Positions 1 to 64,000 of a stretch of DNA of 64,000 nucleotides are shown one piece after another. The notes beneath the pieces were generated by a model. That model was given only the letters and a program-made list of their open reading frames with translations, searched no databases and was not told the DNA's origin. Each line of letters begins with the position of its first letter. Within the stretch, counting starts at the first letter, position 1. The stretch is from Acidovorax soli (GTDB lineage Bacteria > Pseudomonadota > Gammaproteobacteria > Burkholderiales > Burkholderiaceae_C). The DNA lies in the NCBI RefSeq assembly GCF_900107605.1, contig NZ_FNQJ01000002.1, positions 1 to 64,000 on the forward strand, read 5' to 3'. The position numbers and the translations under genes were made by a program.

Positions 1-20
1 TGCAGCAGGATCGACAAAAT

Positions 21-51
21 AAAAAGGGAACGTGAAACACGTTCCCTTTTT
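21..51. terminator. bidirectional hairpin terminator
   Basis: A 14-bp perfect stem (AAAAAGGGAACGTG, 21-34) with a 3-nt loop pairs with 38-51 and is flanked by A and T runs, the form of an intrinsic terminator usable in both directions. It probably ends a gene lying left of the window. Confidence 0.8.
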
Positions 52-162
52 ACTGCCAATCAGATCAAGCCAAGCTTAACTGACTGGCATTGGCCTTCGG
101 GCGGTTTTTTGTTGGGCAAAGCCCAAGCGCGCGCAGCGCGCCTTTGCGGGCACCCTGCTGAA

Positions 163-210
163 TCGGGGACAGACCGGGGTCGGCTCCAGCCGAAGCCGCT
201 CTGTCCCCGA
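163..210. repeat. inverted repeat TCGGGGACAG / CTGTCCCCGA
   Basis: A perfect 10-bp inverted repeat (163-172 and 201-210) encloses a G/C-rich 28-nt loop. It resembles the REP-like palindromes common between genes in proteobacteria. No transposase gene is next to it. Confidence 0.55.
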
Positions 211-266
211 CACTTCAAAAGATGAGTGGGCCAAGCCCAAGCGGCCCCGCCAGCAGCGGGCTGCGG

Positions 267-596
267 TCAGCGCTGCAGGGGCGCCGCAGGCGGGTCGGGC
301 AGCAGGCAGGCCTCGGCCACCTGCAGGTTGTTGTCGCGCGCGAAATTGATGACGAAATCCCAGGCCATGGGCTCGTGGTCGCGCAGGTCACTGTTCACCA
401 CCACGCATTTCACCCCGTTGAGCGTGGTGGGAATGCACCAGGGCGAGTAGCTCAGATGGCTGCCGGGCTTGGCTCCGCCCGGGCGAAAGCCGCTCATCAC
501 CCCGGCCAGCCGCTCGGCCCAGTCGCTGGGACGAAAGGTTTTTCCTTCGTGGGTGATGCCCTGGATGAAGACTTCTTTGGAGGAGGGGGAAACCAT
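267..596 (-). CDS. DUF3579 family protein
   Basis: A 109-residue soluble protein of unknown function. The opening MVSPSSKEVFIQGITHEG followed by FRPSDWAERLAG is characteristic of the DUF3579 family, found mainly in betaproteobacteria; the length is normal. There is no signal peptide or membrane segment. The ATG at 596 is the only sensible start, although no strong ribosome binding site precedes it. A 14-bp palindrome lies 70 nt upstream. No biochemical role is known to me. Confidence 0.8.
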   Translation of the reverse strand: MVSPSSKEVFIQGITHEGKTFRPSDWAERLAGVMSGFRPGGAKPGSHLSYSPWCIPTTLNGVKCVVVNSDLRDHEPMAWDFVINFARDNNLQVAEACLLPDPPAAPLQR

Positions 597-665
597 CGGG
601 GGTCTGAGTGGTAGAAGGCGATTACCGCAGGATCACTGCTTGCTGCGCCGTGCCTTGGATTCTAA

Positions 666-679
666 CTCTTATATAAGAG
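666..679. promoter_or_regulatory. palindrome CTCTTATATAAGAG, possible operator
   Basis: A perfect 14-bp A/T-rich palindrome sits in an otherwise GC-rich spacer, about 70 nt upstream of the DUF3579 start. Its form suits a GntR- or MarR-type dimer site. The cognate regulator is not identifiable here. Confidence 0.4.
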
Positions 680-805
680 CTGACCTGCATCCTGTCCCGC
701 CGATGCATGGGTGCGGCGTTTGATTACCCGGATAGCCGCCACGGCCATCACTCCCCCACACAACCGACCCCAGCATTCACCCGGGTGCGCCCGGGGCGCC
801 GGCGC

Positions 806-2080
806 TCAGAACCGCGGCGTTTTGCCGGTGAACGACGGGTCGTACTTGCGCATCTGCGTCAGATCGTCGCGATTGCGCACACCGCAAGTTTTGTACTGCT
901 CGTGCAAGGTAGCCAGTACGTCGTAGTCCAGTTCCACGCCCAGGCCGGGGGTGGTGGGCACCGCTACCGAACCCTTGTCAAAGCGGATGCGGCCGCCCTT
1001 CACCACTTCCTCTTCCTGCCAGGGATAGTGGGTATCGCAGGCGTAAGTCAGGTTGGGCACGCTGGCGGCCACATGGGTCATGGCCATCAGGCTGATGCCC
1101 AGGTGCGAGTTGGAATGCATCGACATGCCAAAGCCCCACAGCCGGCACATGCGCGCGAGTGTCTGGGTGATGCGCAGACCACCCCAGTAATGATGGTCGG
1201 ACAGCAGCACTTGGATGGAGCCCATCTCGCAGCCCTTGCGGAAGTCCTCCATTGTGGTGATGACCATGTTGGTGGCCAGCGGCAGCTCGGTGTGTTTGGC
1301 CAGCTCGGCCATACCGGCCAGACCTGGCGTGGGGTCTTCGTAGTACTCCAGGATCTCGTCCAGCGCGGGTGCGGCAGCGATGCTGGCAGTCAGCGACCAG
1401 TTGGCGTTGGGATCCAGCCGCAGCGGCAGGCCGGGGAAGGCCTTGGCCAGTGCCTGCATGCAGGCTACCTCATGGGCAGGCTCGAACACACCTCCCTTGA
1501 GCTTGATGCTCTGGAAGCCGTAGAGGTCGATCATGCGCTGCGCTTGCGCCACAATCTGCGCGGGGCTGACGCCCTCGCCCCAGACGTCGGGTGCGTAGGG
1601 CTTGTCGATGTGCTCGGCGTATTTGAAGAACAGGTAGGCACTGTAGGGAACGGCGTCGCGCACCTTGCCACCCAACAGGTCCACCATCGGCGCACCAGTG
1701 ATCTGGCCCTGCAGGTCGAGCATGCCGGTCTCCAGCGCACTAATCACCTTGGGCACGTTCTTGATGGCGTGGGAGCCGGGTGCCAGCTCGAACTCCACCG
1801 CGCCGGACACGGCCGTGATGGTGGCGCGCACGCGTTCTTCCATCACGTTGAGCGCGAAAGGCGACAGGCCGATCAACAGCGGCCTGGCCTGCTCCAGGAT
1901 CTTGAGCATGGGCTCGTCGCCATAGGTCTCGGAAATGCCGACCCGGCCGTCACTGGTTTCGATCTCGACGATGGAGCGCAGCGCCCAGGGTTCATGAATG
2001 CCGGCGGCGTTGAGCAGCGGGCCGTCGCGGAACGCGATGGGCGTGACCCGGACGTGGGTGATGGTGATGTCGCGTGCCAT
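806..2080 (-). CDS. gudD: glucarate dehydratase (enolase superfamily)
   Basis: Predicted to dehydrate D-glucarate to 5-keto-4-deoxy-D-glucarate in the cytoplasm. The 424-residue protein has the family opening (VRVTPIAFRDGPLLNAAGIH) and the superfamily catalytic set: KLK near residues 193-195, the metal ligands in LDPNANW (Asp about 223), YYEDP (Glu about 248) and SDHH (Asp about 295), and the general base His in SMHSNSH (about 322). I chose the ATG at 2080, preceded by GAAAG, over an in-frame ATG 24 codons upstream whose extra residues do not look like the family. It lies 145 bp downstream of the Bug receptor on the same strand, probably as one operon. Activity on galactarate or idarate is also possible. 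Confidence 0.85.
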   Translation of the reverse strand: MARDITITHVRVTPIAFRDGPLLNAAGIHEPWALRSIVEIETSDGRVGISETYGDEPMLKILEQARPLLIGLSPFALNVMEERVRATITAVSGAVEFELAPGSHAIKNVPKVISALETGMLDLQGQITGAPMVDLLGGKVRDAVPYSAYLFFKYAEHIDKPYAPDVWGEGVSPAQIVAQAQRMIDLYGFQSIKLKGGVFEPAHEVACMQALAKAFPGLPLRLDPNANWSLTASIAAAPALDEILEYYEDPTPGLAGMAELAKHTELPLATNMVITTMEDFRKGCEMGSIQVLLSDHHYWGGLRITQTLARMCRLWGFGMSMHSNSHLGISLMAMTHVAASVPNLTYACDTHYPWQEEEVVKGGRIRFDKGSVAVPTTPGLGVELDYDVLATLHEQYKTCGVRNRDDLTQMRKYDPSFTGKTPRF

Positions 2081-2225
2081 GACGAGTGTTCTTTCAAGTA
2101 GTCGGTATGTTTCGATCAGAAGGCCGTGGAACGAGCCACGCCAGGCACCCATGGAACCGGCCAGGTGCTCCCTCTTGAGAGGATTGGCGTAGCGGAACGC
2201 AGTCCACGCAGCTTGGGGTGACCCA

Positions 2226-3212
2226 TTAATCTGCAGTTGCGCCGGTCTTTTTGACCAATTCGCCCAGGCGGGCGACGTCCTTCTGCGTAATGGCCGCCAG
2301 CTCGGCGGGAGTGCTGCCCACCACCTGCATGCCGAACTGGAGCTCCAGCTTGTTCCTCAACTCAGGGGTGTTCAGCGCCTTGACGATTTCGGTGTTGAGC
2401 CGGTTCACGAATTCCTTGGGCGTACCCCTGGGGGCGTACACCGCCTGCCAAGACACCAGATCCAGGCCGGGGAATCCAGCTTCGGCGGTAGTGGGCACGT
2501 CGGGTGCCAGCGGCGAGCGGGTCTTGGTGGTGACAGCCAGGAACTTCAGTTTGCCGGCCTTCACCAGCGGCATGCCGGCGGTGAGCTGGTCGAATAGGAA
2601 GGGCACATTGCCGCCGGCCACGTCCTGCAAAGCCTGCGGGCTGCCCTTGTAAGCGATGTGCTGCATCGGCACCTTGATCAGCTCGGACATCTGCGCGCCG
2701 GTCAGGTGGGTGGACGTGCCGGCACCGGACGAGGCGTAGGAGGCTTTTTCGGGGTTCTTCTTGATCCACGCGACCAGTTCCTGCACCGAGTTCACACCCA
2801 AAGCACTGTTCACCATCAGCACGTTGGGAACGTAGGCGATCAAGGTGATGGGCTCGAAGTCCTTAACCGGGTCATAGGGTAGTTTTTTGTAAAGCCCGGC
2901 GTTGATGGCATGGGTGCTGATGGTGCCGCCGACGAGGGTGTAACCGTCGGCCGGTGCGCGAGCCACGGCCTGCACACCGATCACGCCGCCTGCGCCGGGG
3001 CGGTTGTCCACCACCACCGACTGTCTCAGCGCCTGCGACAGTTCTTGACCCACGGCGCGGGCCACCACATCGGTGGAGCCGCCAGCGGCGAAGGGCACCA
3101 CCCAGGTGATGGGTTTAGCGGTAGGCCAGTCGGCCGCGTGGGCGCTGATGGAACTCAGGCTGACGGCGCAGCAGGCAGCGAGCAGGGCAAGGCGGCGATT
3201 CGAACAGCGCAT
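2226..3212 (-). CDS. Bug/TctC-type periplasmic solute receptor
   Basis: A 328-residue extracytoplasmic receptor of the tripartite tricarboxylate transporter family. Residues 1-27 form a Sec signal peptide ending AHA. The mature part starts WPTAKPITWVVPFAAGG and has the family motifs VDNRPGAGG and the DGYTL loop. Such receptors are very numerous in Comamonadaceae, often without a partner membrane component; none is adjacent here. Its position ahead of gudD suggests a sugar acid such as glucarate as ligand, which is an inference. It is probably controlled by the divergent GntR protein. Confidence 0.85.
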   Translation of the reverse strand: MRCSNRRLALLAACCAVSLSSISAHAADWPTAKPITWVVPFAAGGSTDVVARAVGQELSQALRQSVVVDNRPGAGGVIGVQAVARAPADGYTLVGGTISTHAINAGLYKKLPYDPVKDFEPITLIAYVPNVLMVNSALGVNSVQELVAWIKKNPEKASYASSGAGTSTHLTGAQMSELIKVPMQHIAYKGSPQALQDVAGGNVPFLFDQLTAGMPLVKAGKLKFLAVTTKTRSPLAPDVPTTAEAGFPGLDLVSWQAVYAPRGTPKEFVNRLNTEIVKALNTPELRNKLELQFGMQVVGSTPAELAAITQKDVARLGELVKKTGATAD

Positions 3213-3254
3213 GGGTTGTCTCCATTTTCAGATGATTGATATTGGTACATTAAA

Positions 3255-3272
3255 GCACTAATGTATTAGTGC
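3255..3272. promoter_or_regulatory. GntR-type operator palindrome
   Basis: GCACTAAT-GT-ATTAGTGC is a perfect 8-bp inverted repeat with a 2-bp spacer. It lies in the 105-bp gap between the divergent Bug receptor and GntR genes, where an autoregulating GntR repressor would bind and control both directions. Confidence 0.65.
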
Positions 3273-3317
3273 GTCAATTAAATCAAACCATAGAATCCAG
3301 TGACCGCAGGCCCACTG

Positions 3318-3998
3318 ATGAAAACACCCCACAAGCTCGACCGCACCCGCCAGGCCGCCCCGCAAGTCTTCGAATGGCTGCGCGAGTCCATACTCTCGCT
3401 GGAGCTTGCGCCGGGAACGCCGCTGTCGCGCGCCGAGCTGGCCGAACGGTTCGATCTGAGCCAGACTCCCGTTCGTGACGCCCTGCTGCAGCTGAGCCAG
3501 GAGGGCCTGGTGGACATCTTCCCGCAGCACGCCACGCTGGTGAGCCGTATCGACATAGTCTCAGCCACGCAGGCGCACTTTTTGCGCTGCGCCATCGAGC
3601 TGGAAGTGGCACGCACCCTGGCGCTGGTCGACGATGCAGTGCTGCGTGCCAAACTGACGGCCCAGGTGGACCTGCAGGCCGCGCTGGCCATCGCCGACAC
3701 CGAGGAGTTCATCGCCTCCGACCAGGCTTTCCACCGCATGATGTACGAAGCCGCCGGTGTGCCCGACCTGTACGAGTTGGTGCGTCGGCGCAGCGGCCAC
3801 CTCGACCGGCTGCGCCGCCTGGACCTGCCTTCACCCGGCAAGGCCGAGCGGGTGGTACGCGAGCACCGCGCCATAGTGGCCGCTCTGGCCGCGCAAGACC
3901 CCGGCGCTGCCCAGTCAGCGCTGCGCACGCACCTCTCGGGCACCTTGGGCCGCATTGCGGACATCCGGGCCCGGCACCCGGACTATGTGACCGCGTAA
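3318..3998 (+). CDS. GntR family regulator, FadR (FCD) subgroup
   Basis: A 226-residue transcription factor. Residues about 12-75 are a winged helix with the GntR signature (LAPGTPLSRAELAERF, then TPVRDALLQLSQEGLV). Residues about 85-215 are the all-helical FCD ligand domain, with the DQAFHRMMYEAAG metal/ligand helix. The ATG at 3318 is preferred to a GTG at 3300. It is divergent from the Bug-gudD unit across the palindrome at 3255-3272 and most likely represses that unit until a sugar acid binds. The ligand is inferred from context. Confidence 0.85.
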   Translation: MKTPHKLDRTRQAAPQVFEWLRESILSLELAPGTPLSRAELAERFDLSQTPVRDALLQLSQEGLVDIFPQHATLVSRIDIVSATQAHFLRCAIELEVARTLALVDDAVLRAKLTAQVDLQAALAIADTEEFIASDQAFHRMMYEAAGVPDLYELVRRRSGHLDRLRRLDLPSPGKAERVVREHRAIVAALAAQDPGAAQSALRTHLSGTLGRIADIRARHPDYVTA

Positions 3999-4232
3999 CG
4001 ACCGGAGGTAAGCGGGTATGACAGCCTGCACAGCCGCTCCAGGTGCTGCAGATAGGTAGGGTTGCTGCTGCGTGTCGTGGCGGCCGTCGTAAACACTGCT
4101 CAACGTCCACGTGATCACAGTGATGCGCAATCGTCATCTCCTGGCGCCAGCGCTCGCCCTAGAATCGTGCTTCGCTTTTTCGGGTGCGGCCACCACGGCC
4201 GCCCCTTCACCCTGTCGCCTGGAGTCCACCGC

Positions 4233-5429
4233 ATGACCGCTTTCATTGAGGCCGCCTCGCCCCACGTGATGAACACCTATGGCCGCGTGCCGATTGCGCT
4301 ATCGCACGGGCAAGGCTGCCGCGTGTGGGACGTGAACGGCAAGGAGTACCTCGATGCCCTCGGCGGCATCGCGGTGAACACGCTGGGCCACAACCACGCC
4401 AAGCTGGTGCCCGCGCTGCAGGACCAGATCGGCAAGATCATCCACTCGTCCAACTACTACCATGTGCCCGGCCAGGAGCAGCTGGCCGCCAGGCTGGTGG
4501 AGCGCTCGGGCATGGCCAACGTGTTCTTCTGCAACTCGGGACTGGAGGCCAACGAGGCCGCCATCAAGATTGCGCGCAAATACGGCGTGGACAAAGGCAT
4601 CGCCAAGCCCGAGATCGTGGTGTATGAAAAGGCCTTCCACGGCCGCTCGATCGCCACCATGTCGGCCACCGGCAATCCCAAGATCTACAGCGGCTTTGGC
4701 CCGCTGGTCGAAGGCTTTGTGCGCGTGCCCGTGAACGACATCGACGCCATCAAGAAGGCCACCGAAGGCAACCCCAACGTGGTGGCCGTGTTCTTCGAGA
4801 CCATCCAGGGCGAAGGCGGCATCAACCCCATGCGCATTGAATACCTGCAGCAATTGCGCAAGCTGTGCGACGAGCGCGACTGGCTGATGATGATCGATGA
4901 GGTGCAGTGCGGCATGGGCCGCACCGGCAAGTGGTTTGCTCACCAGTGGGCCGGCATCGTGCCCGATGTGATGCCGCTGGCCAAGGGCCTGGGCTCGGGC
5001 GTGCCGATTGGCGCCGTGGTGGCAGGCCCCAAGGCCGCCAACGTGCTGCAGCCCGGCAACCACGGCACCACGTTTGGCGGCAACCCGCTGGCCATGCGTG
5101 CGGGCAATGAAACCATCCGCATCATGGAAGAAGACGGCCTGCTGCACAACGCCACCACGGTGGGCCTGCACCTCAAGACTGCGCTGCAGCACGCGCTGGG
5201 CAGCCTGCCCGGCGTGAAAGAAGTGCGCGGCCAGGGCCTGATGCTGGGCGTGGAACTGGCCCAACCCTGCGGCGTTCTGGTAGGCCAGGCGGCCGATGCC
5301 GGCCTGCTGATCAGCGTCACGGCCGACAGCGTGATCCGCCTGGTGCCGCCACTGATTCTCACCATCGCCGAGGCAGACGAGATCGTCGCCAAGCTCACCC
5401 CCCTGGTCAAAGCCCTGCTGGCGCAATGA
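4233..5429 (+). CDS. argD: acetylornithine aminotransferase
   Basis: A PLP-dependent class III aminotransferase of 398 residues that converts N-acetylglutamate semialdehyde to N-acetylornithine in arginine synthesis. Visible motifs include the cofactor region CNSGLEANEAAIKIAR, the MIDEVQCGMGRTG block with the PLP-binding Asp, and the Schiff-base Lys in PLAKGLGSGVPIGAV. The ATG at 4233, with GGAG 8 nt upstream, gives the normal family N-terminus; in-frame sequence upstream of it is not conserved-looking. argF follows after 22 bp, so the two are probably cotranscribed. Succinyldiaminopimelate transamination may be a side activity. Confidence 0.92.
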   Translation: MTAFIEAASPHVMNTYGRVPIALSHGQGCRVWDVNGKEYLDALGGIAVNTLGHNHAKLVPALQDQIGKIIHSSNYYHVPGQEQLAARLVERSGMANVFFCNSGLEANEAAIKIARKYGVDKGIAKPEIVVYEKAFHGRSIATMSATGNPKIYSGFGPLVEGFVRVPVNDIDAIKKATEGNPNVVAVFFETIQGEGGINPMRIEYLQQLRKLCDERDWLMMIDEVQCGMGRTGKWFAHQWAGIVPDVMPLAKGLGSGVPIGAVVAGPKAANVLQPGNHGTTFGGNPLAMRAGNETIRIMEEDGLLHNATTVGLHLKTALQHALGSLPGVKEVRGQGLMLGVELAQPCGVLVGQAADAGLLISVTADSVIRLVPPLILTIAEADEIVAKLTPLVKALLAQ

Positions 5430-5451
5430 GCCAGCCCGCAACGAGAGCGCC

Positions 5452-6372
5452 ATGAAACATTACCTGCAGTTCAACGACCTCAGCGCCGACGAATACACCT
5501 ACCTGTTCGAGCGCGCCGCGCTCATCAAGAAGAAGTTCAAGGCCTACGAAAAGCACCACCCGCTGGCCGACCGCACGCTGGCCATGATCTTCGAGAAGGC
5601 CAGCACGCGCACGCGCGTGAGCTTCGAGGCCGGCATGTACCAGCTGGGAGGCTCCGTGGTGCACCTGACCACGGGCGACAGCCAGCTCGGCCGCGCCGAG
5701 CCGATCGAAGACAGTGCCAAGGTCATCAGCCGCATGGTGGACCTGGTGATGATCCGCACCTTCGAGCAGACAAAGATCGAGCGCTTTGCGGCCGACTCGC
5801 GTGTACCCGTCATCAACGGCCTGACCAACGAGTACCACCCCTGCCAGATCCTGGCGGACATCTTCACCTTCATCGAGCACCGCGGCTCCATCCAGGGCAA
5901 GACCGTGGCCTGGGTGGGCGACGGCAACAACATGGCCAACACCTGGCTGCAGGCCGCCGCGCTGCTGGGCTTCAAGGTGCATGTGAGCACCCCCCGTGGC
6001 TACGAGGTTGATGAGAAATTGGCCGCTGGTGCAGGTGGAATAAGCGCCAGCAGCTATCAGTTTTTCAGCAACCCGCTCGAAGCCTGCCGGGGCGCCGATC
6101 TGGTCACCACCGACGTGTGGACCAGCATGGGCTACGAAGCCGAGAACGAAGAACGCAAAAAAGCCTTTGCCGACTGGTGCGTGGATGCCGAGATGATGGC
6201 GGCCGCCAGGCCCGACGCCCTGTTCATGCACTGCCTGCCCGCGCACCGCGGCGAAGAGGTGCAGGCCGAGGTCATCGACGGGCCGCAATCCGTCGTCTGG
6301 GACGAGGCAGAAAACAGGATGCACGTGCAGAAGGCACTCATGGAGTACCTTCTGCTCGGCCGCATTGCATGA
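5452..6372 (+). CDS. argF: ornithine carbamoyltransferase
   Basis: Transfers the carbamoyl group to ornithine, giving citrulline. The 306-residue protein has the carbamoyl-phosphate site STRTR (51-55), HPCQ (129-132), the ornithine-side VGDGNNMANTW, and HCLPAHRGEEV near the C-terminus. Residues about 189-205 (LAAGAGGISASSYQFF), in the loop between the STPRGYEVD strand and the NPLEACRGADLV helix, are encoded by a copy of the interspersed palindrome found elsewhere in the window (6017-6065). The insertion sits in a loop that varies in length in the family, so the enzyme is probably active. Confidence 0.93.
   Translation: MKHYLQFNDLSADEYTYLFERAALIKKKFKAYEKHHPLADRTLAMIFEKASTRTRVSFEAGMYQLGGSVVHLTTGDSQLGRAEPIEDSAKVISRMVDLVMIRTFEQTKIERFAADSRVPVINGLTNEYHPCQILADIFTFIEHRGSIQGKTVAWVGDGNNMANTWLQAAALLGFKVHVSTPRGYEVDEKLAAGAGGISASSYQFFSNPLEACRGADLVTTDVWTSMGYEAENEERKKAFADWCVDAEMMAAARPDALFMHCLPAHRGEEVQAEVIDGPQSVVWDEAENRMHVQKALMEYLLLGRIA
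6017..6065 (+). repeat. interspersed palindromic repeat, in frame within argF
   Basis: The order GGCCGCTGGTGC, then TAAGCGCCAGCAGCTATCAG and a T run, matches the intergenic copies at 11294-11352 and 15094-15130. It is read in frame as part of argF. Confidence 0.65.
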
Positions 6373-6385
6373 GGATGAGGGCTGC

Positions 6386-6712
6386 ATGACCCACCCCTGC
6401 CTCACCTGCGGTGCCTGCTGCGCGAGCTTTCGCGTGGATTTTTCGGTGCATGAAACGCAGGAGTTGGGCGGCGACGTTCCCGATGGTCTGGCAGTGCAGG
6501 TAACGGGCGCAACCCGCCGCATGCGCGGCACCGACCACAGCCCGCCACGCTGCGCAGCACTCACGGGCCAGGTGGGCACGCGGGCGGCCTGCGGCATCTA
6601 CGAATGGCGCCCATCGCCTTGCCGCGAATTTGCGGCGGGCAGCGAAGCCTGTGACCGGGCACGCATGCGCCAGGGGCTGCCGCCCTATCCCGCCGAAGCA
6701 ACTTGGACCTGA
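6386..6712 (+). CDS. YkgJ-like cysteine-cluster protein
   Basis: A 108-residue protein with the CxxCGACC cluster at residues 5-11 and further cysteines in PPRCAAL, ACGIYEWRPSPCREF and ACDRAR. This is the pattern of the YkgJ / Fe-S (or zinc) oxidoreductase-like family (DUF/CxxCxxCC type). ATG 6386 is chosen because GAGG lies 6-9 nt upstream; an in-frame TTG at 6365 would overlap argF. It follows argF closely and probably belongs to the arg transcript. The molecular function is unknown. Confidence 0.75.
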   Translation: MTHPCLTCGACCASFRVDFSVHETQELGGDVPDGLAVQVTGATRRMRGTDHSPPRCAALTGQVGTRAACGIYEWRPSPCREFAAGSEACDRARMRQGLPPYPAEATWT

Positions 6713-6733
6713 CGGCCCGGCGAGCTCCCGGCG

Positions 6734-7954
6734 CTACGCGGCTGGATGCACGGGCATGGCAACACCATCGACCAGTGCCTGCGGTACCGCAGGCGCTGCG
6801 CACACCCGGTTGCGCCCCTCGGCCTTGGCCCGGTAGAGCGCCTGATCGGCCAGGTCGATCAGCGCCGCCGGCTTCAGGCCTGCGTCTTGCGCGCAAGCCA
6901 CCCCGATCGACAGCGTGACCTGCATCGATTGGCCATCGGCCAGCCAACGCCGCTCGGCCACCTGCTGGCGCAGGGCCTGTGCGCGCTCCACGGCGGTTTG
7001 CAGGCCCATGCCGGGCAGCAGCAGCAAGAACTCTTCCCCGCCATAGCGGCAACAGCTGTCGCTCGGTCGCATGGACTGCAGCAGCAGGGCCGCGACCTGG
7101 CACAGCACATCATCCCCGGCAGCATGGCCATGGCGGTCGTTGATCTGCTTGAAGTGATCGAGATCGAGGAGCAACAGGGCCAGCGTGGCACCTTCGCGCG
7201 CGCAAGCGTCGATTTCGCGCGGCAGGGCCGTGTTCAGGTAGCGGCGGTTGTGCAGGCCGGTCAGGGGATCGCGATGGGCCTGCTCGGTGAGCTGCTCCTG
7301 CAAGGACTCAACGGCCTGCAACTGGCTTTGCAGCGCGGCTTCGCTTTTGCGCAGCCGGGCCCGCGTGGCGCTGAGCGCGACGGTGCGGGTATGGGCGTCG
7401 CGGGCAAACAAGACCAGGTAGATCGACAGGCACAGCATGCTCATGGCGCTGACGCGCAGCGAGGTATCGGGGGTAAAGCGCCACCCGGCCACGGCCACCA
7501 TCAGCGCCGCGCCCGCCGCCACGGCAACCAGGGCCTGCAGCAGACCCTTGAGCGCACGGAACGCGGTCAGGTTGATGCCGCCGCAAATGACCAGGGTGTA
7601 GGCGATCCAGAGCGGAAACCCGAGCGCTGCGGCCCAGAGGCCAAAACAGAAATTGTCGAGCAACAGGTTCTGGATTTCCGCCGCCAGCGGATCCTCGGCA
7701 TGGCGGGCCCGCAGATACACCACATGCGGATAGACCAGAAACTGCAGCACCATGAGCCACCATGTCCAGGCGCCATGCCCATGCTCCAGAAAATGGGCGG
7801 CAAGGACGACCGCAAAGATCAGCCAGGACGCGCTGCGATTGCGGTGGTTCATTCGAACCACCCAGTGGGTGGGCGCGGCAGGGACGGCGATCATGAAGTG
7901 GGCGACGGCAGCGGAAAAAACTCCCGAGAACGGATGCAGGAAGAACCGCACCAT
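6734..7954 (-). CDS. MASE2-GGDEF diguanylate cyclase
   Basis: A membrane-bound enzyme predicted to make cyclic di-GMP. Residues about 35-190 form several hydrophobic helices with a MASE2-like sequence (FLVYPHVVYLRARH); a coiled segment at about 195-225 leads to the GGDEF domain. The active-site motif is GGEEF at 305-309, with an intact RxxD inhibitory site (RPSD, 296-299) five residues before it, so product feedback is expected. A downstream ATG at residue 35 is an alternative start. The gene is convergent with the YkgJ-like gene. Confidence 0.85.
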   Translation of the reverse strand: MVRFFLHPFSGVFSAAVAHFMIAVPAAPTHWVVRMNHRNRSASWLIFAVVLAAHFLEHGHGAWTWWLMVLQFLVYPHVVYLRARHAEDPLAAEIQNLLLDNFCFGLWAAALGFPLWIAYTLVICGGINLTAFRALKGLLQALVAVAAGAALMVAVAGWRFTPDTSLRVSAMSMLCLSIYLVLFARDAHTRTVALSATRARLRKSEAALQSQLQAVESLQEQLTEQAHRDPLTGLHNRRYLNTALPREIDACAREGATLALLLLDLDHFKQINDRHGHAAGDDVLCQVAALLLQSMRPSDSCCRYGGEEFLLLLPGMGLQTAVERAQALRQQVAERRWLADGQSMQVTLSIGVACAQDAGLKPAALIDLADQALYRAKAEGRNRVCAAPAVPQALVDGVAMPVHPAA

Positions 7955-8041
7955 CTGTCATCGCATCACGATCACGGGCAGGAAATGTTTCCCACTGTAA
8001 CAAAACCGCCAGGCGCGGCCCATCGGTCCGCCCCGCCCCCG

Positions 8042-8278
8042 TCACCGTTTGGGATGCATCCACACCGCCTGGCGCTCCGGTTCCGGTGCCTGCGCATCGT
8101 TGGAGCGCGCGGGTGTGGCGCAGCCCCCGCAATCGCTGCAGGCTCCGCAGGACGGCGCCTTGCCCAGGCCGGGCCGCAAAGCGTCCAGACGCCTGCGCAG
8201 CGTAGCGGGCATCCAGTACCAGGCCGCATAGCCCCCGGCCAGCGCCACGATGGCGCCCACCGCAATGTCTTGCCACAT
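8042..8278 (-). CDS. small Cys-rich membrane protein after feoB
   Basis: A 78-residue protein with one hydrophobic helix (residues about 5-24, AVGAIVALAGGYAAWYW), a basic stretch, and a C-terminal cluster CGACSDCGGC at about 44-53. It starts 2 nt after the feoB stop and is surely cotranscribed. This is the arrangement of FeoB-associated Cys-rich proteins (FeoC-like or DUF6587-like in betaproteobacteria), which may assist FeoB or bind metal. The family assignment rests on position and the Cys cluster. Confidence 0.75.
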   Translation of the reverse strand: MWQDIAVGAIVALAGGYAAWYWMPATLRRRLDALRPGLGKAPSCGACSDCGGCATPARSNDAQAPEPERQAVWMHPKR

Positions 8279-8280
8279 GC

Positions 8281-10152
8281 TCAACCCCCTCCCCACGCCA
8301 GCGCCAGCCGGTAGGTCATCCAGCTGGCCGCATAGGCCAGCGCAAACAGGTAGGTGGCCATCAGCAGCGCCAGGCCCCAGGAATCCGTCTCGCGCCGCAC
8401 CGTGGCCAGGGTGGAGAGGCACTGCGGCGCAAACACGAACCATACCAGCAGTGAAAGCGCCGTGGCCAGCGACCATTGCTGCGCAATCAGCGGTCCCAGT
8501 TGCGCCGCCACATCGTCACCCGAGGCGGACAGCGCATACACGGTGCCCAGCGCGCCCACCACCACCTCGCGGGCGGCCATGCCGGGCACCAGGGCAATGG
8601 AGATCTGCCAGTTGAAGCCCAGCGGCGCAAACACATGTTCCAGCGCCCGGCCCAGCTGCCCGGCCAGGCTGTACTCGATGGCAGGCCCCGTGGCGCCCTC
8701 TGGGGGCGCGGGGAAGGTGGACAGGAACCACAGCAGCACCGTGAGCGCCAGGATGATGCCGCCCACGCGTTTGAGGAAAATGGTGGCACGCTCATACAAC
8801 CCCAGCACCAGGTTGCGCGCGCTGGGCACGCGGTACGGCGGCAGCTCCATCAGCAGCGGGGTGGGCCGCACCTTGCCGCGCCAGAGCTTGAGCACGGCGG
8901 CCACGGCCATGGCGCCGAGGATGCCGCCCAGGTAGAGCGCGAACATCACCAGCCCCTGCAGGTTGAACCAGCCCGCCACGGTGCGCTCGGGGATGAAGGC
9001 GGCGATCAGCAAGGCATACACCGGCAGGCGTGCCGAGCAGGTCATGAGCGGCGCGATCATGATGGTGACCAGCCGCTCGCGCCAGTGCGTGATGGTGCGC
9101 GTGGCCATGATGCCGGGGATGGCGCAGGCAAAGCTCGACAGCAGCGGGATGAACGAGCGCCCCGACAGCCCCACCGTGCCCATGAGCCGGTCGAGCAGAA
9201 AGGCCGCGCGCGGCAGGTAGCCGGAGTCTTCCAGCGCCAGGATGAAGAAGAACAGGATCAGGATCTGCGGCAGGAACACCAGCACGCCGCCCACCCCCGC
9301 CACGATGCCATCGACCAGCAGGCTGCGCAGCACGCCCTCGGGCAGGCGCGCCTGCAGCCAGTGGCCCAGCGCCTCGACCGTGCCGGTGATGGCGTCCATG
9401 GGCGCAGCCGCCCAGCTGAACACCGCCTGGAACATCAGGAACATGGTGCAGGCCAGCAGCAGCGTGCCCCACAGCGGATGCAGCACCACGCGGTCCAGGG
9501 TGTCGTCCACCTGCGCCAGGCCCTCGGGCTCGCGCACCGCCAGGCCCAGGATGCGGCGCGCCTCCTGCTGCGTGCGCAGTACCTGCTCCACGCCCTGGGG
9601 CTGCCAGGGCCGGGCCTGCACCGCGCCCTGGGCGCGCCAGCCATCGAGCCACTGCAGCAGCTCGGCCGCGCCGCCCTTGCGGATGCCCACGGTTTCCACC
9701 ACGGGCATGCCCAGTTCGTGCTCCAGCACGGCACGGTCGATGGTGATGCCCGCGCGGCGGGCGGCATCGCTCATGTTGAGCGCCAGCACCATGGGGATGC
9801 CCATGGCCTGCGTCTCCAGCACCATGCGCAGGCCCAGCCGCAGGTTGGTGGCATCGACCACGCACACCAGCAGGCCGGGCGCGGCCTCGCCGGCGCGCTG
9901 GCCGGTGACCACGTCGCGCGTGACGGCTTCGTCCGCGCTCAGTGCATTGAGGCTGTAGGCGCCAGGCAGATCGAGCACGCGCACGCGCTGGCCCGAGGGG
10001 GTGACGAGCTGACCCTCCTTGCGCTCGACCGTCACACCCGCATAGTTGGCGACCTTCTGGCGGCTGCCGGTGAGCAGGTTGAACAGCGCCGTCTTGCCGC
10101 TGTTGGGGTGGCCCAGCAGCGCCAGGCTCAGGGGGGTGGCCTGCGCATTCAT
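8281..10152 (-). CDS. feoB: ferrous iron transporter B
   Basis: An inner-membrane Fe(II) transporter of 623 residues with an N-terminal G domain: G1 GHPNSGKT (14-21), G3 DLPG (61-64), G4 NMSD (126-129). About 270 residues in, the polytopic core begins, with the two gate-type repeats (FSWAAAPMDAI, PRAAFLLDRLMGTVGLSGRSFIPLLSSFACAIPGIMATR). The length is typical of betaproteobacterial FeoB, shorter than E. coli's. Its ATG overlaps the feoA stop by 4 nt, so translation is coupled. Iron control is expected through the Fur-like box ahead of feoA. Confidence 0.93.
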   Translation of the reverse strand: MNAQATPLSLALLGHPNSGKTALFNLLTGSRQKVANYAGVTVERKEGQLVTPSGQRVRVLDLPGAYSLNALSADEAVTRDVVTGQRAGEAAPGLLVCVVDATNLRLGLRMVLETQAMGIPMVLALNMSDAARRAGITIDRAVLEHELGMPVVETVGIRKGGAAELLQWLDGWRAQGAVQARPWQPQGVEQVLRTQQEARRILGLAVREPEGLAQVDDTLDRVVLHPLWGTLLLACTMFLMFQAVFSWAAAPMDAITGTVEALGHWLQARLPEGVLRSLLVDGIVAGVGGVLVFLPQILILFFFILALEDSGYLPRAAFLLDRLMGTVGLSGRSFIPLLSSFACAIPGIMATRTITHWRERLVTIMIAPLMTCSARLPVYALLIAAFIPERTVAGWFNLQGLVMFALYLGGILGAMAVAAVLKLWRGKVRPTPLLMELPPYRVPSARNLVLGLYERATIFLKRVGGIILALTVLLWFLSTFPAPPEGATGPAIEYSLAGQLGRALEHVFAPLGFNWQISIALVPGMAAREVVVGALGTVYALSASGDDVAAQLGPLIAQQWSLATALSLLVWFVFAPQCLSTLATVRRETDSWGLALLMATYLFALAYAASWMTYRLALAWGGG

Positions 10153-10475
10153 GCCGCCACCTCACCGACGGGCGCCGTGGTGCTGACGCGTACCAGCGCC
10201 GCCTCGCGCCGGCGCAGGGCAAAGGTGGTGCGCCCCACGCGCACGGCCAGCGGATCGCCTGCCGGAAAGGCCCGCGCCACCACGCGCACGGGTTCGCCCG
10301 GCAAGAAACCGATTTCGAGCAGCCGCAGCAGCACATCACCATCCTGCGGCGCGGCATCCATGTGCAACGCACTCACCCAGGCGTCCACCCACAGCGGCAG
10401 ATCGGCCAAGCCCAGAGAATGTTCACGGGACGGAACGGATGCATCGCTGCGGGACAGATCGGTCAATGGCTTCAC
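10149..10475 (-). CDS. feoA: FeoA family protein
   Basis: A 108-residue protein whose C-terminal half (from about residue 45) is the SH3-like FeoA domain, with LLEIGFLPGEPVRVVARA and the terminal strand ALRRREAALVRV. FeoA proteins bind FeoB and support ferrous iron uptake. The N-terminal 40 residues are longer than in minimal FeoA. The start is a GTG at 10475; no strong ribosome binding site is visible and a TTG three codons later is possible. The Fur-like box ends only about 12 nt upstream of the GTG. Confidence 0.85.
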   Translation of the reverse strand: MKPLTDLSRSDASVPSREHSLGLADLPLWVDAWVSALHMDAAPQDGDVLLRLLEIGFLPGEPVRVVARAFPAGDPLAVRVGRTTFALRRREAALVRVSTTAPVGEVAA

Positions 10476-10486
10476 CAGATTTCAAA

Positions 10487-10501
10487 TGAAAACAATTCTC
10501 A
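10487..10501 (-). promoter_or_regulatory. Fur box ahead of feoA
   Basis: On the minus strand TGAGAAT-T-GTTTTCA matches the 7-1-7 Fur consensus (TGATAAT-n-ATTATCA) at 12 of 14 arm positions. It lies 12 nt before the feoA start, so bound Fur would block transcription at or near the start site. Confidence 0.7.
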
Positions 10502-10660
10502 TTCTAGCGCTTGCGACGTAAAAATGACAGCAGCACCGGGTCAACCAGCGCTCTCTTGATGCGGCGCAAATCAGTCGGGCTGCTTTGCCGGGTCGGCTTT
10601 TTGCCCAGGCGTTGCCATAAAGCGACACCACGAATTTGCCAGCGCGCTACCTTGTCGCCC

Positions 10661-11287
10661 ATGCAAAAGCTCTGGGACATTTCCCCCGCGATCCACGCCG
10701 GCGCGCCGGTGTTTCCCGGTGACACGCCCTACCAGCAACAGTGGTGCGCCACGATCGCACCCGGCTGCCCGGTGAACGTGAGTGCCATCACGATGTCGCC
10801 CCATGTGGGCGCCCACGCCGATGCGCCACTGCATTACGACGCGCAGGGCGCTGCAGTGGGTGAACTGCCGCTGGCGCCTTTTCTGGGCCCCTGCCGTGTG
10901 GTCCACGCCATCGGCTGCGGCGCACTGATCACCTGGGAACACATTGCCCACGCGGTGGACGCCAACTTGCCTCCACGCGTGCTGGTGCGCACTTACGCCC
11001 AGGCCCCCGTGCAATGGGACGGCCAGCTCACCGCCTACGCCCCCGACACCATCGCGCGCCTGGCCGACCGGGGCGTGTTGCTGATCGGCATCGACACCGC
11101 CAGCATCGACCCGGCCGACAGCAAGACGCTCGACAGCCACCAGGTCATCCGCCGCCGGGGCCTGCGCGTGCTGGAAAACCTGGTGCTCGACGACGTGCCC
11201 GAGGGCGACTACGAACTGATCGCCCTGCCGCTCAAGCTGACCAGCGCCGATGCCTCGCCCGTGCGCGCCGTGCTGCGCGCGCTGTGA
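10661..11287 (+). CDS. kynB: kynurenine formamidase (arylformamidase)
   Basis: Hydrolyses N-formyl-L-kynurenine to kynurenine and formate. The 208-residue metal-dependent cyclase-family enzyme has LWDISPAIHAGAPVFPGDTP at the start and the metal motif HVGAHAD (48-54) followed by APLH. Late motifs LIGIDTASIDP and LENLVLDDVPEGDYELIALPLKL are typical of KynB. The ATG at 10661 gives the family N-terminus. It is the first gene of the kynB-kynU-kynA unit and is divergent from feoA. Confidence 0.92.
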   Translation: MQKLWDISPAIHAGAPVFPGDTPYQQQWCATIAPGCPVNVSAITMSPHVGAHADAPLHYDAQGAAVGELPLAPFLGPCRVVHAIGCGALITWEHIAHAVDANLPPRVLVRTYAQAPVQWDGQLTAYAPDTIARLADRGVLLIGIDTASIDPADSKTLDSHQVIRRRGLRVLENLVLDDVPEGDYELIALPLKLTSADASPVRAVLRAL

Positions 11288-11293
11288 TGCACT

Positions 11294-11352
11294 GATTTCA
11301 AGCCTCGTTGGCCTCTAGCGCTTACCCCAGCAGCGCCAGCGGCTATCAAAAG
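11294..11352 (+). repeat. interspersed palindromic repeat, kynB-kynU gap
   Basis: GGCCTCTAGCGCTTACCCC, then AGCGCCAGCGGCTATCAAAA, is a well preserved copy of the window's main repeat family. It fills most of the 86-bp gap between two genes of one operon. Confidence 0.75.
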
Positions 11353-11373
11353 AATTCACCGACCTGGATCGCC

Positions 11374-12711
11374 ATGACCCTCACCCACCAAGCCTGCCGC
11401 GCCCTCGATGCGCAAGACCCGCTCGCCCCCCTGCGTGCGCACTTCACGCTGCCGCCCGGCGTGATCTACCTCGACGGCAATTCGCTGGGCGTGGCGCCGA
11501 AGGCCACCGCCGCCCGCGTGGCCGATGTGGTCACGCGCGAATGGGGCACGGACCTCATCCAGTCCTGGAACACCGCGCGCTGGTTCGACCTGCCCCAGCG
11601 CCTGGGCAACCAGCTGGCCCCGCTGATCGGCGCGGGCCCGGATGAAGTGGTTTGCACCGACAGCACCTCGATCAACCTCTACAAGGTGCTGAGCGCGGCG
11701 CTGAACATTGCCCGCGAAGACAGCCCCACCCGCCGCCGCATCGTGAGCGAGCGCAGCAACTTCCCCACCGACCTCTACATTGCCGAAGGCCTGTGCCAGG
11801 AGCGCGGCCTCGAACTCGTGCTGGTGGAGCCCGAAGACATGGCTACCGCCCTCACCAGCGAGGTGGCCGTGCTCATGCTCACGCATGTGAACTACCGCAC
11901 CGGCGCCATGCACGACATGGCGGCCATCACCGCCGCCGCGCATGCCCAGGGCATCCTGTGCGTGTGGGACCTGGCGCACAGTGCGGGCGCGGTACCCGTC
12001 GATCTGAACGGAGCAGGCGCCGATTTCTCGATTGGCTGCGGCTACAAATACCTGAACGGTGGCCCCGGCGCGCCCGCGTTCGTCTGGGCGCACCCGCGCC
12101 ACGCCAGCCGTTGCTGGCAACCGCTGTCCGGCTGGTGGGGCCACGCCGCGCCGTTTGCCTTCACCCCCGACTACCAGCCCGCGCCCGGCATCACACGCTA
12201 CCTGTGCGGTACGCAGCCCATCATCAGCCTGTCGGCCCTGCAATGCGGGCTGGATGTGTTCACCGCCGCACAAAGCCTGGGCGGCATGGCCGCGCTGCGC
12301 AGCAAATCGCTGGCGCTCACCGACCTGTTCATCCGCCTCGTGGAAGAGCGCTGCGCAGGCCACGGCCTCGGGCTGGCCACGCCGCGCGAACATGCCCTGC
12401 GCGGCTCGCAAGTCTGCCTGACCCGCGACGAAGGAGCGGGCGTCAATGGCCAGGGCAGCGGCGCCTACGCCATCGTTCAGGCGCTGATCGCGCGCGGCGT
12501 GATTGGCGACTACCGCGCCGGGTCCGGCGCGGCTCCTGCTGCAGGCAAGGGCGACGGCGGCACTGCGCACAAGGACATCCTGCGCTTTGGCTTCACGCCG
12601 CTGTACATCGGCTTTGAAGACGTGTGGAATGCCGTGGAACACCTGCGCCAGGTGCTGGAGGCCGCCGAATGGCAGCGCCCCGAATTCAACAAAACCCACG
12701 CCGTGACCTGA
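11374..12711 (+). CDS. kynU: kynureninase
   Basis: A PLP enzyme of 445 residues that cleaves kynurenine to anthranilate and alanine. IYLDGNSLG near the N-terminus, the [13 protein letters not shown] cofactor region, the Asp in [15 protein letters not shown] and the Schiff-base Lys in [18 protein letters not shown] are all as expected. A Gly/Ala-rich stretch near residue 390 ([14 protein letters not shown]) precedes the C-terminal [15 protein letters not shown] block. ATG 11374 is chosen because it gives the family start; the preceding codons fall in a repeat. kynA follows after 14 bp. Confidence 0.93.
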
Positions 12712-12725
12712 GAAGGAAACCCGCC

Positions 12726-13622
12726 ATGTGCCCCTTTTCGCCAACACCCGGCAGCACCGGCGCCACCAGCGGCGCCCCGGCATCCGCCCTGCCCGAATCC
12801 ATCGTCCACGCCGAGCGCGCCCAGCTCGACTTCAGCCAGAGCATGAGCTATGGCGACTACCTGCAGCTCGATGCCGTGCTCAGCGCACAGAAGCCGCTGT
12901 CGCCCGCGCACGACGAGATGCTGTTCATCGTGCAGCACCAGACCAGCGAGCTGTGGATGAAGCTCATGCTGCACGAGCTGCGCGCCGCCATCGGCCATAT
13001 CGCGCACGACGAACTGCAGCCCGCGTTCAAGATGCTGGCGCGCGTGAGCAAGATCATGGAGCAGCTGGTGCACGCCTGGGACGTGCTGGCCACCATGACG
13101 CCGCCCGAATACAGCGCCATGCGCCCCTACCTGGGCAGCTCCAGCGGGTTCCAGAGCTACCAGTACCGCTGCATCGAATTCGCCCTGGGAAACAAGAACC
13201 GCGCCATGCTGCAGCCCCACGCCCACCGCCCCGACCTGCTGGCCCAGGTGCAGGCAGCCTACCAGGCGCCCTCGCTGTACGACGAAGCCCTGCGCCTGCT
13301 GGCCCGGCGCGGCCTGCCCGTGCCCGCCAGCCACACCGACCGCGACTGGACCCTGCCCTATGCCGAAAGCGATGCGGTGGAACATGCCTGGCTCACCGTG
13401 TACCGCCATCCCGCGCAGCACTGGGACCTGTACCAGCTGGGGGAGGAGTTGACCGACCTCGAAGACGCGTTTCGCCTCTGGCGCTTTCGCCATGTGACCA
13501 CGGTGGAGCGCATCATCGGCTTCAAACGCGGCACCGGGGGCACGGGCGGCGTGAGTTACCTGCGCAAGATGCTGGACGTGGTGCTGTTTCCCGAAATCTG
13601 GAAGCTGCGCACCGATCTGTAA
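12726..13622 (+). CDS. kynA: tryptophan 2,3-dioxygenase
   Basis: A heme enzyme that opens the indole ring of tryptophan to give N-formylkynurenine. The 298-residue protein has [44 protein letters not shown] and the proximal-heme region [19 protein letters not shown]. The first 20 residues are a variable Pro/Ser/Ala-rich tail. The ATG at 12726 follows a strong AAGGAA. With kynB and kynU it completes tryptophan to anthranilate; no regulator of the Lrp/KynR type is adjacent. Confidence 0.94.
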
Positions 13623-13625
13623 ATT

Positions 13626-13677
13626 TCAGGCAAAAAATGGCTCCAGCGCTTGTGCAGCAAGCGCTGGCAGCTATCCA
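13626..13677 (+). repeat. interspersed palindromic repeat after kynA
   Basis: This copy carries a perfect 10-bp stem, CCAGCGCTTG (13643-13652) with CAAGCGCTGG (13658-13667), followed by CAGCTATC. It starts just after the kynA stop and could end or stabilise the kyn transcript. Confidence 0.7.
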
Positions 13678-13787
13678 ATGCGAGGTGCCACCGCAGCGAT
13701 GGCGACAGCGCCCGCACGCCCCAGCTGGTAGGCTGCAGGCTCCCGGCAACACCCGCCTTGCACCTCGCCACTCACGCTTCATCGCCC

Positions 13788-15086
13788 GTGCCCCATACCG
13801 ACGCCGCCCCGCCCCACCAGCCACCCTTGCCACCCTCCCCGCCCGTGGCGCCTGCGCAGGCCACGCTATGGTTCATGCTGCTGGCGCTACTCTCGGCCTT
13901 TGCGCTGAGCCAGGCCTACCGCACCGTCACCGCCATCATGGCCACGGGGCTGCAGGCCGACTTTGCGCTCTCGCCGGCATCGCTGGGCGCGTTTGCGGGA
14001 CTGTTTGGCCTGTCGTTTGGCGTGACGCAGTTCTTCATGGGCATCGGCATGGACCTGTATGGCCTGCGCCGCACCGTGCTCAGCGCCTTTCCGCTGGCCA
14101 TTGCCGGGGCTGCCCTGTCGGCCTGGGCGCCCGGTTATGGCTGGCTGATGTGGGGCCAGCTGCTGATTGGCGTGGGCTGCGCGCCGGCCTTTCTGGCCTG
14201 CACGGTGTTCATTGCGCGGCATTTTCCGGCATCGCGTTTTGCCTTTCTGTCGGGCGTGGGCATGGGTGTGGGCGGGCTGGGCCTGCTGCTCACCGGCACA
14301 CCGCTGGCCTGGCTGGTGCAGCGCTCGGGCTGGCGCAGCGGCTTCATGCTGCTGGCCGTGCTGTCGGCGCTGGCCTGGCTGCTGATCTGGCGCTGCGTGC
14401 ACGAGCCGGCCCTGGCCGGCCCGGCGCCCGCGCGCGAGCGCTGGGGCACGGCCGTGCGCCGCTTTGGCGCGCTGTTCATGCTGCCGCACACGCTGGGCAT
14501 CCTGCTGCTGGGCATGGTGGGCTACGCCTCGTTTCTGGCGCTGCGCGGCCTGTGGATAGCGCCGATGCTGATCGACCGCTATGCGTTCACGCTGGTCGAG
14601 AGCGGCAACATGGCCGTGGCCATGTCGCTGGTTTCGCTGTTCTCCCCGGCCTTTTTTGGCCGCCTCGACCCCGGCCCGGCGCGCCGGCGTGCCTGGATCG
14701 CCAACTTTTCACTGCTGGTGGCGGCGCTCTACCTGGGCCTGGGGCTGGTGCACCACGCCACGCTGAACCTGGTGCTGGTGATGTGCATTGCGGTGCTGTC
14801 GGGGTACTCGGTGCTGCAGTATTCAGATGTGCGCTCGTCCTACCCGCCCGATCTGACCGGGCGCGCACTGTCGGTGTTCACCATGGCCATGTTCCTGGGT
14901 GTGGGCCTGGTGCAGTGGCTCACCGGCTGGGTCGCCGACTGGGCGCAGGGCCAGGGGCGGGAGCCCTACAGCGCGGTGATGGCCACGATTGCCACCCTGC
15001 TGGCGCTCGGATCGGTCGCGTTTCGCTGGCTGCCGGTATCGCCGCTGCTGCAGCAAGCCGGCGGGCCTGGCAAAGAATCTGCCTGA
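13788..15086 (+). CDS. MFS transporter
   Basis: An inner-membrane carrier of about 430 residues with 12 predicted hydrophobic helices. The first begins ATLWFMLLALLSAFALS and the MFS loop 2-3 signature is close to GIGMDLYGLRR. Such proteins move small solutes by proton exchange; the substrate cannot be told. The start is uncertain: GTG 13788 gives a Pro-rich cytoplasmic tail, while ATG 13872 would start at the edge of helix 1. It is separated from kynA by a repeat copy, so cotranscription with the kyn genes is unsure. Confidence 0.75.
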   Translation: MPHTDAAPPHQPPLPPSPPVAPAQATLWFMLLALLSAFALSQAYRTVTAIMATGLQADFALSPASLGAFAGLFGLSFGVTQFFMGIGMDLYGLRRTVLSAFPLAIAGAALSAWAPGYGWLMWGQLLIGVGCAPAFLACTVFIARHFPASRFAFLSGVGMGVGGLGLLLTGTPLAWLVQRSGWRSGFMLLAVLSALAWLLIWRCVHEPALAGPAPARERWGTAVRRFGALFMLPHTLGILLLGMVGYASFLALRGLWIAPMLIDRYAFTLVESGNMAVAMSLVSLFSPAFFGRLDPGPARRRAWIANFSLLVAALYLGLGLVHHATLNLVLVMCIAVLSGYSVLQYSDVRSSYPPDLTGRALSVFTMAMFLGVGLVQWLTGWVADWAQGQGREPYSAVMATIATLLALGSVAFRWLPVSPLLQQAGGPGKESA

Positions 15087-15093
15087 ACGACAC

Positions 15094-15130
15094 GTTGGCG
15101 CTTATGGGTAAAGCGCCAGCAGCTATTTTT
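15094..15130 (+). repeat. interspersed palindromic repeat between convergent genes
   Basis: TTGGCGCTTATGGGTAAAGC, then GCCAGCAGCTATTTTT, with an 8-bp stem TGGCGCTT/AAGCGCCA and a trailing T run, lies between the convergent MFS and monooxygenase genes. The T run may let it terminate transcription of the MFS gene. Confidence 0.7.
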
Positions 15131-15143
15131 GCGAGCGCAATCT

Positions 15144-16352
15144 CTATAACGAACTGGCGCTGGAACCGTCGCCCCGGTAAAGCCAGGGCACGTCCAGCAA
15201 GCGCTCGCCCAGCAGGCGCAGCGACACATCGCGCGCCCAGCGCACGGGGCCCGTGGCGTGGAAAATGCGGCCGTTGCGCGTGGAGCGGGCCTGCACGCGC
15301 GCGTTGCGCTGCCAGCGGTTGAGCGCATAGCGGGTCAGGCGCAGGGGCACATCCAGGTCGTGCATGGACAGCGCGCGCTGCAGCTCCGCCGCATCCTCGA
15401 TGGCCATGCCGGCGCCCTGCGCCAGGTAAGGGCGCATGGGATGGGCGGCATCGCCCAGCAAGGCCACCACGCCCCGGGCCATCTCGGCCGGCCCGCGCAC
15501 GGGGGGGCGGTCGCACAGCGGCCACAGGCGCCAGCCACCGCCGGCATCGACCACGCCGCGCACCGCCTGCTGCAGCGCGGTGCAGGTGCCCAGCAGGGCG
15601 GCTTCGAGATCGGCACCATTGGCCGAGTGGTCCCAGTTTTCCAGGTCCTGCGGCGCGGGGCCCTGCACGATGACCACCAGATTCTGCAACTCGCCCCGGC
15701 GCACCGGGTACTGCACCACATGCAGGCGCGGCCCCAGCCAGGCGGTGACCTGGCGGGTGCGCAGCCCCTTGGGCAGCGCGTGCTGCGGCACCAGCGCGCG
15801 GTAGGCCAGGTGGCCCGATACGCGCGGGCGCTGCTCGCCCAGCAGCTGCGTGCGGGTGCGGCTCCACAGGCCGTCTGCCCCCAGCAGGGCATCCCCCTCC
15901 ACGTCCTTGCCCCGGCTGGTGCGCACCGTCACCACACCGTCGGCATCGGTGAAACGGTCGATGGCCTGGTCCAGATGAAGTTGCGTGTCGGTGTATTTTT
16001 CGACGGCCGCCAGCAGCAGGCCATGCAGGTCGGCGCGGTGGATGGTGGCGTAGGCAGCGCCGTAGCGCTCCACCGCCGTGCTGCCCAGGGGCAGCACAGC
16101 CAGTTCCTGGCCCGTGAGCGCGCTGCGCACCTGCAGCCGCCCGGGGAAGGCCGCTACCTCCTGCAGCGGGCGCTGCAGGCCCCAGGCCTGCAGGCGGCGC
16201 ACCACGTTGGGCCCCAGCTGCACGCCGGCGCCCACCTCGCTGAATGCGGCAGCACGTTCATACAGCCGCGCCTCCCACCCCGCGCGCGAAGCCCCCAGGG
16301 CCGCTGCCAGCCCGCCAATGCCGCCTCCCGCGATCAACACCTGTTTTCTCAT
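15144..16352 (-). CDS. FAD-dependent aromatic monooxygenase
   Basis: A 402-residue flavoprotein hydroxylase of the salicylate / 3-hydroxybenzoate hydroxylase class. It has the N-terminal FAD motif GGGIGG (9-14) with a following E (LYER), the middle GADGLWSRTR (DG) motif and the GDAAHPMRPYLAQGAGMAIEDA (GD) motif. It probably oxidises a small aromatic acid using NAD(P)H, but no ring-cleavage gene lies beside it and the substrate is unknown. Convergent with the MFS gene; aconitase lies upstream on the same strand after 63 bp. Confidence 0.83.
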   Translation of the reverse strand: MRKQVLIAGGGIGGLAAALGASRAGWEARLYERAAAFSEVGAGVQLGPNVVRRLQAWGLQRPLQEVAAFPGRLQVRSALTGQELAVLPLGSTAVERYGAAYATIHRADLHGLLLAAVEKYTDTQLHLDQAIDRFTDADGVVTVRTSRGKDVEGDALLGADGLWSRTRTQLLGEQRPRVSGHLAYRALVPQHALPKGLRTRQVTAWLGPRLHVVQYPVRRGELQNLVVIVQGPAPQDLENWDHSANGADLEAALLGTCTALQQAVRGVVDAGGGWRLWPLCDRPPVRGPAEMARGVVALLGDAAHPMRPYLAQGAGMAIEDAAELQRALSMHDLDVPLRLTRYALNRWQRNARVQARSTRNGRIFHATGPVRWARDVSLRLLGERLLDVPWLYRGDGSSASSL

Positions 16353-16415
16353 GACCGCATTGTGCCGCGCACAACCAGCGATCTGCCTGGGGTTGCCCGC
16401 GCGTGCGCGTTCCGG

Positions 16416-19352
16416 TCACGCACCCGTGAGCAGCTGGCGCAGCACGAACGGCAGGATGCCGCCCGCGCGGTAGTAGTCCACTTCGATCGGTGTGTCGATG
16501 CGCAGGGTGACCACCACTTCCTGGCGCACCCCGCCCTCGCGGTGGATGACCAGCGTGGCATCGCTTTGCGGCGTGAGTGCGGCATCGGGCAGCACATCGA
16601 TCACCTCGCGGCCCGTGAGGCCCAGCGACTGCCACGAATCGGCGCCCTTGAACTGCAGCGGCAGCACGCCCATGCCCACCAGGTTGGAGCGGTGGATGCG
16701 CTCGAAGCTGCGCGCCACCACCGCCTTGATGCCCAGCAGCTGCGTGCCCTTGGCGGCCCAGTCGCGGCTGGAGCCGGTGCCGTATTCCTCGCCGGCAAAC
16801 ACCACCGTGGGCGTCTTCTGCGCCATGTACTGCATGGCTGCGTTGAAAATGAACATCTTCTGGCCCTGCAGCGGCCCTTCGTTCTGGAACACCGTCACGC
16901 CACCTTCTTCGCGCGAGCCGTCGGCGGTGGGTGCAATCATCAGGTTCTTGATGCGCACGTTGGCAAAGGTGCCGCGCATCATCACGTCGTGGTTGCCGCG
17001 GCGCGCGCCGTAGCTGTTGAAGTCGGCTTTTTGCACGCCATGCTGCAGCAGCCACTGGCCGGCAGGCGAACTCTCCTTGATGGAGCCGGCAGGGGAGATG
17101 TGGTCCGTGGTGATGGAGTCGCCAAACAGCGCCATGATGCGGGCACCCTGTACGGATTCCAAGCCTTTTTGGCCTGCAGCGCTTTCACCGTTTTCGCTGG
17201 CAGCTACAGATTCCAGAGCAAAGTCGGCAAAGAACGGCGGCTCGGCGATATAGGTGCTGGCGGGCCACACGTAGGTGTTGCCGGTCACGCCCTTGATCTT
17301 GCCCCACAGCTTGCCCGGGTCGCTGGCCACCTTGGCGTAGTTCTCGCGGAAGGCCTTGCCCTTCATGGCGAACTTCATGAGGCGGTGGATTTCGTCGCTG
17401 CTGGGCCAGATGTCGCCCAGATAAATGTCTTTGCCGCCCTTGCCCTGGCCGACCGGCTCGGTCATCAGGTCCTTGAGCACCGTGCCCGCAATGGCGTAGG
17501 CCACCACCAGCGGCGGACTGGCCAGGAAGTTGGCCTTGAGATTGGGATGGATCCGTGCCTCGAAGTTGCGGTTGCCCGACAGCACGGCGGCGCACACCAG
17601 GTCGTTGCGGGTGATGGCCTCGTTGAGCTCGGGCGTGAGGTCGCCGGCATTGCCGATGCAGGTGGTGCAGCCGTAGCCCGCCAGCGCAAAACCCAGCTTT
17701 TCCAGGTACGGCAGCAGCCCGGTTTCGCTCAGGTATTCGGTGACGATGCGCGAGCCGGGTGCCAGCGATGTCTTGATGTGCGGTTGCACTTTGAGCCCCG
17801 CCTCCACCGCCTTCTTGGCCAGCAGGCCGGCGGCCAGCAGCACGCTGGGGTTGCTGGTGTTGGTGCAGCTGGTGATGGCGGCAATCAGCACGTCGCCGTT
17901 GCCGATCCTGAGGGCCTTGTCGCCATCGCTGGGCAGGTCGCACACGGTGACGGTGCTGGCTTGGCTGGCATTTTGCGCGGTGGCCAGCGTCGGCCGGTTG
18001 CTCACCATTTCCACCACCGAGCGGGCGGCACCAAGCTGCGGCGCAGGCGCATCCTCGGCCGGCCCCCCTTCACCACAGCCAACCCGGTGACGCTGCAGCA
18101 GGCGCTCGGCCGGTTGGTTGAAACCGTTTTCTGCATTGGGTTTGCTGAACAGGTCGGCAAACTGGCCCGCCACCTTACCCAATTCGATACGGTCCTGTGG
18201 TCGCTTGGGGCCGGCCAGGCTGGGGGTGACGCTGCCGAGGTCGAGCTTCACGACCTGCGAGTAATCCACCTCGCCCGCCAGCGGCACACCAAACAGGCCC
18301 TGGGCCTTGAAGTAGGCCTCGAAGGCTTCGATCTCGCCCTTGGTGCGGCCGGTGCCACGGAAGTATTCAATGGTCCGCTCATCCACCGGGAAGAAGCCCA
18401 TGGTGGCGCCATATTCAGGCGCCATGTTGCCGATGGTGGCGCGGTCGGGCAGCGCCAGGGTGCGCGTGCCTTCGCCAAAGAATTCGACAAACTTGCCCAC
18501 CACCTTGTGCTGGCGCAGCAATTCGGTGACGGTGAGCACCAGGTCGGTGGCGGTGACGCCTTCGCGCAGCTGGCCACTCAGCTCCATGCCCACCACGTCG
18601 GGCGTGAGAAAGTACACCGGCTGACCCAGCATGGCGGCCTCGGCCTCGATGCCGCCCACGCCCCAGCCGACCACGCCAATGCCATTGATCATGGTGGTGT
18701 GGCTGTCGGTGCCGACCAGGGTGTCGGGGTAGAAAACGCCGTCCTTGCGCTTGTGCACGCCGCGCGCCAGGTATTCGAGGTTGACCTGGTGCACGATGCC
18801 AAAGCCCGGGGGCACGACGCCAAAGGTGTCAAAGGCCTGCATGCCCCATTTCATGAACTCGTAGCGCTCGCGGTTGCGCTCGAATTCGAGCTTCATGTTC
18901 AGGTCGAGCGAGTTCTTCTTGCCGTAGTGATCGACCATGATGGAGTGGTCCACCACCAGGTCCACCGGCACCAGCGGTTCGATCTTCTTGGGATTCTTTC
19001 CCAGCTTGGCGGCCACGCTGCGCATGGCGGCCAGGTCGGCCAGCAACGGCACGCCGGTGAAGTCCTGCAGCACCACGCGCGAGACGACAAACGGGATTTC
19101 GTCCTTGCGCGCAGCCTGCGGCACCCAATGGGCCAGCTGCTGCACATGCTCGGCGGTCACCTTGCGGCCATCGCAGTTGCGCAGTACCGATTCGAGCACG
19201 ATGCGGATCGACACGGGCAAGCGGCTGACCTGCGGAAACTGCTTGGCCAGAGCGGGCAACGAATAGAACTGCCCCGACTTGCCGGACGCGGTCTTGAACT
19301 TCTTCAGCGTGGACGCAAAAGCGTGGCGGGCGGGCTTGGACGACGATGCCAT
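16416..19352 (-). CDS. acnA: aconitate hydratase A, with unusual insertions
   Basis: Isomerises citrate to isocitrate in the TCA cycle using a [4Fe-4S] cluster. Cluster cysteines are in [10 protein letters not shown] and [19 protein letters not shown] and [13 protein letters not shown] hold substrate residues. ATG 19352 follows AGGAG and matches the family start. At 978 residues it is well above the roughly 890-900 usual for AcnA. Two tracts account for most of the excess: about 58 residues near 421-479 (between [10 protein letters not shown] and NGDVLIAA) and about 20 residues near 714-733 encoded by an interspersed repeat. Both lie between conserved blocks and the frame is kept, so function is probably retained. 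Confidence 0.93.
17156..17214 (-). repeat. interspersed palindromic repeat, in frame within acnA
   Basis: The plus strand reads ATTCCAAGCCTTTTTGGCC, TGCAGCGCTTTC and TTCGCTGGCAGCTACAGATT, matching the layout of the intergenic copies, including the AAGCC..GGCC end seen at 11294. It encodes about 20 extra aconitase residues. Confidence 0.7.
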
Positions 19353-19583
19353 GGCGAACTCCTGTGAGGGACAACAAGAGGCCATTCTGGCAGCGCCGTA
19401 TGGCGGCGCAATGCCTGGGGTCATGCAGACGGGCGCGTTACCGGCCAACCCATGCGGGGGCTGCCTTCGATTCAGCCCCGGAGCGGATCGGGCATCCTGC
19501 ATGAATACCCCATTGCCGCCATTGCGCGCAAGGTGTAACACCTGGTTTCACAGGCAATGCGCGCACTGAATAGAAAACCCGAT

Positions 19584-19620
19584 CCATTGCAGGCCCATTC
19601 CATTGCAGGCCCATTCCATT
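19584..19620. repeat. 16-bp tandem repeat, 2.3 copies
   Basis: CCATTGCAGGCCCATT occurs twice without change (19584-19599, 19600-19615), followed by CCATT. It lies in the gene-free stretch between acnA and the H-NS-like gene. Confidence 0.75.
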
Positions 19621-19892
19621 CAAGCCTGTGCAGACCCCAAGACTGCCGTTCGCGGCGATATATGTGGCGAGGGTAATGCCCCATTGCTTTCCAACACACC
19701 GTGGCGCGGGCGATTCATCCCCACACCCGCGGTATGGGGTGCACCCACCGATGCCACACCGTGCAGGAGCTGGCCGTGGAATCCATCCAGGAAGCCACGA
19801 TTTACACGGCCGATACAGGGGAAATTCGCCCCTGTGCTTGCCCCCGGAGAAGGCGCCGCGCCCCTTCATTCTGGCGCGGCGAATGGCCCATA

Positions 19893-19920
19893 AAAAAAGC
19901 CCGCATCGGCGGACTTTTTA
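19893..19920 (-). terminator. hairpin terminator of the H-NS-like gene
   Basis: AAAAAGCCCGC and GCGGACTTTTT form an 11-bp stem with one mismatch and a tight loop, ending in a run of T/A. It lies about 20 nt past the stop of the H-NS-like gene. Confidence 0.7.
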
Positions 19921-19941
19921 TGGACGAATACGCAGCCTGGA

Positions 19942-20229
19942 TTAAATCGCAAACTGCTCGCGGTTCTCGTTCTGAATCCACTTGGGTGGTTTGCCGCGTC
20001 CGGTCCAGGTTTGACCCGTGGCGGGATTGCGGTATTTGGGGGCCACCTTGGAACCCGCGCTGGCGCTGCGTGCCCGGCCAGCGGGAAATACATCCTGCGC
20101 CGTCAGGCCAAACTCCGCAACCAGGGCGCGAACCTGCGCAACAGCTTCAGACAGCTCGTTGCGCCGGGCTTCATTGATCTTGCGCTCAAGGTCTTCACGC
20201 TGCTTCAGGAGTTCTTTGTAGCTGGACAT
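19942..20229 (-). CDS. H-NS-like nucleoid protein
   Basis: A 95-residue DNA-binding protein with an N-terminal coiled-coil oligomerisation region (YKELLKQREDLERKINEARR) and the C-terminal H-NS core, KYRNPATGQTWTGRGKPPKWI, carrying the TWTGRGKPP DNA-contact loop. This short form is typical of betaproteobacterial H-NS family silencers such as BpH3-like proteins. The gene stands alone, with its own terminator, and probably acts on chromosome structure rather than on a neighbour. Confidence 0.9.
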   Translation of the reverse strand: MSSYKELLKQREDLERKINEARRNELSEAVAQVRALVAEFGLTAQDVFPAGRARSASAGSKVAPKYRNPATGQTWTGRGKPPKWIQNENREQFAI

Positions 20230-20355
20230 GGTGTGTGATTAAAGGTAATTGCGAAGGAGCCTGCATTATAGGAATAATGCGCGGATTTGTGCACGCCGAT
20301 TCGCATTGGGGCTGATTTCACCCGTACTTTCCAACACGGGCACGGCACTGGATAT

Positions 20356-21660
20356 TCAATTCCGTTCCAACTGTTGATCGGGTTGCGCGAGCACCTTATC
20401 AATACGCTTGCCATCCAGGTCCAGGATTTCGAATATCCACCCGGCGCAGGCAATACGCTCTGCAACCGCCGGCAAATGGCCTGATTCGGCCATCAAAAGA
20501 CCTGCCAGGGTGTTATAGCGGCCGCGGTCTTCTTCCGGCAAATCCCGAATATCGAGCCGTGCCTTGAGTTCCGTCACGGGCATCAAACCATCCAGGAGCC
20601 ACGTACCATCGTCGCGCAGGGTTGCCCAGGCATCGGCCGATGCGCCCGGCTGCAGCTCACCGGTAATGGCTTCCAGCAAATCACGCGGCGTCATGATGCC
20701 CTGCACCACGCCATATTCATCCACCACAAAGACCATGCGGCCCGACCGGGCGCGGAACTGTTCGAGCAACTCCATGCCGCTCAGGGTCTCGGGCACGAAG
20801 GATGCAGGCTGCGCATAAGACTCCACGGTTCCGGACGCCTCGGGGCCCAGTTCCAGCATGCGCGCCACGCTGATCACGCCCACCACCTCGTCGAGGGAGG
20901 CGCGGCACACCGGGTACCAGGAATGGGCGCCATGCTCGCCGCCCGTGCCCGCCATGCGCAGGCCTTCGAGCACTGTCAGACCGGCATCGAGCCATTGCAC
21001 ATCGGTGCGCGGCACCATCAGCGAGGTCAGAGGCCGGTCGTCGAGACGGAACACGTTCTGCACCATCTGGTGCTCGTGGTGCTCGATCACCCCCGCATCG
21101 CGCCCCTCCTCCAGGCTGGCGGCAATTTCCTCCTCGGTCACCATCCGGCCGGCATCGTTGTTCACCCGCAGCAGCTTGAGCACCCCCTGGGTGGACAGCG
21201 ACAGCAGCCGCACGAAAGGCTTGGCGCCCTGGGCCACCCAGGTCATGGGACGCGCCACGAAACGCGCAACGGTTTCAGGGTAAAGCTGGCCAATGCGCTT
21301 GGGCACCAGCTCACCAAACACAATGGTGATGAAGGTGATCACCGTCACCACGATGGCCGTGGCGCTCACGCTGGCAGCGCTTTCCGGCACCCCCAGCGTC
21401 TGCAGCCACAGGCCCAGATCGTAGCTGAAAGCGGCCTCGCCAATAATGCCGTTGAGCATGCCGATGGAGGTAATGCCCACCTGCACCGACGACAGGAACT
21501 GCGTGGGGTTGTCGAGCAAGGTCAGGGCCGCGTGCGCACCCTTGTCGCCGCCTTCTGCCATGGCAACGAGCCGGGATTTGCGACTGGACGCCAAGGCCAG
21601 TTCCGACATGGCGAACACGCCATTGAGCAGTGTCAGCAGCGCGATCAGCAGAAAATCCAT
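20356..21660 (-). CDS. CNNM/CorC-HlyC family membrane protein
   Basis: A 434-residue inner-membrane protein. Residues 1-about 180 are the DUF21 (CNNM) transmembrane domain (opening FLLIALLTLLNGVFAMSELAL; later FGELVPKRIG). A CBS pair follows at about 205-335 (VPRTDVQWLD, VFVVDEYGVVQGIMTPRDLLEAITGEL) and a CorC/HlyC domain at about 345-430 ends it. Relatives take part in magnesium or cobalt export, or are annotated as hemolysins. It is divergent from apaH with only 24 bp between starts. Confidence 0.85.
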   Translation of the reverse strand: MDFLLIALLTLLNGVFAMSELALASSRKSRLVAMAEGGDKGAHAALTLLDNPTQFLSSVQVGITSIGMLNGIIGEAAFSYDLGLWLQTLGVPESAASVSATAIVVTVITFITIVFGELVPKRIGQLYPETVARFVARPMTWVAQGAKPFVRLLSLSTQGVLKLLRVNNDAGRMVTEEEIAASLEEGRDAGVIEHHEHQMVQNVFRLDDRPLTSLMVPRTDVQWLDAGLTVLEGLRMAGTGGEHGAHSWYPVCRASLDEVVGVISVARMLELGPEASGTVESYAQPASFVPETLSGMELLEQFRARSGRMVFVVDEYGVVQGIMTPRDLLEAITGELQPGASADAWATLRDDGTWLLDGLMPVTELKARLDIRDLPEEDRGRYNTLAGLLMAESGHLPAVAERIACAGWIFEILDLDGKRIDKVLAQPDQQLERN

Positions 21661-21684
21661 GAATCAAAAGGTAAGAAGAACACC

Positions 21685-22530
21685 ATGGCACTTTACTGTA
21701 TTGGCGATATCCAGGGTTGCGACCGCGCATTGGGGCGCCTGCTGGATCTGATCGATTTTTCGGCGAGCCGCGACACCGCCTTCCTGCTGGGCGATCTCGT
21801 CAACCGAGGCCCCGACTCTGCAGCCGTGCTGCGCCGCTGCATGATGCACGGCGATGCCCTGCGCCCCCTGCTGGGCAACCATGACCTGCACCTGCTGGCG
21901 ACCGCCCATGGCGCCCGCAAACCCTCGCGGCGTGACACACTGGCCAACGTGCTCGATGCCCCGGACCGGGATGCGCTGCTGCAATGGCTGCGCCTGCAAC
22001 CGCTGGCCCGCCAGCATGACCACGGGGGCAAGCCTTTGCTGATGGTGCACGCCGGAGTGCTGCCCTCCTGGACAGCGGCGCAAACCCTGGATCTGGCCGA
22101 CGAAGTGCACCGCGTCTTGCGGAGCGCCGATCTGCCCGCATTCCTGCAGCAGATGTACGGCAATACCCCGGACCACTGGGACGATTCCCTGACCGGGCCG
22201 GACCGCCTGCGCGTGGTCGTGAATGCACTCACACGACTGCGGTTCTGCTCGGAACAGGGGGTGATGGATTTCGAGAGCACCGAGAGCGCCAGTGCGGCGC
22301 CCCCCGGGCTGATGCCCTGGTTTGACGTGCCCGGTCGTGGCACGGCCCAGACCCTGGTCGCGTTCGGACATTGGTCCACCCTGGGCTGGCTGAACCGCCC
22401 CCACTGCCTGGGCCTGGACACGGGCTGCGTGTGGGGTGGCTGCCTGAGCGCGGTGCGCTTTGGCAGCTCCCTGGACGAGCGCGAACTGCTGCAGGTGCAC
22501 TGCGAGCAGTCGCAGGCCCCTGGCGCCTGA
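21685..22530 (+). CDS. apaH: symmetrical bis(5'-nucleosyl)-tetraphosphatase
   Basis: Splits Ap4A into two ADP. The 281-residue metallophosphoesterase has YCIGDIQGC (metal Asp), LLGDLVNRGPDS, PLLGNHDLHLL and LMVHAGVLPSW, then LVAFGHWSTLG and LGLDTGCVWGGCLSAVRF in the order of ApaH. The ATG at 21685 follows GGTAAGAAG. It is convergent with apbE. Confidence 0.92.
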   Translation: MALYCIGDIQGCDRALGRLLDLIDFSASRDTAFLLGDLVNRGPDSAAVLRRCMMHGDALRPLLGNHDLHLLATAHGARKPSRRDTLANVLDAPDRDALLQWLRLQPLARQHDHGGKPLLMVHAGVLPSWTAAQTLDLADEVHRVLRSADLPAFLQQMYGNTPDHWDDSLTGPDRLRVVVNALTRLRFCSEQGVMDFESTESASAAPPGLMPWFDVPGRGTAQTLVAFGHWSTLGWLNRPHCLGLDTGCVWGGCLSAVRFGSSLDERELLQVHCEQSQAPGA

Positions 22531-22541
22531 AGCAATCGCCC

Positions 22542-23582
22542 TCAGACAGCTCCACGCGCCAGTGCGGCCGCCATGCCCGCGGAATACCACGCGCTGCCAT
22601 CGCCCGCGACCATCAGCGCCTCCACCCCCGGCTGGCGCGCTACCAGTGCCTGCCCGGCCTGCGCGCCCTGCACCATCAGGGCAGCGCCCAGTCCATTGAC
22701 TTGCGCCACATCGCGCGCCAGCAGGCTGACACCATGCACACCGACGGTAGGGTATCCCGTGCGGGGATCCAGAATATGGTGCACCCGCTTGCCGGCCGCC
22801 AAGAAATAGCGCTCGTAGTCACCGGACGATGCCACCACCGCCGGACCCTGCACTGAAAGCGCCCCCAGCAGACGCTCGGGTGCGCGCGGATCACGCAGGC
22901 CCACGCGCCATGGCCGCCCCTGCAGCTGCCCCATCACCAGGACATCGCCACCACCGTTGATGAGCGCATTGCCCACGCCCTGCTGGCGCAACACCCGCAT
23001 GCCGGCTTCGAGGATGGGCAGCTTGGCAATGCCCCCGAGGTCCAGGGCCATGCCTTGCCGGGCCAGATAGGCCGTGCCCGCTGACTCGTCCAGCACCAGG
23101 CGGCGCGCGTCCACCAGTTGCCGTTGTCGGGCCACCACACCCGCCGCAGGCACCGTCTGGTGGCCTTCTTCAAAGTTCCAGCCCTTGAGGGAGCCCACCG
23201 TGATGTCAAAGGCGCCGCCGCTGAGCCGGAACTTCTGCTGCGCCGTTTTCAGCACGCCCATCACTTCGCTCGGAACCGCGACGGGCTGGATGCCTGCAGC
23301 ACGGCTGATGCGGCTGACTACGCTGTCAGGTCGGTAGCGGCTGAAAAGCGCCTGCAGCCGCTCCATTTCGGCATATGCCAGGTCGATGGCATGGCGCAGC
23401 ACGGGCGCTTCGCCACCGTCGGCCACGATATCGACCTGCGTGCCCATGAGGGCCCGCGATCCCCGTTGCGGCGCCCCGAAAACCGGGGCCGCCGAAGCCC
23501 ACGACACACACCCCAGCAAGGGCAGTGCCATGGCCATCCGGCGCCTGGTCGGGCTGAACACCGTCGATTCAGCGGATGTCAT
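22542..23582 (-). CDS. apbE: FAD:protein FMN transferase (ApbE/NosX type)
   Basis: Transfers FMN from FAD onto a Thr of a periplasmic or membrane protein. The 346-residue protein starts with a Tat-like signal (SPTRRRMAMALPLLG). Family motifs are MGTQVDIVAD, FSRYRPDSVVSRI, GGAFDITVGSLKGWNF, LDLGGIAKLPIL, INGGGDVLVMG and HHILDPRTGYP. In denitrifiers a dedicated ApbE (NosX) flavinylates NosR; the DAISGAT target motif of NosR is encoded 4 kb away, so that role is likely here. It follows the cytochrome c gene by 12 bp, as one transcript. Confidence 0.88.
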   Translation of the reverse strand: MTSAESTVFSPTRRRMAMALPLLGCVSWASAAPVFGAPQRGSRALMGTQVDIVADGGEAPVLRHAIDLAYAEMERLQALFSRYRPDSVVSRISRAAGIQPVAVPSEVMGVLKTAQQKFRLSGGAFDITVGSLKGWNFEEGHQTVPAAGVVARQRQLVDARRLVLDESAGTAYLARQGMALDLGGIAKLPILEAGMRVLRQQGVGNALINGGGDVLVMGQLQGRPWRVGLRDPRAPERLLGALSVQGPAVVASSGDYERYFLAAGKRVHHILDPRTGYPTVGVHGVSLLARDVAQVNGLGAALMVQGAQAGQALVARQPGVEALMVAGDGSAWYSAGMAAALARGAV

Positions 23583-23594
23583 GGCGCGTCGCGA

Positions 23595-24011
23595 TCAGAT
23601 GGACTGATCGGCCATGTAGTCCACAGCGGCCTTCACTTCGTCGTCGGTCAGGGTGGAGCCACCGCCGCGCGCAGGCATCATGCCCTTGGCACCCGTGAAG
23701 CCCTCGATCGCGTGCTTGTACAGCGTGTCCTTGCCCTGGGCAATGCGCGGACCCCAGTCGGCCTTGTCGCCGGGCTTGGGAGCACCTGCCACGCCTGCGG
23801 CATGGCACAAGGCACAGGTTTTTCCAAACACGCTCTTGCCGACCGTGTTCTCGGCCACCGGTGCGGGCGCTGCGGCGGGAGCCGGCGCAGGAGCAGCAGC
23901 CGGGGCGGGTGCGGGAGCCGGCGCAGCCGCTTCCGTCGATTTCTTGTCGCCGCAGGCACCGAGCGCCAAAGAGATTGCCGCGATGGCGAGCAGGCCAGAT
24001 AGTTTTTGCAT
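23595..24011 (-). CDS. cytochrome c lipoprotein
   Basis: A 138-residue monoheme cytochrome with a lipoprotein signal (lipobox LGAC about residues 16-19). An Ala-Pro linker of about 25 residues, made of repeated AP/AAP units, leads to a class I cytochrome domain with CALCH and the distal Met in KGMMPARGG; it resembles cytochrome c5. ATG 24011 is preferred because AGGAAC precedes it and the signal begins there. As it is divergent from the nosZ unit and joined to apbE, it may carry electrons to NosZ, though this is inferred. Confidence 0.85.
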   Translation of the reverse strand: MQKLSGLLAIAAISLALGACGDKKSTEAAAPAPAPAPAAAPAPAPAAAPAPVAENTVGKSVFGKTCALCHAAGVAGAPKPGDKADWGPRIAQGKDTLYKHAIEGFTGAKGMMPARGGGSTLTDDEVKAAVDYMADQSI

Positions 24012-24313
24012 GGGGTTGTTCCTGTTCTGAAGGTCAATAAAAGAAGAAGCGGGAAGGTTCTGCACGGGCTGTGGTGCGCCCTGTATACCGAGGTACCAAG
24101 GCGCCGCCTTGGCCCGCAGACCAACGGCTTGGTTCGCTCACACTTTCCAAGGCACCCGATCCTCATTCACACCCACGGAAACGGTGTGCCTGGCAGACAT
24201 CATAAGAAGGATGCAATGGTTCATGCAATATGCGTAATATAGACCCGAAGGCTTGACAGCAGCTGCTCTTTCGGTTGTCATCATGTGATATAGATCAATT
24301 TGATTCATTTTGA
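24012..24313. promoter_or_regulatory. divergent nos promoter region
   Basis: This 302-bp gap between the cytochrome c gene and the DUF2946-nosZ unit has no gene. It is markedly richer in A/T toward its right end and holds an FNR/DNR-type box (24285-24298). Confidence 0.6.
24285..24298. promoter_or_regulatory. FNR/DNR-type box ahead of the nosZ unit
   Basis: GTGAT-ATAG-ATCAA matches the FNR consensus TTGAT-n4-ATCAA at 9 of 10 positions. It lies 16 nt before the DUF2946 start codon, so the transcription start must be close downstream or translation must begin at a later ATG (24335). Confidence 0.65.
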
Positions 24314-24706
24314 ATGAATCTATATTCGGCCTCCATGTGCACTTTTCATCCAGCCTTGATCCGATCCCGTTGGTGGGTCTTGGCGTGGTTTCTGATGTCG
24401 CTCGGCGTGGCCACTGCAGCGCCCATGGTCCAGCCCCGGCTGATGGATACCGTCTGCTCCGCTTCCGGAGCCCCGAAGGTCATCATCCACACCGACGACG
24501 GCGCTGTCGAGCAAGCCGCTGCTGACGCACTGCACTGCCCCCTGTGCCTTGTGGGCGGTGCACCTCCCAACACCGTGCTTGCGCTGCCGCCCGCAACTCC
24601 TGCGGCCGTCGCCCAGCCCGCTTTCCCTGCTTTTTCCCGCGCTCCTGCCGCTACGGCAGCACCGCCGCCGGCGCGGGCACCCCCGTTTTTTCCGAGCCAA
24701 TCCTAA
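24314..24706 (+). CDS. DUF2946-like small exported protein
   Basis: A 130-residue protein with one hydrophobic N-terminal segment (WWVLAWFLMSLGVATAAP), then a short periplasmic part with MDTVCSASGAPKVI and the HCPLCL motif, as in DUF2946 proteins, and a Pro/Ala-rich tail. DUF2946 members are often near copper genes, and the paired cysteines suggest metal or thiol chemistry; neither is proved. It is 11 bp ahead of nosZ and probably cotranscribed. ATG 24335 is an alternative start that would leave more room for the promoter. Confidence 0.7.
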   Translation: MNLYSASMCTFHPALIRSRWWVLAWFLMSLGVATAAPMVQPRLMDTVCSASGAPKVIIHTDDGAVEQAAADALHCPLCLVGGAPPNTVLALPPATPAAVAQPAFPAFSRAPAATAAPPPARAPPFFPSQS

Positions 24707-24717
24707 AGAGGTAAACC

Positions 24718-26655
24718 ATGAGCAATAAGAGAGAAGTGAATCCAGAAACCGTCGGCATGGGCCGTCGTCGTTTCATCAACACCGCGGCACTGGCCGGTCT
24801 GACCGTCGGCGTGGCGGCTTGCAATGACAAGCCCGCCAATGCGCCCGCAGCAGCAGCGTCGGGCCCTGTCGCGGCACCTGCTGCAGCCCACTCCGGTGGA
24901 GCGAATGCGACACACCTCAAACCCGGTGAACTCGATACCTATTACGGCCTGTGGAGCGGTGGCCACAACGGCGACGTTCGCGTGCTGGGCCTGCCTTCCG
25001 GCCGCGAGCTTCTGCGCATCCCCTGCTTCGTGCCCGATGCGCTGGTGGGCTGGGGCATCACCAATGAATCCAAGGCCGTCATGGGCACCAAACCCGATGG
25101 CAGCCTGCGCTACACGGTGGCCGACACCCACCACCTGCATGGTTCCTACAAGGACGGCAACTACGACGGCCGCTACGCCTGGGTCAACGACAAGATCAAC
25201 AGCCGCATCGCGCGCATCCGCCTCGATTACTTCATCTGCGACAAGATCACCGAGCTGCCCAACGTGCAGGGCTTCCACGGCATCTTCCCCGACAAGCGCG
25301 ACCCGGTTGATCCGGCCATCAACTACACCACGCGTGTGTTCTGCGGCGCTGAATTCGCCATTCCCCTGCCCAACGACGGCAAGGATGTGAACGCCCCCGA
25401 GAAGTACCGCTCGATGTTCAGCTGCGTGGATGCCGAGACCATGGAAATGCGCTGGCAGGTGCTGATCGACGGCAACTGCGACCTGACCGCCACGTCCTAT
25501 GATGGCAAGCTGGCAGCCACCAACCAGTACAACGTCGAAAACGGCGTGCACTACGAAGACATGATGTCGGCCGAGCGCGATGCCTGCCTGTTCTTCAACA
25601 TCGCACGCATCGAAGAGGCCGTGAAGGCCGGCAAGTTCAAGACCGTCGGCTCGTCCAAGGTGCCGGTGGTGGATGGCACACGCGAGGCCAACAAGGACCC
25701 GAAGACGGCCCTCACCGCCTATGTGAGCGTTCCCAAGAACCCCCACGGCGTGAACGCCAGCCCCGATCAGAAGTACTTCATCTGCGCCGGCAAGCTGTCG
25801 CCCACGGCCACCGTGATCGAATTGGCGAAGGTACTGGACTGGTTCGACGGCAAGATGGAAAAAGTCGACGGCGCCATCGTCGCCGAGGTCGAAATCGGCC
25901 TGGGCCCGCTGCACACCGCCTTCGACGGCCGCGGCAATGCCTACACCACGCTGTTCCTGGACAGCCAGGTGGTCAAGTGGAACGTGGAAGCGGCCATCAA
26001 GTTCCACGCGGGCGACAAGAACGCCAAGTACGTGGTGGACCGCCTGGACGTGCACTACCAGCCTGGCCACATCAACGCCACGCACTCCGAGACCGTCGCC
26101 GCCGATGGCAAGTACCTCGCCGTGGGCTGCAAGTTTTCCAAGGACCGTTTCCTGCCGGTGGGTCCCTTCCACCCCGAGAACGAGCAGCTGGTCGACATCT
26201 CAGGCGACAAGATGGTGCTGATGGCCGACCACCCCGTGCGCGGCGAGCCCCACGACTTCATCATCTTCAAGCGCGACATCGTCAAGCCCAAGCAGGTGTA
26301 TGACCTGAACGAGTTCCCCCTGGCCGTCAAAGACACCAAGGAATCGGGCGTCTTCCGCAACGGCAAGAAGGTCACGGTGAAGCTCACCTCCCAGGCGCCT
26401 GCCTTCAGCCTGCGTGAATTCACGGTGAAGAAGGGCGATGAAGTCACGCTGATCCTGACCAATCTCGACAAGATCGAAGACCTGACGCACGGCTTCGCTG
26501 TGCCCAAGTACAACATCCAGTTCGTGATCAACCCGCTGGAGACCAAGTCGGTAACCTTCATTGCCGACAAGCCCGGCGTGTTCTGGGCCTACTGCTCCAC
26601 GTTCTGCCATGCGCTGCACCTGGAGATGCGCACGCGCATGATCGTCGAGGCCTGA
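24718..26655 (+). CDS. nosZ: nitrous oxide reductase, clade I (Tat-exported)
   Basis: Reduces N2O to N2 in the periplasm. The 645-residue preprotein has a Tat signal (GRRRFI at 15-20), which marks clade I. The beta-propeller part carries CuZ ligands in DTHHLHG and later His residues (for example QGFHG, GPLHTAF, GHINATHSE). The C-terminal cupredoxin domain has the CuA set CSTFCHALHLEM. A terminator follows directly, so nosR has its own start. An FNR-type box lies upstream of the preceding small gene. Confidence 0.97.
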   Translation: MSNKREVNPETVGMGRRRFINTAALAGLTVGVAACNDKPANAPAAAASGPVAAPAAAHSGGANATHLKPGELDTYYGLWSGGHNGDVRVLGLPSGRELLRIPCFVPDALVGWGITNESKAVMGTKPDGSLRYTVADTHHLHGSYKDGNYDGRYAWVNDKINSRIARIRLDYFICDKITELPNVQGFHGIFPDKRDPVDPAINYTTRVFCGAEFAIPLPNDGKDVNAPEKYRSMFSCVDAETMEMRWQVLIDGNCDLTATSYDGKLAATNQYNVENGVHYEDMMSAERDACLFFNIARIEEAVKAGKFKTVGSSKVPVVDGTREANKDPKTALTAYVSVPKNPHGVNASPDQKYFICAGKLSPTATVIELAKVLDWFDGKMEKVDGAIVAEVEIGLGPLHTAFDGRGNAYTTLFLDSQVVKWNVEAAIKFHAGDKNAKYVVDRLDVHYQPGHINATHSETVAADGKYLAVGCKFSKDRFLPVGPFHPENEQLVDISGDKMVLMADHPVRGEPHDFIIFKRDIVKPKQVYDLNEFPLAVKDTKESGVFRNGKKVTVKLTSQAPAFSLREFTVKKGDEVTLILTNLDKIEDLTHGFAVPKYNIQFVINPLETKSVTFIADKPGVFWAYCSTFCHALHLEMRTRMIVEA

Positions 26656-26657
26656 GG

Positions 26658-26711
26658 AAAAACACCCCTGTGTGGCCATGCCCGTGGCATGGGCGCCACC
26701 CAGGGGTTTTT
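26658..26711 (+). terminator. terminator after nosZ
   Basis: AAAAACACCCCTG (26658-26670) pairs with CAGGGGTTTTT (26701-26711), with further pairing of GTGGC and GCCAC inside, ending in a T run. It starts 3 nt after the nosZ stop. Confidence 0.8.
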
Positions 26712-26730
26712 AACCAGATAGGCCTGTAAC

Positions 26731-26754
26731 GCAGGTACAACCATCGGTACCTGC
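26731..26754. promoter_or_regulatory. inverted repeat upstream of nosR
   Basis: GCAGGTAC-n8-GTACCTGC is a perfect 8-bp inverted repeat, ending 19 nt before the nosR start. It does not fit the FNR consensus. It may be an operator or a leader hairpin over the nosR ribosome binding region. Confidence 0.5.
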
Positions 26755-26773
26755 TATTGTTTGGATAGTATTT

Positions 26774-29395
26774 ATGCCTTCCCTCGGTCCACGGTTCGCG
26801 GCCTTCTGTCTTGCAGTGTTCATGGCGCTGGCCCTGCTGGCGCCGCGCGCCCATGCCAGCGCCTACGAGGCGGAGCTGCCTGCCAACCTGGCGAGCACGC
26901 CCGCCATGTGCTCGCTGCTGCCTTGTACCGAGGTCTTTCCGGGTGCCACGCATTTTTCCGACCGCAAGGGCCAGCCGCCCTACGTCGAGGCCTACGACAA
27001 CGACTCAGCCCAGAAAAAACTGCTGGGCTATGTGATGCTGTCCACCGACATCACCGACACCCCCGCGTATTCGGGCAAGCCGGTGGTCACTCTGATCGGC
27101 ATGGACACCCAGGGCCATTTCGTCGGCGTGAAAGTGCTCAAGCATTCGGAGCCCATCCTGCTGCTGGGCATTCCCGAATCGGCCCTCATCAACTTCAACA
27201 ACCAGTACATCGGCAAGTCGGTCATCGACACCATCGAGGTCGGCCCCTCGCGCCCCGACGAGAACGTGATCGGCCTGGACGCCATCTCGGGCGCCACCGT
27301 CACCGTGGTGGCGCAAAACCAGGTGGTCATGGCCGCGGGCTCTGCCGTAGCGCGCCAGACCGGCATCATTGCACCCACGGTGCGCGAGCCCGCACACTTT
27401 GTCATCACCGGCCAGAAGTACGACTGGGCGCAGCTCGTGAAAATGGGCGCGGTGCAGCAGTTGCTCGTCAAACCCGAGCAGGTGGGCCTGCCGCGCGGCC
27501 CCGAGCCCTTCATCGAACTGTGGTTTGGCGACCTGAACCACCCCGACATGGCCCGCAGCCTGCTGGGTGACCGCGGCTTTGACAACCTGCGCTCGCGCCT
27601 GAAGGAGGGCGAGAACGCGCTGTTCATCCTCAAGACGGGTGGCCAGGAATCCTTCAAGGGCTCGGGCTTCGTGCGCGGCGGCATCTACGATCGCGTGCAG
27701 GTCAAGCAGGGGGCCGATTCCTTCACCTTCCGTGACCTGGACTCGTACAACCTCTACGGCCTGGAGGCAGAGGGCGCGCCGCGCTATTCCGAATCGGCCA
27801 TCTTCATCATCCGCTCGCATTCGTTCTCTGCCGCCTACCCCTGGAAGCTGGCCTTCCTGGGCAACCGGGTGGATCGCGCCACGGGCCACCGCAGCTTTGC
27901 GGTGTTCGAGTCCAAGTACTGGCTGCCCGCCAGCAGCCTGGAAGGCGGTCGCCCCAAGGTCGAGGAACCGGCGGCTCCCTGGGTGCGCATCTGGAAGTCA
28001 CAGGCGCTGCCCATTTCCCTGTTCATCCTGCTGCTGGTGGCCGTCACGGTGGTTTATGCATTGCGCGAAAAGCTCACGCGCCTGTCAACGCACAAGAACA
28101 AGTGGCCGGTCAACGGCTTCAAGTACACGTTCTGGGCCATCAGCATCTTCTGGGTGGGCTTTGGCTACATGGCCCAGCCCTCCATCACGCAGGTGTTGAC
28201 CTGGTTCCACTCGCTGCTGTTCCAGTGGACCTGGTCGCTGTTCCTGTCCGACCCGTTCATCTTCCTGTTCTGGATCTTCATCATCGTCACGGCGTTCCTG
28301 TTTGGCCGCGGCCTGTTCTGCGGCTGGATGTGCCCGTTCGGCTCGCTGCAGGAAGCCGTCTACAAGATCGCCCGGGCGCTGGGCCTCAAGCGCTTCCAGA
28401 CCCAGCTGCCGCAGAAGTGGCATGACCGCCTGAAGTGGATCAAGTACGCCGTTTTCTTCTTCCTGCTGACCGTGTCCATGTTCTCCATGGGCCTGGCCGA
28501 AAAACTGTCCGAGGTCGAACCCTTCAAGACCACCTTCCTGGTCGGCGTGATGAACCGCGCCTGGCCCTACGGCCTGTTCGTGGCCGCCATCCTGGGCGTG
28601 TCCCTCTTCATCGAGCGGCCGTACTGCAAATACATCTGCCCGCTGGGGGCATCGCTGGCCATGCCCAGCACCTTCCGCTGGTTTGGCCTCAAGCGCAAGC
28701 AGGACTGCAACAGCTGCAAGGCCTGCGCCGTGGGCTGCGGCGCACAGGCCATTGATGCCGACGGCCGCATCGACCACCGCGAGTGCCTGCACTGCCTCGA
28801 TTGCATGATTTTGTACACCGACACCAAGGGTTGCCCGCCCCTGGCCAAGGAGCGCAAGCGCCGCGAAAAAGACGGCCTGGAGATCACACCCATTGGCGCC
28901 AACGGCTACTTCATCCCGATCCACCCGGCCACGGTGCAAGACCAGATATCCCCCAAGGCCAGGGACGGCGTCGATCCGCGCATGCCTACCGACCGCACCC
29001 TGCCTGCGCACAAGCGGGATGTGGGCCTGATCGCCTGGCTGTGGCTGGAGCTGCGCGACCACCTGTGGCCCTGGAGCCGCGAGGGCTGGAACAGCCAGCG
29101 CGCGCTGCAGGTCGCCGGTCTGGCGCTGGCCATTGCCGCCACCGTCGCCTGGGTGCAGGGGGCGCTGGGCCATCTGTCCTCGGGTGCCATCATCGGCTGG
29201 TGGTTTGGCTGGAGCGTCTACGAGGTGCTGATCCGCCTGTCCGGCCGCCGCTACGTGAAAGACGGCCCCTGGTGGCGTGACCAATACCGCGTCGCCGGTG
29301 TGATGGATATGATGAGCTACGTGGGATTCAAGAACCTGATGATTGGCGCTGCGCTGTTCCTGGTGCTCAAGGCCCTGGGCTGGCTCATCGCATGA
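26774..29395 (+). CDS. nosR: NosR, flavin and Fe-S membrane protein with extended C-terminus
   Basis: An inner-membrane protein needed for nosZ expression and electron supply to NosZ. After a signal peptide (1-29) comes a periplasmic FMN domain with the flavinylation motif DAISGAT (169-175, target Thr). Transmembrane helices begin near residue 410, with the NapH-like cysteine motifs CGWMCP and CKYICP, then two ferredoxin-type sets (CNSCKACAVGC and CLHCLDC). At 873 residues it is longer than the roughly 720 of Pseudomonas NosR; the excess is mainly a C-terminal region with two or three extra hydrophobic helices. nosD overlaps it by 4 nt. Confidence 0.95.
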   Translation: MPSLGPRFAAFCLAVFMALALLAPRAHASAYEAELPANLASTPAMCSLLPCTEVFPGATHFSDRKGQPPYVEAYDNDSAQKKLLGYVMLSTDITDTPAYSGKPVVTLIGMDTQGHFVGVKVLKHSEPILLLGIPESALINFNNQYIGKSVIDTIEVGPSRPDENVIGLDAISGATVTVVAQNQVVMAAGSAVARQTGIIAPTVREPAHFVITGQKYDWAQLVKMGAVQQLLVKPEQVGLPRGPEPFIELWFGDLNHPDMARSLLGDRGFDNLRSRLKEGENALFILKTGGQESFKGSGFVRGGIYDRVQVKQGADSFTFRDLDSYNLYGLEAEGAPRYSESAIFIIRSHSFSAAYPWKLAFLGNRVDRATGHRSFAVFESKYWLPASSLEGGRPKVEEPAAPWVRIWKSQALPISLFILLLVAVTVVYALREKLTRLSTHKNKWPVNGFKYTFWAISIFWVGFGYMAQPSITQVLTWFHSLLFQWTWSLFLSDPFIFLFWIFIIVTAFLFGRGLFCGWMCPFGSLQEAVYKIARALGLKRFQTQLPQKWHDRLKWIKYAVFFFLLTVSMFSMGLAEKLSEVEPFKTTFLVGVMNRAWPYGLFVAAILGVSLFIERPYCKYICPLGASLAMPSTFRWFGLKRKQDCNSCKACAVGCGAQAIDADGRIDHRECLHCLDCMILYTDTKGCPPLAKERKRREKDGLEITPIGANGYFIPIHPATVQDQISPKARDGVDPRMPTDRTLPAHKRDVGLIAWLWLELRDHLWPWSREGWNSQRALQVAGLALAIAATVAWVQGALGHLSSGAIIGWWFGWSVYEVLIRLSGRRYVKDGPWWRDQYRVAGVMDMMSYVGFKNLMIGAALFLVLKALGWLIA

Positions 29396-30660
29396 AGATA
29401 TTGACCCATTTAAGCCTGGCCCTGGCACTGCTCATCGCCGGGGCCTGCCAGGCCGCCACCCTGAGCGTGCGCCCCGGCGACGACCTGGCCGCCACGGTGG
29501 CCAAGGCACAGCCGGGTGACGTGATCGAGGTGGCGCGCGGCCGGTACCGCGCCAACCTGCGGATCGACAAACCCCTGACCCTGCGCGGCCTGGACCGGCC
29601 CACCATCAGCGGGGGCGCCCAGGGCGACACCATCCGCGTCACCGCCCCCGACGTGGTGATCGAGGGTCTCATCGTGCGCGACTCGGGCACCAACCTCAAG
29701 GACCAGAACGCCGGCATCTACATCTATCCCGGCGCGCACCGTGCCGTGGTGCGCCACTGCGATCTCACCTACAACCTGTTCGGCCTGTGGATCGAGAAGT
29801 CCAACGACGTGCAGGTGCTGTCCAACACCATCACGGGGCTGCGCGATGTCAACTCGTCGCAGCGCGGCAATGGCGTGCAGCTGTACAACACCAAGGGCGC
29901 ACGCATCGAGAACAACCAGATCAGCTTCGTGCGCGATGCCCTCTACATCGATGTGTCGCACCACGCCATCTTCCGGGGCAACAAGCTGCACCACAGCCGC
30001 TACGGCACGCACTACATGAACTCCTACTACAACCTGTGGGAAGACAACGATACCTACCTGAACCGGGGCGGCCTGGCGCTGATGGAGGTGCGCGACCAGG
30101 TGGTGCGCAACAACCGCGCCTGGGGCAACTCGGACCATGGAATCATGCTGCGCACCATGCAGGACTCGGTGATCGAAAACAATGTCGTGGCGGACAACGG
30201 CCGTGGCTTCTTCATCTACGACGTCGAATACATCCAGCTCAAGGACAACCTGGTGACAGGCAATGCCGTGGGCGTGCACCTGTCGGCGGGCTCCACCCGC
30301 AATGCGGTGGAGGGCAACGACTTCGTCGGCAATCGCGAGCAGGTCCGCTACGTGGGTGCCCGCGATGAGCGCTGGGGCACGCAACGCGGCAACTACTGGA
30401 GCAACTACCTGGGCTGGGACCGCGACGGCAACGGCGTGGGCGACGTGCCCTACGAAGCCAATGACATGGTGGACCGCCTGACCTGGCGCCATCCCACCAT
30501 CAAGCTGCTGCTGGCAAGCCCCGCCGTGCAGGCCCTGCGCCTGGTGGGCCAGCAATTCCCCGTGCTGCGCGTGCCCACCGTGGTGGACCCCAAACCCCGC
30601 ATGCAGCCCAACCACCCCCAACGGAACCACTGGCGTGACACGCAACCCTCACAACGCTGA
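29392..30660 (+). CDS. nosD: NosD periplasmic copper-site maturation protein
   Basis: A 422-residue right-handed beta-helix protein of the carbohydrate-binding/CASH type, with a signal peptide (1-21, ending CQA). Repeated motifs such as VIENNVVADNGRGFFIYD and GVQLYNTKGARIENNQI mark the coils. NosD works with the NosFY ABC transporter to deliver sulfur and help build the CuZ site of NosZ. ATGA overlap with nosR shows coupling, and its 3' end overlaps the nosF start by 26 nt. Confidence 0.94.
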   Translation: MKILTHLSLALALLIAGACQAATLSVRPGDDLAATVAKAQPGDVIEVARGRYRANLRIDKPLTLRGLDRPTISGGAQGDTIRVTAPDVVIEGLIVRDSGTNLKDQNAGIYIYPGAHRAVVRHCDLTYNLFGLWIEKSNDVQVLSNTITGLRDVNSSQRGNGVQLYNTKGARIENNQISFVRDALYIDVSHHAIFRGNKLHHSRYGTHYMNSYYNLWEDNDTYLNRGGLALMEVRDQVVRNNRAWGNSDHGIMLRTMQDSVIENNVVADNGRGFFIYDVEYIQLKDNLVTGNAVGVHLSAGSTRNAVEGNDFVGNREQVRYVGARDERWGTQRGNYWSNYLGWDRDGNGVGDVPYEANDMVDRLTWRHPTIKLLLASPAVQALRLVGQQFPVLRVPTVVDPKPRMQPNHPQRNHWRDTQPSQR

Positions 30661-31576
30661 CCCCTCCGACCTTCCGGCGATCGAAGTGCGCGGTGCCCAC
30701 AAGCACTACGGTGCGCTGCACGCCGTGGACGGCATCGACCTGCGCGTGGAGCGCGGCGAGATTTTTGGCCTGATCGGCCACAACGGCGCCGGCAAGAGCA
30801 CGCTGTTCAAGATGATCCTGGGCCTGGTGCCCGCCACCCGGGGCGAAATCCTCGTGAGCGGCGCCTCGGTGCACGGACGCGGCTTTCGCGCCGCACGCCG
30901 CCACCTGGGTTACCTGCCGGAAAACGTGGTGCTGTATGACAACCTGAGCGGCCTGGAGACGCTGCATTTCTTCGCCCGGCTCAAGGGCGCGCCGCTGCAG
31001 CAATGCCCGGTGCTGCTGGACCGCGTGGGCCTGGCACAGGCCGCACACCGGGCCGTGCGCGAATACTCCAAGGGCATGCGCCAGCGCCTGGGGTTTGCCC
31101 AGGCACTGCTCGGCACCCCGCGCGTATTGCTGCTCGACGAGCCCACCAACGGCCTGGACCCGCAGGCCATCCGCGATTTTTATGCCACGCTGCGCAAACT
31201 GCAGACCGAGGGCGTGACCATCATCATCACCTCGCACATCCTCGCCGAGCTGCAGGAACGCGTGGACCGGCTGGCCATTCTGGCCACGGGCAAGCTGCAG
31301 GCGCTGGGCAGCGTGCAGGCCCTGCGCGAGCAGACGCAGATGCCGCTGACCTTTGCGCTGACGCTGGCAGAGGCCGACCGCGCGCCCGTGGCCCAGGCCC
31401 TGGCGCAACTGCCCGGCATTACCACGACCCCCTCCCCCGTCGGGTTGGACCTGGGTTGCCCGCGCGACGCCAAGATGGCCGTGCTGGGTGCGCTGGCGCC
31501 ATTTGGCGCACGCGTGCGGGACCTGCACATCCATGAGCCCTCGCTCGAAGACGTTTTCTTCGGTTTCTCCGGCTGA
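30635..31576 (+). CDS. nosF: NosF ABC transporter ATPase
   Basis: The ATP-binding subunit of the NosDFY assembly transporter. In 313 residues it has Walker A GHNGAGKST, the signature variant YSKGMRQRL, Walker B VLLLDEPTNGLDP and the switch His in ITSHI. The start is a GTG at 30635 inside the end of nosD. A C-terminal extension after residue 235 follows the nucleotide-binding domain, as in other NosF. Confidence 0.94.
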   Translation: MTRNPHNADPSDLPAIEVRGAHKHYGALHAVDGIDLRVERGEIFGLIGHNGAGKSTLFKMILGLVPATRGEILVSGASVHGRGFRAARRHLGYLPENVVLYDNLSGLETLHFFARLKGAPLQQCPVLLDRVGLAQAAHRAVREYSKGMRQRLGFAQALLGTPRVLLLDEPTNGLDPQAIRDFYATLRKLQTEGVTIIITSHILAELQERVDRLAILATGKLQALGSVQALREQTQMPLTFALTLAEADRAPVAQALAQLPGITTTPSPVGLDLGCPRDAKMAVLGALAPFGARVRDLHIHEPSLEDVFFGFSG

Positions 31577-31606
31577 CCGGGCACCGCACCGACTCAAGAC
31601 TCCCCC

Positions 31607-32422
31607 ATGGAACTGACACAGATCTTCACCATCGCCGCGAAAGAGTTTCGCGACCGCATGCGCAACCGCTGGGTGCTGGCGGTGGCCCTCGTGTTCACCG
31701 TGTTCTCGCTGGCCATCGCCTACTTTGGCGGTGCACAGCAGGGCACGGTGGGTTTTCGCTCCATCGAATTCACCATTGCCAGCCTGGTCAGCCTGGTGAT
31801 CTACCTGATCCCGCTGATTGCGCTGCTGCTGGGCTTTGACGCCATCGTGGGCGAGCGCGAGCGCGGCTCGCTCGACCTGCTGCTGTCGCTGCCCATCACG
31901 CGGCTGGAGCTGCTGCTGGGCAAGTACCTGGGCCTGGCCGCAGCGCTCACACTCTCCACCCTGGCGGGCTTCGGGCTGGTGGCCGTGCTGCTGTACCGGC
32001 AGTTCAGCTGGGCGGGCATGTTCCACTATGGCGGCTTCATGCTCAGCTCGGTGCTGCTGGGCCTGGCATTCCTGAGCATGGCCGTGCTGCTGTCGGTGCT
32101 GGCGCGCGAGCGCACGCGGGCCTCGGGCCTGGCCATCGCCACCTGGTTCTTCTTTGTGCTGGTGTTCGATCTGCTGCTGCTGGGCGCCCTGGTGGCCACC
32201 GGCGGCGCCTATGGCGGCGCGACCCTGGCCTATCTGTTGCTGCTCAACCCCGCTGACGTGTTCCGCATCCTCAACGTGTTCTCGCTGGAAGACGTGCGCA
32301 CCCTGTACGGCCTGACCACCATCGTCCCCGAAGCATTGGCCAAGCCCTGGCTCATGGGGACCGTGATGCTCGGCTGGATCGTGGTGCCACTGGGCCTGGC
32401 AAGCTGGAGATTCAAACCATGA
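31607..32422 (+). CDS. nosY: NosY ABC transporter permease
   Basis: The 271-residue membrane subunit of the NosDFY system. It begins IFTIAAKEFRDRMRNRW, common to NosY and ABC-2 permeases, and has six predicted transmembrane helices with the loop GERERGSLDLLLSLPITRLELLLGKY. It follows nosF by 30 bp and overlaps nosL by 4 nt. Confidence 0.93.
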   Translation: MELTQIFTIAAKEFRDRMRNRWVLAVALVFTVFSLAIAYFGGAQQGTVGFRSIEFTIASLVSLVIYLIPLIALLLGFDAIVGERERGSLDLLLSLPITRLELLLGKYLGLAAALTLSTLAGFGLVAVLLYRQFSWAGMFHYGGFMLSSVLLGLAFLSMAVLLSVLARERTRASGLAIATWFFFVLVFDLLLLGALVATGGAYGGATLAYLLLLNPADVFRILNVFSLEDVRTLYGLTTIVPEALAKPWLMGTVMLGWIVVPLGLASWRFKP

Positions 32423-33012
32423 CCACTTATCTGTGCTCCTGCCGCCGCCACGCCGGTGCCGGCACCGCCGATGGCGTGCGGCGCCAACTGCTCGGCTGGG
32501 TCGCCCTGGCATCGCTGGGTGCGCTGGGCCTGGGCGCCCTCTCCGGCTGCAAGGACCCGTCCAGCACCGCACAGGCCCTGGCTCCGGTGGAGATCGATCG
32601 GTCCACCAGCTGCGAGCTCGACGGCATGCTGCTGGCCGACTACCCGGGCCCCAAGGCCCAGGTGCGCTTTGCGGGACAGGAAAAACCCTCTTTCTTCTGC
32701 GACACCGTCGAACTCTTCAGCACCTTGCTGGCGGGCGAGCAGGTGCGTACCGTGCAGGCGGTGTATGTACAGGACATGGGCCAGGCCGACTGGAATGCGC
32801 CCCAGGGCCACTGGATCGACGCCAAAACCGCTGTTTACGTGGTGGGCGGCAAGCGCCATGGCTCGATGGGGCCCACCATCGGCAGCTTTGCCCTGGAGGC
32901 CGACGCCCAGAAATTCGCGGCCGAATATGGTGGCAAGGTGCTGCGTTTTGCCGAGGTCACGGCCGACATGGTGGACCTGAGCGGCGGTGCGCAGCACGAC
33001 ACCCGCATGTAG
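32419..33012 (+). CDS. nosL: NosL copper chaperone lipoprotein
   Basis: A 197-residue outer-membrane-type lipoprotein (lipobox LSGC near 41-44) that donates Cu(I) for NosZ assembly. The family metal motif CELDGM is present, followed by FFCDTVELFS and WIDAKTAVYVVGGKRHGSMGPT. The N-terminus before the hydrophobic segment is long (about 25 residues) for a lipoprotein signal, so a later start is possible, but the ATG overlaps nosY by 4 nt in the usual way. Confidence 0.93.
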   Translation: MTTYLCSCRRHAGAGTADGVRRQLLGWVALASLGALGLGALSGCKDPSSTAQALAPVEIDRSTSCELDGMLLADYPGPKAQVRFAGQEKPSFFCDTVELFSTLLAGEQVRTVQAVYVQDMGQADWNAPQGHWIDAKTAVYVVGGKRHGSMGPTIGSFALEADAQKFAAEYGGKVLRFAEVTADMVDLSGGAQHDTRM

Positions 33013-33054
33013 GAACCTGTTCAAAATCTTTTCGAAAAGATCTTGAACAGGTTC
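33013..33054. repeat. 42-bp near-perfect palindrome between the two nosL genes
   Basis: Two 21-bp arms (from GAACCTGTTCAA to TTGAACAGGTTC) match at 20 of 21 positions with no loop. It begins directly after the nosL stop and ends 7 nt before the second nosL start. It may act as an RNA stem that divides the transcript, or be a mobile palindrome. Confidence 0.8.
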
Positions 33055-33061
33055 TAGGCCC

Positions 33062-33718
33062 ATGCACGCGCTGCAACAGCCTCCCACACGCCGCCAGGCC
33101 CTGTTGGCCGGGTTGGCAGGCATGGGCGCACTGGTGGCAGCAGCTGCCTGGAAGCTCTCTCCACCGGATGCAGCTCCGGTTGCAACCGGACAGCCGCTGC
33201 CCGACGATGTCTGCGTGGTGGCACCGCCCACGCCCTTCGACCCCACCTCCGGCCTGCCGCTGGACGCGCCCCGAGCCATCCCTCCGGATGCACGCTGCCC
33301 GGTGTGCGGCATGTACCCGGCACGATCGGCCCAATGGGCGGCCCAGGCCATCTTCGCCAATGGGGATGCGCATTTTTTTGATTCCCCACTGAGCCTGTTC
33401 CAGTACCTGGCCAACGTGGGGCAATACAGCCCGGGGCGCACGGCGCAGGACCTGGTGGCCCGCTATGTCACCGACACGGAGACGGGCGCCTGGATTGCCG
33501 CCAACACAGCAATGTATGTGGACGGCTCCTCCGCCCGGGGGCCCATGCGCGCGGGCAACCTGTCCGCATTCGCCTCGGCCGAGGCGGCGCGGCGCTTTGC
33601 CGGCCAGCGGGGCGGGCGTGTGATCGCCTTTGGAAATGTCGATGGCGCCGTGCTGGAGCGGCTGGCACCCGGGCGCAGTCTGGCCCACAGTGCGCACCCA
33701 CCACCGTTGGCAAAGTAA
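33062..33718 (+). CDS. second NosL-family protein, Tat/Sec-exported
   Basis: A 218-residue protein of the NosL family with a twin-arginine-like start (TRRQALLAGLAG) rather than a lipobox. The metal motif is CPVCGM, with two Cys, where the neighbouring NosL has CELDGM. FANGDAHFFDSPLSLFQYL and WIAANTAMYVDGSSARGPM align with NosL's FFCDTVELFS and WIDAKTAVYVVGGKRHGSM blocks. It is probably a periplasmic or membrane-anchored copper chaperone, and its separate use from NosL is unknown. Confidence 0.85.
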   Translation: MHALQQPPTRRQALLAGLAGMGALVAAAAWKLSPPDAAPVATGQPLPDDVCVVAPPTPFDPTSGLPLDAPRAIPPDARCPVCGMYPARSAQWAAQAIFANGDAHFFDSPLSLFQYLANVGQYSPGRTAQDLVARYVTDTETGAWIAANTAMYVDGSSARGPMRAGNLSAFASAEAARRFAGQRGGRVIAFGNVDGAVLERLAPGRSLAHSAHPPPLAK

Positions 33719-33772
33719 TTGATAGCGTGCAACGCTTGCTGCGCAAGCGCCACTGGCCTATTCGCTTCAAAA
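33717..33772 (-). repeat. interspersed palindromic repeat between convergent genes
   Basis: Read on the minus strand it gives GGCCAGTGGCGCTTGC, then AGCAAGCG and CTATCAATT. It lies between the convergent second nosL and helicase genes and overlaps the last bases of the nosL-like stop. Confidence 0.6.
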
Positions 33773-33827
33773 CGGCCAAGCCGGTTCGCGGTGCATCCCA
33801 CGCCTGCAACGCGGCCCGGCCAGGGGA

Positions 33828-35312
33828 TTACTGGTCGGAGGTTTCCGGCTGAACGGCTTTGAACAGCGCCGCCACCTTGCGCTTGGGCTTGATGTTGGCC
33901 GACACGCTGCTGCGTGTGGGTGATTTGGCTGCGGCCTCCCAGGCGGGTGCTGCGGTGGCACTGCTCGCCTCGTACGGTTTCTCGAAAAACGGATCGCGCG
34001 GGGCCACCGCTGGACGAAAGCCGCGGTAGCTTTCACGCGGCTCACGAGGTCCGCGGCGCTCACTGCGCTCGCGCAGCGTTGGCGGGGGAATCCCGTCGCG
34101 CGGATCGCCCGTTTCGCCCGCTTCACGCCAGGCGCGGCGGCCATCATTGATGCGGCCCTTGGGCCGGTCTTCGTCGTATTCGAGGGCCTCGATATCGAGC
34201 TTGGTCTTGAGCAGCTTCTCGATGTCGGCCACCAGGCGGGCATCGCTGCCCGACACCAGGGTGACCGCCAGACCCGATGCGCCCGCACGGCCCGTGCGGC
34301 CGATGCGGTGCACATAGTCTTCGGCGTTGAACGGCACATCGAAGTTGAACACCGCCGGCACATCCTTGATGTCCAGGCCGCGCGCCGCCACGTCGGTACA
34401 CACCAGCAGATCGACCTCGCCGCTCTTGAAGGCTTCGAGGGCCTTCAGGCGCTCGTCCTGGCTCTTGTCACCGTGCAGGGCGGCGGTCTTGAGGCCTTCG
34501 CGCTCCAGGCTGCGGGCCAGGCGTGCGCAGCCAAGCTTGCTGTTCACGAAGATGAACGCCTGCTTGATGCCACGCGTCTTGAGCACCTGGTGGATGGCGC
34601 GGCGCTTGTCGTCGTCAGTGGCGCTGTAAAAGCGCTGCTCCACCGTGGAGGCCGTTTCGTTGGGGCGGGCCACCTCGATGGTGATGGGGTTTTGCAGGTA
34701 GCTGCCGGCCAGGCGCTTGATCTCGGGCGAGAAGGTGGCGCTGAACAGCAGCGTGGTGCGCTGCTTGGGCAGGTAGCTCAGGATGCGCTGCAGGTCGGGC
34801 AGGAAGCCGATGTCCAGCATGCGGTCGGCCTCGTCGAGCACCACGTACTCGACCTGGTTGAGCACCGCGTTCTTGGCCTCGATGTGGTCGAGCAGGCGAC
34901 CCGGCGTGGCCACCAGCACCTCGACGCCCTTTTTCAGCTCGATGGTCTGGGGCTTCATGTCCATGCCACCAAACACCACGGTGCTGCGCAGCTTGGTGTA
35001 TTTGGCATACAGCGCAATCTGCTGGGCCACCTGGTCGGCCAGTTCGCGCGTGGGCAGCAGCACCAGGGCGCGCACCGGGTGGCGGGCGGGAGAGGTGGAA
35101 CTGCTCTCGTGCTTGAGCAGGCGCTGCAGCAGGGGCAGCGAGAACGCCGCCGTCTTGCCGGTACCGGTCTGGGCGGCACCCATCACGTCCTGGCCGGTGA
35201 GCACCACCGGAATGGCCTGCGCCTGGATGGGCGTCATGGACTCGTAGCCCATTTCGGCCACGGCGCGCGCCAGCGGCTCGGCCAGCGATAGATTGGAAAA
35301 AGAACTTGTCAT
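33828..35312 (-). CDS. DEAD-box RNA helicase, RhlE-like
   Basis: An ATP-dependent RNA helicase of 494 residues. It has the Q motif (TPIQAQAIP), motif I AQTGTGKT, Ia PTRELADQV, II VLDEADRMLD, III SATF and VI HRIGRTGRAG in the proper order. The C-terminal 110 residues are charged and Arg/Pro/Ala-rich, ending in a basic tail, as in RhlE helicases that act on ribosomes or mRNA decay. It stands alone on the minus strand. Confidence 0.92.
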   Translation of the reverse strand: MTSSFSNLSLAEPLARAVAEMGYESMTPIQAQAIPVVLTGQDVMGAAQTGTGKTAAFSLPLLQRLLKHESSSTSPARHPVRALVLLPTRELADQVAQQIALYAKYTKLRSTVVFGGMDMKPQTIELKKGVEVLVATPGRLLDHIEAKNAVLNQVEYVVLDEADRMLDIGFLPDLQRILSYLPKQRTTLLFSATFSPEIKRLAGSYLQNPITIEVARPNETASTVEQRFYSATDDDKRRAIHQVLKTRGIKQAFIFVNSKLGCARLARSLEREGLKTAALHGDKSQDERLKALEAFKSGEVDLLVCTDVAARGLDIKDVPAVFNFDVPFNAEDYVHRIGRTGRAGASGLAVTLVSGSDARLVADIEKLLKTKLDIEALEYDEDRPKGRINDGRRAWREAGETGDPRDGIPPPTLRERSERRGPREPRESYRGFRPAVAPRDPFFEKPYEASSATAAPAWEAAAKSPTRSSVSANIKPKRKVAALFKAVQPETSDQ

Positions 35313-35533
35313 TTAGACCGCTATTGTCGCACCGGTGGCCAAAGCGGCGTAATTTTGCTCTTTGCCCGTGCACGGCGGCTGCCACGCGTGGTCATCGGTA
35401 TCCATCAATAGCTATATTTTCAATAGCTACCTGCGCTGCACCCATAAGCGTTACCGCCCATTTCTCAAAATTTTCACGCCCGCATGCAGGCACGGCGGGC
35501 GTCCACATGGCACCCACACCGTGCCCCAGGGGA
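35313..35533. other. spacer with a repeat copy (35397-35475)
   Basis: No gene is seen. The minus strand of 35397-35475 reads GGTAACGCTTATGGGTGC, AGCGCAGGTAGCTATTG and then a second TAGCTATTG, a diverged copy of the interspersed palindrome. The helicase promoter must lie to its left. Confidence 0.55.
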
Positions 35534-36406
35534 TCAGAGGTTGCGGCTGGAAAACGTGTCGCAGCCCTTGACGCTGCCATTCTGCAATCCATTGTGGAAC
35601 CAGCGCTGGCGCTGGGCGCTGCTGCCGTGCGTGAAACTCTCGGGCACCACGGCACCACCGCTGGAACGCTGCAGGGCATCGTCGCCGATCTTGGCGGCGG
35701 CGTTCATGGCCTCTTCCACGTCGCCCTGCTCCAGAATCTGGCGGGCATTCTGTGCGTGGTGCGCCCACACGCCGGCAAAGCAGTCGGCCTGCAACTCCAG
35801 CCGCACCGACAGGGCGTTGTATTCGGCCTGGCTCACGCGGCCGCGCATCTGGTCCACCTTGGCGCTGATGCCCAGTTGGTTCTGCACATGGTGGCCCACC
35901 TCATGGGCAATGACATAGGCCTGGGCGAAATCGCCCGGCGCACCCAGGCGGTTCTTCAGCGTTTCGTAAAACCCGAGATCGATGTAGACCTTCTGGTCGG
36001 CCGGGCAATAAAAAGGCCCCATGGCGGCCTGGCCCGTGCCACACGCCGTGGGCGTGGCCCCCCGGAACAGCACCAGGCGTGGCTCCTGGTAGGTGCCGCC
36101 GCCCTGGCGAAAGAGCGCCTGCCAGACATCCTCGGTGTCGGCCAGCACGGTCGAGACAAAACGCCCCATGGTGTCATCGGCGGGCGGGCGCTGGGCGGGG
36201 CCCTGCTGCACCTGCGCCGTGGGCACGCCGCCACCACTGAGCAGGCTCAGGATGGTGAGCGGGTTGATGCCCAGTGCCCAGCCCCCCAGCAAGGCGATGA
36301 CGATGGTGCCAATGCCGATGCCGCGCCCCCCGAACACGGGCATCCCGCCGCCACCGCTGCGGCGGTCTTCCACGTTGTCGGATTCGCGATTGCCTTCCCA
36401 TTTCAT
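35534..36406 (-). CDS. YpfJ-type neutral zinc metallopeptidase
   Basis: A 290-residue membrane-anchored protein. A short Gly-rich cytoplasmic start ([13 protein letters not shown]) leads to one hydrophobic helix (about 30-50). The globular part has [16 protein letters not shown], holding the HExxH zinc motif, and [14 protein letters not shown] with the third ligand. This is the putative neutral zinc metallopeptidase (YpfJ) family; substrates are unknown. dcd lies 78 bp upstream on the same strand. Confidence 0.85.
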
Positions 36407-36484
36407 GGCTGTTCTCCGTACCCCCTGTGCGCAAGAGGCCTATCCATCACATGGTACGCGCAGCGCCGGCCGGCACACCGGCTT

Positions 36485-37057
36485 TCAGGCCCTGGGCAGC
36501 GTCACGCCCACCTGGCCCTGGTATTTGCCGCCCCGGTCCTTGTAGGAGACTTCGCAGACGTCGTCCTTGTCGCTCTCGAAGAACAGCACCTGCGCACAGC
36601 CCTCGCCCGCGTAGATGCGCGCGGGCAGCGGCGTGGTGTTGGAGAACTCCAGCGTCACATAGCCTTCCCACTCGGGCTCGAACGGCGTGACGTTGACGAT
36701 GATGCCGCAGCGCGCGTAGGTGCTTTTGCCCAGGCAGATGGTGAGCACGTTGCGCGGGATGCGAAAGTATTCGACCGTGCGCGCCAGGGCAAAGCTGTTG
36801 GGCGGAATGATGCAGCTGTCGCCATGAAAATCGACGAAGCTTTTCTCGTCGAAATGCTTGGGGTCCACCACTGTGCTGTGGATGTTGGTGAAGACCTTGA
36901 ATTCGGGGGCGCAGCGGATGTCGTAGCCATAGCTGCTGGTGCCATAGCTGATGATCTTGCGGCCCTCGACCTCACGCACCTGGCCGGGCTCGAAGGGCTC
37001 GATCATGCCGTGTTCGGCCGCCATGCGGCGGATCCATTTGTCGCTTTTGATGCTCAT
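36485..37057 (-). CDS. dcd: dCTP deaminase
   Basis: Deaminates dCTP to dUTP for thymidylate synthesis. The 190-residue trimeric enzyme starts [21 protein letters not shown] and has [37 protein letters not shown] with the substrate-binding Arg, the catalytic Glu in [12 protein letters not shown], and [14 protein letters not shown] at the end. The length and all blocks are normal. Confidence 0.94.
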
Positions 37058-37084
37058 GGTGCGGGACTCCTCGCCATTACTACG

Positions 37085-37135
37085 TTTTTGATAGCTGTCA
37101 GCGCTTGATCATCCAGCGCAAGAACCGTATTTTGC
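37085..37135 (-). repeat. interspersed palindromic repeat forming the guaD 3' end
   Basis: On the minus strand: GGTTCTTGCGCTGGATGATC, then AAGCGCTGACAGCTATCAAA. The guaD stop codon (37109-37111) and its last eight or so codons fall inside it. Confidence 0.7.
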
Positions 37136-38422
37136 TTGAGAAATGACGGTTTTTTCCACCAGCCGGTCATCGCCCAGCACGATCATGGCGAACAGCAGCT
37201 CGTCGAGGCTGCCGGCCTGGGCCGTGCGGCGCGCCAGCAGCGGCGTGGCCTGGGGGTTGAGCACCACGAAGTCGGCCTCGCAGCCGGGCTGCAGGTTGCC
37301 CACCACGCCCGCCAGGCCCAGCGCCCGGGCGGCGCCGGCCGTGTGCTGCCACCACAGGTGCTGGGGCGACAGGCTCAGGCCGCGCTTGCCCTGCAGCCCT
37401 TCCACAGTGGCTCGGCCCACGCAATAGGCGGCCAGCATGGTGTGGAACGGGCTGAAGCTGGTGCCGCCGCCCACGTCGCTGGCCAGCCCGTAGCGCATAC
37501 CCACGCGGTCGGCCTCGGCGTAGTCGAAAAAACCGCTGCCCAGAAAGAGGTTGCTGGTGGGGCTGACGGCCGCCACCGCGCCAGTGTCGCGCAGCAGGGC
37601 ACGGTCGAGCTCGTCCAGGTGGATGCAGTGGGCATACACGGCGCGCTCGCGCAGCAGGCCGAAGTCGCCATACACCGAAAGATAGCTGCGCGACGCCGGG
37701 AACAGCTCGCGTGCCCAGCGGATCTCGTCGAGGTTCTCGGCCACATGCGACTGGATCCACACATCGGGATAGCGGGCGGCCAGTTCGCCGGCACCGCGCA
37801 GTTGCGCGGGCGTGCTGGTGGGGGCAAAGCGCGGCGTGATGGCATAACCCAGGCGGTCCACACCGTGCCAGCGCCGGATGAGGGCCTCGGTGTCGATCAG
37901 GCTCTGCGCGGTGTCGTCGCGCACACCATCGGGCGAGTGGCGGTCCTGCAGCACCTTGCCGGTGATCAGGCGCATCTGGTGGCGCTGCGCCTCGCGGAAC
38001 AAGGCCTCCACCGAGGCGGGGTGCGATGTGGCAAACGCCAGCGCGGTGGTCACACCGTTGCGCAGCAGCTCTGCCACGAAAAACTGGGCCACTTGCGCAC
38101 TGTATTCGGGCGCTGCAAAGCGTTTTTCATGCGGGAAGGTGTAATTCTCCAGCCAGGGCAGCAGCCCATCGGCCGGCGAGCCGATCACATCGGTCTGCGG
38201 AAAGTGGATGTGCATGTCCACAAACCCGGGGGCAATGATGCGGCCCGGCAGGTGCTCGACCGGCCCACAGCCAAAGCGGGGCGCCAGATCGGACCAGGCA
38301 CCGGCGGCCAGCACGCGCTGGCGGCCCTGTGTGTCCGGGCCGACGGCCAGCAGACCATCGGCGTCGTACAGGGCCGTGCCGTCGTCGGCGAAGCGCAAGA
38401 GGGCGGAGCGAAATACAGGCAT
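37109..38422 (-). CDS. guaD: guanine deaminase
   Basis: Hydrolyses guanine to xanthine. The 437-residue amidohydrolase has the zinc motif VDMHIHFPQTDVIG, SHVAENLDEIRWA, YAHCIHLDELD and SDVGGGTSFSPF. ATG 38422 is chosen over an upstream in-frame start, as MPVFRSALLRF matches the family. The C-terminal AKYGSCAG is encoded by an interspersed repeat that also provides the stop. It fits the purine cluster: guanine to xanthine here, then xanthine to urate by XdhAB. Confidence 0.92.
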   Translation of the reverse strand: MPVFRSALLRFADDGTALYDADGLLAVGPDTQGRQRVLAAGAWSDLAPRFGCGPVEHLPGRIIAPGFVDMHIHFPQTDVIGSPADGLLPWLENYTFPHEKRFAAPEYSAQVAQFFVAELLRNGVTTALAFATSHPASVEALFREAQRHQMRLITGKVLQDRHSPDGVRDDTAQSLIDTEALIRRWHGVDRLGYAITPRFAPTSTPAQLRGAGELAARYPDVWIQSHVAENLDEIRWARELFPASRSYLSVYGDFGLLRERAVYAHCIHLDELDRALLRDTGAVAAVSPTSNLFLGSGFFDYAEADRVGMRYGLASDVGGGTSFSPFHTMLAAYCVGRATVEGLQGKRGLSLSPQHLWWQHTAGAARALGLAGVVGNLQPGCEADFVVLNPQATPLLARRTAQAGSLDELLFAMIVLGDDRLVEKTVISQAKYGSCAG

Positions 38423-38572
38423 GGCCGCTAGCTTAGCGGCAGCCCGCGCCACCCCGCCCAACGCGGTTCATACGGGTTTGCAATCCATGAGAGGACAGGC
38501 GCGAAGCCACAGACAGTGCTGCAGCACGGCAAGGCGAAGCAACGCCGTAATCTCCTGGATTGCGAAGCCGTA

Positions 38573-39676
38573 TCAGCGCGGCAGCTTGCCTTGCACGCCT
38601 TCGGCCAGCCAGTTCATCTGCAGGATCTGCGCATCCGAAAGCGTTGTGCCGGCGGGGATGACCTCATGCCCCTCGTTGTCGCGCACCACGGCCTTGCCCG
38701 CGCGGAAGGGGTGCACCCTGCCCGCCCCCACCGCCTTCTGCGCGGCCAGCACCTCCTGCTGCACGGCGGGGGGCACACGGCTGCCAAAGTCGCCCACGCG
38801 GATCATGCCCTCGCGCACGCCGCCCCATACATTGCCGCTTTTCCAGCTGCCGTTCTGCACAGCGCGCACGCGCCCGGTGTAGTAGGCGCCCCACTGGTGG
38901 GTGACGGCCACGATCTGTGCATCCGGCCCGGTCTTGCGCATGTCCGAGTGGTAGGCCACCGCCATCTTGCCGCGCTCCTGCGCGGCCGCCATCACCGCCG
39001 TGGAGCCGGTGTGAAAGGCGATCACGTCCACGTCCTGGTTGAACAGCGCCATGGCGGCATCGCGCTCCCTGGGCGGATCGAACCACACGTTGAGCCACAC
39101 CACCTTGACGGTGGCCTGCGGGTTGACCGAGCGCAGCCCCAGGGTGAACGCATTGATGCCCTGCAGCACCTCGGGGATGGGAAAGCCCGCCACATAGCCG
39201 GCCACGCCCGTCTTGCTCATGCGGCCTGCCGCAATGCCTGCCAGGTAGCGCCCCTCGTAGTAGCGCGCATTGGCGGTGGCCACGTTGGGCGCCTGCTTGT
39301 AGCCGGTGATGGACTCGAACTTCACATTCGGAAAGTCCTGCGCCACCTTGAGCGTGGGCTCCATGTAGCCAAAGCTGGGCGTGAAGATGATCTGGTGGCC
39401 GGTGGCCGCCAGGTCGCGGATCACGCGCTCGGCGTCGGCCCCTTCGGGCACGTTGTCGACAAAGGTGGTCTGGACCCGGCTGCCCAGCGCGGCCTCGACG
39501 GCCTTGCGGCCTTCGTCGTGCTGGCGCGTCCAGCCTGCATCGGTGACCGGCGTGACATAGACGAAACCCGCCTTCACGACCGCGGCGGCAGGCGACTGGG
39601 GCGGGGTGGGGGTCTGGGAAAAAACGGGGGCGAAAAAACAGGCGGCCGCGAGCGCGGCAGCGAGGTTTTTGTACAT
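38573..39676 (-). CDS. BMP family ABC transporter receptor
   Basis: A 367-residue periplasmic binding protein of the BMP/PnrA (purine nucleoside receptor) family. It has a Sec signal peptide (1-20), then VKAGFVYVTPVTDAGWTRQHDEGR, FTPSFGYMEPTLKVA, YYEGRYLAGIAAGRMSKTG and GFPIPEVLQGINAFTLG. It is about 45% like the second receptor at 41843-43009 by eye, suggesting a duplicated ligand range. The membrane and ATPase parts are shared or at 43.1-46.7 kb. A hairpin lies in its 5' leader (39710-39738). Confidence 0.85.
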   Translation of the reverse strand: MYKNLAAALAAACFFAPVFSQTPTPPQSPAAAVVKAGFVYVTPVTDAGWTRQHDEGRKAVEAALGSRVQTTFVDNVPEGADAERVIRDLAATGHQIIFTPSFGYMEPTLKVAQDFPNVKFESITGYKQAPNVATANARYYEGRYLAGIAAGRMSKTGVAGYVAGFPIPEVLQGINAFTLGLRSVNPQATVKVVWLNVWFDPPRERDAAMALFNQDVDVIAFHTGSTAVMAAAQERGKMAVAYHSDMRKTGPDAQIVAVTHQWGAYYTGRVRAVQNGSWKSGNVWGGVREGMIRVGDFGSRVPPAVQQEVLAAQKAVGAGRVHPFRAGKAVVRDNEGHEVIPAGTTLSDAQILQMNWLAEGVQGKLPR

Positions 39677-39709
39677 GGTGTTCCTCTACATGGTCCCGGA
39701 GACAAAAAG

Positions 39710-39738
39710 CAAAAGACCGCCGGGACAGCGGTCTTTGC
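39710..39738 (-). promoter_or_regulatory. hairpin in the leader of the BMP receptor gene
   Basis: GCAAAAGACCGC and GCGGTCTTTGC form a stem of 11 bp with one bulged A and a 7-nt loop. It lies about 35 nt upstream of the receptor start on the minus strand and 80 nt upstream of the HIT gene on the plus strand. It may attenuate either transcript. Confidence 0.45.
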
Positions 39739-39818
39739 GCCGAATTTTACCGCAGCCCTTGCAGCACCCGTGCGGGCTACCATGGCAGCTTCCATCCACC
39801 ACGCCAAGGAATTACCGC

Positions 39819-40265
39819 ATGCCCATGTTTGCCGATACGTCCCCTCCCGGCCAATGCATCTTCTGCCGCCTGGTGGCCGGCGAGATTCCATCGGCCCGGG
39901 TGCATGAGGATGCGCTGACCATCGCCTTCATGGACCTGGGCCAGGTCAATCCCGGTCATGTGCTGGTGGCCACCAAACGCCACGCGGCCACCTTGCTGGA
40001 CATCACCGCCGAGGAGGCCGCCGCCGTGATGCAGACGGCCCGGCTGGTTGCCCATGCCGTGCAGGCCGCCTTCCACCCGCCAGGGCTGACACTGCTGCAG
40101 GCCAATGGCCGCGAGGGCGACCAGACGGTGTTTCACTTTCACCTGCATGTGGTGCCGCGCCATGCGGACGATGGCATTGCGCTGTCGTGGCCGCGCAAAA
40201 ATCCATCGACCGAGGTGCTGTTGGACCACGCGGCAAAACTGCGCGAAGCCCTTGCCGCCTGCTGA
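39819..40265 (+). CDS. HIT family nucleotide hydrolase
   Basis: A 148-residue protein with the zinc-type start CIFCRLVAGEIPSARVHED and the histidine triad HFHLHVVPR near residue 107. HIT proteins of this size split adenosine phosphoramidates or dinucleotides. The ATG at 39819 has AAGGA 8 nt upstream. Its place among purine genes fits a nucleotide role; the exact substrate is not shown. Confidence 0.88.
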   Translation: MPMFADTSPPGQCIFCRLVAGEIPSARVHEDALTIAFMDLGQVNPGHVLVATKRHAATLLDITAEEAAAVMQTARLVAHAVQAAFHPPGLTLLQANGREGDQTVFHFHLHVVPRHADDGIALSWPRKNPSTEVLLDHAAKLREALAAC

Positions 40266-40309
40266 GGGGGCACCCGCGCCGGAGCTGCACGGCGACCTCG
40301 GTTGTGTGG

Positions 40310-41359
40310 TCAGTCGTGCTCGACGAAGCGCTCAAAGGCTTCCTTCAGGCGGTGCTCCCACACGCGCTTGTCAGCCTGGCTGGCAAAGCTGGCTTCGAAG
40401 CTGTTGAACGCCAGCTGGTAGGCGTGGCGCGCGGTCATGGCCGTTGCGGCAAATACCTGGGTGAAGTTCTCGTTGATGTAGCCGCCAAAGTAGGCCGGGT
40501 CGTCGGAGTTGACGGTGGCGCACAGGCCGGCGTCCAGCAACTGGCGCAGGTTGTGGTCTTTCAGATCGGGAAACACGCACAGTTTCTGGTTCGACAGCGG
40601 ACACACCGTGAGCGGTATGCGGTCTTGCGCCAGGCGCTGCATCAGGGCCGCATCGTGCACGGCCTGCACGCCATGGTCGATGCGCTCTACCTTGAGCACG
40701 TCGAGGGCACTCCAGATATAGGCCGGCGGGCCCTCTTCACCCGCATGGGCCACCAGGTGCAGGCCCAGTTCGCGGCAGCGGGCAAAGACGCGGGCGAACT
40801 TCTCGGGCGGATGCCCCACTTCGCTGCTGTCCAGCCCCACGCCGACGATCTTGCCGAGCAGGGGCTGCGCCTGCTCCAGCGTTTCAAAGGCCGACGCTTC
40901 GCTCAGGTGGCGCAGGAAGCACAGGATCAGCGTGGCGCTGATGCCCAGCTCGGCGCGCGCATCCTCGCAGGCGCGGTGCAGGCCGTTGATGACGGCCTCC
41001 ATGGCCACGCCGCGTGCCGTGTGGGTCTGCGGGTCGAAGAAGATTTCTGCATGCGCTACGTTATCCATAGCAGCTCGCGCAAGATAGGCGCGAGCCATAT
41101 CGTAGAAATCCTGCTCGTGCAGCAACACGCTGGCCCCCGCGTAGTAGATGTCGAGAAAGCTCTGCAGGTTGGTGAAGGCATAGGCCTGCCGCAACGCCTC
41201 GACGCTGGCATAGGGCAGCGGCACACCGTTGCGCTGCGCCAGGGCAAAGATCAGCTCGGGTTCGAGCGAGCCCTCGATGTGGATATGCAGTTCGGCCTTG
41301 GGCATGGCGCGCAGCAGTTTTTGCAGGCGCTGTGGAGCAAGGGGGGGCACTTTAAACAT
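40310..41359 (-). CDS. adenine/adenosine deaminase
   Basis: A 349-residue zinc amidohydrolase with [30 protein letters not shown] and [16 protein letters not shown]. The [15 protein letters not shown] segment replaces the DLAGDE-type block of classic adenosine deaminases and is the form seen in the bacterial and fungal adenine deaminases of this fold, so adenine to hypoxanthine is the more likely reaction. Hypoxanthine would then feed XdhAB. ATG 41359 fits the family start. It is convergent with the HIT gene. Confidence 0.85.
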
Positions 41360-41407
41360 CAGCAGACTCCAGAATTGGCGCCCGGGGTGGCGCAACGGTG
41401 CACCGAA

Positions 41408-41797
41408 TCAGTTGAACCGACCACCCAGACTGAACCGGCCCGCGCCCAGAAGGGCGACGGCCACCGCTGTGAACAAGAAGAAGCCCTGCAGTTCAAGGGC
41501 CCAGCCGCCGGACTTGCCCAACTGCCCCAGCTGCCCCATGTGCACCAGCGCGATGGCCACGACCATATTGATGGCCACCACCAGTGCCGCCGGACGCGTC
41601 CACAGGCCGGCGATGAGCAGCAGAGGTGCCAGCACTTCGCCAACATAGACCAGGTAGCCCAGCATGCCCGGCAGGCCATGGCTGGCCACCATGCCGGCGA
41701 TGTGATCGGCGCCCGACGAGAGTTTGGCGATGCCGTGCAGCAGCATCAGTATCCCCAAGGTCAGGCGGAGAACCAGTTTTCCGAGGTCATTGGACAT
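41408..41797 (-). CDS. DoxX family membrane protein
   Basis: A 129-residue protein with four hydrophobic helices and the DoxX-type start LGKLVLRLTLGILMLLHGIAKL, then YLVYVGEVLAPLLLIAGLWTRPAA. DoxX relatives are small quinone-linked or structural membrane proteins of unclear role. It lies between the deaminase and the second BMP receptor on the same strand, with 45-48 bp gaps. Confidence 0.83.
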   Translation of the reverse strand: MSNDLGKLVLRLTLGILMLLHGIAKLSSGADHIAGMVASHGLPGMLGYLVYVGEVLAPLLLIAGLWTRPAALVVAINMVVAIALVHMGQLGQLGKSGGWALELQGFFLFTAVAVALLGAGRFSLGGRFN

Positions 41798-41842
41798 TTT
41801 TTAGTGGCTCAAAGGTCAAAGTCATCACAAAGCGGTCGGGGT

Positions 41843-43009
41843 TTACTTCCTGTCGCCACCGGGGATCTTGCCTTCCACGCCCTTGACGTAGAAGTTGATG
41901 CCACCCAGGAACTTGTCGTCGGCCACCACGTCTTTTTCCAGCACGGGCTTGCCGTCCTGGCCGACGATGGGGCCCTTCCAGATCTGGAAGCTGCCGTCCT
42001 TCAGGCCCGCCTTCACGGCTTCGACCTTGGCCTTGGTGTCGCCAGGCACGTCTTCGGCAATGGAAACGATGTCGATCGCGCCTTCCTTCACGCCCCACCA
42101 GGCCTGGCCCGTGGCCCAGGTGCCATCCAGCGCATCCTTGGTGGCCTTGATGTAGTAAGGACCCCAGTTGATGACGGCCGACGCCAGGTGGGCCTTGGGG
42201 CCGTAGGCGGTCATGTCGCTGTCCCAGCCGAAGGCGCGCTTGCCCTTTTCCTGGGCGGTCTTGAGCACGGCGGGCGAGTCGGTGTTCTGGAAGAGCACGT
42301 CGGCGCCGCCGTTGATCAGGCTGGTGGCGGCTTCGGTTTCCTTCGGCGGGCTGAACCACTCGTTCACCCAGACCACCTTGGTCTTGATCTTCGGATTGAC
42401 CGACTGCGCGCCCAGCGTGAAGCTGTTGATGTTGCGGATCACTTCAGGAATCGGCACCGAGCCCACCACGCCCAGCGTGTTGGTCTTGGTCATGGCGCCA
42501 GCGATCACGCCAGCCATGTAGGCGCCTTCGTAGGTGCGGCTGTCGTAGGTGCGCATGTTCTCGGCGGTCTTGTAGCCGGTGGCGTGCTCGAACTTCAGGC
42601 CCGGGTTGTCGGCCGCCACCTTGAGCATGGACTCCATGTAGCCGAAGGTGGTGCCGAAGATCAGCTTGTTGCCCTGGCCTGCCAGATCGCGCAGCACGCG
42701 CTCGGCGTCGGCCGACTCGGGCACGCTTTCCACAAAGCTGGTCACGACCTTGTCGCCGAATTCCTTTTCCAGGGCCTTGCGGCCGTTGTCATGCGCATAA
42801 GACCAGCCGCCATCACCCACGGGGCCGACGTAGGCAAACGCGATCTTCAGAGGCTCGGGCTTGGATGCGGGCGCTTCGGCCGCAGGGGACGGTGCGGGCG
42901 CAGGCGCCGGGGCCGACTCTTCCTTCTTACCGCAGCCCGCAAGCGCGGCGGCAGCCACGGCAGAGAGCGCGGCCACCTTGAGCAAAGAGCGTTTCTGCAG
43001 ATCAGTCAT
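41843..43009 (-). CDS. BMP family ABC receptor, lipoprotein
   Basis: A 388-residue lipoprotein receptor: signal ending LAGCGKKEE (Cys about 26), then an Ala/Pro linker and the BMP domain with IAFAYVGPVGDGGWSYAHDNGR, FGTTFGYMESMLKVA, YEGAYMAGVIAGAMTKTN and GSVPIPEVIRNINSFTLGA. It is most likely the receptor of the permease and ATPase genes just upstream (43056-46670), importing nucleosides or purine bases. Confidence 0.9.
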   Translation of the reverse strand: MTDLQKRSLLKVAALSAVAAAALAGCGKKEESAPAPAPAPSPAAEAPASKPEPLKIAFAYVGPVGDGGWSYAHDNGRKALEKEFGDKVVTSFVESVPESADAERVLRDLAGQGNKLIFGTTFGYMESMLKVAADNPGLKFEHATGYKTAENMRTYDSRTYEGAYMAGVIAGAMTKTNTLGVVGSVPIPEVIRNINSFTLGAQSVNPKIKTKVVWVNEWFSPPKETEAATSLINGGADVLFQNTDSPAVLKTAQEKGKRAFGWDSDMTAYGPKAHLASAVINWGPYYIKATKDALDGTWATGQAWWGVKEGAIDIVSIAEDVPGDTKAKVEAVKAGLKDGSFQIWKGPIVGQDGKPVLEKDVVADDKFLGGINFYVKGVEGKIPGGDRK

Positions 43010-43055
43010 GTGGTTTCCTTATGAAAAAGAGGGTGGCAACAATGTAAGCAAAATT

Positions 43056-43976
43056 TCAGGAGCCAGGATAAAACGGTTTACCCAGCGATGCCGGCATGTT
43101 CACCCGGATCCATGCCGGATTGCGTGAAATCAGCGCCAGCACCACGATGGTGGCCACATACGGCAGCATGCTCAGCAACTGGCTGGCCACCTGCACGCCC
43201 GTGGCCTGCAGATGGAACTGGAGCATGGTCACGCCACCAAACAGGTAAGCACCGAGCAAGACACGCGCCGGGCGCCAGGTGGCAAAGGTGGTAAGGGCCA
43301 GCGCGATCCAGCCGCGCCCGGCCACCATGCCCTCCACCCACAGCGGCGTGTACACGGTGGAAATGTAGGCCCCCGCCAGGCCGCACAGCGCGCCGCCTGC
43401 CATCACCGCCGCCAGCCGGATGCGGCGCACGGGGTAGCCCAGCGCATGGGCCGACCCGGGTGACTCGCCCACCGAACGCAGCACCAGCCCTGCGCGCGAG
43501 CGGTACAGGAACCAGACCAGGGCCGCCGCCAGCAGCATGGTGAGGTACACCAGCGGGTGCTGCCGGAACAGCGCGGGCCCGAGCAGCGGCACATCGCCGA
43601 GCACGGGAATGGCGTACTGGGGCAGCTCGGGCAGCTTGGCCTGCACGTAGCTGATGCCCGCAAAGGCCGAGAACCCCACGCCAAACAGGCTGAGCGCCAG
43701 CCCCGTGGCGTACTGGTTGGTGTTGAGCCAGATCACCAGCACGCCAAAGATGGCGGCCAGCAAGGCCCCCGCCGCCATGCCGGCGGCAAAGCCCAGCCAG
43801 GTGTTGCCGGTGTGCACCACCGTGGCAAACCCCGCGATGGCGGCACACAGCATCAGGCCTTCGGCGCCCAGGTTGACGATGCCGGCCTTCTCGTTGATGA
43901 GCAGGCCCAGGGCTGCAATGGCCAGCACGGTGCCCGCGCTGAGCGTGGCACCAATCAGCAGTGCATAGGCTTCCAT
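43056..43976 (-). CDS. BMP-type ABC transporter permease 2
   Basis: A 306-residue inner-membrane permease with about eight or nine helices. It begins MEAYALLIGATLSAGTVLAIA and has LLINEKAGIVNLGAEGLMLCAA, the motif shared by nucleoside (NupC/YufQ type) permeases. Its ATG shares one base with the stop of permease 1, so the two are coupled. It pairs with permease 1 and the double ATPase. Confidence 0.9.
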   Translation of the reverse strand: MEAYALLIGATLSAGTVLAIAALGLLINEKAGIVNLGAEGLMLCAAIAGFATVVHTGNTWLGFAAGMAAGALLAAIFGVLVIWLNTNQYATGLALSLFGVGFSAFAGISYVQAKLPELPQYAIPVLGDVPLLGPALFRQHPLVYLTMLLAAALVWFLYRSRAGLVLRSVGESPGSAHALGYPVRRIRLAAVMAGGALCGLAGAYISTVYTPLWVEGMVAGRGWIALALTTFATWRPARVLLGAYLFGGVTMLQFHLQATGVQVASQLLSMLPYVATIVVLALISRNPAWIRVNMPASLGKPFYPGS

Positions 43977-45058
43977 CACTGGCCTCCCGTGGAAATATTG
44001 CGGTTGCCGGCCCAGCGCACACGGAAGGCAATCAGCGTGTCGCAGGCCAGCAGCGTGAACAGCAGCAGGCCCTGGAATACGCCCGTGAGCGACTTGGGCA
44101 GGCCCATGCGCGACTGCGCCAGCTCGCCGCCGATGTAGAACATGCTCATCAGGATGGCCGAAAACACCATGCCCACCGGATGCAGCCGCCCCACGAAGGC
44201 CACGATGATGGCGGCAAACCCATAGCCGGCCGGCACGTAGGGGGTGAGCTGGCCAATCGGCCCCGCCACTTCCAGCGCACCCGCCAGGCCGGCGGCTCCG
44301 CCCGACACCAGCAGCGCCGTCCACAGCGCGCGGCGCGACGAAAACCCGGCATAGCGCGCCGCCGCCGGCGCCAGCCCGCCCACCTGCTGGGCAAAGCCCG
44401 CCCGCGTGCGAAACAGGAACACCCACAACGCACCCGCACCCGCCAGCGCCAGCAGCAACCCGATGTTCACGCGCGAGCCCTGCATCAGCCGCGGGATCTG
44501 CGTGACCTTCTCGAAGGTCTTGGTCTGCGGAAAGTTGTAGCCCATGGGGTCTTTCCAGGGCCCATAGACCAGGTAGCCCAGCACCAGCGTGGCCACATAC
44601 ACCAGCATCAGGCTGACCAAAATTTCGTTGGCATTGAACCTGTCGCGCAGCAGCGCCGTGAGTCCCGCCCAGGCCATGCCGCCCAGCACGCCGGCCAGCA
44701 GGATGGCGGGCACGATCCAGGGGCCTGTGGCCTTGTCGGCCAGCAGCGCCACGCCACCGGCCACTACCGCGCCGATGACGAACTGCCCCTCGGCGCCGAT
44801 GTTCCAGACGTTGGAGCGAAAGCACACGGCCAGCCCCAGTGCAATCAGCAGCAGGGGCGTGGCCTTGACCATGAGCTCGCCCAGTGCGTATTGCGAACGG
44901 ATGGGCTCCCAGAAAAACACCTGCAGGCCGCGCACCGGGTCCTTGCCCAGCGCGGCGAACAGCGCAATGCCGATCAGCACCGTGACGGCCAGGGCCAGCA
45001 GCGGCGAGCCGTAGCTCCACCAGCGCGATGCCTGCGGGCGGGGTTCAAGACGGAACAT
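43976..45058 (-). CDS. BMP-type ABC transporter permease 1
   Basis: A 360-residue permease (YufP type). It opens with a basic tail and a hydrophobic helix (SPLLALAVTVLIGIALF) and has GLAVCFRSNVWNIGAEGQFVIGAV, the counterpart of the NLGAEG motif in permease 2. ATG 45058 lies within the end of the ATPase gene, a 14-nt overlap that implies one operon. Confidence 0.9.
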   Translation of the reverse strand: MFRLEPRPQASRWWSYGSPLLALAVTVLIGIALFAALGKDPVRGLQVFFWEPIRSQYALGELMVKATPLLLIALGLAVCFRSNVWNIGAEGQFVIGAVVAGGVALLADKATGPWIVPAILLAGVLGGMAWAGLTALLRDRFNANEILVSLMLVYVATLVLGYLVYGPWKDPMGYNFPQTKTFEKVTQIPRLMQGSRVNIGLLLALAGAGALWVFLFRTRAGFAQQVGGLAPAAARYAGFSSRRALWTALLVSGGAAGLAGALEVAGPIGQLTPYVPAGYGFAAIIVAFVGRLHPVGMVFSAILMSMFYIGGELAQSRMGLPKSLTGVFQGLLLFTLLACDTLIAFRVRWAGNRNISTGGQ

Positions 45059-46670
45059 GCTGCGCCTCCTGGGTGCGCTGCGCGAGCTGTTCGCGGTTGC
45101 TGGCCAGATGCGCCTGCACGTCGGCATGCCACAGGCCGCTCATCCATTCGCCGATGCGCTCCACGGTGGCTTCGGAGCGGGGCACCGAGGGTGACAGGTG
45201 CCCCTTGGCCACCACATGCAGGCGGTCACAGATTTCAAACAATTCGTCCAGCTCCTCGCTCACGACCAGCACGGCACAGCCGGCATCGCGCAGCGCCAGT
45301 ATTTCACCGCGGATCTGCGCGGCCGCGCCCACGTCCACGCCCCAGGTGGGTTGCGAGACGATCAGCAATGCGGGGTTGGCATCGATTTCGCGCCCCACGA
45401 TGAACTTTTGCAGGTTGCCCCCCGACAGCGATTGGGCCGCCGAGTGGGGACCACCCGCCTTCACGTTGAAGCGCTCGATGAGGGCCTGGGCATGTTTTTG
45501 CAGCGCCCCCATCCGGATCCAGCCGCTGCCCGAGACCGCGTTGGTGCGCGTGAGCAGCAGGTTGTGCGCCAGGCTCATGGTGGGCACGGCACCGCGGCCC
45601 AGGCGTTCCTCGGGCACGAAGTGCAGGCCCAGCGCCCGGCGCTGGCGGGGGCCCATGCGGCCCGCGTTCTGCCCCGCCACCTGGATGCTGGCCGGCTCGG
45701 CGCGCTGGTCTTCGCCCGACAGGGCATAGAGCAGCTCCTTTTGCCCATTGCCCGAGACACCGGCGATGCCCACCACCTCGCCCGCCTTCACCTCGAAGGA
45801 CAGGTCCACCAGGTCCACGCCGAACTGGTCGGCGCGCGGCAGCGACAGGCCCTGAACGCTGAGCACGGTGGCGCCGGCCTGCACATCTCGGTGCTCCAGG
45901 GCCGGCGGCTCGGCGCCGATCATCAGGCGCGAGAGCGAGGCATTCGATTCCTCGGCCGGATTGCAGACGCCGGTGACCTTGCCGCCACGCAGCACAGTGC
46001 AGGCCGTGCACAGCGCACGGATCTCATGCAGCTTGTGGCTGATGTAGAGAATGCTGCAGCCCTCGGAGGCGAGCTTGCGCAGCACCACGAACAGCTTCTC
46101 GACCGCCTGGGGCGTGAGCACCGAGGTGGGCTCGTCCAGGATCAGCACCTTGGGGTTGGTGAGCAGCGCACGGATGATCTCCACGCGCTGCATCTCGCCC
46201 ACGCTCAGCGTGTGCACCGGGCGCAGGGGGTCGATACCCAGGCCGTATTCGGTGGCCTTGGCCGCAATGCGGGCGGTCACTTCGGCCAGGGCGTAGCGCT
46301 TGTCCAGGCCCAACCACACGTTCTCGGCCACCGTGAGGGTATCGAACAGGCTGAAATGCTGGAACACCATGGCAATGCCCAGCGCGCGGGCCTCTTGCGG
46401 GTTGCGCACCTGCACGGCCTGGCCGTTGAAATGCAGGCTGCCTTCATCGGGCTTGACCGCACCGTAGATGATCTTCATCAGCGTGGACTTGCCCGCGCCG
46501 TTTTCGCCCAGCACGGCATGGATCTCGCCGGGCTGCACCGTCAGCGAGACACCGCTGTTGGCCACCACGGCCGGGTAGCGCTTGGTAATGCCCACCAGCT
46601 GCAGCCGGGGCGGCACCGCACCGGAACCGCCCGGTTTGCCCGGCTGGAGGGGAATGGGGGTGGAACTCAT
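45045..46670 (-). CDS. BMP-type ABC transporter double ATPase
   Basis: A 541-residue protein with two nucleotide-binding domains (YufO/NupA or sugar-ABC type). The first has GENGAGKST, the signature LSVGEMQRVEI and ILDEPTSVLTP. The second has a weak Walker A (GVSGNGQKE), LSGGNLQKFIVG and IVSQPTWGVDVG in place of a standard Walker B. This asymmetry is normal in the family. It is the first gene of the transporter operon and is divergent from xdhA. Confidence 0.92.
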   Translation of the reverse strand: MSSTPIPLQPGKPGGSGAVPPRLQLVGITKRYPAVVANSGVSLTVQPGEIHAVLGENGAGKSTLMKIIYGAVKPDEGSLHFNGQAVQVRNPQEARALGIAMVFQHFSLFDTLTVAENVWLGLDKRYALAEVTARIAAKATEYGLGIDPLRPVHTLSVGEMQRVEIIRALLTNPKVLILDEPTSVLTPQAVEKLFVVLRKLASEGCSILYISHKLHEIRALCTACTVLRGGKVTGVCNPAEESNASLSRLMIGAEPPALEHRDVQAGATVLSVQGLSLPRADQFGVDLVDLSFEVKAGEVVGIAGVSGNGQKELLYALSGEDQRAEPASIQVAGQNAGRMGPRQRRALGLHFVPEERLGRGAVPTMSLAHNLLLTRTNAVSGSGWIRMGALQKHAQALIERFNVKAGGPHSAAQSLSGGNLQKFIVGREIDANPALLIVSQPTWGVDVGAAAQIRGEILALRDAGCAVLVVSEELDELFEICDRLHVVAKGHLSPSVPRSEATVERIGEWMSGLWHADVQAHLASNREQLAQRTQEAQHVPS

Positions 46671-46914
46671 GCGGGCGATTGTCGCTCAGTTTTCACGAAC
46701 GGAAATTGGGTTAAAAACAAGGTTTGCTCTTATTCCACATAAGTTAGCAGCTATATTTTTAGAAGCAGATACCCGCTTGCATCGGGTGTGGAAATTGCGA
46801 TGCGTGCCTGGGCGGCATAAGCTTGAGCCGGCGCCAGCGCCGGGTGCGTGCTGGCGCTCTGCCGGTCATCAACCTCTTTACGGTCGTCTTTCGAATCGAA
46901 GTGGCATTTTCCCC
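46671..46914. promoter_or_regulatory. divergent promoter region with a repeat copy (46721-46761)
   Basis: The 244-bp gap holds the promoters of the transporter operon and xdhAB. It is locally A/T-rich. A diverged repeat copy (GGTTTGCTCTTATTCC, then AAGTTAGCAGCTATATTTTT) occupies 46721-46761. No clear operator was recognised. Confidence 0.5.
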
Positions 46915-48512
<1,598 letters not shown>

Positions 48513-48516
<4 letters not shown>

Positions 48517-50849
48517 ACGCCCCCCACACCATCGCCGAAACCGCCCTGCCCTCGCCCATTCGGGCCGCTATGGGCCAGTCACACATCCACGAAAGCGCCC
48601 GCGCCCAGGTGGCCGGGGCCGCCCACTACATCGACGACCTGCCCGAGGTGAAAGGCACGCTGTACGCCGCGCCCATTCTCTCGACCGTGGCGCACGGCCG
48701 CCTGAACGGCGTGGATGCCAGCGCAGCGCTGTCCTTGCCCGGTGTGCGCGGCGTGGTGCTGGCGGCCGATGTGCCGGGCGACAAGATCCTGGCCGCGTTC
48801 GCACATGACGAGCCCGTGTTTGCCATCGAGACCGTGCAGTTTGTCGGCCAGGTCATCGGCCTGGTGGTGGCCGATTCGGTGATGCAGGCGCGCCGCGCGG
48901 TGCGCGCCGTGAAGCCCGACATCACGCCCCTGCCCGCCGTGCTCACGGTGCAGGAGGCACTGAAGGCCGAGAGCCATGTGCTGCCGCCCGTTTTCGTGCG
49001 CCGGGGCGACGCGGCCACGGGCCTGGCGCAATCACGGCACCGGCTGAGCGGCGCGTTGGAAGTGGGCGGCCAGGAGCATTTCTACCTGGAGGGCCAGATT
49101 GCCTACGCGCTGCCGCTGGAGCAAAAGCAGTGGTGGATCTACTCCAGCACCCAGCACCCCGGCGAAGTGCAGCACTGGGTGGCGCACGCCTTGGGGCTAG
49201 ACAACCACGCCGTGCGCGTGGAATGCCGCCGCATGGGCGGCGGCTTTGGCGGCAAGGAGACGCAGGCCGGGCACCTGGCCGTGTGGGCCGCCGTGGCCGC
49301 GAACAAGCTGGGCCGCCCCGTCAAGCTGCGCCTGGACCGGGACGAGGACTTCATGCTCACCGGCAAGCGCCACCCGTTTGCGTATGCATATGACGTGGGC
49401 TTTGACGACACGGGCCGCATCACGGGCCTGCAACTGCAGATGGCGGCCAACTGCGGCTTCAGCGCCGACCTGTCGGGTCCCGTGGCCGACCGGGCGGTGT
49501 TCCACGCCGACAACGCCTATTTTCTCGAAAACGTGGAAATTGCCTCGTACCGCTGCAGGACGAACACGCAAAGCCACACGGCGTTTCGCGGCTTTGGCGG
49601 CCCGCAGGGCGTGATCGTGATCGAGGCCATCCTGGGCGACATCGCGCGCGCCCTAGGGCGGGACGCGCAGGATGTGCGCCTGGCCAACCTCTACGGCACC
49701 ACGGAACGCAACGTCACCCACTACCAGATGGCGGTGGAGGACAACATCCTGCACGAGCTGCTGCCCACGCTGGAGCAGACCTCGGGCTACCGCCAGCGCC
49801 AGGCCGAGATCGCCGCCTGGAACGCAAAGAGCCCCGTGCTCAAGCGCGGCATCGCCATCACGCCAGTCAAGTTCGGCATCAGCTTCACGGCCACGCTGTT
49901 CAACCAGGCGGGTGCACTGGTGCACGTGTACACCGACGGCAGCGTGCAGGTGAACCACGGCGGCACCGAGATGGGCCAGGGCCTGCACACCAAGGTGGCG
50001 CAGATCGTGGCCGACGAGCTGGGCGTTCCGCTGGCGCGCGTGCTGGTGACGGCCAGCGACACCGGCAAGGTGCCCAACGCCAGCGCCACCGCGGCCAGCA
50101 GCGGCACCGACCTGAACGGCCGCGCGGCGCAATACGCGGCGCGCCATGTGCGCGACAACCTGGCCGCATTCGTCTGCGGGCTCGATGGCTGCGGCGCGGG
50201 CGCCATCCGGTTTGCGGGCGGGCAGGTCATCTCGCCCAAGGCCGTGCGCAGCTTCGAAACGGTGGTCAAGGAGGCCTATGCCAACCGCATCCAGCTGTGG
50301 AGCGACGGCTTTTACCGCACGCCCAAGATCCACTACGACAAGGCCACGCTCACGGGCCGGCCGTTCTACTATTTCAGCTACGGCGCGGCCTGCACCGAAG
50401 TGGTGATTGACACCCTCACCGGCGAGAACCGCGTGCTGGCCGTGGACATCCTGCACGACGTGGGCCACAGCATCAACCCGGCCATCGACCTGGGCCAGAT
50501 CGAGGGCGGTTTTGTGCAAGGCATGGGCTGGCTCACCACCGAGCAGCTGGTGTGGAACGACAAGGGCACCCTGGCCACCCACGCGCCCAGCACCTACAAG
50601 ATCCCGGCCACGGGCGACATCCCGGCGCACTTCAAGGTTCAGCTTTGGCCCGAGGCCAACCGCGAGGACAACGTGGGCGGCAGCAAGGCCGTGGGCGAGC
50701 CGCCGTTGATGCTGGCAATCAGCGTGTACGAGGCGCTGCGCAATGCGGTGGCGGCGGGGCGCGAAGGGGATGCTGCAGCACCGGTGGTGTTGACGGCGCC
50801 GGCGACGGCGGAGAATGTGCTCAAGGCGTTGGGGCGGTTGGGAGAGTGA
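48513..50849 (+). CDS. xdhB: xanthine dehydrogenase large subunit (molybdopterin)
   Basis: The 778-residue molybdenum cofactor subunit. It has the conserved EGQIAYALP (substrate-side Glu region), RRMGGGFGGKE, AFRGFGGPQG with the substrate Arg, GGTEMGQGLHTKVAQI and, near the C-terminus, GGSKAVGEPPLMLAISV with the catalytic Glu. The ATG overlaps the xdhA stop. Insertion of its sulfurated cofactor normally needs XdhC, whose gene usually follows; here a large palindrome follows instead. Confidence 0.95.
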
Positions 50850-51682
50850 TGTTTTTGGATGCTGGCGATAGTGGGATATGCGCTGGTAGCTATTGATTTT
50901 GTAGTGTTGGGTTGTGGGCGCTGATTGGGCCGCATGCCTTTGCTGAGGGCGGAGGCCGGGAGTCGCCCGGCATGCGAGTCCCTTTCTTTCGCGTCGCCGA
51001 AAGAAAGGAACCAAAGAAAGGGCGACCCCGCTGTCTGCGTCCCCGCCGCTGCGCGCCGGGGCAACCTGCGGTGCTCGGGTTTGGCGGGGTCTCGCTCGAA
51101 CTCGCTGCGCTCAGACAATCGCGAGCCCTGATCCGCCAAACCCTGCGCTCCTCGGCGCATCCAGAGGGGCAAAGGGAGCCAAACAGCCACACGGGCCATC
51201 GCTGCGCTCGGCCCCACCTCGCGGGCGCAAGCGCCACGCGCTGCGCAACCTGGGCCTAGCGCAGCGATGGCCCGAATGGATGTCCGGCTGTTTGGCTGTT
51301 CGGCTGTCCCACCCCTGCTGGCTGCGCCTGCGGCGGGGCGGTTGTGGGGTGGCACGCGCGTCGCAGCGCGCGTGCTTCGTGAACTGACTCGCCGCAGTTG
51401 TTTGAACGGAGCGCGCCAGCGCGCAGTGAGTTCTGCGGCGCACCCCGCAACCGACATGCCGCAGGTTTGCCCCTTCGCACCGCGAAGGGGTCGCAGACTG
51501 GGGGTCGCCTTTTCTTTGGTGACTTTCTTTTGGCGAAGCAAAAGAAAGTTACTCGCACGCCGGGCGACTCCCGGCCTCCGCCCTCAGCAAAGGCATGCGG
51601 CTCAGTCAGCGCACGAAAACAAATACTACAAAATCAATAGCAACCACCGCATATCCCACTATCGCATCCAGCCCCAAACCCC
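50850..51682. repeat. large imperfect palindrome between convergent genes
   Basis: The whole 833-bp gap between xdhB and the convergent cyclase gene is palindromic around about 51265. The outer arms 50855-50908 and 51625-51676 are copies of the interspersed repeat. The next arms, 50931-50971 and 51559-51599, are perfect 41-bp inverted repeats. Further in, 50977-51030 and 51490-51552 (AAAGAAAGG..GGCGACCCC type) pair imperfectly, and an inner pair 51178-51216 / 51257-51296 (GCCAAACAGCC and GGGCCATCGCTGCGC with complements) closes the core. Open frames across it look like read-through of repeats, not genes. Confidence 0.85.
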
Positions 51683-53791
51683 TCAAACAGGCCCCAAAGC
51701 CATCCGCCCCGACGAAGTCACCGACGCATCCCTCGCATGCCGCGTTTCCACCCGATTGCGCCCCGCCCGCTTGGCGTCATAACAAGCCATGTCTGCCGCA
51801 TTCAGCAACGAAGGCACGTCCTGCAAGCTGGCATCCAGCGCCACCAGGCCAATGCTTACCCCCAGCGTGAAACTGCGGCCCTGGTATGAAGGTTCCCAGG
51901 TCTGCACCGCGGCGCGCAACTGCTCGGCCAGCGCCCGCCCCCGCGCCAGGGAGCAACCGGGCAGCACCACGGCAAACTCGTCGCCGCCCAGCCGCGCTGC
52001 CCAGCCGATCTGGCGCACCTGCGACTCCAGCAGGCGTGCCACATGGCGCAGCACGTCATCGCCCGCATCGTGGCCGGCCACATCGTTCACCACGGTGAAA
52101 TGGTCCAAGTCGAGAAACAGCATCACGCCATCGCCCTCAGTTTCCGCGGCATCCATGGCCGCCAAGGCCGATGTATGTGCCCGCGACGACCGTTCGGCCA
52201 GCAGCACGGCCATGCGCTGGACAAACGCTTCGCGGTTGCACAGTTGCGTCAGCGGATCGTGGGTAGCGCCCCAGTCCTGCTGCTGCTGCGCCTCGCGCGC
52301 GGCCGTCATGTCCTCCAGAATCCAGACGGTGCCACCCTCGATATCGTGTGCCTGTATCCCCCGACCCTGCACCCGTGCCCAGACGGGGCTGCCATCCTTG
52401 TGCATGAAACACACGTCCCCGTCAAACGCCCCATGGGCCACGAATTCGGCCTGCACCCTTGCGCCTAGCCGGGCGTAATCTTCATCCGATGCATAAAGAA
52501 TGCGCGCCGGGCGGCCCTGCAGCTCCCTGGCGCCATAGCCGAGCATCTGGCAGGCCTGCCGCCCCACCACTTCCAGAAGGCCCTGGCGGGTGATCACGAT
52601 ACCCACCGAGGCGTTGTCCAGGATGGCCTGGAACTGCCCCTCCAGCTGGGCGCGCTGCTCGCGCTCATGCGCGCTGTGCTGCACCTGCCCTTCAAACACC
52701 TGCACCAGCACCCCCACCTCGCCCGTGGCCCGGGGCCACACGATGGAGTCGGTGCGCCCCCCCTGTGCCAGCTGCAGTGCACTCTGGCACAACCGGGCCA
52801 GCGGCTGCGCCATCCACAGCGTGAACACCGCCAGCAGGGCCATGCTGGCGCCCATCACCGCGGCGGCCAGCCACCAGACCTTGCGCTGCGCACCTTCCAG
52901 CGGTGCCAGCATGGCGCTGGAATCCGTCACGCGCGCCACCAGCCACTGCGGCAGAGGCATTCCGGCCATGCTCACAATGTGCGCCGGCTGCACCACGGTG
53001 GTGCCCCGCCCTGCCACAGGCTGCGCCTGCTGCAGCCATTGGGCATAGACCGGCCCCAGCCCCGGCTCATCGCGCACGCTCCCCAGAATGCGCTGCGCAT
53101 CGGGGTGCGCGAGGATGGTGCCATCGCGGGTAAAGACAATCAGGCGCGAATCGTCCCGCGCCGGCGAGGTCATGGAAGGAGGCAGCAACCCTTGCGAATG
53201 CAGTTTCAGCGCCCCCGCCACCACCCCCAGAACCGGCCCCTCCTCGCGGCGCAGCGGCATGGTGAACACGACGCGTGCGCCGGTGGTGCGCGCCCCCACC
53301 AGTTCGGACACCAGGGGTTTGCCATCGCTGAGCGTGCGCCGCAGGGCATCGCGTTCGGCGGGGTCGAGGTTGGCCGCATCCTCCAGCCGCCCCGAATGCA
53401 GGTTGACACGCAACTCACCGTCCTGGCGGGCCACCTGCATGGAATCGAAGAATTGCACGGCTGGCAGGCCCTGCTGCAACAGCCAATGCAGCGATGACGG
53501 CGAACTGAGCATCTGCGGCGTGATGCCCTCGGCCACGGTGCGCAGCACTTTCTGGCTTTGCTCGATCTTGCTGGCCAGCAGCCGCGCCATCACCTCGACT
53601 TCTTCCGTCTGCTGGTCCACCAGGCGGCGGACGGCTTCGCGCTCCGAAGCACGCGAGGCCAGCCATGCCGACAGCCCCCCCGACACGGCCACGGCCAGCA
53701 GGGCTGCCAGCATCAGGCGCAGCACCAGCGGCCCGGGCAGCAACCAGCCGGGCGCATCCATTTGTGCCTGGGCGCGCTCCAAGGGCGTCAT
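51683..53791 (-). CDS. sensor diguanylate cyclase (Cache-like, PAS, GGDEF)
   Basis: A 702-residue inner-membrane protein. A first helix (about 20-45) and a second (about 305-330) bracket a periplasmic sensing part with Cache-like features (LIVFTRDGTILAHPD). A PAS domain (about 390-500, ILDNASVGIVITRQGLLEVVG) and a GGDEF domain with LGGDEFAVVLPG follow. The residues before the active site read RQIG instead of RxxD, so the product-inhibition site seems lost. ATG 53791 is chosen because further upstream sequence is basic and not hydrophobic. Predicted to make cyclic di-GMP in response to a periplasmic ligand. Confidence 0.85.
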   Translation of the reverse strand: MTPLERAQAQMDAPGWLLPGPLVLRLMLAALLAVAVSGGLSAWLASRASEREAVRRLVDQQTEEVEVMARLLASKIEQSQKVLRTVAEGITPQMLSSPSSLHWLLQQGLPAVQFFDSMQVARQDGELRVNLHSGRLEDAANLDPAERDALRRTLSDGKPLVSELVGARTTGARVVFTMPLRREEGPVLGVVAGALKLHSQGLLPPSMTSPARDDSRLIVFTRDGTILAHPDAQRILGSVRDEPGLGPVYAQWLQQAQPVAGRGTTVVQPAHIVSMAGMPLPQWLVARVTDSSAMLAPLEGAQRKVWWLAAAVMGASMALLAVFTLWMAQPLARLCQSALQLAQGGRTDSIVWPRATGEVGVLVQVFEGQVQHSAHEREQRAQLEGQFQAILDNASVGIVITRQGLLEVVGRQACQMLGYGARELQGRPARILYASDEDYARLGARVQAEFVAHGAFDGDVCFMHKDGSPVWARVQGRGIQAHDIEGGTVWILEDMTAAREAQQQQDWGATHDPLTQLCNREAFVQRMAVLLAERSSRAHTSALAAMDAAETEGDGVMLFLDLDHFTVVNDVAGHDAGDDVLRHVARLLESQVRQIGWAARLGGDEFAVVLPGCSLARGRALAEQLRAAVQTWEPSYQGRSFTLGVSIGLVALDASLQDVPSLLNAADMACYDAKRAGRNRVETRHARDASVTSSGRMALGPV

Positions 53792-53857
53792 GGGCACCCC
53801 GCAGGCGATAGGCCCAGGACAGAAAGATCGTGATGGGGCAACATACAAGCAGGCTTT

Positions 53858-53875
53858 GCCAGAGAGTTCTCTGGC
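53858..53875. promoter_or_regulatory. 18-bp palindrome upstream of the sensor cyclase
   Basis: GCCAGAGAG and TTCTCTGGC form a palindrome with a single central mismatch, 67 nt upstream of the cyclase start and 90 nt past the end of the Crp/Fnr-type gene. It could be an operator of the first or a weak stem ending the second. Confidence 0.35.
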
Positions 53876-53965
53876 CAATATACGCAGCCCGCCGCCCCCC
53901 GCGCTTGGGTGGAACCCTCGCTTCAACCCAAGGAAAAACCCTGAGCCCGAGGGCCGGCCAGCCCG

Positions 53966-54589
53966 TCAGCAACCTGCCACGGACTGCAGCGCGTGCGGCT
54001 GCGGCAGATTGAGCACGTTGCCGGTGCCGGCGATCAGCCCGTGCTCGCGCAGGTGGCGCAGCACCCGCGAGAACGTTTCGGGCGCAATGCCCAGCTGCGC
54101 GGCAATCAGGCGCTTGCGCTGGTGCAGCGTGACGCTCATGGCGCCGCTGTGGTCAGGCTGTGCATGGTTGAGCAGCCACTGGGCGCAGCGTGCCTCGGCG
54201 TCCTGGGCCAGTCGGCTCACCGCCAGTTCGGACTGCGCCCGATACCCGGTGGCCAGGTCCCGCAGCAGCCCCTGCGCCACGGCAGGCAGCGATGCGCACC
54301 CGCGCCGGAACTCTTCGATGGGCAGGCGGCGCACCTGCACGCGCGTCTCCGCCACCATGTCCACCGGAAAAGGCCGTTCCAGCAAGGCAGAGGCCGCGTC
54401 CAGCCAGAAGGGCCCTTCCACCACACCCAGCTGGTGGCGCATGCGCCCATCTTCATAAACGCCGCGCAGCACCCGCCCGTTTTCAAGGTGCAGCACCGAA
54501 GTCAGGGTTTCGTTGCGCCGGCGAAGCACTTCGCCGGCAGCAATCACTTCGATCTGGGCGGGGAGTAAGAAGAATGTAGATGGCAACAT
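53966..54589 (-). CDS. Crp/Fnr family regulator, Dnr/NnrR-like
   Basis: A 207-residue transcription factor with a cyclic-nucleotide-type sensor fold (about 15-120) and a helix-turn-helix at about 155-195. The recognition helix PETFSRVLRHL has the E..SR arrangement of FNR, so a TTGAT-type site is expected. No N-terminal cysteine cluster is seen, which argues against an oxygen-sensing FNR and for a Dnr/NnrR-like nitric oxide responder or another signal. An FNR-like box lies 36 nt upstream of its start, suggesting autoregulation. Control of the nos unit is plausible but inferred. Confidence 0.82.
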   Translation of the reverse strand: MLPSTFFLLPAQIEVIAAGEVLRRRNETLTSVLHLENGRVLRGVYEDGRMRHQLGVVEGPFWLDAASALLERPFPVDMVAETRVQVRRLPIEEFRRGCASLPAVAQGLLRDLATGYRAQSELAVSRLAQDAEARCAQWLLNHAQPDHSGAMSVTLHQRKRLIAAQLGIAPETFSRVLRHLREHGLIAGTGNVLNLPQPHALQSVAGC

Positions 54590-54624
54590 GTGGGCCACTT
54601 TGCCGTGCGTTAGCACTGCGCGTT

Positions 54625-54638
54625 TTGAGGAAGATCAA
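54625..54638. promoter_or_regulatory. FNR/DNR-type box between the regulator and porin genes
   Basis: TTGAG-GAAG-ATCAA matches TTGAT-n4-ATCAA at 9 of 10 positions and is extended to TTTTGA..TCAAAA. It lies 36 nt upstream of the Crp/Fnr-type gene and 206 nt upstream of the porin. Confidence 0.6.
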
Positions 54639-54747
54639 AAGGAAGCCGGGGCTTCTGGGAGGCTGTGCCCGCTCTCTGCGTCCGGTCAAAAGCGCGGAAA
54701 ACAACATCTGGCGCCTCTTTGGGGCATGGAACTTGCGGCAGATTGTT

Positions 54748-54800
54748 GAGGGCACGATCATGGAGCCCGCTGTGCACTGTCATGACGGTGTCATGCCCTC
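54748..54800. promoter_or_regulatory. nested inverted repeats in the porin leader
   Basis: CATGAC-ggt-GTCATG (54781-54795) and an outer GAGGGCA/TGCCCTC pair (54748-54754, 54794-54800) lie 45-95 nt before the porin start. They may form an operator or alternative leader stems. Confidence 0.4.
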
Positions 54801-54844
54801 TACTGCCGGAAACACCGGCACTTTCAATCTCTGCAGGAGTTTCA

Positions 54845-55867
54845 ATGCAAAAAAACCTGATCGCCTTGGGCGCCGCGTTGCTGTGTGCCGCCGGGGCCCA
54901 TGCCCAAAGTTCTGTCCAGGTCACTGGTCTGGTGGACGTGTTTGCCGGCTCCATGAAAATGGCGGGCGATGCCAAGAGCAAGTCCGTGGTCGACAGCGGC
55001 GGCCTGACCACCTCGTGGTTTGGCATCAATGGCACCGAAGACCTGGGCGGCGGCCTGAAGGCCCATTTCAACCTGACCTCGTTCTTCCAGGCGGATACCG
55101 GCACGCAAGGCCGTTTCGCGAACGACACGTTCTTCTCGCGCGATGCCAACGTCAGCCTCTCGGGCGGCTTCGGCTCGGTGCTGCTGGGCCGCTGGATGGC
55201 GCCCAACTTCCTGCCTTCGGTGGTGGGCAACCCGCTGGGTGATTCGTTCGTCTTCTCGCCGCTGATCCTGCACAAGGATGTGCCGCTGTTCAACGGCACC
55301 GGCTGGCGTTCCATGACCCCCGCCGACACGGGCTGGAGCAACCAGATCGTGTATTCCACGCCCGACATCGGCGGCTTCAAGGCCAACCTGCAATACCAGT
55401 TTGGCGAACAGGCGGGCAAAGGCGGAAAGAACAACATCGGCGCCAATTTCTTTTACTTTGGCGGCCCGCTGACCCTGACCGGTTTCTATGAAAACGCCGA
55501 CCTCAACAACCCGGTTAACACGCTGCTGGCCAATAACCAGAAATACTGGATGCTGCTGGGCGCCTACGACTTCGGCATGGTCAAGCCCTACCTGAGCTAT
55601 GGCGAAAAGAAGATCGACGACACCGCCTCCACCAAGGGCAAGACCTACCAGCTGGGCGCCTCTGCGCCCCTGGGCGGTGGCAAGCTGCTCGCCGAGTGGG
55701 TCAAGACCGAGTGGTCCACCCCCGACGTGAGCCGCAAGACCTTCACGCTGGGCTATGACTACAACCTGTCCAAGCGCACCGATGTGTATGCCATGTACAT
55801 GAACGACAAGATCACCAGCCAGACCAATGGCAACAGCTTCGGCCTGGGCATCCGCCACCGTTTCTGA
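54845..55867 (+). CDS. general porin, Gram-negative type
   Basis: A 340-residue outer-membrane beta-barrel with a signal peptide (1-20, AHA-Q). The mature start SSVQVTGLVDVFAG, the SWFGINGTEDLGGGLKAHF strand pair, FSRDANVSLSGGFGSVLLGR and the closing LGIRHRF are typical of betaproteobacterial Omp32/OmpC-like porins. The ATG at 54845 follows GGAG. It probably admits small anions or sugars; a strong terminator follows. Confidence 0.92.
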   Translation: MQKNLIALGAALLCAAGAHAQSSVQVTGLVDVFAGSMKMAGDAKSKSVVDSGGLTTSWFGINGTEDLGGGLKAHFNLTSFFQADTGTQGRFANDTFFSRDANVSLSGGFGSVLLGRWMAPNFLPSVVGNPLGDSFVFSPLILHKDVPLFNGTGWRSMTPADTGWSNQIVYSTPDIGGFKANLQYQFGEQAGKGGKNNIGANFFYFGGPLTLTGFYENADLNNPVNTLLANNQKYWMLLGAYDFGMVKPYLSYGEKKIDDTASTKGKTYQLGASAPLGGGKLLAEWVKTEWSTPDVSRKTFTLGYDYNLSKRTDVYAMYMNDKITSQTNGNSFGLGIRHRF

Positions 55868-55890
55868 TGACCGCGCCCCCGGGCGCAGGC

Positions 55891-55924
55891 AAGGCACGGC
55901 AGAGCCATCTGCCGTGCCTTTTTT
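55891..55924 (+). terminator. terminator after the porin gene
   Basis: AAGGCACGGCAGA (55891-55903) pairs with TCTGCCGTGCCTT (55908-55920), a 13-bp perfect stem with a 4-nt loop, followed by TTTT. A strong intrinsic terminator. Confidence 0.92.
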
Positions 55925-55958
55925 CATGCCGTGGCGGTTCAGCCGTCACCGCAAGGAA

Positions 55959-56014
55959 TTGAGCCAACACCGCCTCAAGCGATTGTCAATCAAGCGCCAA
56001 TAGCTATAAAACCA
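55959..56014 (+). repeat. interspersed palindromic repeat at the glycerate kinase 3' end
   Basis: CGCCTCAAGCGATTGTC, then AATCAAGCGCCAATAGCTAT and AAAA, is a diverged family copy. The glycerate kinase stop codon (56004-56006) falls inside its AGCTAT motif. Confidence 0.6.
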
Positions 56015-57356
56015 GGAGCGCCCTGAAGTCATTCACATTGGTATGGGTGGGGCCGGTGATGACCAGATCGCCCAGCGCCTCGAAGTAGCCATAGGCATCG
56101 TGGCGGTCCAGGTGGTCGGCCACCCGCAATTGCGCGGCTGCGGCGCGGGCCAGCGTGTCGGGGGTCACCAGCGCGCCCGCGTTGTCTTCGATGCCGTCGA
56201 TGCCATCGGTGTCGGCCGCCAGCGCCCACACGCCATCGATGCCCTGCAGCGCCTGCGCCAGCCCCAGGCAAAACTCGCCGGCACGCCCGCCGCGACCGGG
56301 GGCTGCACCCTCGCGGCGCGGGCCCACCGTGACCGTGGTTTCGCCTCCGCTCAGGATCACGCAGGGCCGTGCAAACGGCTGGCCGCGCAGCGCCACGCCA
56401 CGCGCCAGTGCCGCATGCACCCGCCCGACATCGCGGGACTCGCCTTCGATCTCGTCCGACAGGATGTAGGCCGCCAGGCCCGCACCGCGCGCTGCCGCTG
56501 CCGCCGCCTCCAGTGCCTGCCAGGGCGTGGCCACCAGGTGCACGGAATGCCCTGCAAACACGCCGTCCGCGGGCTTGGGTGTCTCCAGCACGCCGTTTTG
56601 CAGGGCCTGGCGCACGGGCAGCGGCACGTCGATGCGGTAGCGCGCCAGAATCTCCAGGGCGTCGGCACAGGTGGTGGCGTCCGGCACCGTGGGGCCGCTG
56701 GCGATGACGGAGGGGTCATCGCCGGGCACGTCGCTGATGGTGAGCGTGACCACCCGCGCCGGCGCGCAGGCCGCGGCCAGGCGGCCGCCCTTGATGCGGG
56801 ACAGGTGCTTGCGCACGCAATTCATCTCGCCAATGCTGGCACCGCTTTCCAGCAGGGCGCGGTTGATGTGCTGTTTGTCTTCCAGCGCCAGGCCGTCGGC
56901 GGGCAGCGTGAGCAAGGAGGAGCCGCCACCCGAAATCAGGCACAGGACCAGGTCATCGGCCGTCAACCCGGCGGTGAGCCCCAGCATGCGCTCTGCCGCC
57001 GCCATGCCCGCCGCATCGGGCACGGGGTGCGCGGCCTCGACCACCTCGATGCGCTGCGCCAGCCCCTGCGGCCGTGGCGGCAGATGGCCGTAGCGCGTCA
57101 CTACCAGGCCCGACAGAGGTGCGTCGGCAGGCCACAGGGCCTCCAGCGCCTGGGCCATGGAGCCCCCCGCCTTGCCGGCGCCCAGCACCAGCGTGCGTCC
57201 GCGCGGCGGCGCGGGCAGCCAGGCCCGCATGCCGTGCAGTGGCTGGGCACTGCGCACGGCGGTTTGGAAGAGCGCTTGCAAGAATGCGCGCGGCTGGGAA
57301 CGAAAGTCCGGCAGGCTCGCGCCCGAAACGTCAGAAGGTGCTGGCATGGCAGGCAT
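56004..57356 (-). CDS. glycerate kinase, type II (MOFRL family)
   Basis: A 450-residue enzyme predicted to phosphorylate D-glycerate, mostly giving 2-phosphoglycerate. It has LVLGAGKAGGSMAQALE, LISGGGSSLLTLP, CVRKHLSRIKGGRLA and TISDVPGDDPSVIASGPT in the N-terminal domain, and the MOFRL domain with ILSGGETTVTVG, GGRAGEFCLGLA, LAADTDGIDGIEDNAGA and GPTHTNVNDFR at the end. An ATG three codons in is also possible. It would suit the glucarate route (via tartronate semialdehyde), though its genes are 53 kb away. Confidence 0.9.
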   Translation of the reverse strand: MPAMPAPSDVSGASLPDFRSQPRAFLQALFQTAVRSAQPLHGMRAWLPAPPRGRTLVLGAGKAGGSMAQALEALWPADAPLSGLVVTRYGHLPPRPQGLAQRIEVVEAAHPVPDAAGMAAAERMLGLTAGLTADDLVLCLISGGGSSLLTLPADGLALEDKQHINRALLESGASIGEMNCVRKHLSRIKGGRLAAACAPARVVTLTISDVPGDDPSVIASGPTVPDATTCADALEILARYRIDVPLPVRQALQNGVLETPKPADGVFAGHSVHLVATPWQALEAAAAAARGAGLAAYILSDEIEGESRDVGRVHAALARGVALRGQPFARPCVILSGGETTVTVGPRREGAAPGRGGRAGEFCLGLAQALQGIDGVWALAADTDGIDGIEDNAGALVTPDTLARAAAAQLRVADHLDRHDAYGYFEALGDLVITGPTHTNVNDFRALLVL

Positions 57357-57415
57357 TGTCGCCGCAGTCGCGCGCTGCGCGAAGCGGCAGCCTACGCCCG
57401 GCCCGGCCAGCCCCC

Positions 57416-58909
57416 TCAGTTTTGCGCGCCCGTGCTTGCGGCGCTGGCAACCGCATCGCGCCAGCCGCCGCCCAGCGCCTTGTACAGCGCCACCTGGTTT
57501 TGCCGCTGGGCCAGCTGGGTCTGTGCCAGCGCCTGCTGCGTGGCAAACAGGGCGCGCTGGGCATCGAGCACATCAAGATAGCTGGCCACGCCGTTGCGGT
57601 AGCGCAGATCGGCCAGGCGGAAGCGGTCGACCTCGGCGGTGGCCTGCTCCTGCTGGGCCCGCACCTGCTCGCCCAGGGTGGCGCGGCCCGCCAGGGCGTC
57701 GGCCACTTCACGGAACGCGCTCTGGATGGCCTTGTCGTACTGGGCCACCGCAATCTCGCGCCCGGCACGGGCCGAGTCGAGCCCGGCCTGGTTGCGCCCG
57801 GCATCAAAAATGGGCAGCACGGCCTGAGGGGCCAGCGTCCAGCCCCACGAGCCGCTCTTGAACAGGCCTGACAGCGCATTACTGGCGGTGCCTGCGCTGG
57901 CCGTGAGGGCGATGCGCGGAAAGAACGCGGCCCGCGCCGCACCGATGTTGGCGTTGGCCGCGATCAGCTGCTGCTCGGCCTGGCGGATGTCGGGGCGGCG
58001 TTCCAGCAGATCGGACGGCATGCCTTCGGGCACGTCGCGCAGGGCCACCGCGCGCTCATCGCCCTGCGGCGTGGGCAGCAGCCGCTCGGGCAGGGCCTGC
58101 CCCACCAGCAGCGTGAGCGCGTTCACATCGAGCGCGCGCAGGCGTTGCTGCTGGGCCAGGGTGGAACGCGCGGCAGCCGTCAGGGATTCGGCCTGCCGCA
58201 GGTCCAGGGCCGAGGTCACGCCCTGGTCAAAGCGCAAGCGGTTGAGCCGCAAGGAGTCGTCCCGGGTGGCCAGGGTGCGCTGCGTCAGGGCCAGCAGTTC
58301 TTCGTTGGTCTGCAGGCTCAGCCAGGTGCTGACCACCGAGGCGACCAGGCTGGTCTGCACCGCACTGCGCGCCTCCTGCGTGGCCAGGAACTGCGCCAGG
58401 GCCGCTTCCTTCAGGCTGGCCACGCGGCCAAAGAAGTCGATTTCCCAGGATGCCATGGCCAGGCCGGCGGTGTAGGTGCTGCTGATCCTGCCGCTGCCAT
58501 CGGTGGCCGGCTGGCGGTTGCCCGTGGCGGCGGCGTTGATGGTGGGCAACTGGTCGGCCCGGCGGATCTGGTACTGGGCGCGGGCCTGCTCGATGGAGAG
58601 CATCGCCACGCGCAGGTCGCGGTTGTTTTGCAGCGCCAGCGCCACCAGCTCGCGCAGGCGCGCGTCACCCACGAAGTCCTGCCAGGGCAGATCGGCCGCC
58701 GCGGTGGTGCCTGTGGCGGCTGCGGCGGCCGTGGTGCCTTGTGCGGCGCCCACGGCGGGCCATTGCGCCGCCACGGGGGCCGCGGGCCGCTCGTAGGTGG
58801 GCATCATGGAGCAGCCGGCCAGCAGTGCCGCGGCGGCAAGCACCGTGGCAGCAGGCAGGCGGGCCGCGCAAGCGCCGGCAGTCCGGCGGGGCGTGAAAAC
58901 ATTAAGCAT
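57416..58909 (-). CDS. outer-membrane efflux lipoprotein, OprM type
   Basis: A 497-residue outer-membrane channel of the NodT/OprM group. It has a lipoprotein signal with LLAGCSMMP, the N-terminal motif TYERPAAPVAAQWP, and two outer-membrane-efflux repeats (for example IQRADQLPTI-like QIRRADQLPTINAAA, and PDIRQAEQQLIAANANIGAARAAFFPRI). ATG 58909 overlaps the end of the pump gene by 8 nt. It completes the tripartite RND system. Some drug- or solvent-efflux role is expected. Confidence 0.93.
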   Translation of the reverse strand: MLNVFTPRRTAGACAARLPAATVLAAAALLAGCSMMPTYERPAAPVAAQWPAVGAAQGTTAAAAATGTTAAADLPWQDFVGDARLRELVALALQNNRDLRVAMLSIEQARAQYQIRRADQLPTINAAATGNRQPATDGSGRISSTYTAGLAMASWEIDFFGRVASLKEAALAQFLATQEARSAVQTSLVASVVSTWLSLQTNEELLALTQRTLATRDDSLRLNRLRFDQGVTSALDLRQAESLTAAARSTLAQQQRLRALDVNALTLLVGQALPERLLPTPQGDERAVALRDVPEGMPSDLLERRPDIRQAEQQLIAANANIGAARAAFFPRIALTASAGTASNALSGLFKSGSWGWTLAPQAVLPIFDAGRNQAGLDSARAGREIAVAQYDKAIQSAFREVADALAGRATLGEQVRAQQEQATAEVDRFRLADLRYRNGVASYLDVLDAQRALFATQQALAQTQLAQRQNQVALYKALGGGWRDAVASAASTGAQN

Positions 58910-61900
58910 GGGAGTCCCCTGTGCCAGCCTGGTGGGAATGCTGGGCATCAAATTGCCGCTGGCGCTGGCTGCCCTTGAACAGGCTGCGCACCACCACGAA
59001 GAAGATCGGCACGAAAAACACGGCCAGGAAGGTGCCCACCACCATGCCGGAGATCACGCCCGTGCCAATGGCGCGCTGGCTCGCCGAGCTGGCGCCCGAG
59101 GCGATGGCCAGTGGCACCACACCCAGGATGAAGGCCAGCGAGGTCATGACGATCGGGCGAAAGCGCAGATGGGCCGCGGCCAGCGCCGACTCGATGACGC
59201 CCTTGCCCTGCGCCTGCAGGTCTTTCGCGAACTCGATGATCAGAATGGCGTTCTTGGCCGACAGGCCGATGATGGTGATCAGCCCCACCTGGAAGTACAC
59301 GTCATTGGTCATGCCCCGCAGGCTGATGCCCAGCAGCACGCCCAGCACCCCCAGCGGAACCACCAGAATCACCGACAGCGGAATCGACCAGCTCTCGTAC
59401 AGCGCCGCCAGGCACAGGAACACCGCCAGGATGGCAAAACCGTACAGCACGATGGCCTGCGAGCCGGCGAGCTTTTCTTCGCGCGACTGCCCCGTCCATT
59501 CAAAGCCGAAGCCGGCCGGCAGCTGTGCGGCCATGCGCTCCATCTCGGCCATGGCCTCGCCGGTGCTGTAGCCAGGGGCCGCGCCACCGGCAATGCGCAT
59601 GGCGGGGTAGCCGTTGTAGCGCACGGTCTGCATGGCACCGCTGACCCAGCGTGTGGTGGCAAACGATGACAGCGGCACGGCCTTGCCCTGGCTGTTCAGT
59701 GCCGTGAGCTGGAGGATGTCCTCGGGCTGCATGCGGGCCTCGGCCTCGGCCTGCACCACCACCCGCTGCAGACGCCCGGCGTTCGGGAAGTCGTTGATGT
59801 AGGCCGAGCCCAGAGCGGTAGAGATGGCATTGTTGATGGCGGCAAAGCCCACGCCCTGGGCGCTGGCCTTGTCACGGTCGATGTCCACCTGCAGTTGCGG
59901 CGCGTCTTCCAGGCCGTCGGGTCGCACGCCCGCGAGCACCTTGCTCTTGGAGGCCATGCCCAGCATCTGGTTGCGGGCCGCCACCAGCGCATCATGGCCG
60001 TTGCTGCCACGGTCCTGCAGGCGGAAGGTGAAGCCTGAACTCACGCCCAGTTCGGGAATGGGCGGCGGGCTCAGCGCAAAGATGAACGCATCGCGCACGC
60101 CCGACAGCGCACCCATGGCACGCCCTGCAATGGCTTCGGCCGTGTGCGCGGCACCGGTGCGCTCAGACCAGTCCTTGAGCGTCACGAACGAGAGACCGGC
60201 GTTCTGCCCCTGGCCGGAGAAGCTGAAGCCCAGCACGGCGACGATGTTCCTGACTTCCGGCTGCTGCAGCATGAAGCCCTCGACCTTTTCCACCACGGCC
60301 TGGGTGCGCTCGAGCGTGGCGCCAGGCGGCAGCTGGATGTTGACCAGCAGGTTGCCCTGGTCTTCGTTGGGCAGGAACGAGGTGGGCAGGCGCATGTACA
60401 GCACGCCCACGGCGGCGATCAACGCCACATAGATGACCATCATGCGGCCGCCACGGCGCAGCAGCTTGGCCACCCAGCCTTCATAGCCCTTGGCACCGCG
60501 GGCGAAGCTGCGGTTGAACCACCCAAAAAAGCCCGTCTTCGAGTGCCCATGCCCGGCCTCGACCGGCTTGAGCAGCGTGGCGCACAGCGCGGGCGTGAGC
60601 GACAACGCCATGAAGGCAGAAAAGGCGATGGACACGCCCATCACCGCCGAGAACTGGCGGTAGATGTTGCCCACCGAGCCGGCAAAGAAGGCCAGCGGCA
60701 AAAACACCGAGATCAGCACCACGGTGATACCGATGATGGCGCCCGAGATCTGGCCCATGGCCTTGCGGGTGGCCTCCAGCGGCGGCAGGCCTTCCTCGTT
60801 CATGATGCGTTCGACGTTTTCCACCACCACGATGGCGTCGTCCACCACGATGCCGATCACCAGCACCATGCCGAACATGGTCAGCACGTTGATCGAAAAA
60901 CCCATGGCCAGCAATGCGCCGAAAGTGCCCAGCAGTGCCACCGGCACCACGATGGTCGGGATGACGGTATAGCGGAAGTTCTGCAGGAACAGGAACATCA
61001 CCAGAAACACCAGCGCGATGGCTTCCAGCAGGGTCTGAGCCACCTGCTTGATGGAAATCTTGACGAAGTCGGAGCTGTCGTAGGGGATGGTCCAGCTCAC
61101 GCCCGGCGGAAAGTATTTTTCCAGCTCGGCCATGCGGGTCTTGACGGCCGTGGCTGCGGCCAGGGCGTTGCCCGAGGGCGACAGCTGCAGTCCCATGCCG
61201 GTGGCCGGCTTGCCGTTCAGGCGCGCGGTGGTGGCATACGACTGGGCACCGAGCTCGATGCGCGCCACATCCTTGAGGCGCACCGTGGAACCGTCGGCAT
61301 TGGCGCGCAGCACGATGTCGCCAAACTCCTTCGTCGAGCTGATCTGCCCCGGCACCACCACGGTGGCCGAGATGCTCTGGCCGCTCAGGTTGGGCAATTC
61401 GCCCAGGCTGCCGGCCGAGACCTGTGCGTTCTGCGCCTGGATGGCGCTGGCCACATCGGCGGCAGACAGGTTGTAGCCCTGCAGCTTGGCCGGATCGACC
61501 CAGACGCGCATGGCGCGCTCGGCACCGAACAGCTGCACCTGGCCGATGCCGGGCACGCGCTGCAGTTCCGGCACCACGTTGCGTGCGGCGTAATCACTCA
61601 GTGCATTGACGTCGAACTTGGGGTCCGACGAAGACAGCATGGTGAACAGAAGGAAGTTGCTGCGCGACTTGTCCACGCGCACGCCCTGCTGGGTCACCAC
61701 GGCAGGCAACCGCGGCGTGGCGCGCGACAGGCGGTTTTGCACCTCGACCTGGGCCAGATCGGGATTCGTGCCCGGCTCGAAGCTCAGCGTCAGGGTGCCG
61801 GTGCCGTTGGCCTGGCTCACCGCTTCCATATAAGCGAGGCCGGGCGCGCCATTCATTTCGCGCTCGATCACGGCCAACACGCTGTCTTCCAGCGTCTGTG

Positions 61901-62060
61901 CCGAAGCGCCCGGATAGGCGGCGGTGACCACGATGCTCGGAGGCGCCACGGAGGGATACTGCGACACCGGCAGCCGGGTGATCGACACGGCGCCCAGCAC
62001 CATGATGAACAGGGCAATCACCCACGCAAAGATGGGACGGTCAATAAAGAACTTGGCCAT
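58902..62060 (-). CDS. RND efflux pump, AcrB/MexB type
   Basis: A 1052-residue inner-membrane proton-driven pump of the HAE1 class. It starts MAKFFIDRPIFAWVIALFIM and has the proton-relay Asp pair in GIVVDDAIVVVENVERIM (about 406-408), FFAGSVGNIYRQFS, and the closing block FVPIFFVVVRSLF. The length and all blocks are normal. It sits between the adaptor (12-bp gap) and the outer-membrane factor, so acrA-acrB-oprM form one operon. Confidence 0.96.
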   Translation of the reverse strand: MAKFFIDRPIFAWVIALFIMVLGAVSITRLPVSQYPSVAPPSIVVTAAYPGASAQTLEDSVLAVIEREMNGAPGLAYMEAVSQANGTGTLTLSFEPGTNPDLAQVEVQNRLSRATPRLPAVVTQQGVRVDKSRSNFLLFTMLSSSDPKFDVNALSDYAARNVVPELQRVPGIGQVQLFGAERAMRVWVDPAKLQGYNLSAADVASAIQAQNAQVSAGSLGELPNLSGQSISATVVVPGQISSTKEFGDIVLRANADGSTVRLKDVARIELGAQSYATTARLNGKPATGMGLQLSPSGNALAAATAVKTRMAELEKYFPPGVSWTIPYDSSDFVKISIKQVAQTLLEAIALVFLVMFLFLQNFRYTVIPTIVVPVALLGTFGALLAMGFSINVLTMFGMVLVIGIVVDDAIVVVENVERIMNEEGLPPLEATRKAMGQISGAIIGITVVLISVFLPLAFFAGSVGNIYRQFSAVMGVSIAFSAFMALSLTPALCATLLKPVEAGHGHSKTGFFGWFNRSFARGAKGYEGWVAKLLRRGGRMMVIYVALIAAVGVLYMRLPTSFLPNEDQGNLLVNIQLPPGATLERTQAVVEKVEGFMLQQPEVRNIVAVLGFSFSGQGQNAGLSFVTLKDWSERTGAAHTAEAIAGRAMGALSGVRDAFIFALSPPPIPELGVSSGFTFRLQDRGSNGHDALVAARNQMLGMASKSKVLAGVRPDGLEDAPQLQVDIDRDKASAQGVGFAAINNAISTALGSAYINDFPNAGRLQRVVVQAEAEARMQPEDILQLTALNSQGKAVPLSSFATTRWVSGAMQTVRYNGYPAMRIAGGAAPGYSTGEAMAEMERMAAQLPAGFGFEWTGQSREEKLAGSQAIVLYGFAILAVFLCLAALYESWSIPLSVILVVPLGVLGVLLGISLRGMTNDVYFQVGLITIIGLSAKNAILIIEFAKDLQAQGKGVIESALAAAHLRFRPIVMTSLAFILGVVPLAIASGASSASQRAIGTGVISGMVVGTFLAVFFVPIFFVVVRSLFKGSQRQRQFDAQHSHQAGTGDSHA

Positions 62061-62072
62061 GGGGATGGCTCC

Positions 62073-63380
62073 TTATTTCTGGCCGGCGCTGGCGGCCGCA
62101 GCGGGAGCGCTGGCAGTCACAGCGGGGGCGCTAGCCGCTGACGCAGCCGCCGGAGCAGCGGCGCTGCCAGGGGCCTGCCACGGCACCGCCTTCACCGGCG
62201 TGCCAGGCGGCATCATCTGCAGCTTCTGGAAGCCATCGACCATGACCTGCTCGCCTTCTTTCAGGCCTTCGAGCACGATCCACTGGTTGTTGCGCGCGGC
62301 ACCCACCTTCACCGTGCGCTGGCTGGGCTTGCCGTCGGCGCCCACCACCGTGATGCGGTCGCCCTGCTGGGTGCGCGTCACGGCCTGTTGCGGCAGCGTG
62401 ATGGCGTTGGCCACCTCGGCCTGCTCCAGCCGCACGCGCACATACAGGCCCGGCAGCAAATCGCCCTGGGGGTTGGGCACCTCGGCGCGCAGCGTGATCT
62501 GGCCCGTGCTGGCGTCCACCGTCAGGTCCGAAAACAGCAGCTTGCCGGGGCGCGAGTACTCGCTGCCATCTTCCAGCACCACGCGCACGCTGGCCGCATC
62601 GCTGCCCCCGGCGCGCTGAAGCTGGCCGTCGGCCATGGCGCGGCGCAGCTTCATCACCTCGCCTGCCGACTGGGTGAAATTGACATACACCGGATCGATC
62701 TGCTGGATCACGGCCAGTTGCGTGGCCTCGCCTTGCCCCACCAGCGCGCCTTCGGTGACCAGGGCGCGGCCGATGCGGCCCGAAATCGGCGCCGTGACGC
62801 TGGCGTAATTCAGGTTGATGCGCCCCGTCTGCACCGCGGCCTTGCCGGCGGCGACATCGGCCTCGGCCTGCTTGTGCGCGGCCACGGCGTTGGCGTATTC
62901 CTGCTGGCTGACCGCGTTGGCGGCCAGCAGCGGCTTGTAGCGCTCTGCCAGCGCGGCGGCCTGGGTCAGGTTGGCCTGGGCCCGTGCCAGCGTGGCCTCG
63001 GCACTTTGCAGGGCTGCCGCGTAGGGGGCGGGGTCAATTGCAAAAAGTGGCTGACCGGCCTTCACGTCACTGCCTTCACGGAACAGCCGCTTTTGCAGAA
63101 TGCCGGCCGCCCGGGCCCGCACCTGGGCCACGCGCGAGGCTTCCAGGCGCCCGGGCAGTTCGGTGACCAGGCCCACATTGCCCGGCGTTGCCACGACCAC
63201 ACCCACTTCGGGTGCTGGCATGCCGCCACCGGCCGCTGCCGCTGGCGCCTCGGACTTGCCACAGGCTGCCAACAGCAATACAACGGACAGGCCACCCGCC
63301 GCAACGCCCAGGCGCACCAGCGCAGGGGACGAAGCAGAGGCAACAACGGGGGCAGTCTTGACATGGCGCAAGGCAGACAT
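62073..63380 (-). CDS. RND efflux periplasmic adaptor, AcrA/MexA type
   Basis: A 435-residue membrane-fusion lipoprotein (lipobox LLAACG near 36-41). It has the split biotinyl-lipoyl parts (RVAQVRARAAGILQKRLFREGSDVKAGQPLFAIDP), a helical hairpin with Ala-rich repeats, and ITLRAEVPNPQGDLLPGLYVRVRL. The last 30 residues are an Ala/Ser/Pro-rich tail. It is the first gene of the pump operon; its promoter overlaps the operator at 63492-63517. Confidence 0.94.
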   Translation of the reverse strand: MSALRHVKTAPVVASASSPALVRLGVAAGGLSVVLLLAACGKSEAPAAAAGGGMPAPEVGVVVATPGNVGLVTELPGRLEASRVAQVRARAAGILQKRLFREGSDVKAGQPLFAIDPAPYAAALQSAEATLARAQANLTQAAALAERYKPLLAANAVSQQEYANAVAAHKQAEADVAAGKAAVQTGRINLNYASVTAPISGRIGRALVTEGALVGQGEATQLAVIQQIDPVYVNFTQSAGEVMKLRRAMADGQLQRAGGSDAASVRVVLEDGSEYSRPGKLLFSDLTVDASTGQITLRAEVPNPQGDLLPGLYVRVRLEQAEVANAITLPQQAVTRTQQGDRITVVGADGKPSQRTVKVGAARNNQWIVLEGLKEGEQVMVDGFQKLQMMPPGTPVKAVPWQAPGSAAAPAAASAASAPAVTASAPAAAASAGQK

Positions 63381-63491
63381 GGTGTTCCTTGGAGAAAAAG
63401 GCGCGGTGAATCCGCAGATGGAGTCAGTCTAGTGTGGCTCGGCGTTCAGCGCACAGGACCGCAGCACGGTAACGAAGTGCTGCATTAAAAC

Positions 63492-63517
63492 ATACATACA
63501 TTCAAGAATGTATGTAT
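63492..63517. promoter_or_regulatory. AcrR-type operator
   Basis: ATACATACATTC-AA-GAATGTATGTAT is a perfect 12-bp inverted repeat with a 2-bp spacer. It is close to the known E. coli AcrR operator (TACATACATTT..GAATGTATGTA). It lies in the 173-bp gap between the divergent adaptor and repressor genes. Confidence 0.85.
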
Positions 63518-63553
63518 AGTGGCAAAAGCACCCCTACCAGTGAAAGGTATTCC

Positions 63554-64000
63554 ATGGCCCGCCGCACCAAGGCAGACGCACAGACCACGCGCAACAACCT
63601 GCTCGATGCTGCGGAACAATTGTTTCAATCGCGTGGCGTTTCACACACCTCCCTCAATGACATTGCGGTGGCGGCAGGTACCACGCGGGGAGCGATCTAT
63701 TGGCATTTCAAGGACAAGGCCGACCTGTTCAACGCCATGATGGAGCGCGTGACCCTGCCGCTGGAGCAGACCCTGGTGGCGGCCTATGTGGAGCAATCGC
63801 CCCACCCCGTGGCCGAGATCCGCAGCGCCATGCTGGATGCGCTGCACCTGATCGCCACCGACGCGCAGACACAGCGCGTGCTGCAAATCGCCACCCACCA
63901 GGTTGAATACACCGCCGACATGGGTGCCGTGCTGGAGCGCCATCTGAGCGTGCACGACGGCTGCGTGGCGCGCAACCATGTCGCGCTGCAAAGGGCCTTC
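63554..64000 (+). CDS. TetR/AcrR family efflux repressor (partial, cut by window end)
   Basis: The first 149 residues of a TetR repressor of the AcrR/TtgR group. The DNA-binding domain is at about 10-57: TRNNLLDAAEQLFQSRGV, then SLNDIAVAAGTTRGAIYWHFKDKADLF, the classic recognition helix. The ligand-binding domain is cut off by the window edge. ATG 63554 has AAGG 9 nt upstream. It is divergent from the efflux operon and most likely represses it at the 63492-63517 operator. Confidence 0.92.
   Translation, partial: MARRTKADAQTTRNNLLDAAEQLFQSRGVSHTSLNDIAVAAGTTRGAIYWHFKDKADLFNAMMERVTLPLEQTLVAAYVEQSPHPVAEIRSAMLDALHLIATDAQTQRVLQIATHQVEYTADMGAVLERHLSVHDGCVARNHVALQRAF

Follow-up and report, generated by a model that had tools for sequence, protein, structure and literature searches.

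A nested palindrome between xdhB and a convergent cyclase gene in Acidovorax soli belongs to a dispersed gene-end repeat that mostly faces against replication

In the 64,000-nucleotide stretch of Acidovorax soli DNA analysed here (the window), xdhB converges with a gene for a dCache/PAS/GGDEF diguanylate cyclase, and an 833-bp palindrome fills the gap between them exactly, stop to stop, as an earlier note on this DNA had claimed (Table 1). Its two arms (50851-51029 and 51501-51679) show 86% complementarity across 179 nt. Taken in the element's register this is 0.86, whereas random 833-bp segments drawn from the window, at most 100 of them and none starting at 50,000-52,500, reach no more than 0.39 (mean 0.27). 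Folded as single-stranded RNA, the palindrome reaches -601 kcal/mol, a z of -27 against 20 dinucleotide shuffles. The perfect inverted pair that the earlier note gave as 41 bp is indeed perfect and centred at 51265, and its true extent is 43 bp. The outermost arms proved to be one sequence in two opposite copies, again as claimed, and the left one (71% identity to the reference copy) falls into a family of small repeats that is also represented at 6024, 13641 and 15093. These opposite repeats, module A and its inverted copy A', enclose a core, B, of two inverted units, U and U', in support of the earlier suggestion of a composite built from two head-to-head repeats. Small A-type repeats lie elsewhere in the window at 6024, 13641, 15093, 17174 and 55974. 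Several long ORFs run through the palindrome on both strands (for example 50890-51259 and 51256-51558); they appear to be spurious and could turn up as hypothetical proteins in the annotation of relatives.

Table 1. Features of the xdhB–cyclase junction, in window coordinates
Feature	Position	Strand	Remarks
xdhB, xanthine dehydrogenase molybdopterin subunit	48513..50849	+	stop codon 50847-50849
Whole palindromic gap	50850..51682	.	xdhB stop to cyclase stop, 833 bp
Module A, left copy	50865..50904	+	small gene-3'-end repeat, inward-pointing
Left perfect 43-bp arm	50929..50971	.	outer edge of core B; hairpin 1 begins here
Core B	50932..51601	+ (orientation of the asymmetric centre)	dispersed ~670-bp repeat: unit U, centre, inverted U'
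Unit U, left type	50953..51169	+	start set by eye; holds hairpin 1, hairpin 2 (50980-50991 with its partner) and hairpin 51041-51061
AACTCGC..GCTCAGACA in the branched stem of U	51099-51117		
End motif of U	51158-51169		
Central hairpin	51190..51273	.	51190-51214 pairs with 51252-51273
Unit U', right type	51312..51578	-	inverted; hairpin 2 at 51523-51548; outer end set by eye
Right perfect 43-bp arm	51559..51601	.	
Module A', right copy	51626..51665	-	inverted
dCache/PAS/GGDEF diguanylate cyclase gene	51683..53797	-	convergent with xdhB; stop codon 51683-51685

That the palindrome is an artefact of assembly, a collapsed or chimeric repeat, is very improbable. The A. soli assembly is a draft of 90 contigs, and four of its contig ends lie in U arms or at most 63 bp from them, which speaks for such a reading. 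However, the same element stands between the same two genes in three other genomes that are complete or nearly so, G017 and G026 (one contig each) and G027 (two contigs), at loci L029, L161 and L149, and thus is not a product of the A. soli draft assembly. It is also found between these genes in named assemblies, among them L057, L058, L062, L076, L077 and L081. For this locus the artefact reading is already refuted in relatives, and a chimeric assembly at the palindrome itself appears unlikely. The four contig ends at U arms (G000:C89:1-110, C44:1-110, C37:10147-10254 and C60:162279-162386) are assembly breaks that probably mark further copies.

The element had been thought to occupy the place where xdhC would normally be found, a claim that our comparisons do not support. 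An XdhC gene lies at contig position 66214 on the same contig, about 15 kb downstream of xdhB, and in none of 80 named xdhB loci of relatives (flanks 0.2 to 6 kb long) does xdhC directly follow xdhB; a single flank, at L118, holds it 5.6 kb downstream on the other strand. We therefore rejected replacement of xdhC by the element. All 80 loci were checked for xdhC; 53 of them were scanned for the element, and gap length was taken from 41. Acidovorax provides the best named relatives in the xdhB scan, and records of the A. soli genome itself are possibly absent from it. Comparing the gap in sister genomes, as the earlier note had proposed, returned short gaps without the core in many relatives and no xdhC beside xdhB. 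Judged from these gene orders, the element was either added to the junction later or lost from it among relatives.

The state of the gap differs widely among relatives. A convergent cyclase gene lies near xdhB in 29 of the 41 loci with a gap length, and in 18 of these 29 the gap is 1-85 bp and lacks the core (L104 has A-like sequence). The core is present in six, with gaps of 767-1194 bp. Partial states comprise a 254-bp short palindrome (L067), a 190-bp gap with two opposite A repeats (L085) and arm-like pieces (L102), and the gap is long and without core in L061 and L082. No cyclase gene is in reach at 12 of the 41 loci; there, element matches are clear in L059, L060, L063, L064, L066 and L068 and short in L078. 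Twelve further loci, covered by the element scan, gave no element match, the cyclase gene being absent or 0.4-3.6 kb away. Such short or partial states of the gap (L061, L078, L085 and L067) could be intermediates or decay products.

A second junction, between the nitronate monooxygenase gene and cydB, was also compared. Among 30 orthologous loci, the core is present in A. soli, G041 and G024, the two genes are kept with gaps of 152 and 103 bp and one A-type repeat in G012 and G042, and most of the remaining loci have other neighbours. Neither at the xdhB nor at the cydB gaps was a precise empty site or a target duplication resolved, the compared gaps being too diverged. Several species carry the core at the xdhB junction, which leaves movement in the present day unproven.

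Beyond these junctions, the element is widely dispersed. The 833-bp query yielded 35 matches in the A. soli genome, with some places matched on both strands; these comprise the xdhB copy, seven more internal copies that are full or partial, arm matches at four contig ends, and a 48-bp match to the A end only. At least one element match occurs in 45 of 47 genomes of the genus (A. soli included) and, with two candidates scored per genome, in 141 of 250 genomes of the family and 95 of its 141 genera. Matches to the first 179 bp of the core were found in 36 of 200 genomes of the order and 14 of 299 of the phylum, sets that include A. soli and family members. G017 holds seven full copies and one half copy (40 of 55 candidates scored), and G027 eight full copies, one of them in two pieces, and one half copy (40 of 64 scored). 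Searches of phages gave no match to the element, and searches of plasmids returned four records.

Alignment of 43 copies defined a core of about 674 bp in which two inverted units flank an asymmetric centre. U and U' have similar arms and partly different inner stems, and unit length ranges from about 190 to 290 bp (90 left and 97 right units). Of 131 flanking sides, 83 carry module A pointing inward and one carries it pointing outward; a further module, T, faces inward on 68 of these sides and outward on none. Shuffled flanks, scanned in one sense, gave one A and no T. T lies between core and A in every listed row that has both; none was noted in the xdhB–cyclase copy. Since A points inward also beside gene starts (17 of 32 such sides), we dropped the idea of A as each gene's own terminator as a full account. 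U stands alone as half copies in G017 and G027 and recurs in other families of the order, as head-to-head pairs or, in L275, with arms facing each other (judged by eye); U is thus likely the basic unit.

The stems of the units are kept paired through many sequence changes. Hairpin 2 exists in many different paired variants (193 of 196 arms), while the search for hairpin 1 failed or returned a single pair in 93 of 193 arms. The 97 right units share 69 consensus pairs, for which 6562 of 6661 cells are Watson-Crick, 20 G-T, 36 A-C and 43 other; 14 of the pairs show at least two pair types. The 90 left units, which align less well, have 27 consensus pairs, six of them with at least two pair types; their cells comprise 2334 Watson-Crick, 65 G-T, seven A-C and nine other. 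Left and right units alike fold better when the alignment is read as the opposite strand. The patterns of G-T and A-C cells in the two unit types and these opposite-strand folds thus give no consistent sign of one transcribed strand. Either selection acting on a folded strand, or correction within palindromes together with conversion between copies, could keep the stems paired in this way.

For 78 of 100 copies the best match sits at a locus that was not scored as orthologous, in 28 cases within the same genome; orthology was judged from flank similarity only, and two genomes enter this set twice (L030 = L058, L039 = L076). Mean identity is 0.83 for orthologous pairs, 0.86 within a genome and 0.82 for other pairs. 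In two non-orthologous pairs printed in full, similarity stops at the core border on one side and inside A/T on the other. This pattern looks like gene conversion as much as transposition.

The orientation of the asymmetric centre mostly opposes the replication fork: the centre takes one direction along one half of the chromosome and the opposite direction along the other. Of 50 copies, drawn from ten genomes of one contig (eight) or two contigs (two), 46 face against the fork, a binomial p of 4e-10 if all copies are independent. Grouped by shared flanks, the copies form 17 locus clusters, 14 of them wholly against the fork, one wholly with it and two mixed (14 versus one, p = 0.001). Convergent sites alone divide 21 to two. 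At co-oriented sites, 15 of 16 copies face against the fork versus 13 of 16 against the genes, so that the fork predicts orientation slightly better than the genes there, four head-on sites discriminating. The four exceptions all fall in G025 and G029, where four of eight copies are anti-fork; in the other eight genomes the count is 42 of 42. The copies came from the best matches to the xdhB copy, a non-random part of those listed; fork direction was taken from dnaA positions, and the terminus was assumed to lie opposite dnaA since a pattern search for dif came back empty; centre orientation was set by similarity to the consensus. We see no way in which this choice of copies, the assumed terminus or the consensus-set orientation would produce the bias.

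The same tendency appears outside the genus: in five genomes of four other genera, seven of nine copies are anti-fork, a count that uses listed strands, dnaA and rounded genome sizes and in which strand scores barely differ in G234 and a copy in G269 lies near the presumed terminus. Four of the nine genomes considered (G061, G274, G144 and G166) were left out for half-unit matches and ambiguous orientation. The xdhB–cyclase copy is probably anti-fork too, as the GC skew of the window (-0.028) leans to a leftward-moving fork; at 4-fold sites the skew is -0.093 in plus genes and +0.020 in minus genes, the latter slightly positive, against the overall sign. As with elements of the IS200/IS605 type, such an orientation would agree with spreading or surviving by way of single-stranded DNA at the fork; palindromes whose survival depends on their orientation could account for the bias equally well. 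With DNA parameters the minus strand, the presumed lagging template, is predicted to be the stabler in 67 of 98 copies and the plus strand in 29; with RNA parameters the plus strand is stabler in 57 of 98 and the minus strand in 41. The modelled energies hardly separate the strands, and offer no usable hint on mechanism. None of the 50 copies lies within 11.5% of genome length from dnaA, where the two half copies of G017 and G027 do lie, and four of the 50 fall in the 20% of the genome nearest the presumed terminus.

Copies sit at gene ends. Among 66 copies, 34 lie in convergent and 30 in co-oriented gaps, one lies at a contig end, and the sole divergent copy, L151, has its left gene 2.9 kb away, which may be miscalled. 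Other gaps of at least 50 bp at the same loci divide into seven convergent, 79 co-oriented and 43 divergent (Fisher p = 2e-15 for convergent versus divergent, element versus other gaps). Genes were called with a purpose-made hexamer model trained on 24 ORFs of the window, and the copies were chosen, non-randomly and in part, from the best matches to the xdhB copy, L143 being dropped for a match below 350 bp. Intrinsic-terminator-like sites, a G+C-rich hairpin followed by a T run, number zero on both strands of 50700-51850, where shuffles average 1.5. One copy in the A. soli genome lies between two co-oriented RND-pump genes, which argues against strong termination at that copy, except if the second gene is transcribed from a promoter of its own. 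The earlier suggestion of a structure that ends transcription from both sides is possible but unproven: the placement at gene 3' ends speaks for it, the lack of a terminator-like site and the RND-pump copy against it.

These observations bear on several explanations. Hairpins that stop RNA polymerase, with Rho, or that protect the mRNA end would make the element a selected bidirectional 3'-end device, one that keeps convergent genes from transcribing into each other. The strong enrichment at gene 3' ends and near absence from divergent gaps, the inward-pointing A modules after gene ends and a very stable structure kept paired by compensatory changes all fit such a role. Yet the region around the palindrome holds no intrinsic-terminator-like site, 18 of 29 relatives with the cyclase gene manage with 1-85 bp and no core, a copy stands between co-oriented RND-pump genes, and A points inward beside gene starts as well; termination alone, moreover, leaves the orientation against replication unexplained. 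We consider this account rather unlikely. Another candidate is a MITE or foldback transposon that has long terminal inverted repeats and depends on a conventional double-strand transposase acting in trans; this would account for inverted ends, for dispersed non-coding copies and for a gene junction that has the element in some species and lacks it in others. It fits poorly with an orientation that follows replication, with the way similarity ends in both fully printed non-orthologous pairs, at the core border on one flank and inside A/T on the other, and with the failure to resolve a target duplication, and we think it improbable.

We give equally little credence to a structured non-coding RNA family in which unit U is carried as inverted pairs. 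Compensatory changes in the stems are what such a family would show, as are the motifs AACTCGC, GCTCAGACA and TGCTCG, conserved by eye between variable stems across families, and the excess of G-T (65) over A-C (seven) in left units is expected for an RNA of that sense. Against it, right units reverse that excess (20 versus 36), the opposite strand folds better for both unit types, the region has no sigma-70-like promoter, and no Rfam family reaches its gathering score, the five matches being to microRNA and lncRNA families and all far below it. Conversion and palindrome correction could also keep the stems paired. What we favour as the probable reading, with some reserve, is a dispersed non-coding nested palindrome that would have arisen or persisted as an insert between two genes kept 1-85 bp apart in many relatives. 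Its spread would have relied on folded single-stranded DNA at the fork, with the minus strand of the xdhB–cyclase copy as lagging-strand template, and copies would then have been exchanged by gene conversion. Its place at gene ends would reflect that it is tolerated there, and a 3'-end role in the flanking transcripts, such as a block to read-through or a part in trimming, may add to this.

The wider question is what makes bacteria retain large structured repeats at the ends of genes and by what route these spread, and the strong orientation against replication ties this element family to the fork. Very large nested palindromes placed or retained in one fork orientation at gene ends could, as a tentative and somewhat doubtful generalisation, be one of two things. 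They may form an oversized REPIN-like element spread through single-stranded lagging-strand DNA by a putative host enzyme, or they may be a polar boundary between fork and transcription that shields the ends of convergent genes. Repeats of this kind also disrupt assemblies, and spurious gene calls in the Acidovorax group may stem from them. Among the papers listed by literature searches, several of which covered the best 8-15 papers, none described the core or its orientation, and six sequence strings of the core do not occur in the literature searched. The element is a real, poorly described repeat with one unexpected property, its fork orientation; its outer A module has apparently been reported already (PMC5217627).

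That report concerns A. ebreus, where, in the part available, the motif GCTTAT(N)5AAGCG has 114 copies close to gene ends, 107 of them intergenic, with 44 in convergent, 59 in co-oriented and four in divergent gaps (PMC5217627). Module A is apparently this motif; it corresponds to the outermost module only, and the available text makes no mention of the core (PMC5217627). Like a MITE, the element is short, non-coding and dispersed, and has inverted ends; unlike one, it has no target duplication or parent transposon that we could see, its end positions being variable and a duplication not resolvable. IS200/IS605 elements offer a closer parallel in their hairpins and in an orientation tied to replication, a property shared by the 46 of 50 anti-fork copies here: IS608 and ISDra2 target the lagging-strand template, according to the accessible portion of PMC6006769. 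They differ in that our core is palindromic as a whole, with no fixed ends seen. No tnpA gene was called inside 66 core copies. Y1 transposase genes occur in 44 of 47 genomes of the genus, none of them linked to core B; G046 has 37 matches, mostly of equal score, an expanded IS200/IS605-type element, and other genus genomes have 0-3.

The nearest likeness is to REPINs and BIMEs. The excerpts available of the cited papers give REPs as 20-40 bp (PMC3733652), with GTAG or CGTC as a tag at the palindrome's base (PMC3733652, PMC2817692), and describe REPINs as structured repeats that occur in inverted pairs and whose mobility is proposed to depend on RAYT enzymes (PMC3116915). With REPINs and BIME-1, as those excerpts describe them, our element shares two structured units inverted about a spacer, an intergenic and dispersed distribution, compensatory stem changes, and a preference for convergent and co-oriented gaps (PMC3116915, PMC2817692, PMC3733652). 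We rejected a RAYT gene as neighbour of the repeats: 20 Y1_Tnp loci (about 4 kb each, 19 genomes) held no T or b module by pattern and an A in two, and an NCBIfam scan of one fragment for RAYT gave nothing. The element is a dispersed intergenic inverted pair of palindromic units, as REPINs and BIMEs are, yet U is far longer than a REP: the core measures about 670 bp and the units about 190-290 bp, against 20-40 bp in the available text of PMC3733652. It further differs from REPINs in having few copies per genome, A and T modules outside, and a centre set against replication. In its presumed working the element is like both REPINs and IS200/IS605 elements, but since neither a RAYT neighbour nor fixed ends were found, we do not file it as a member of either group, and it is best described as a large REPIN/BIME-like repeat.
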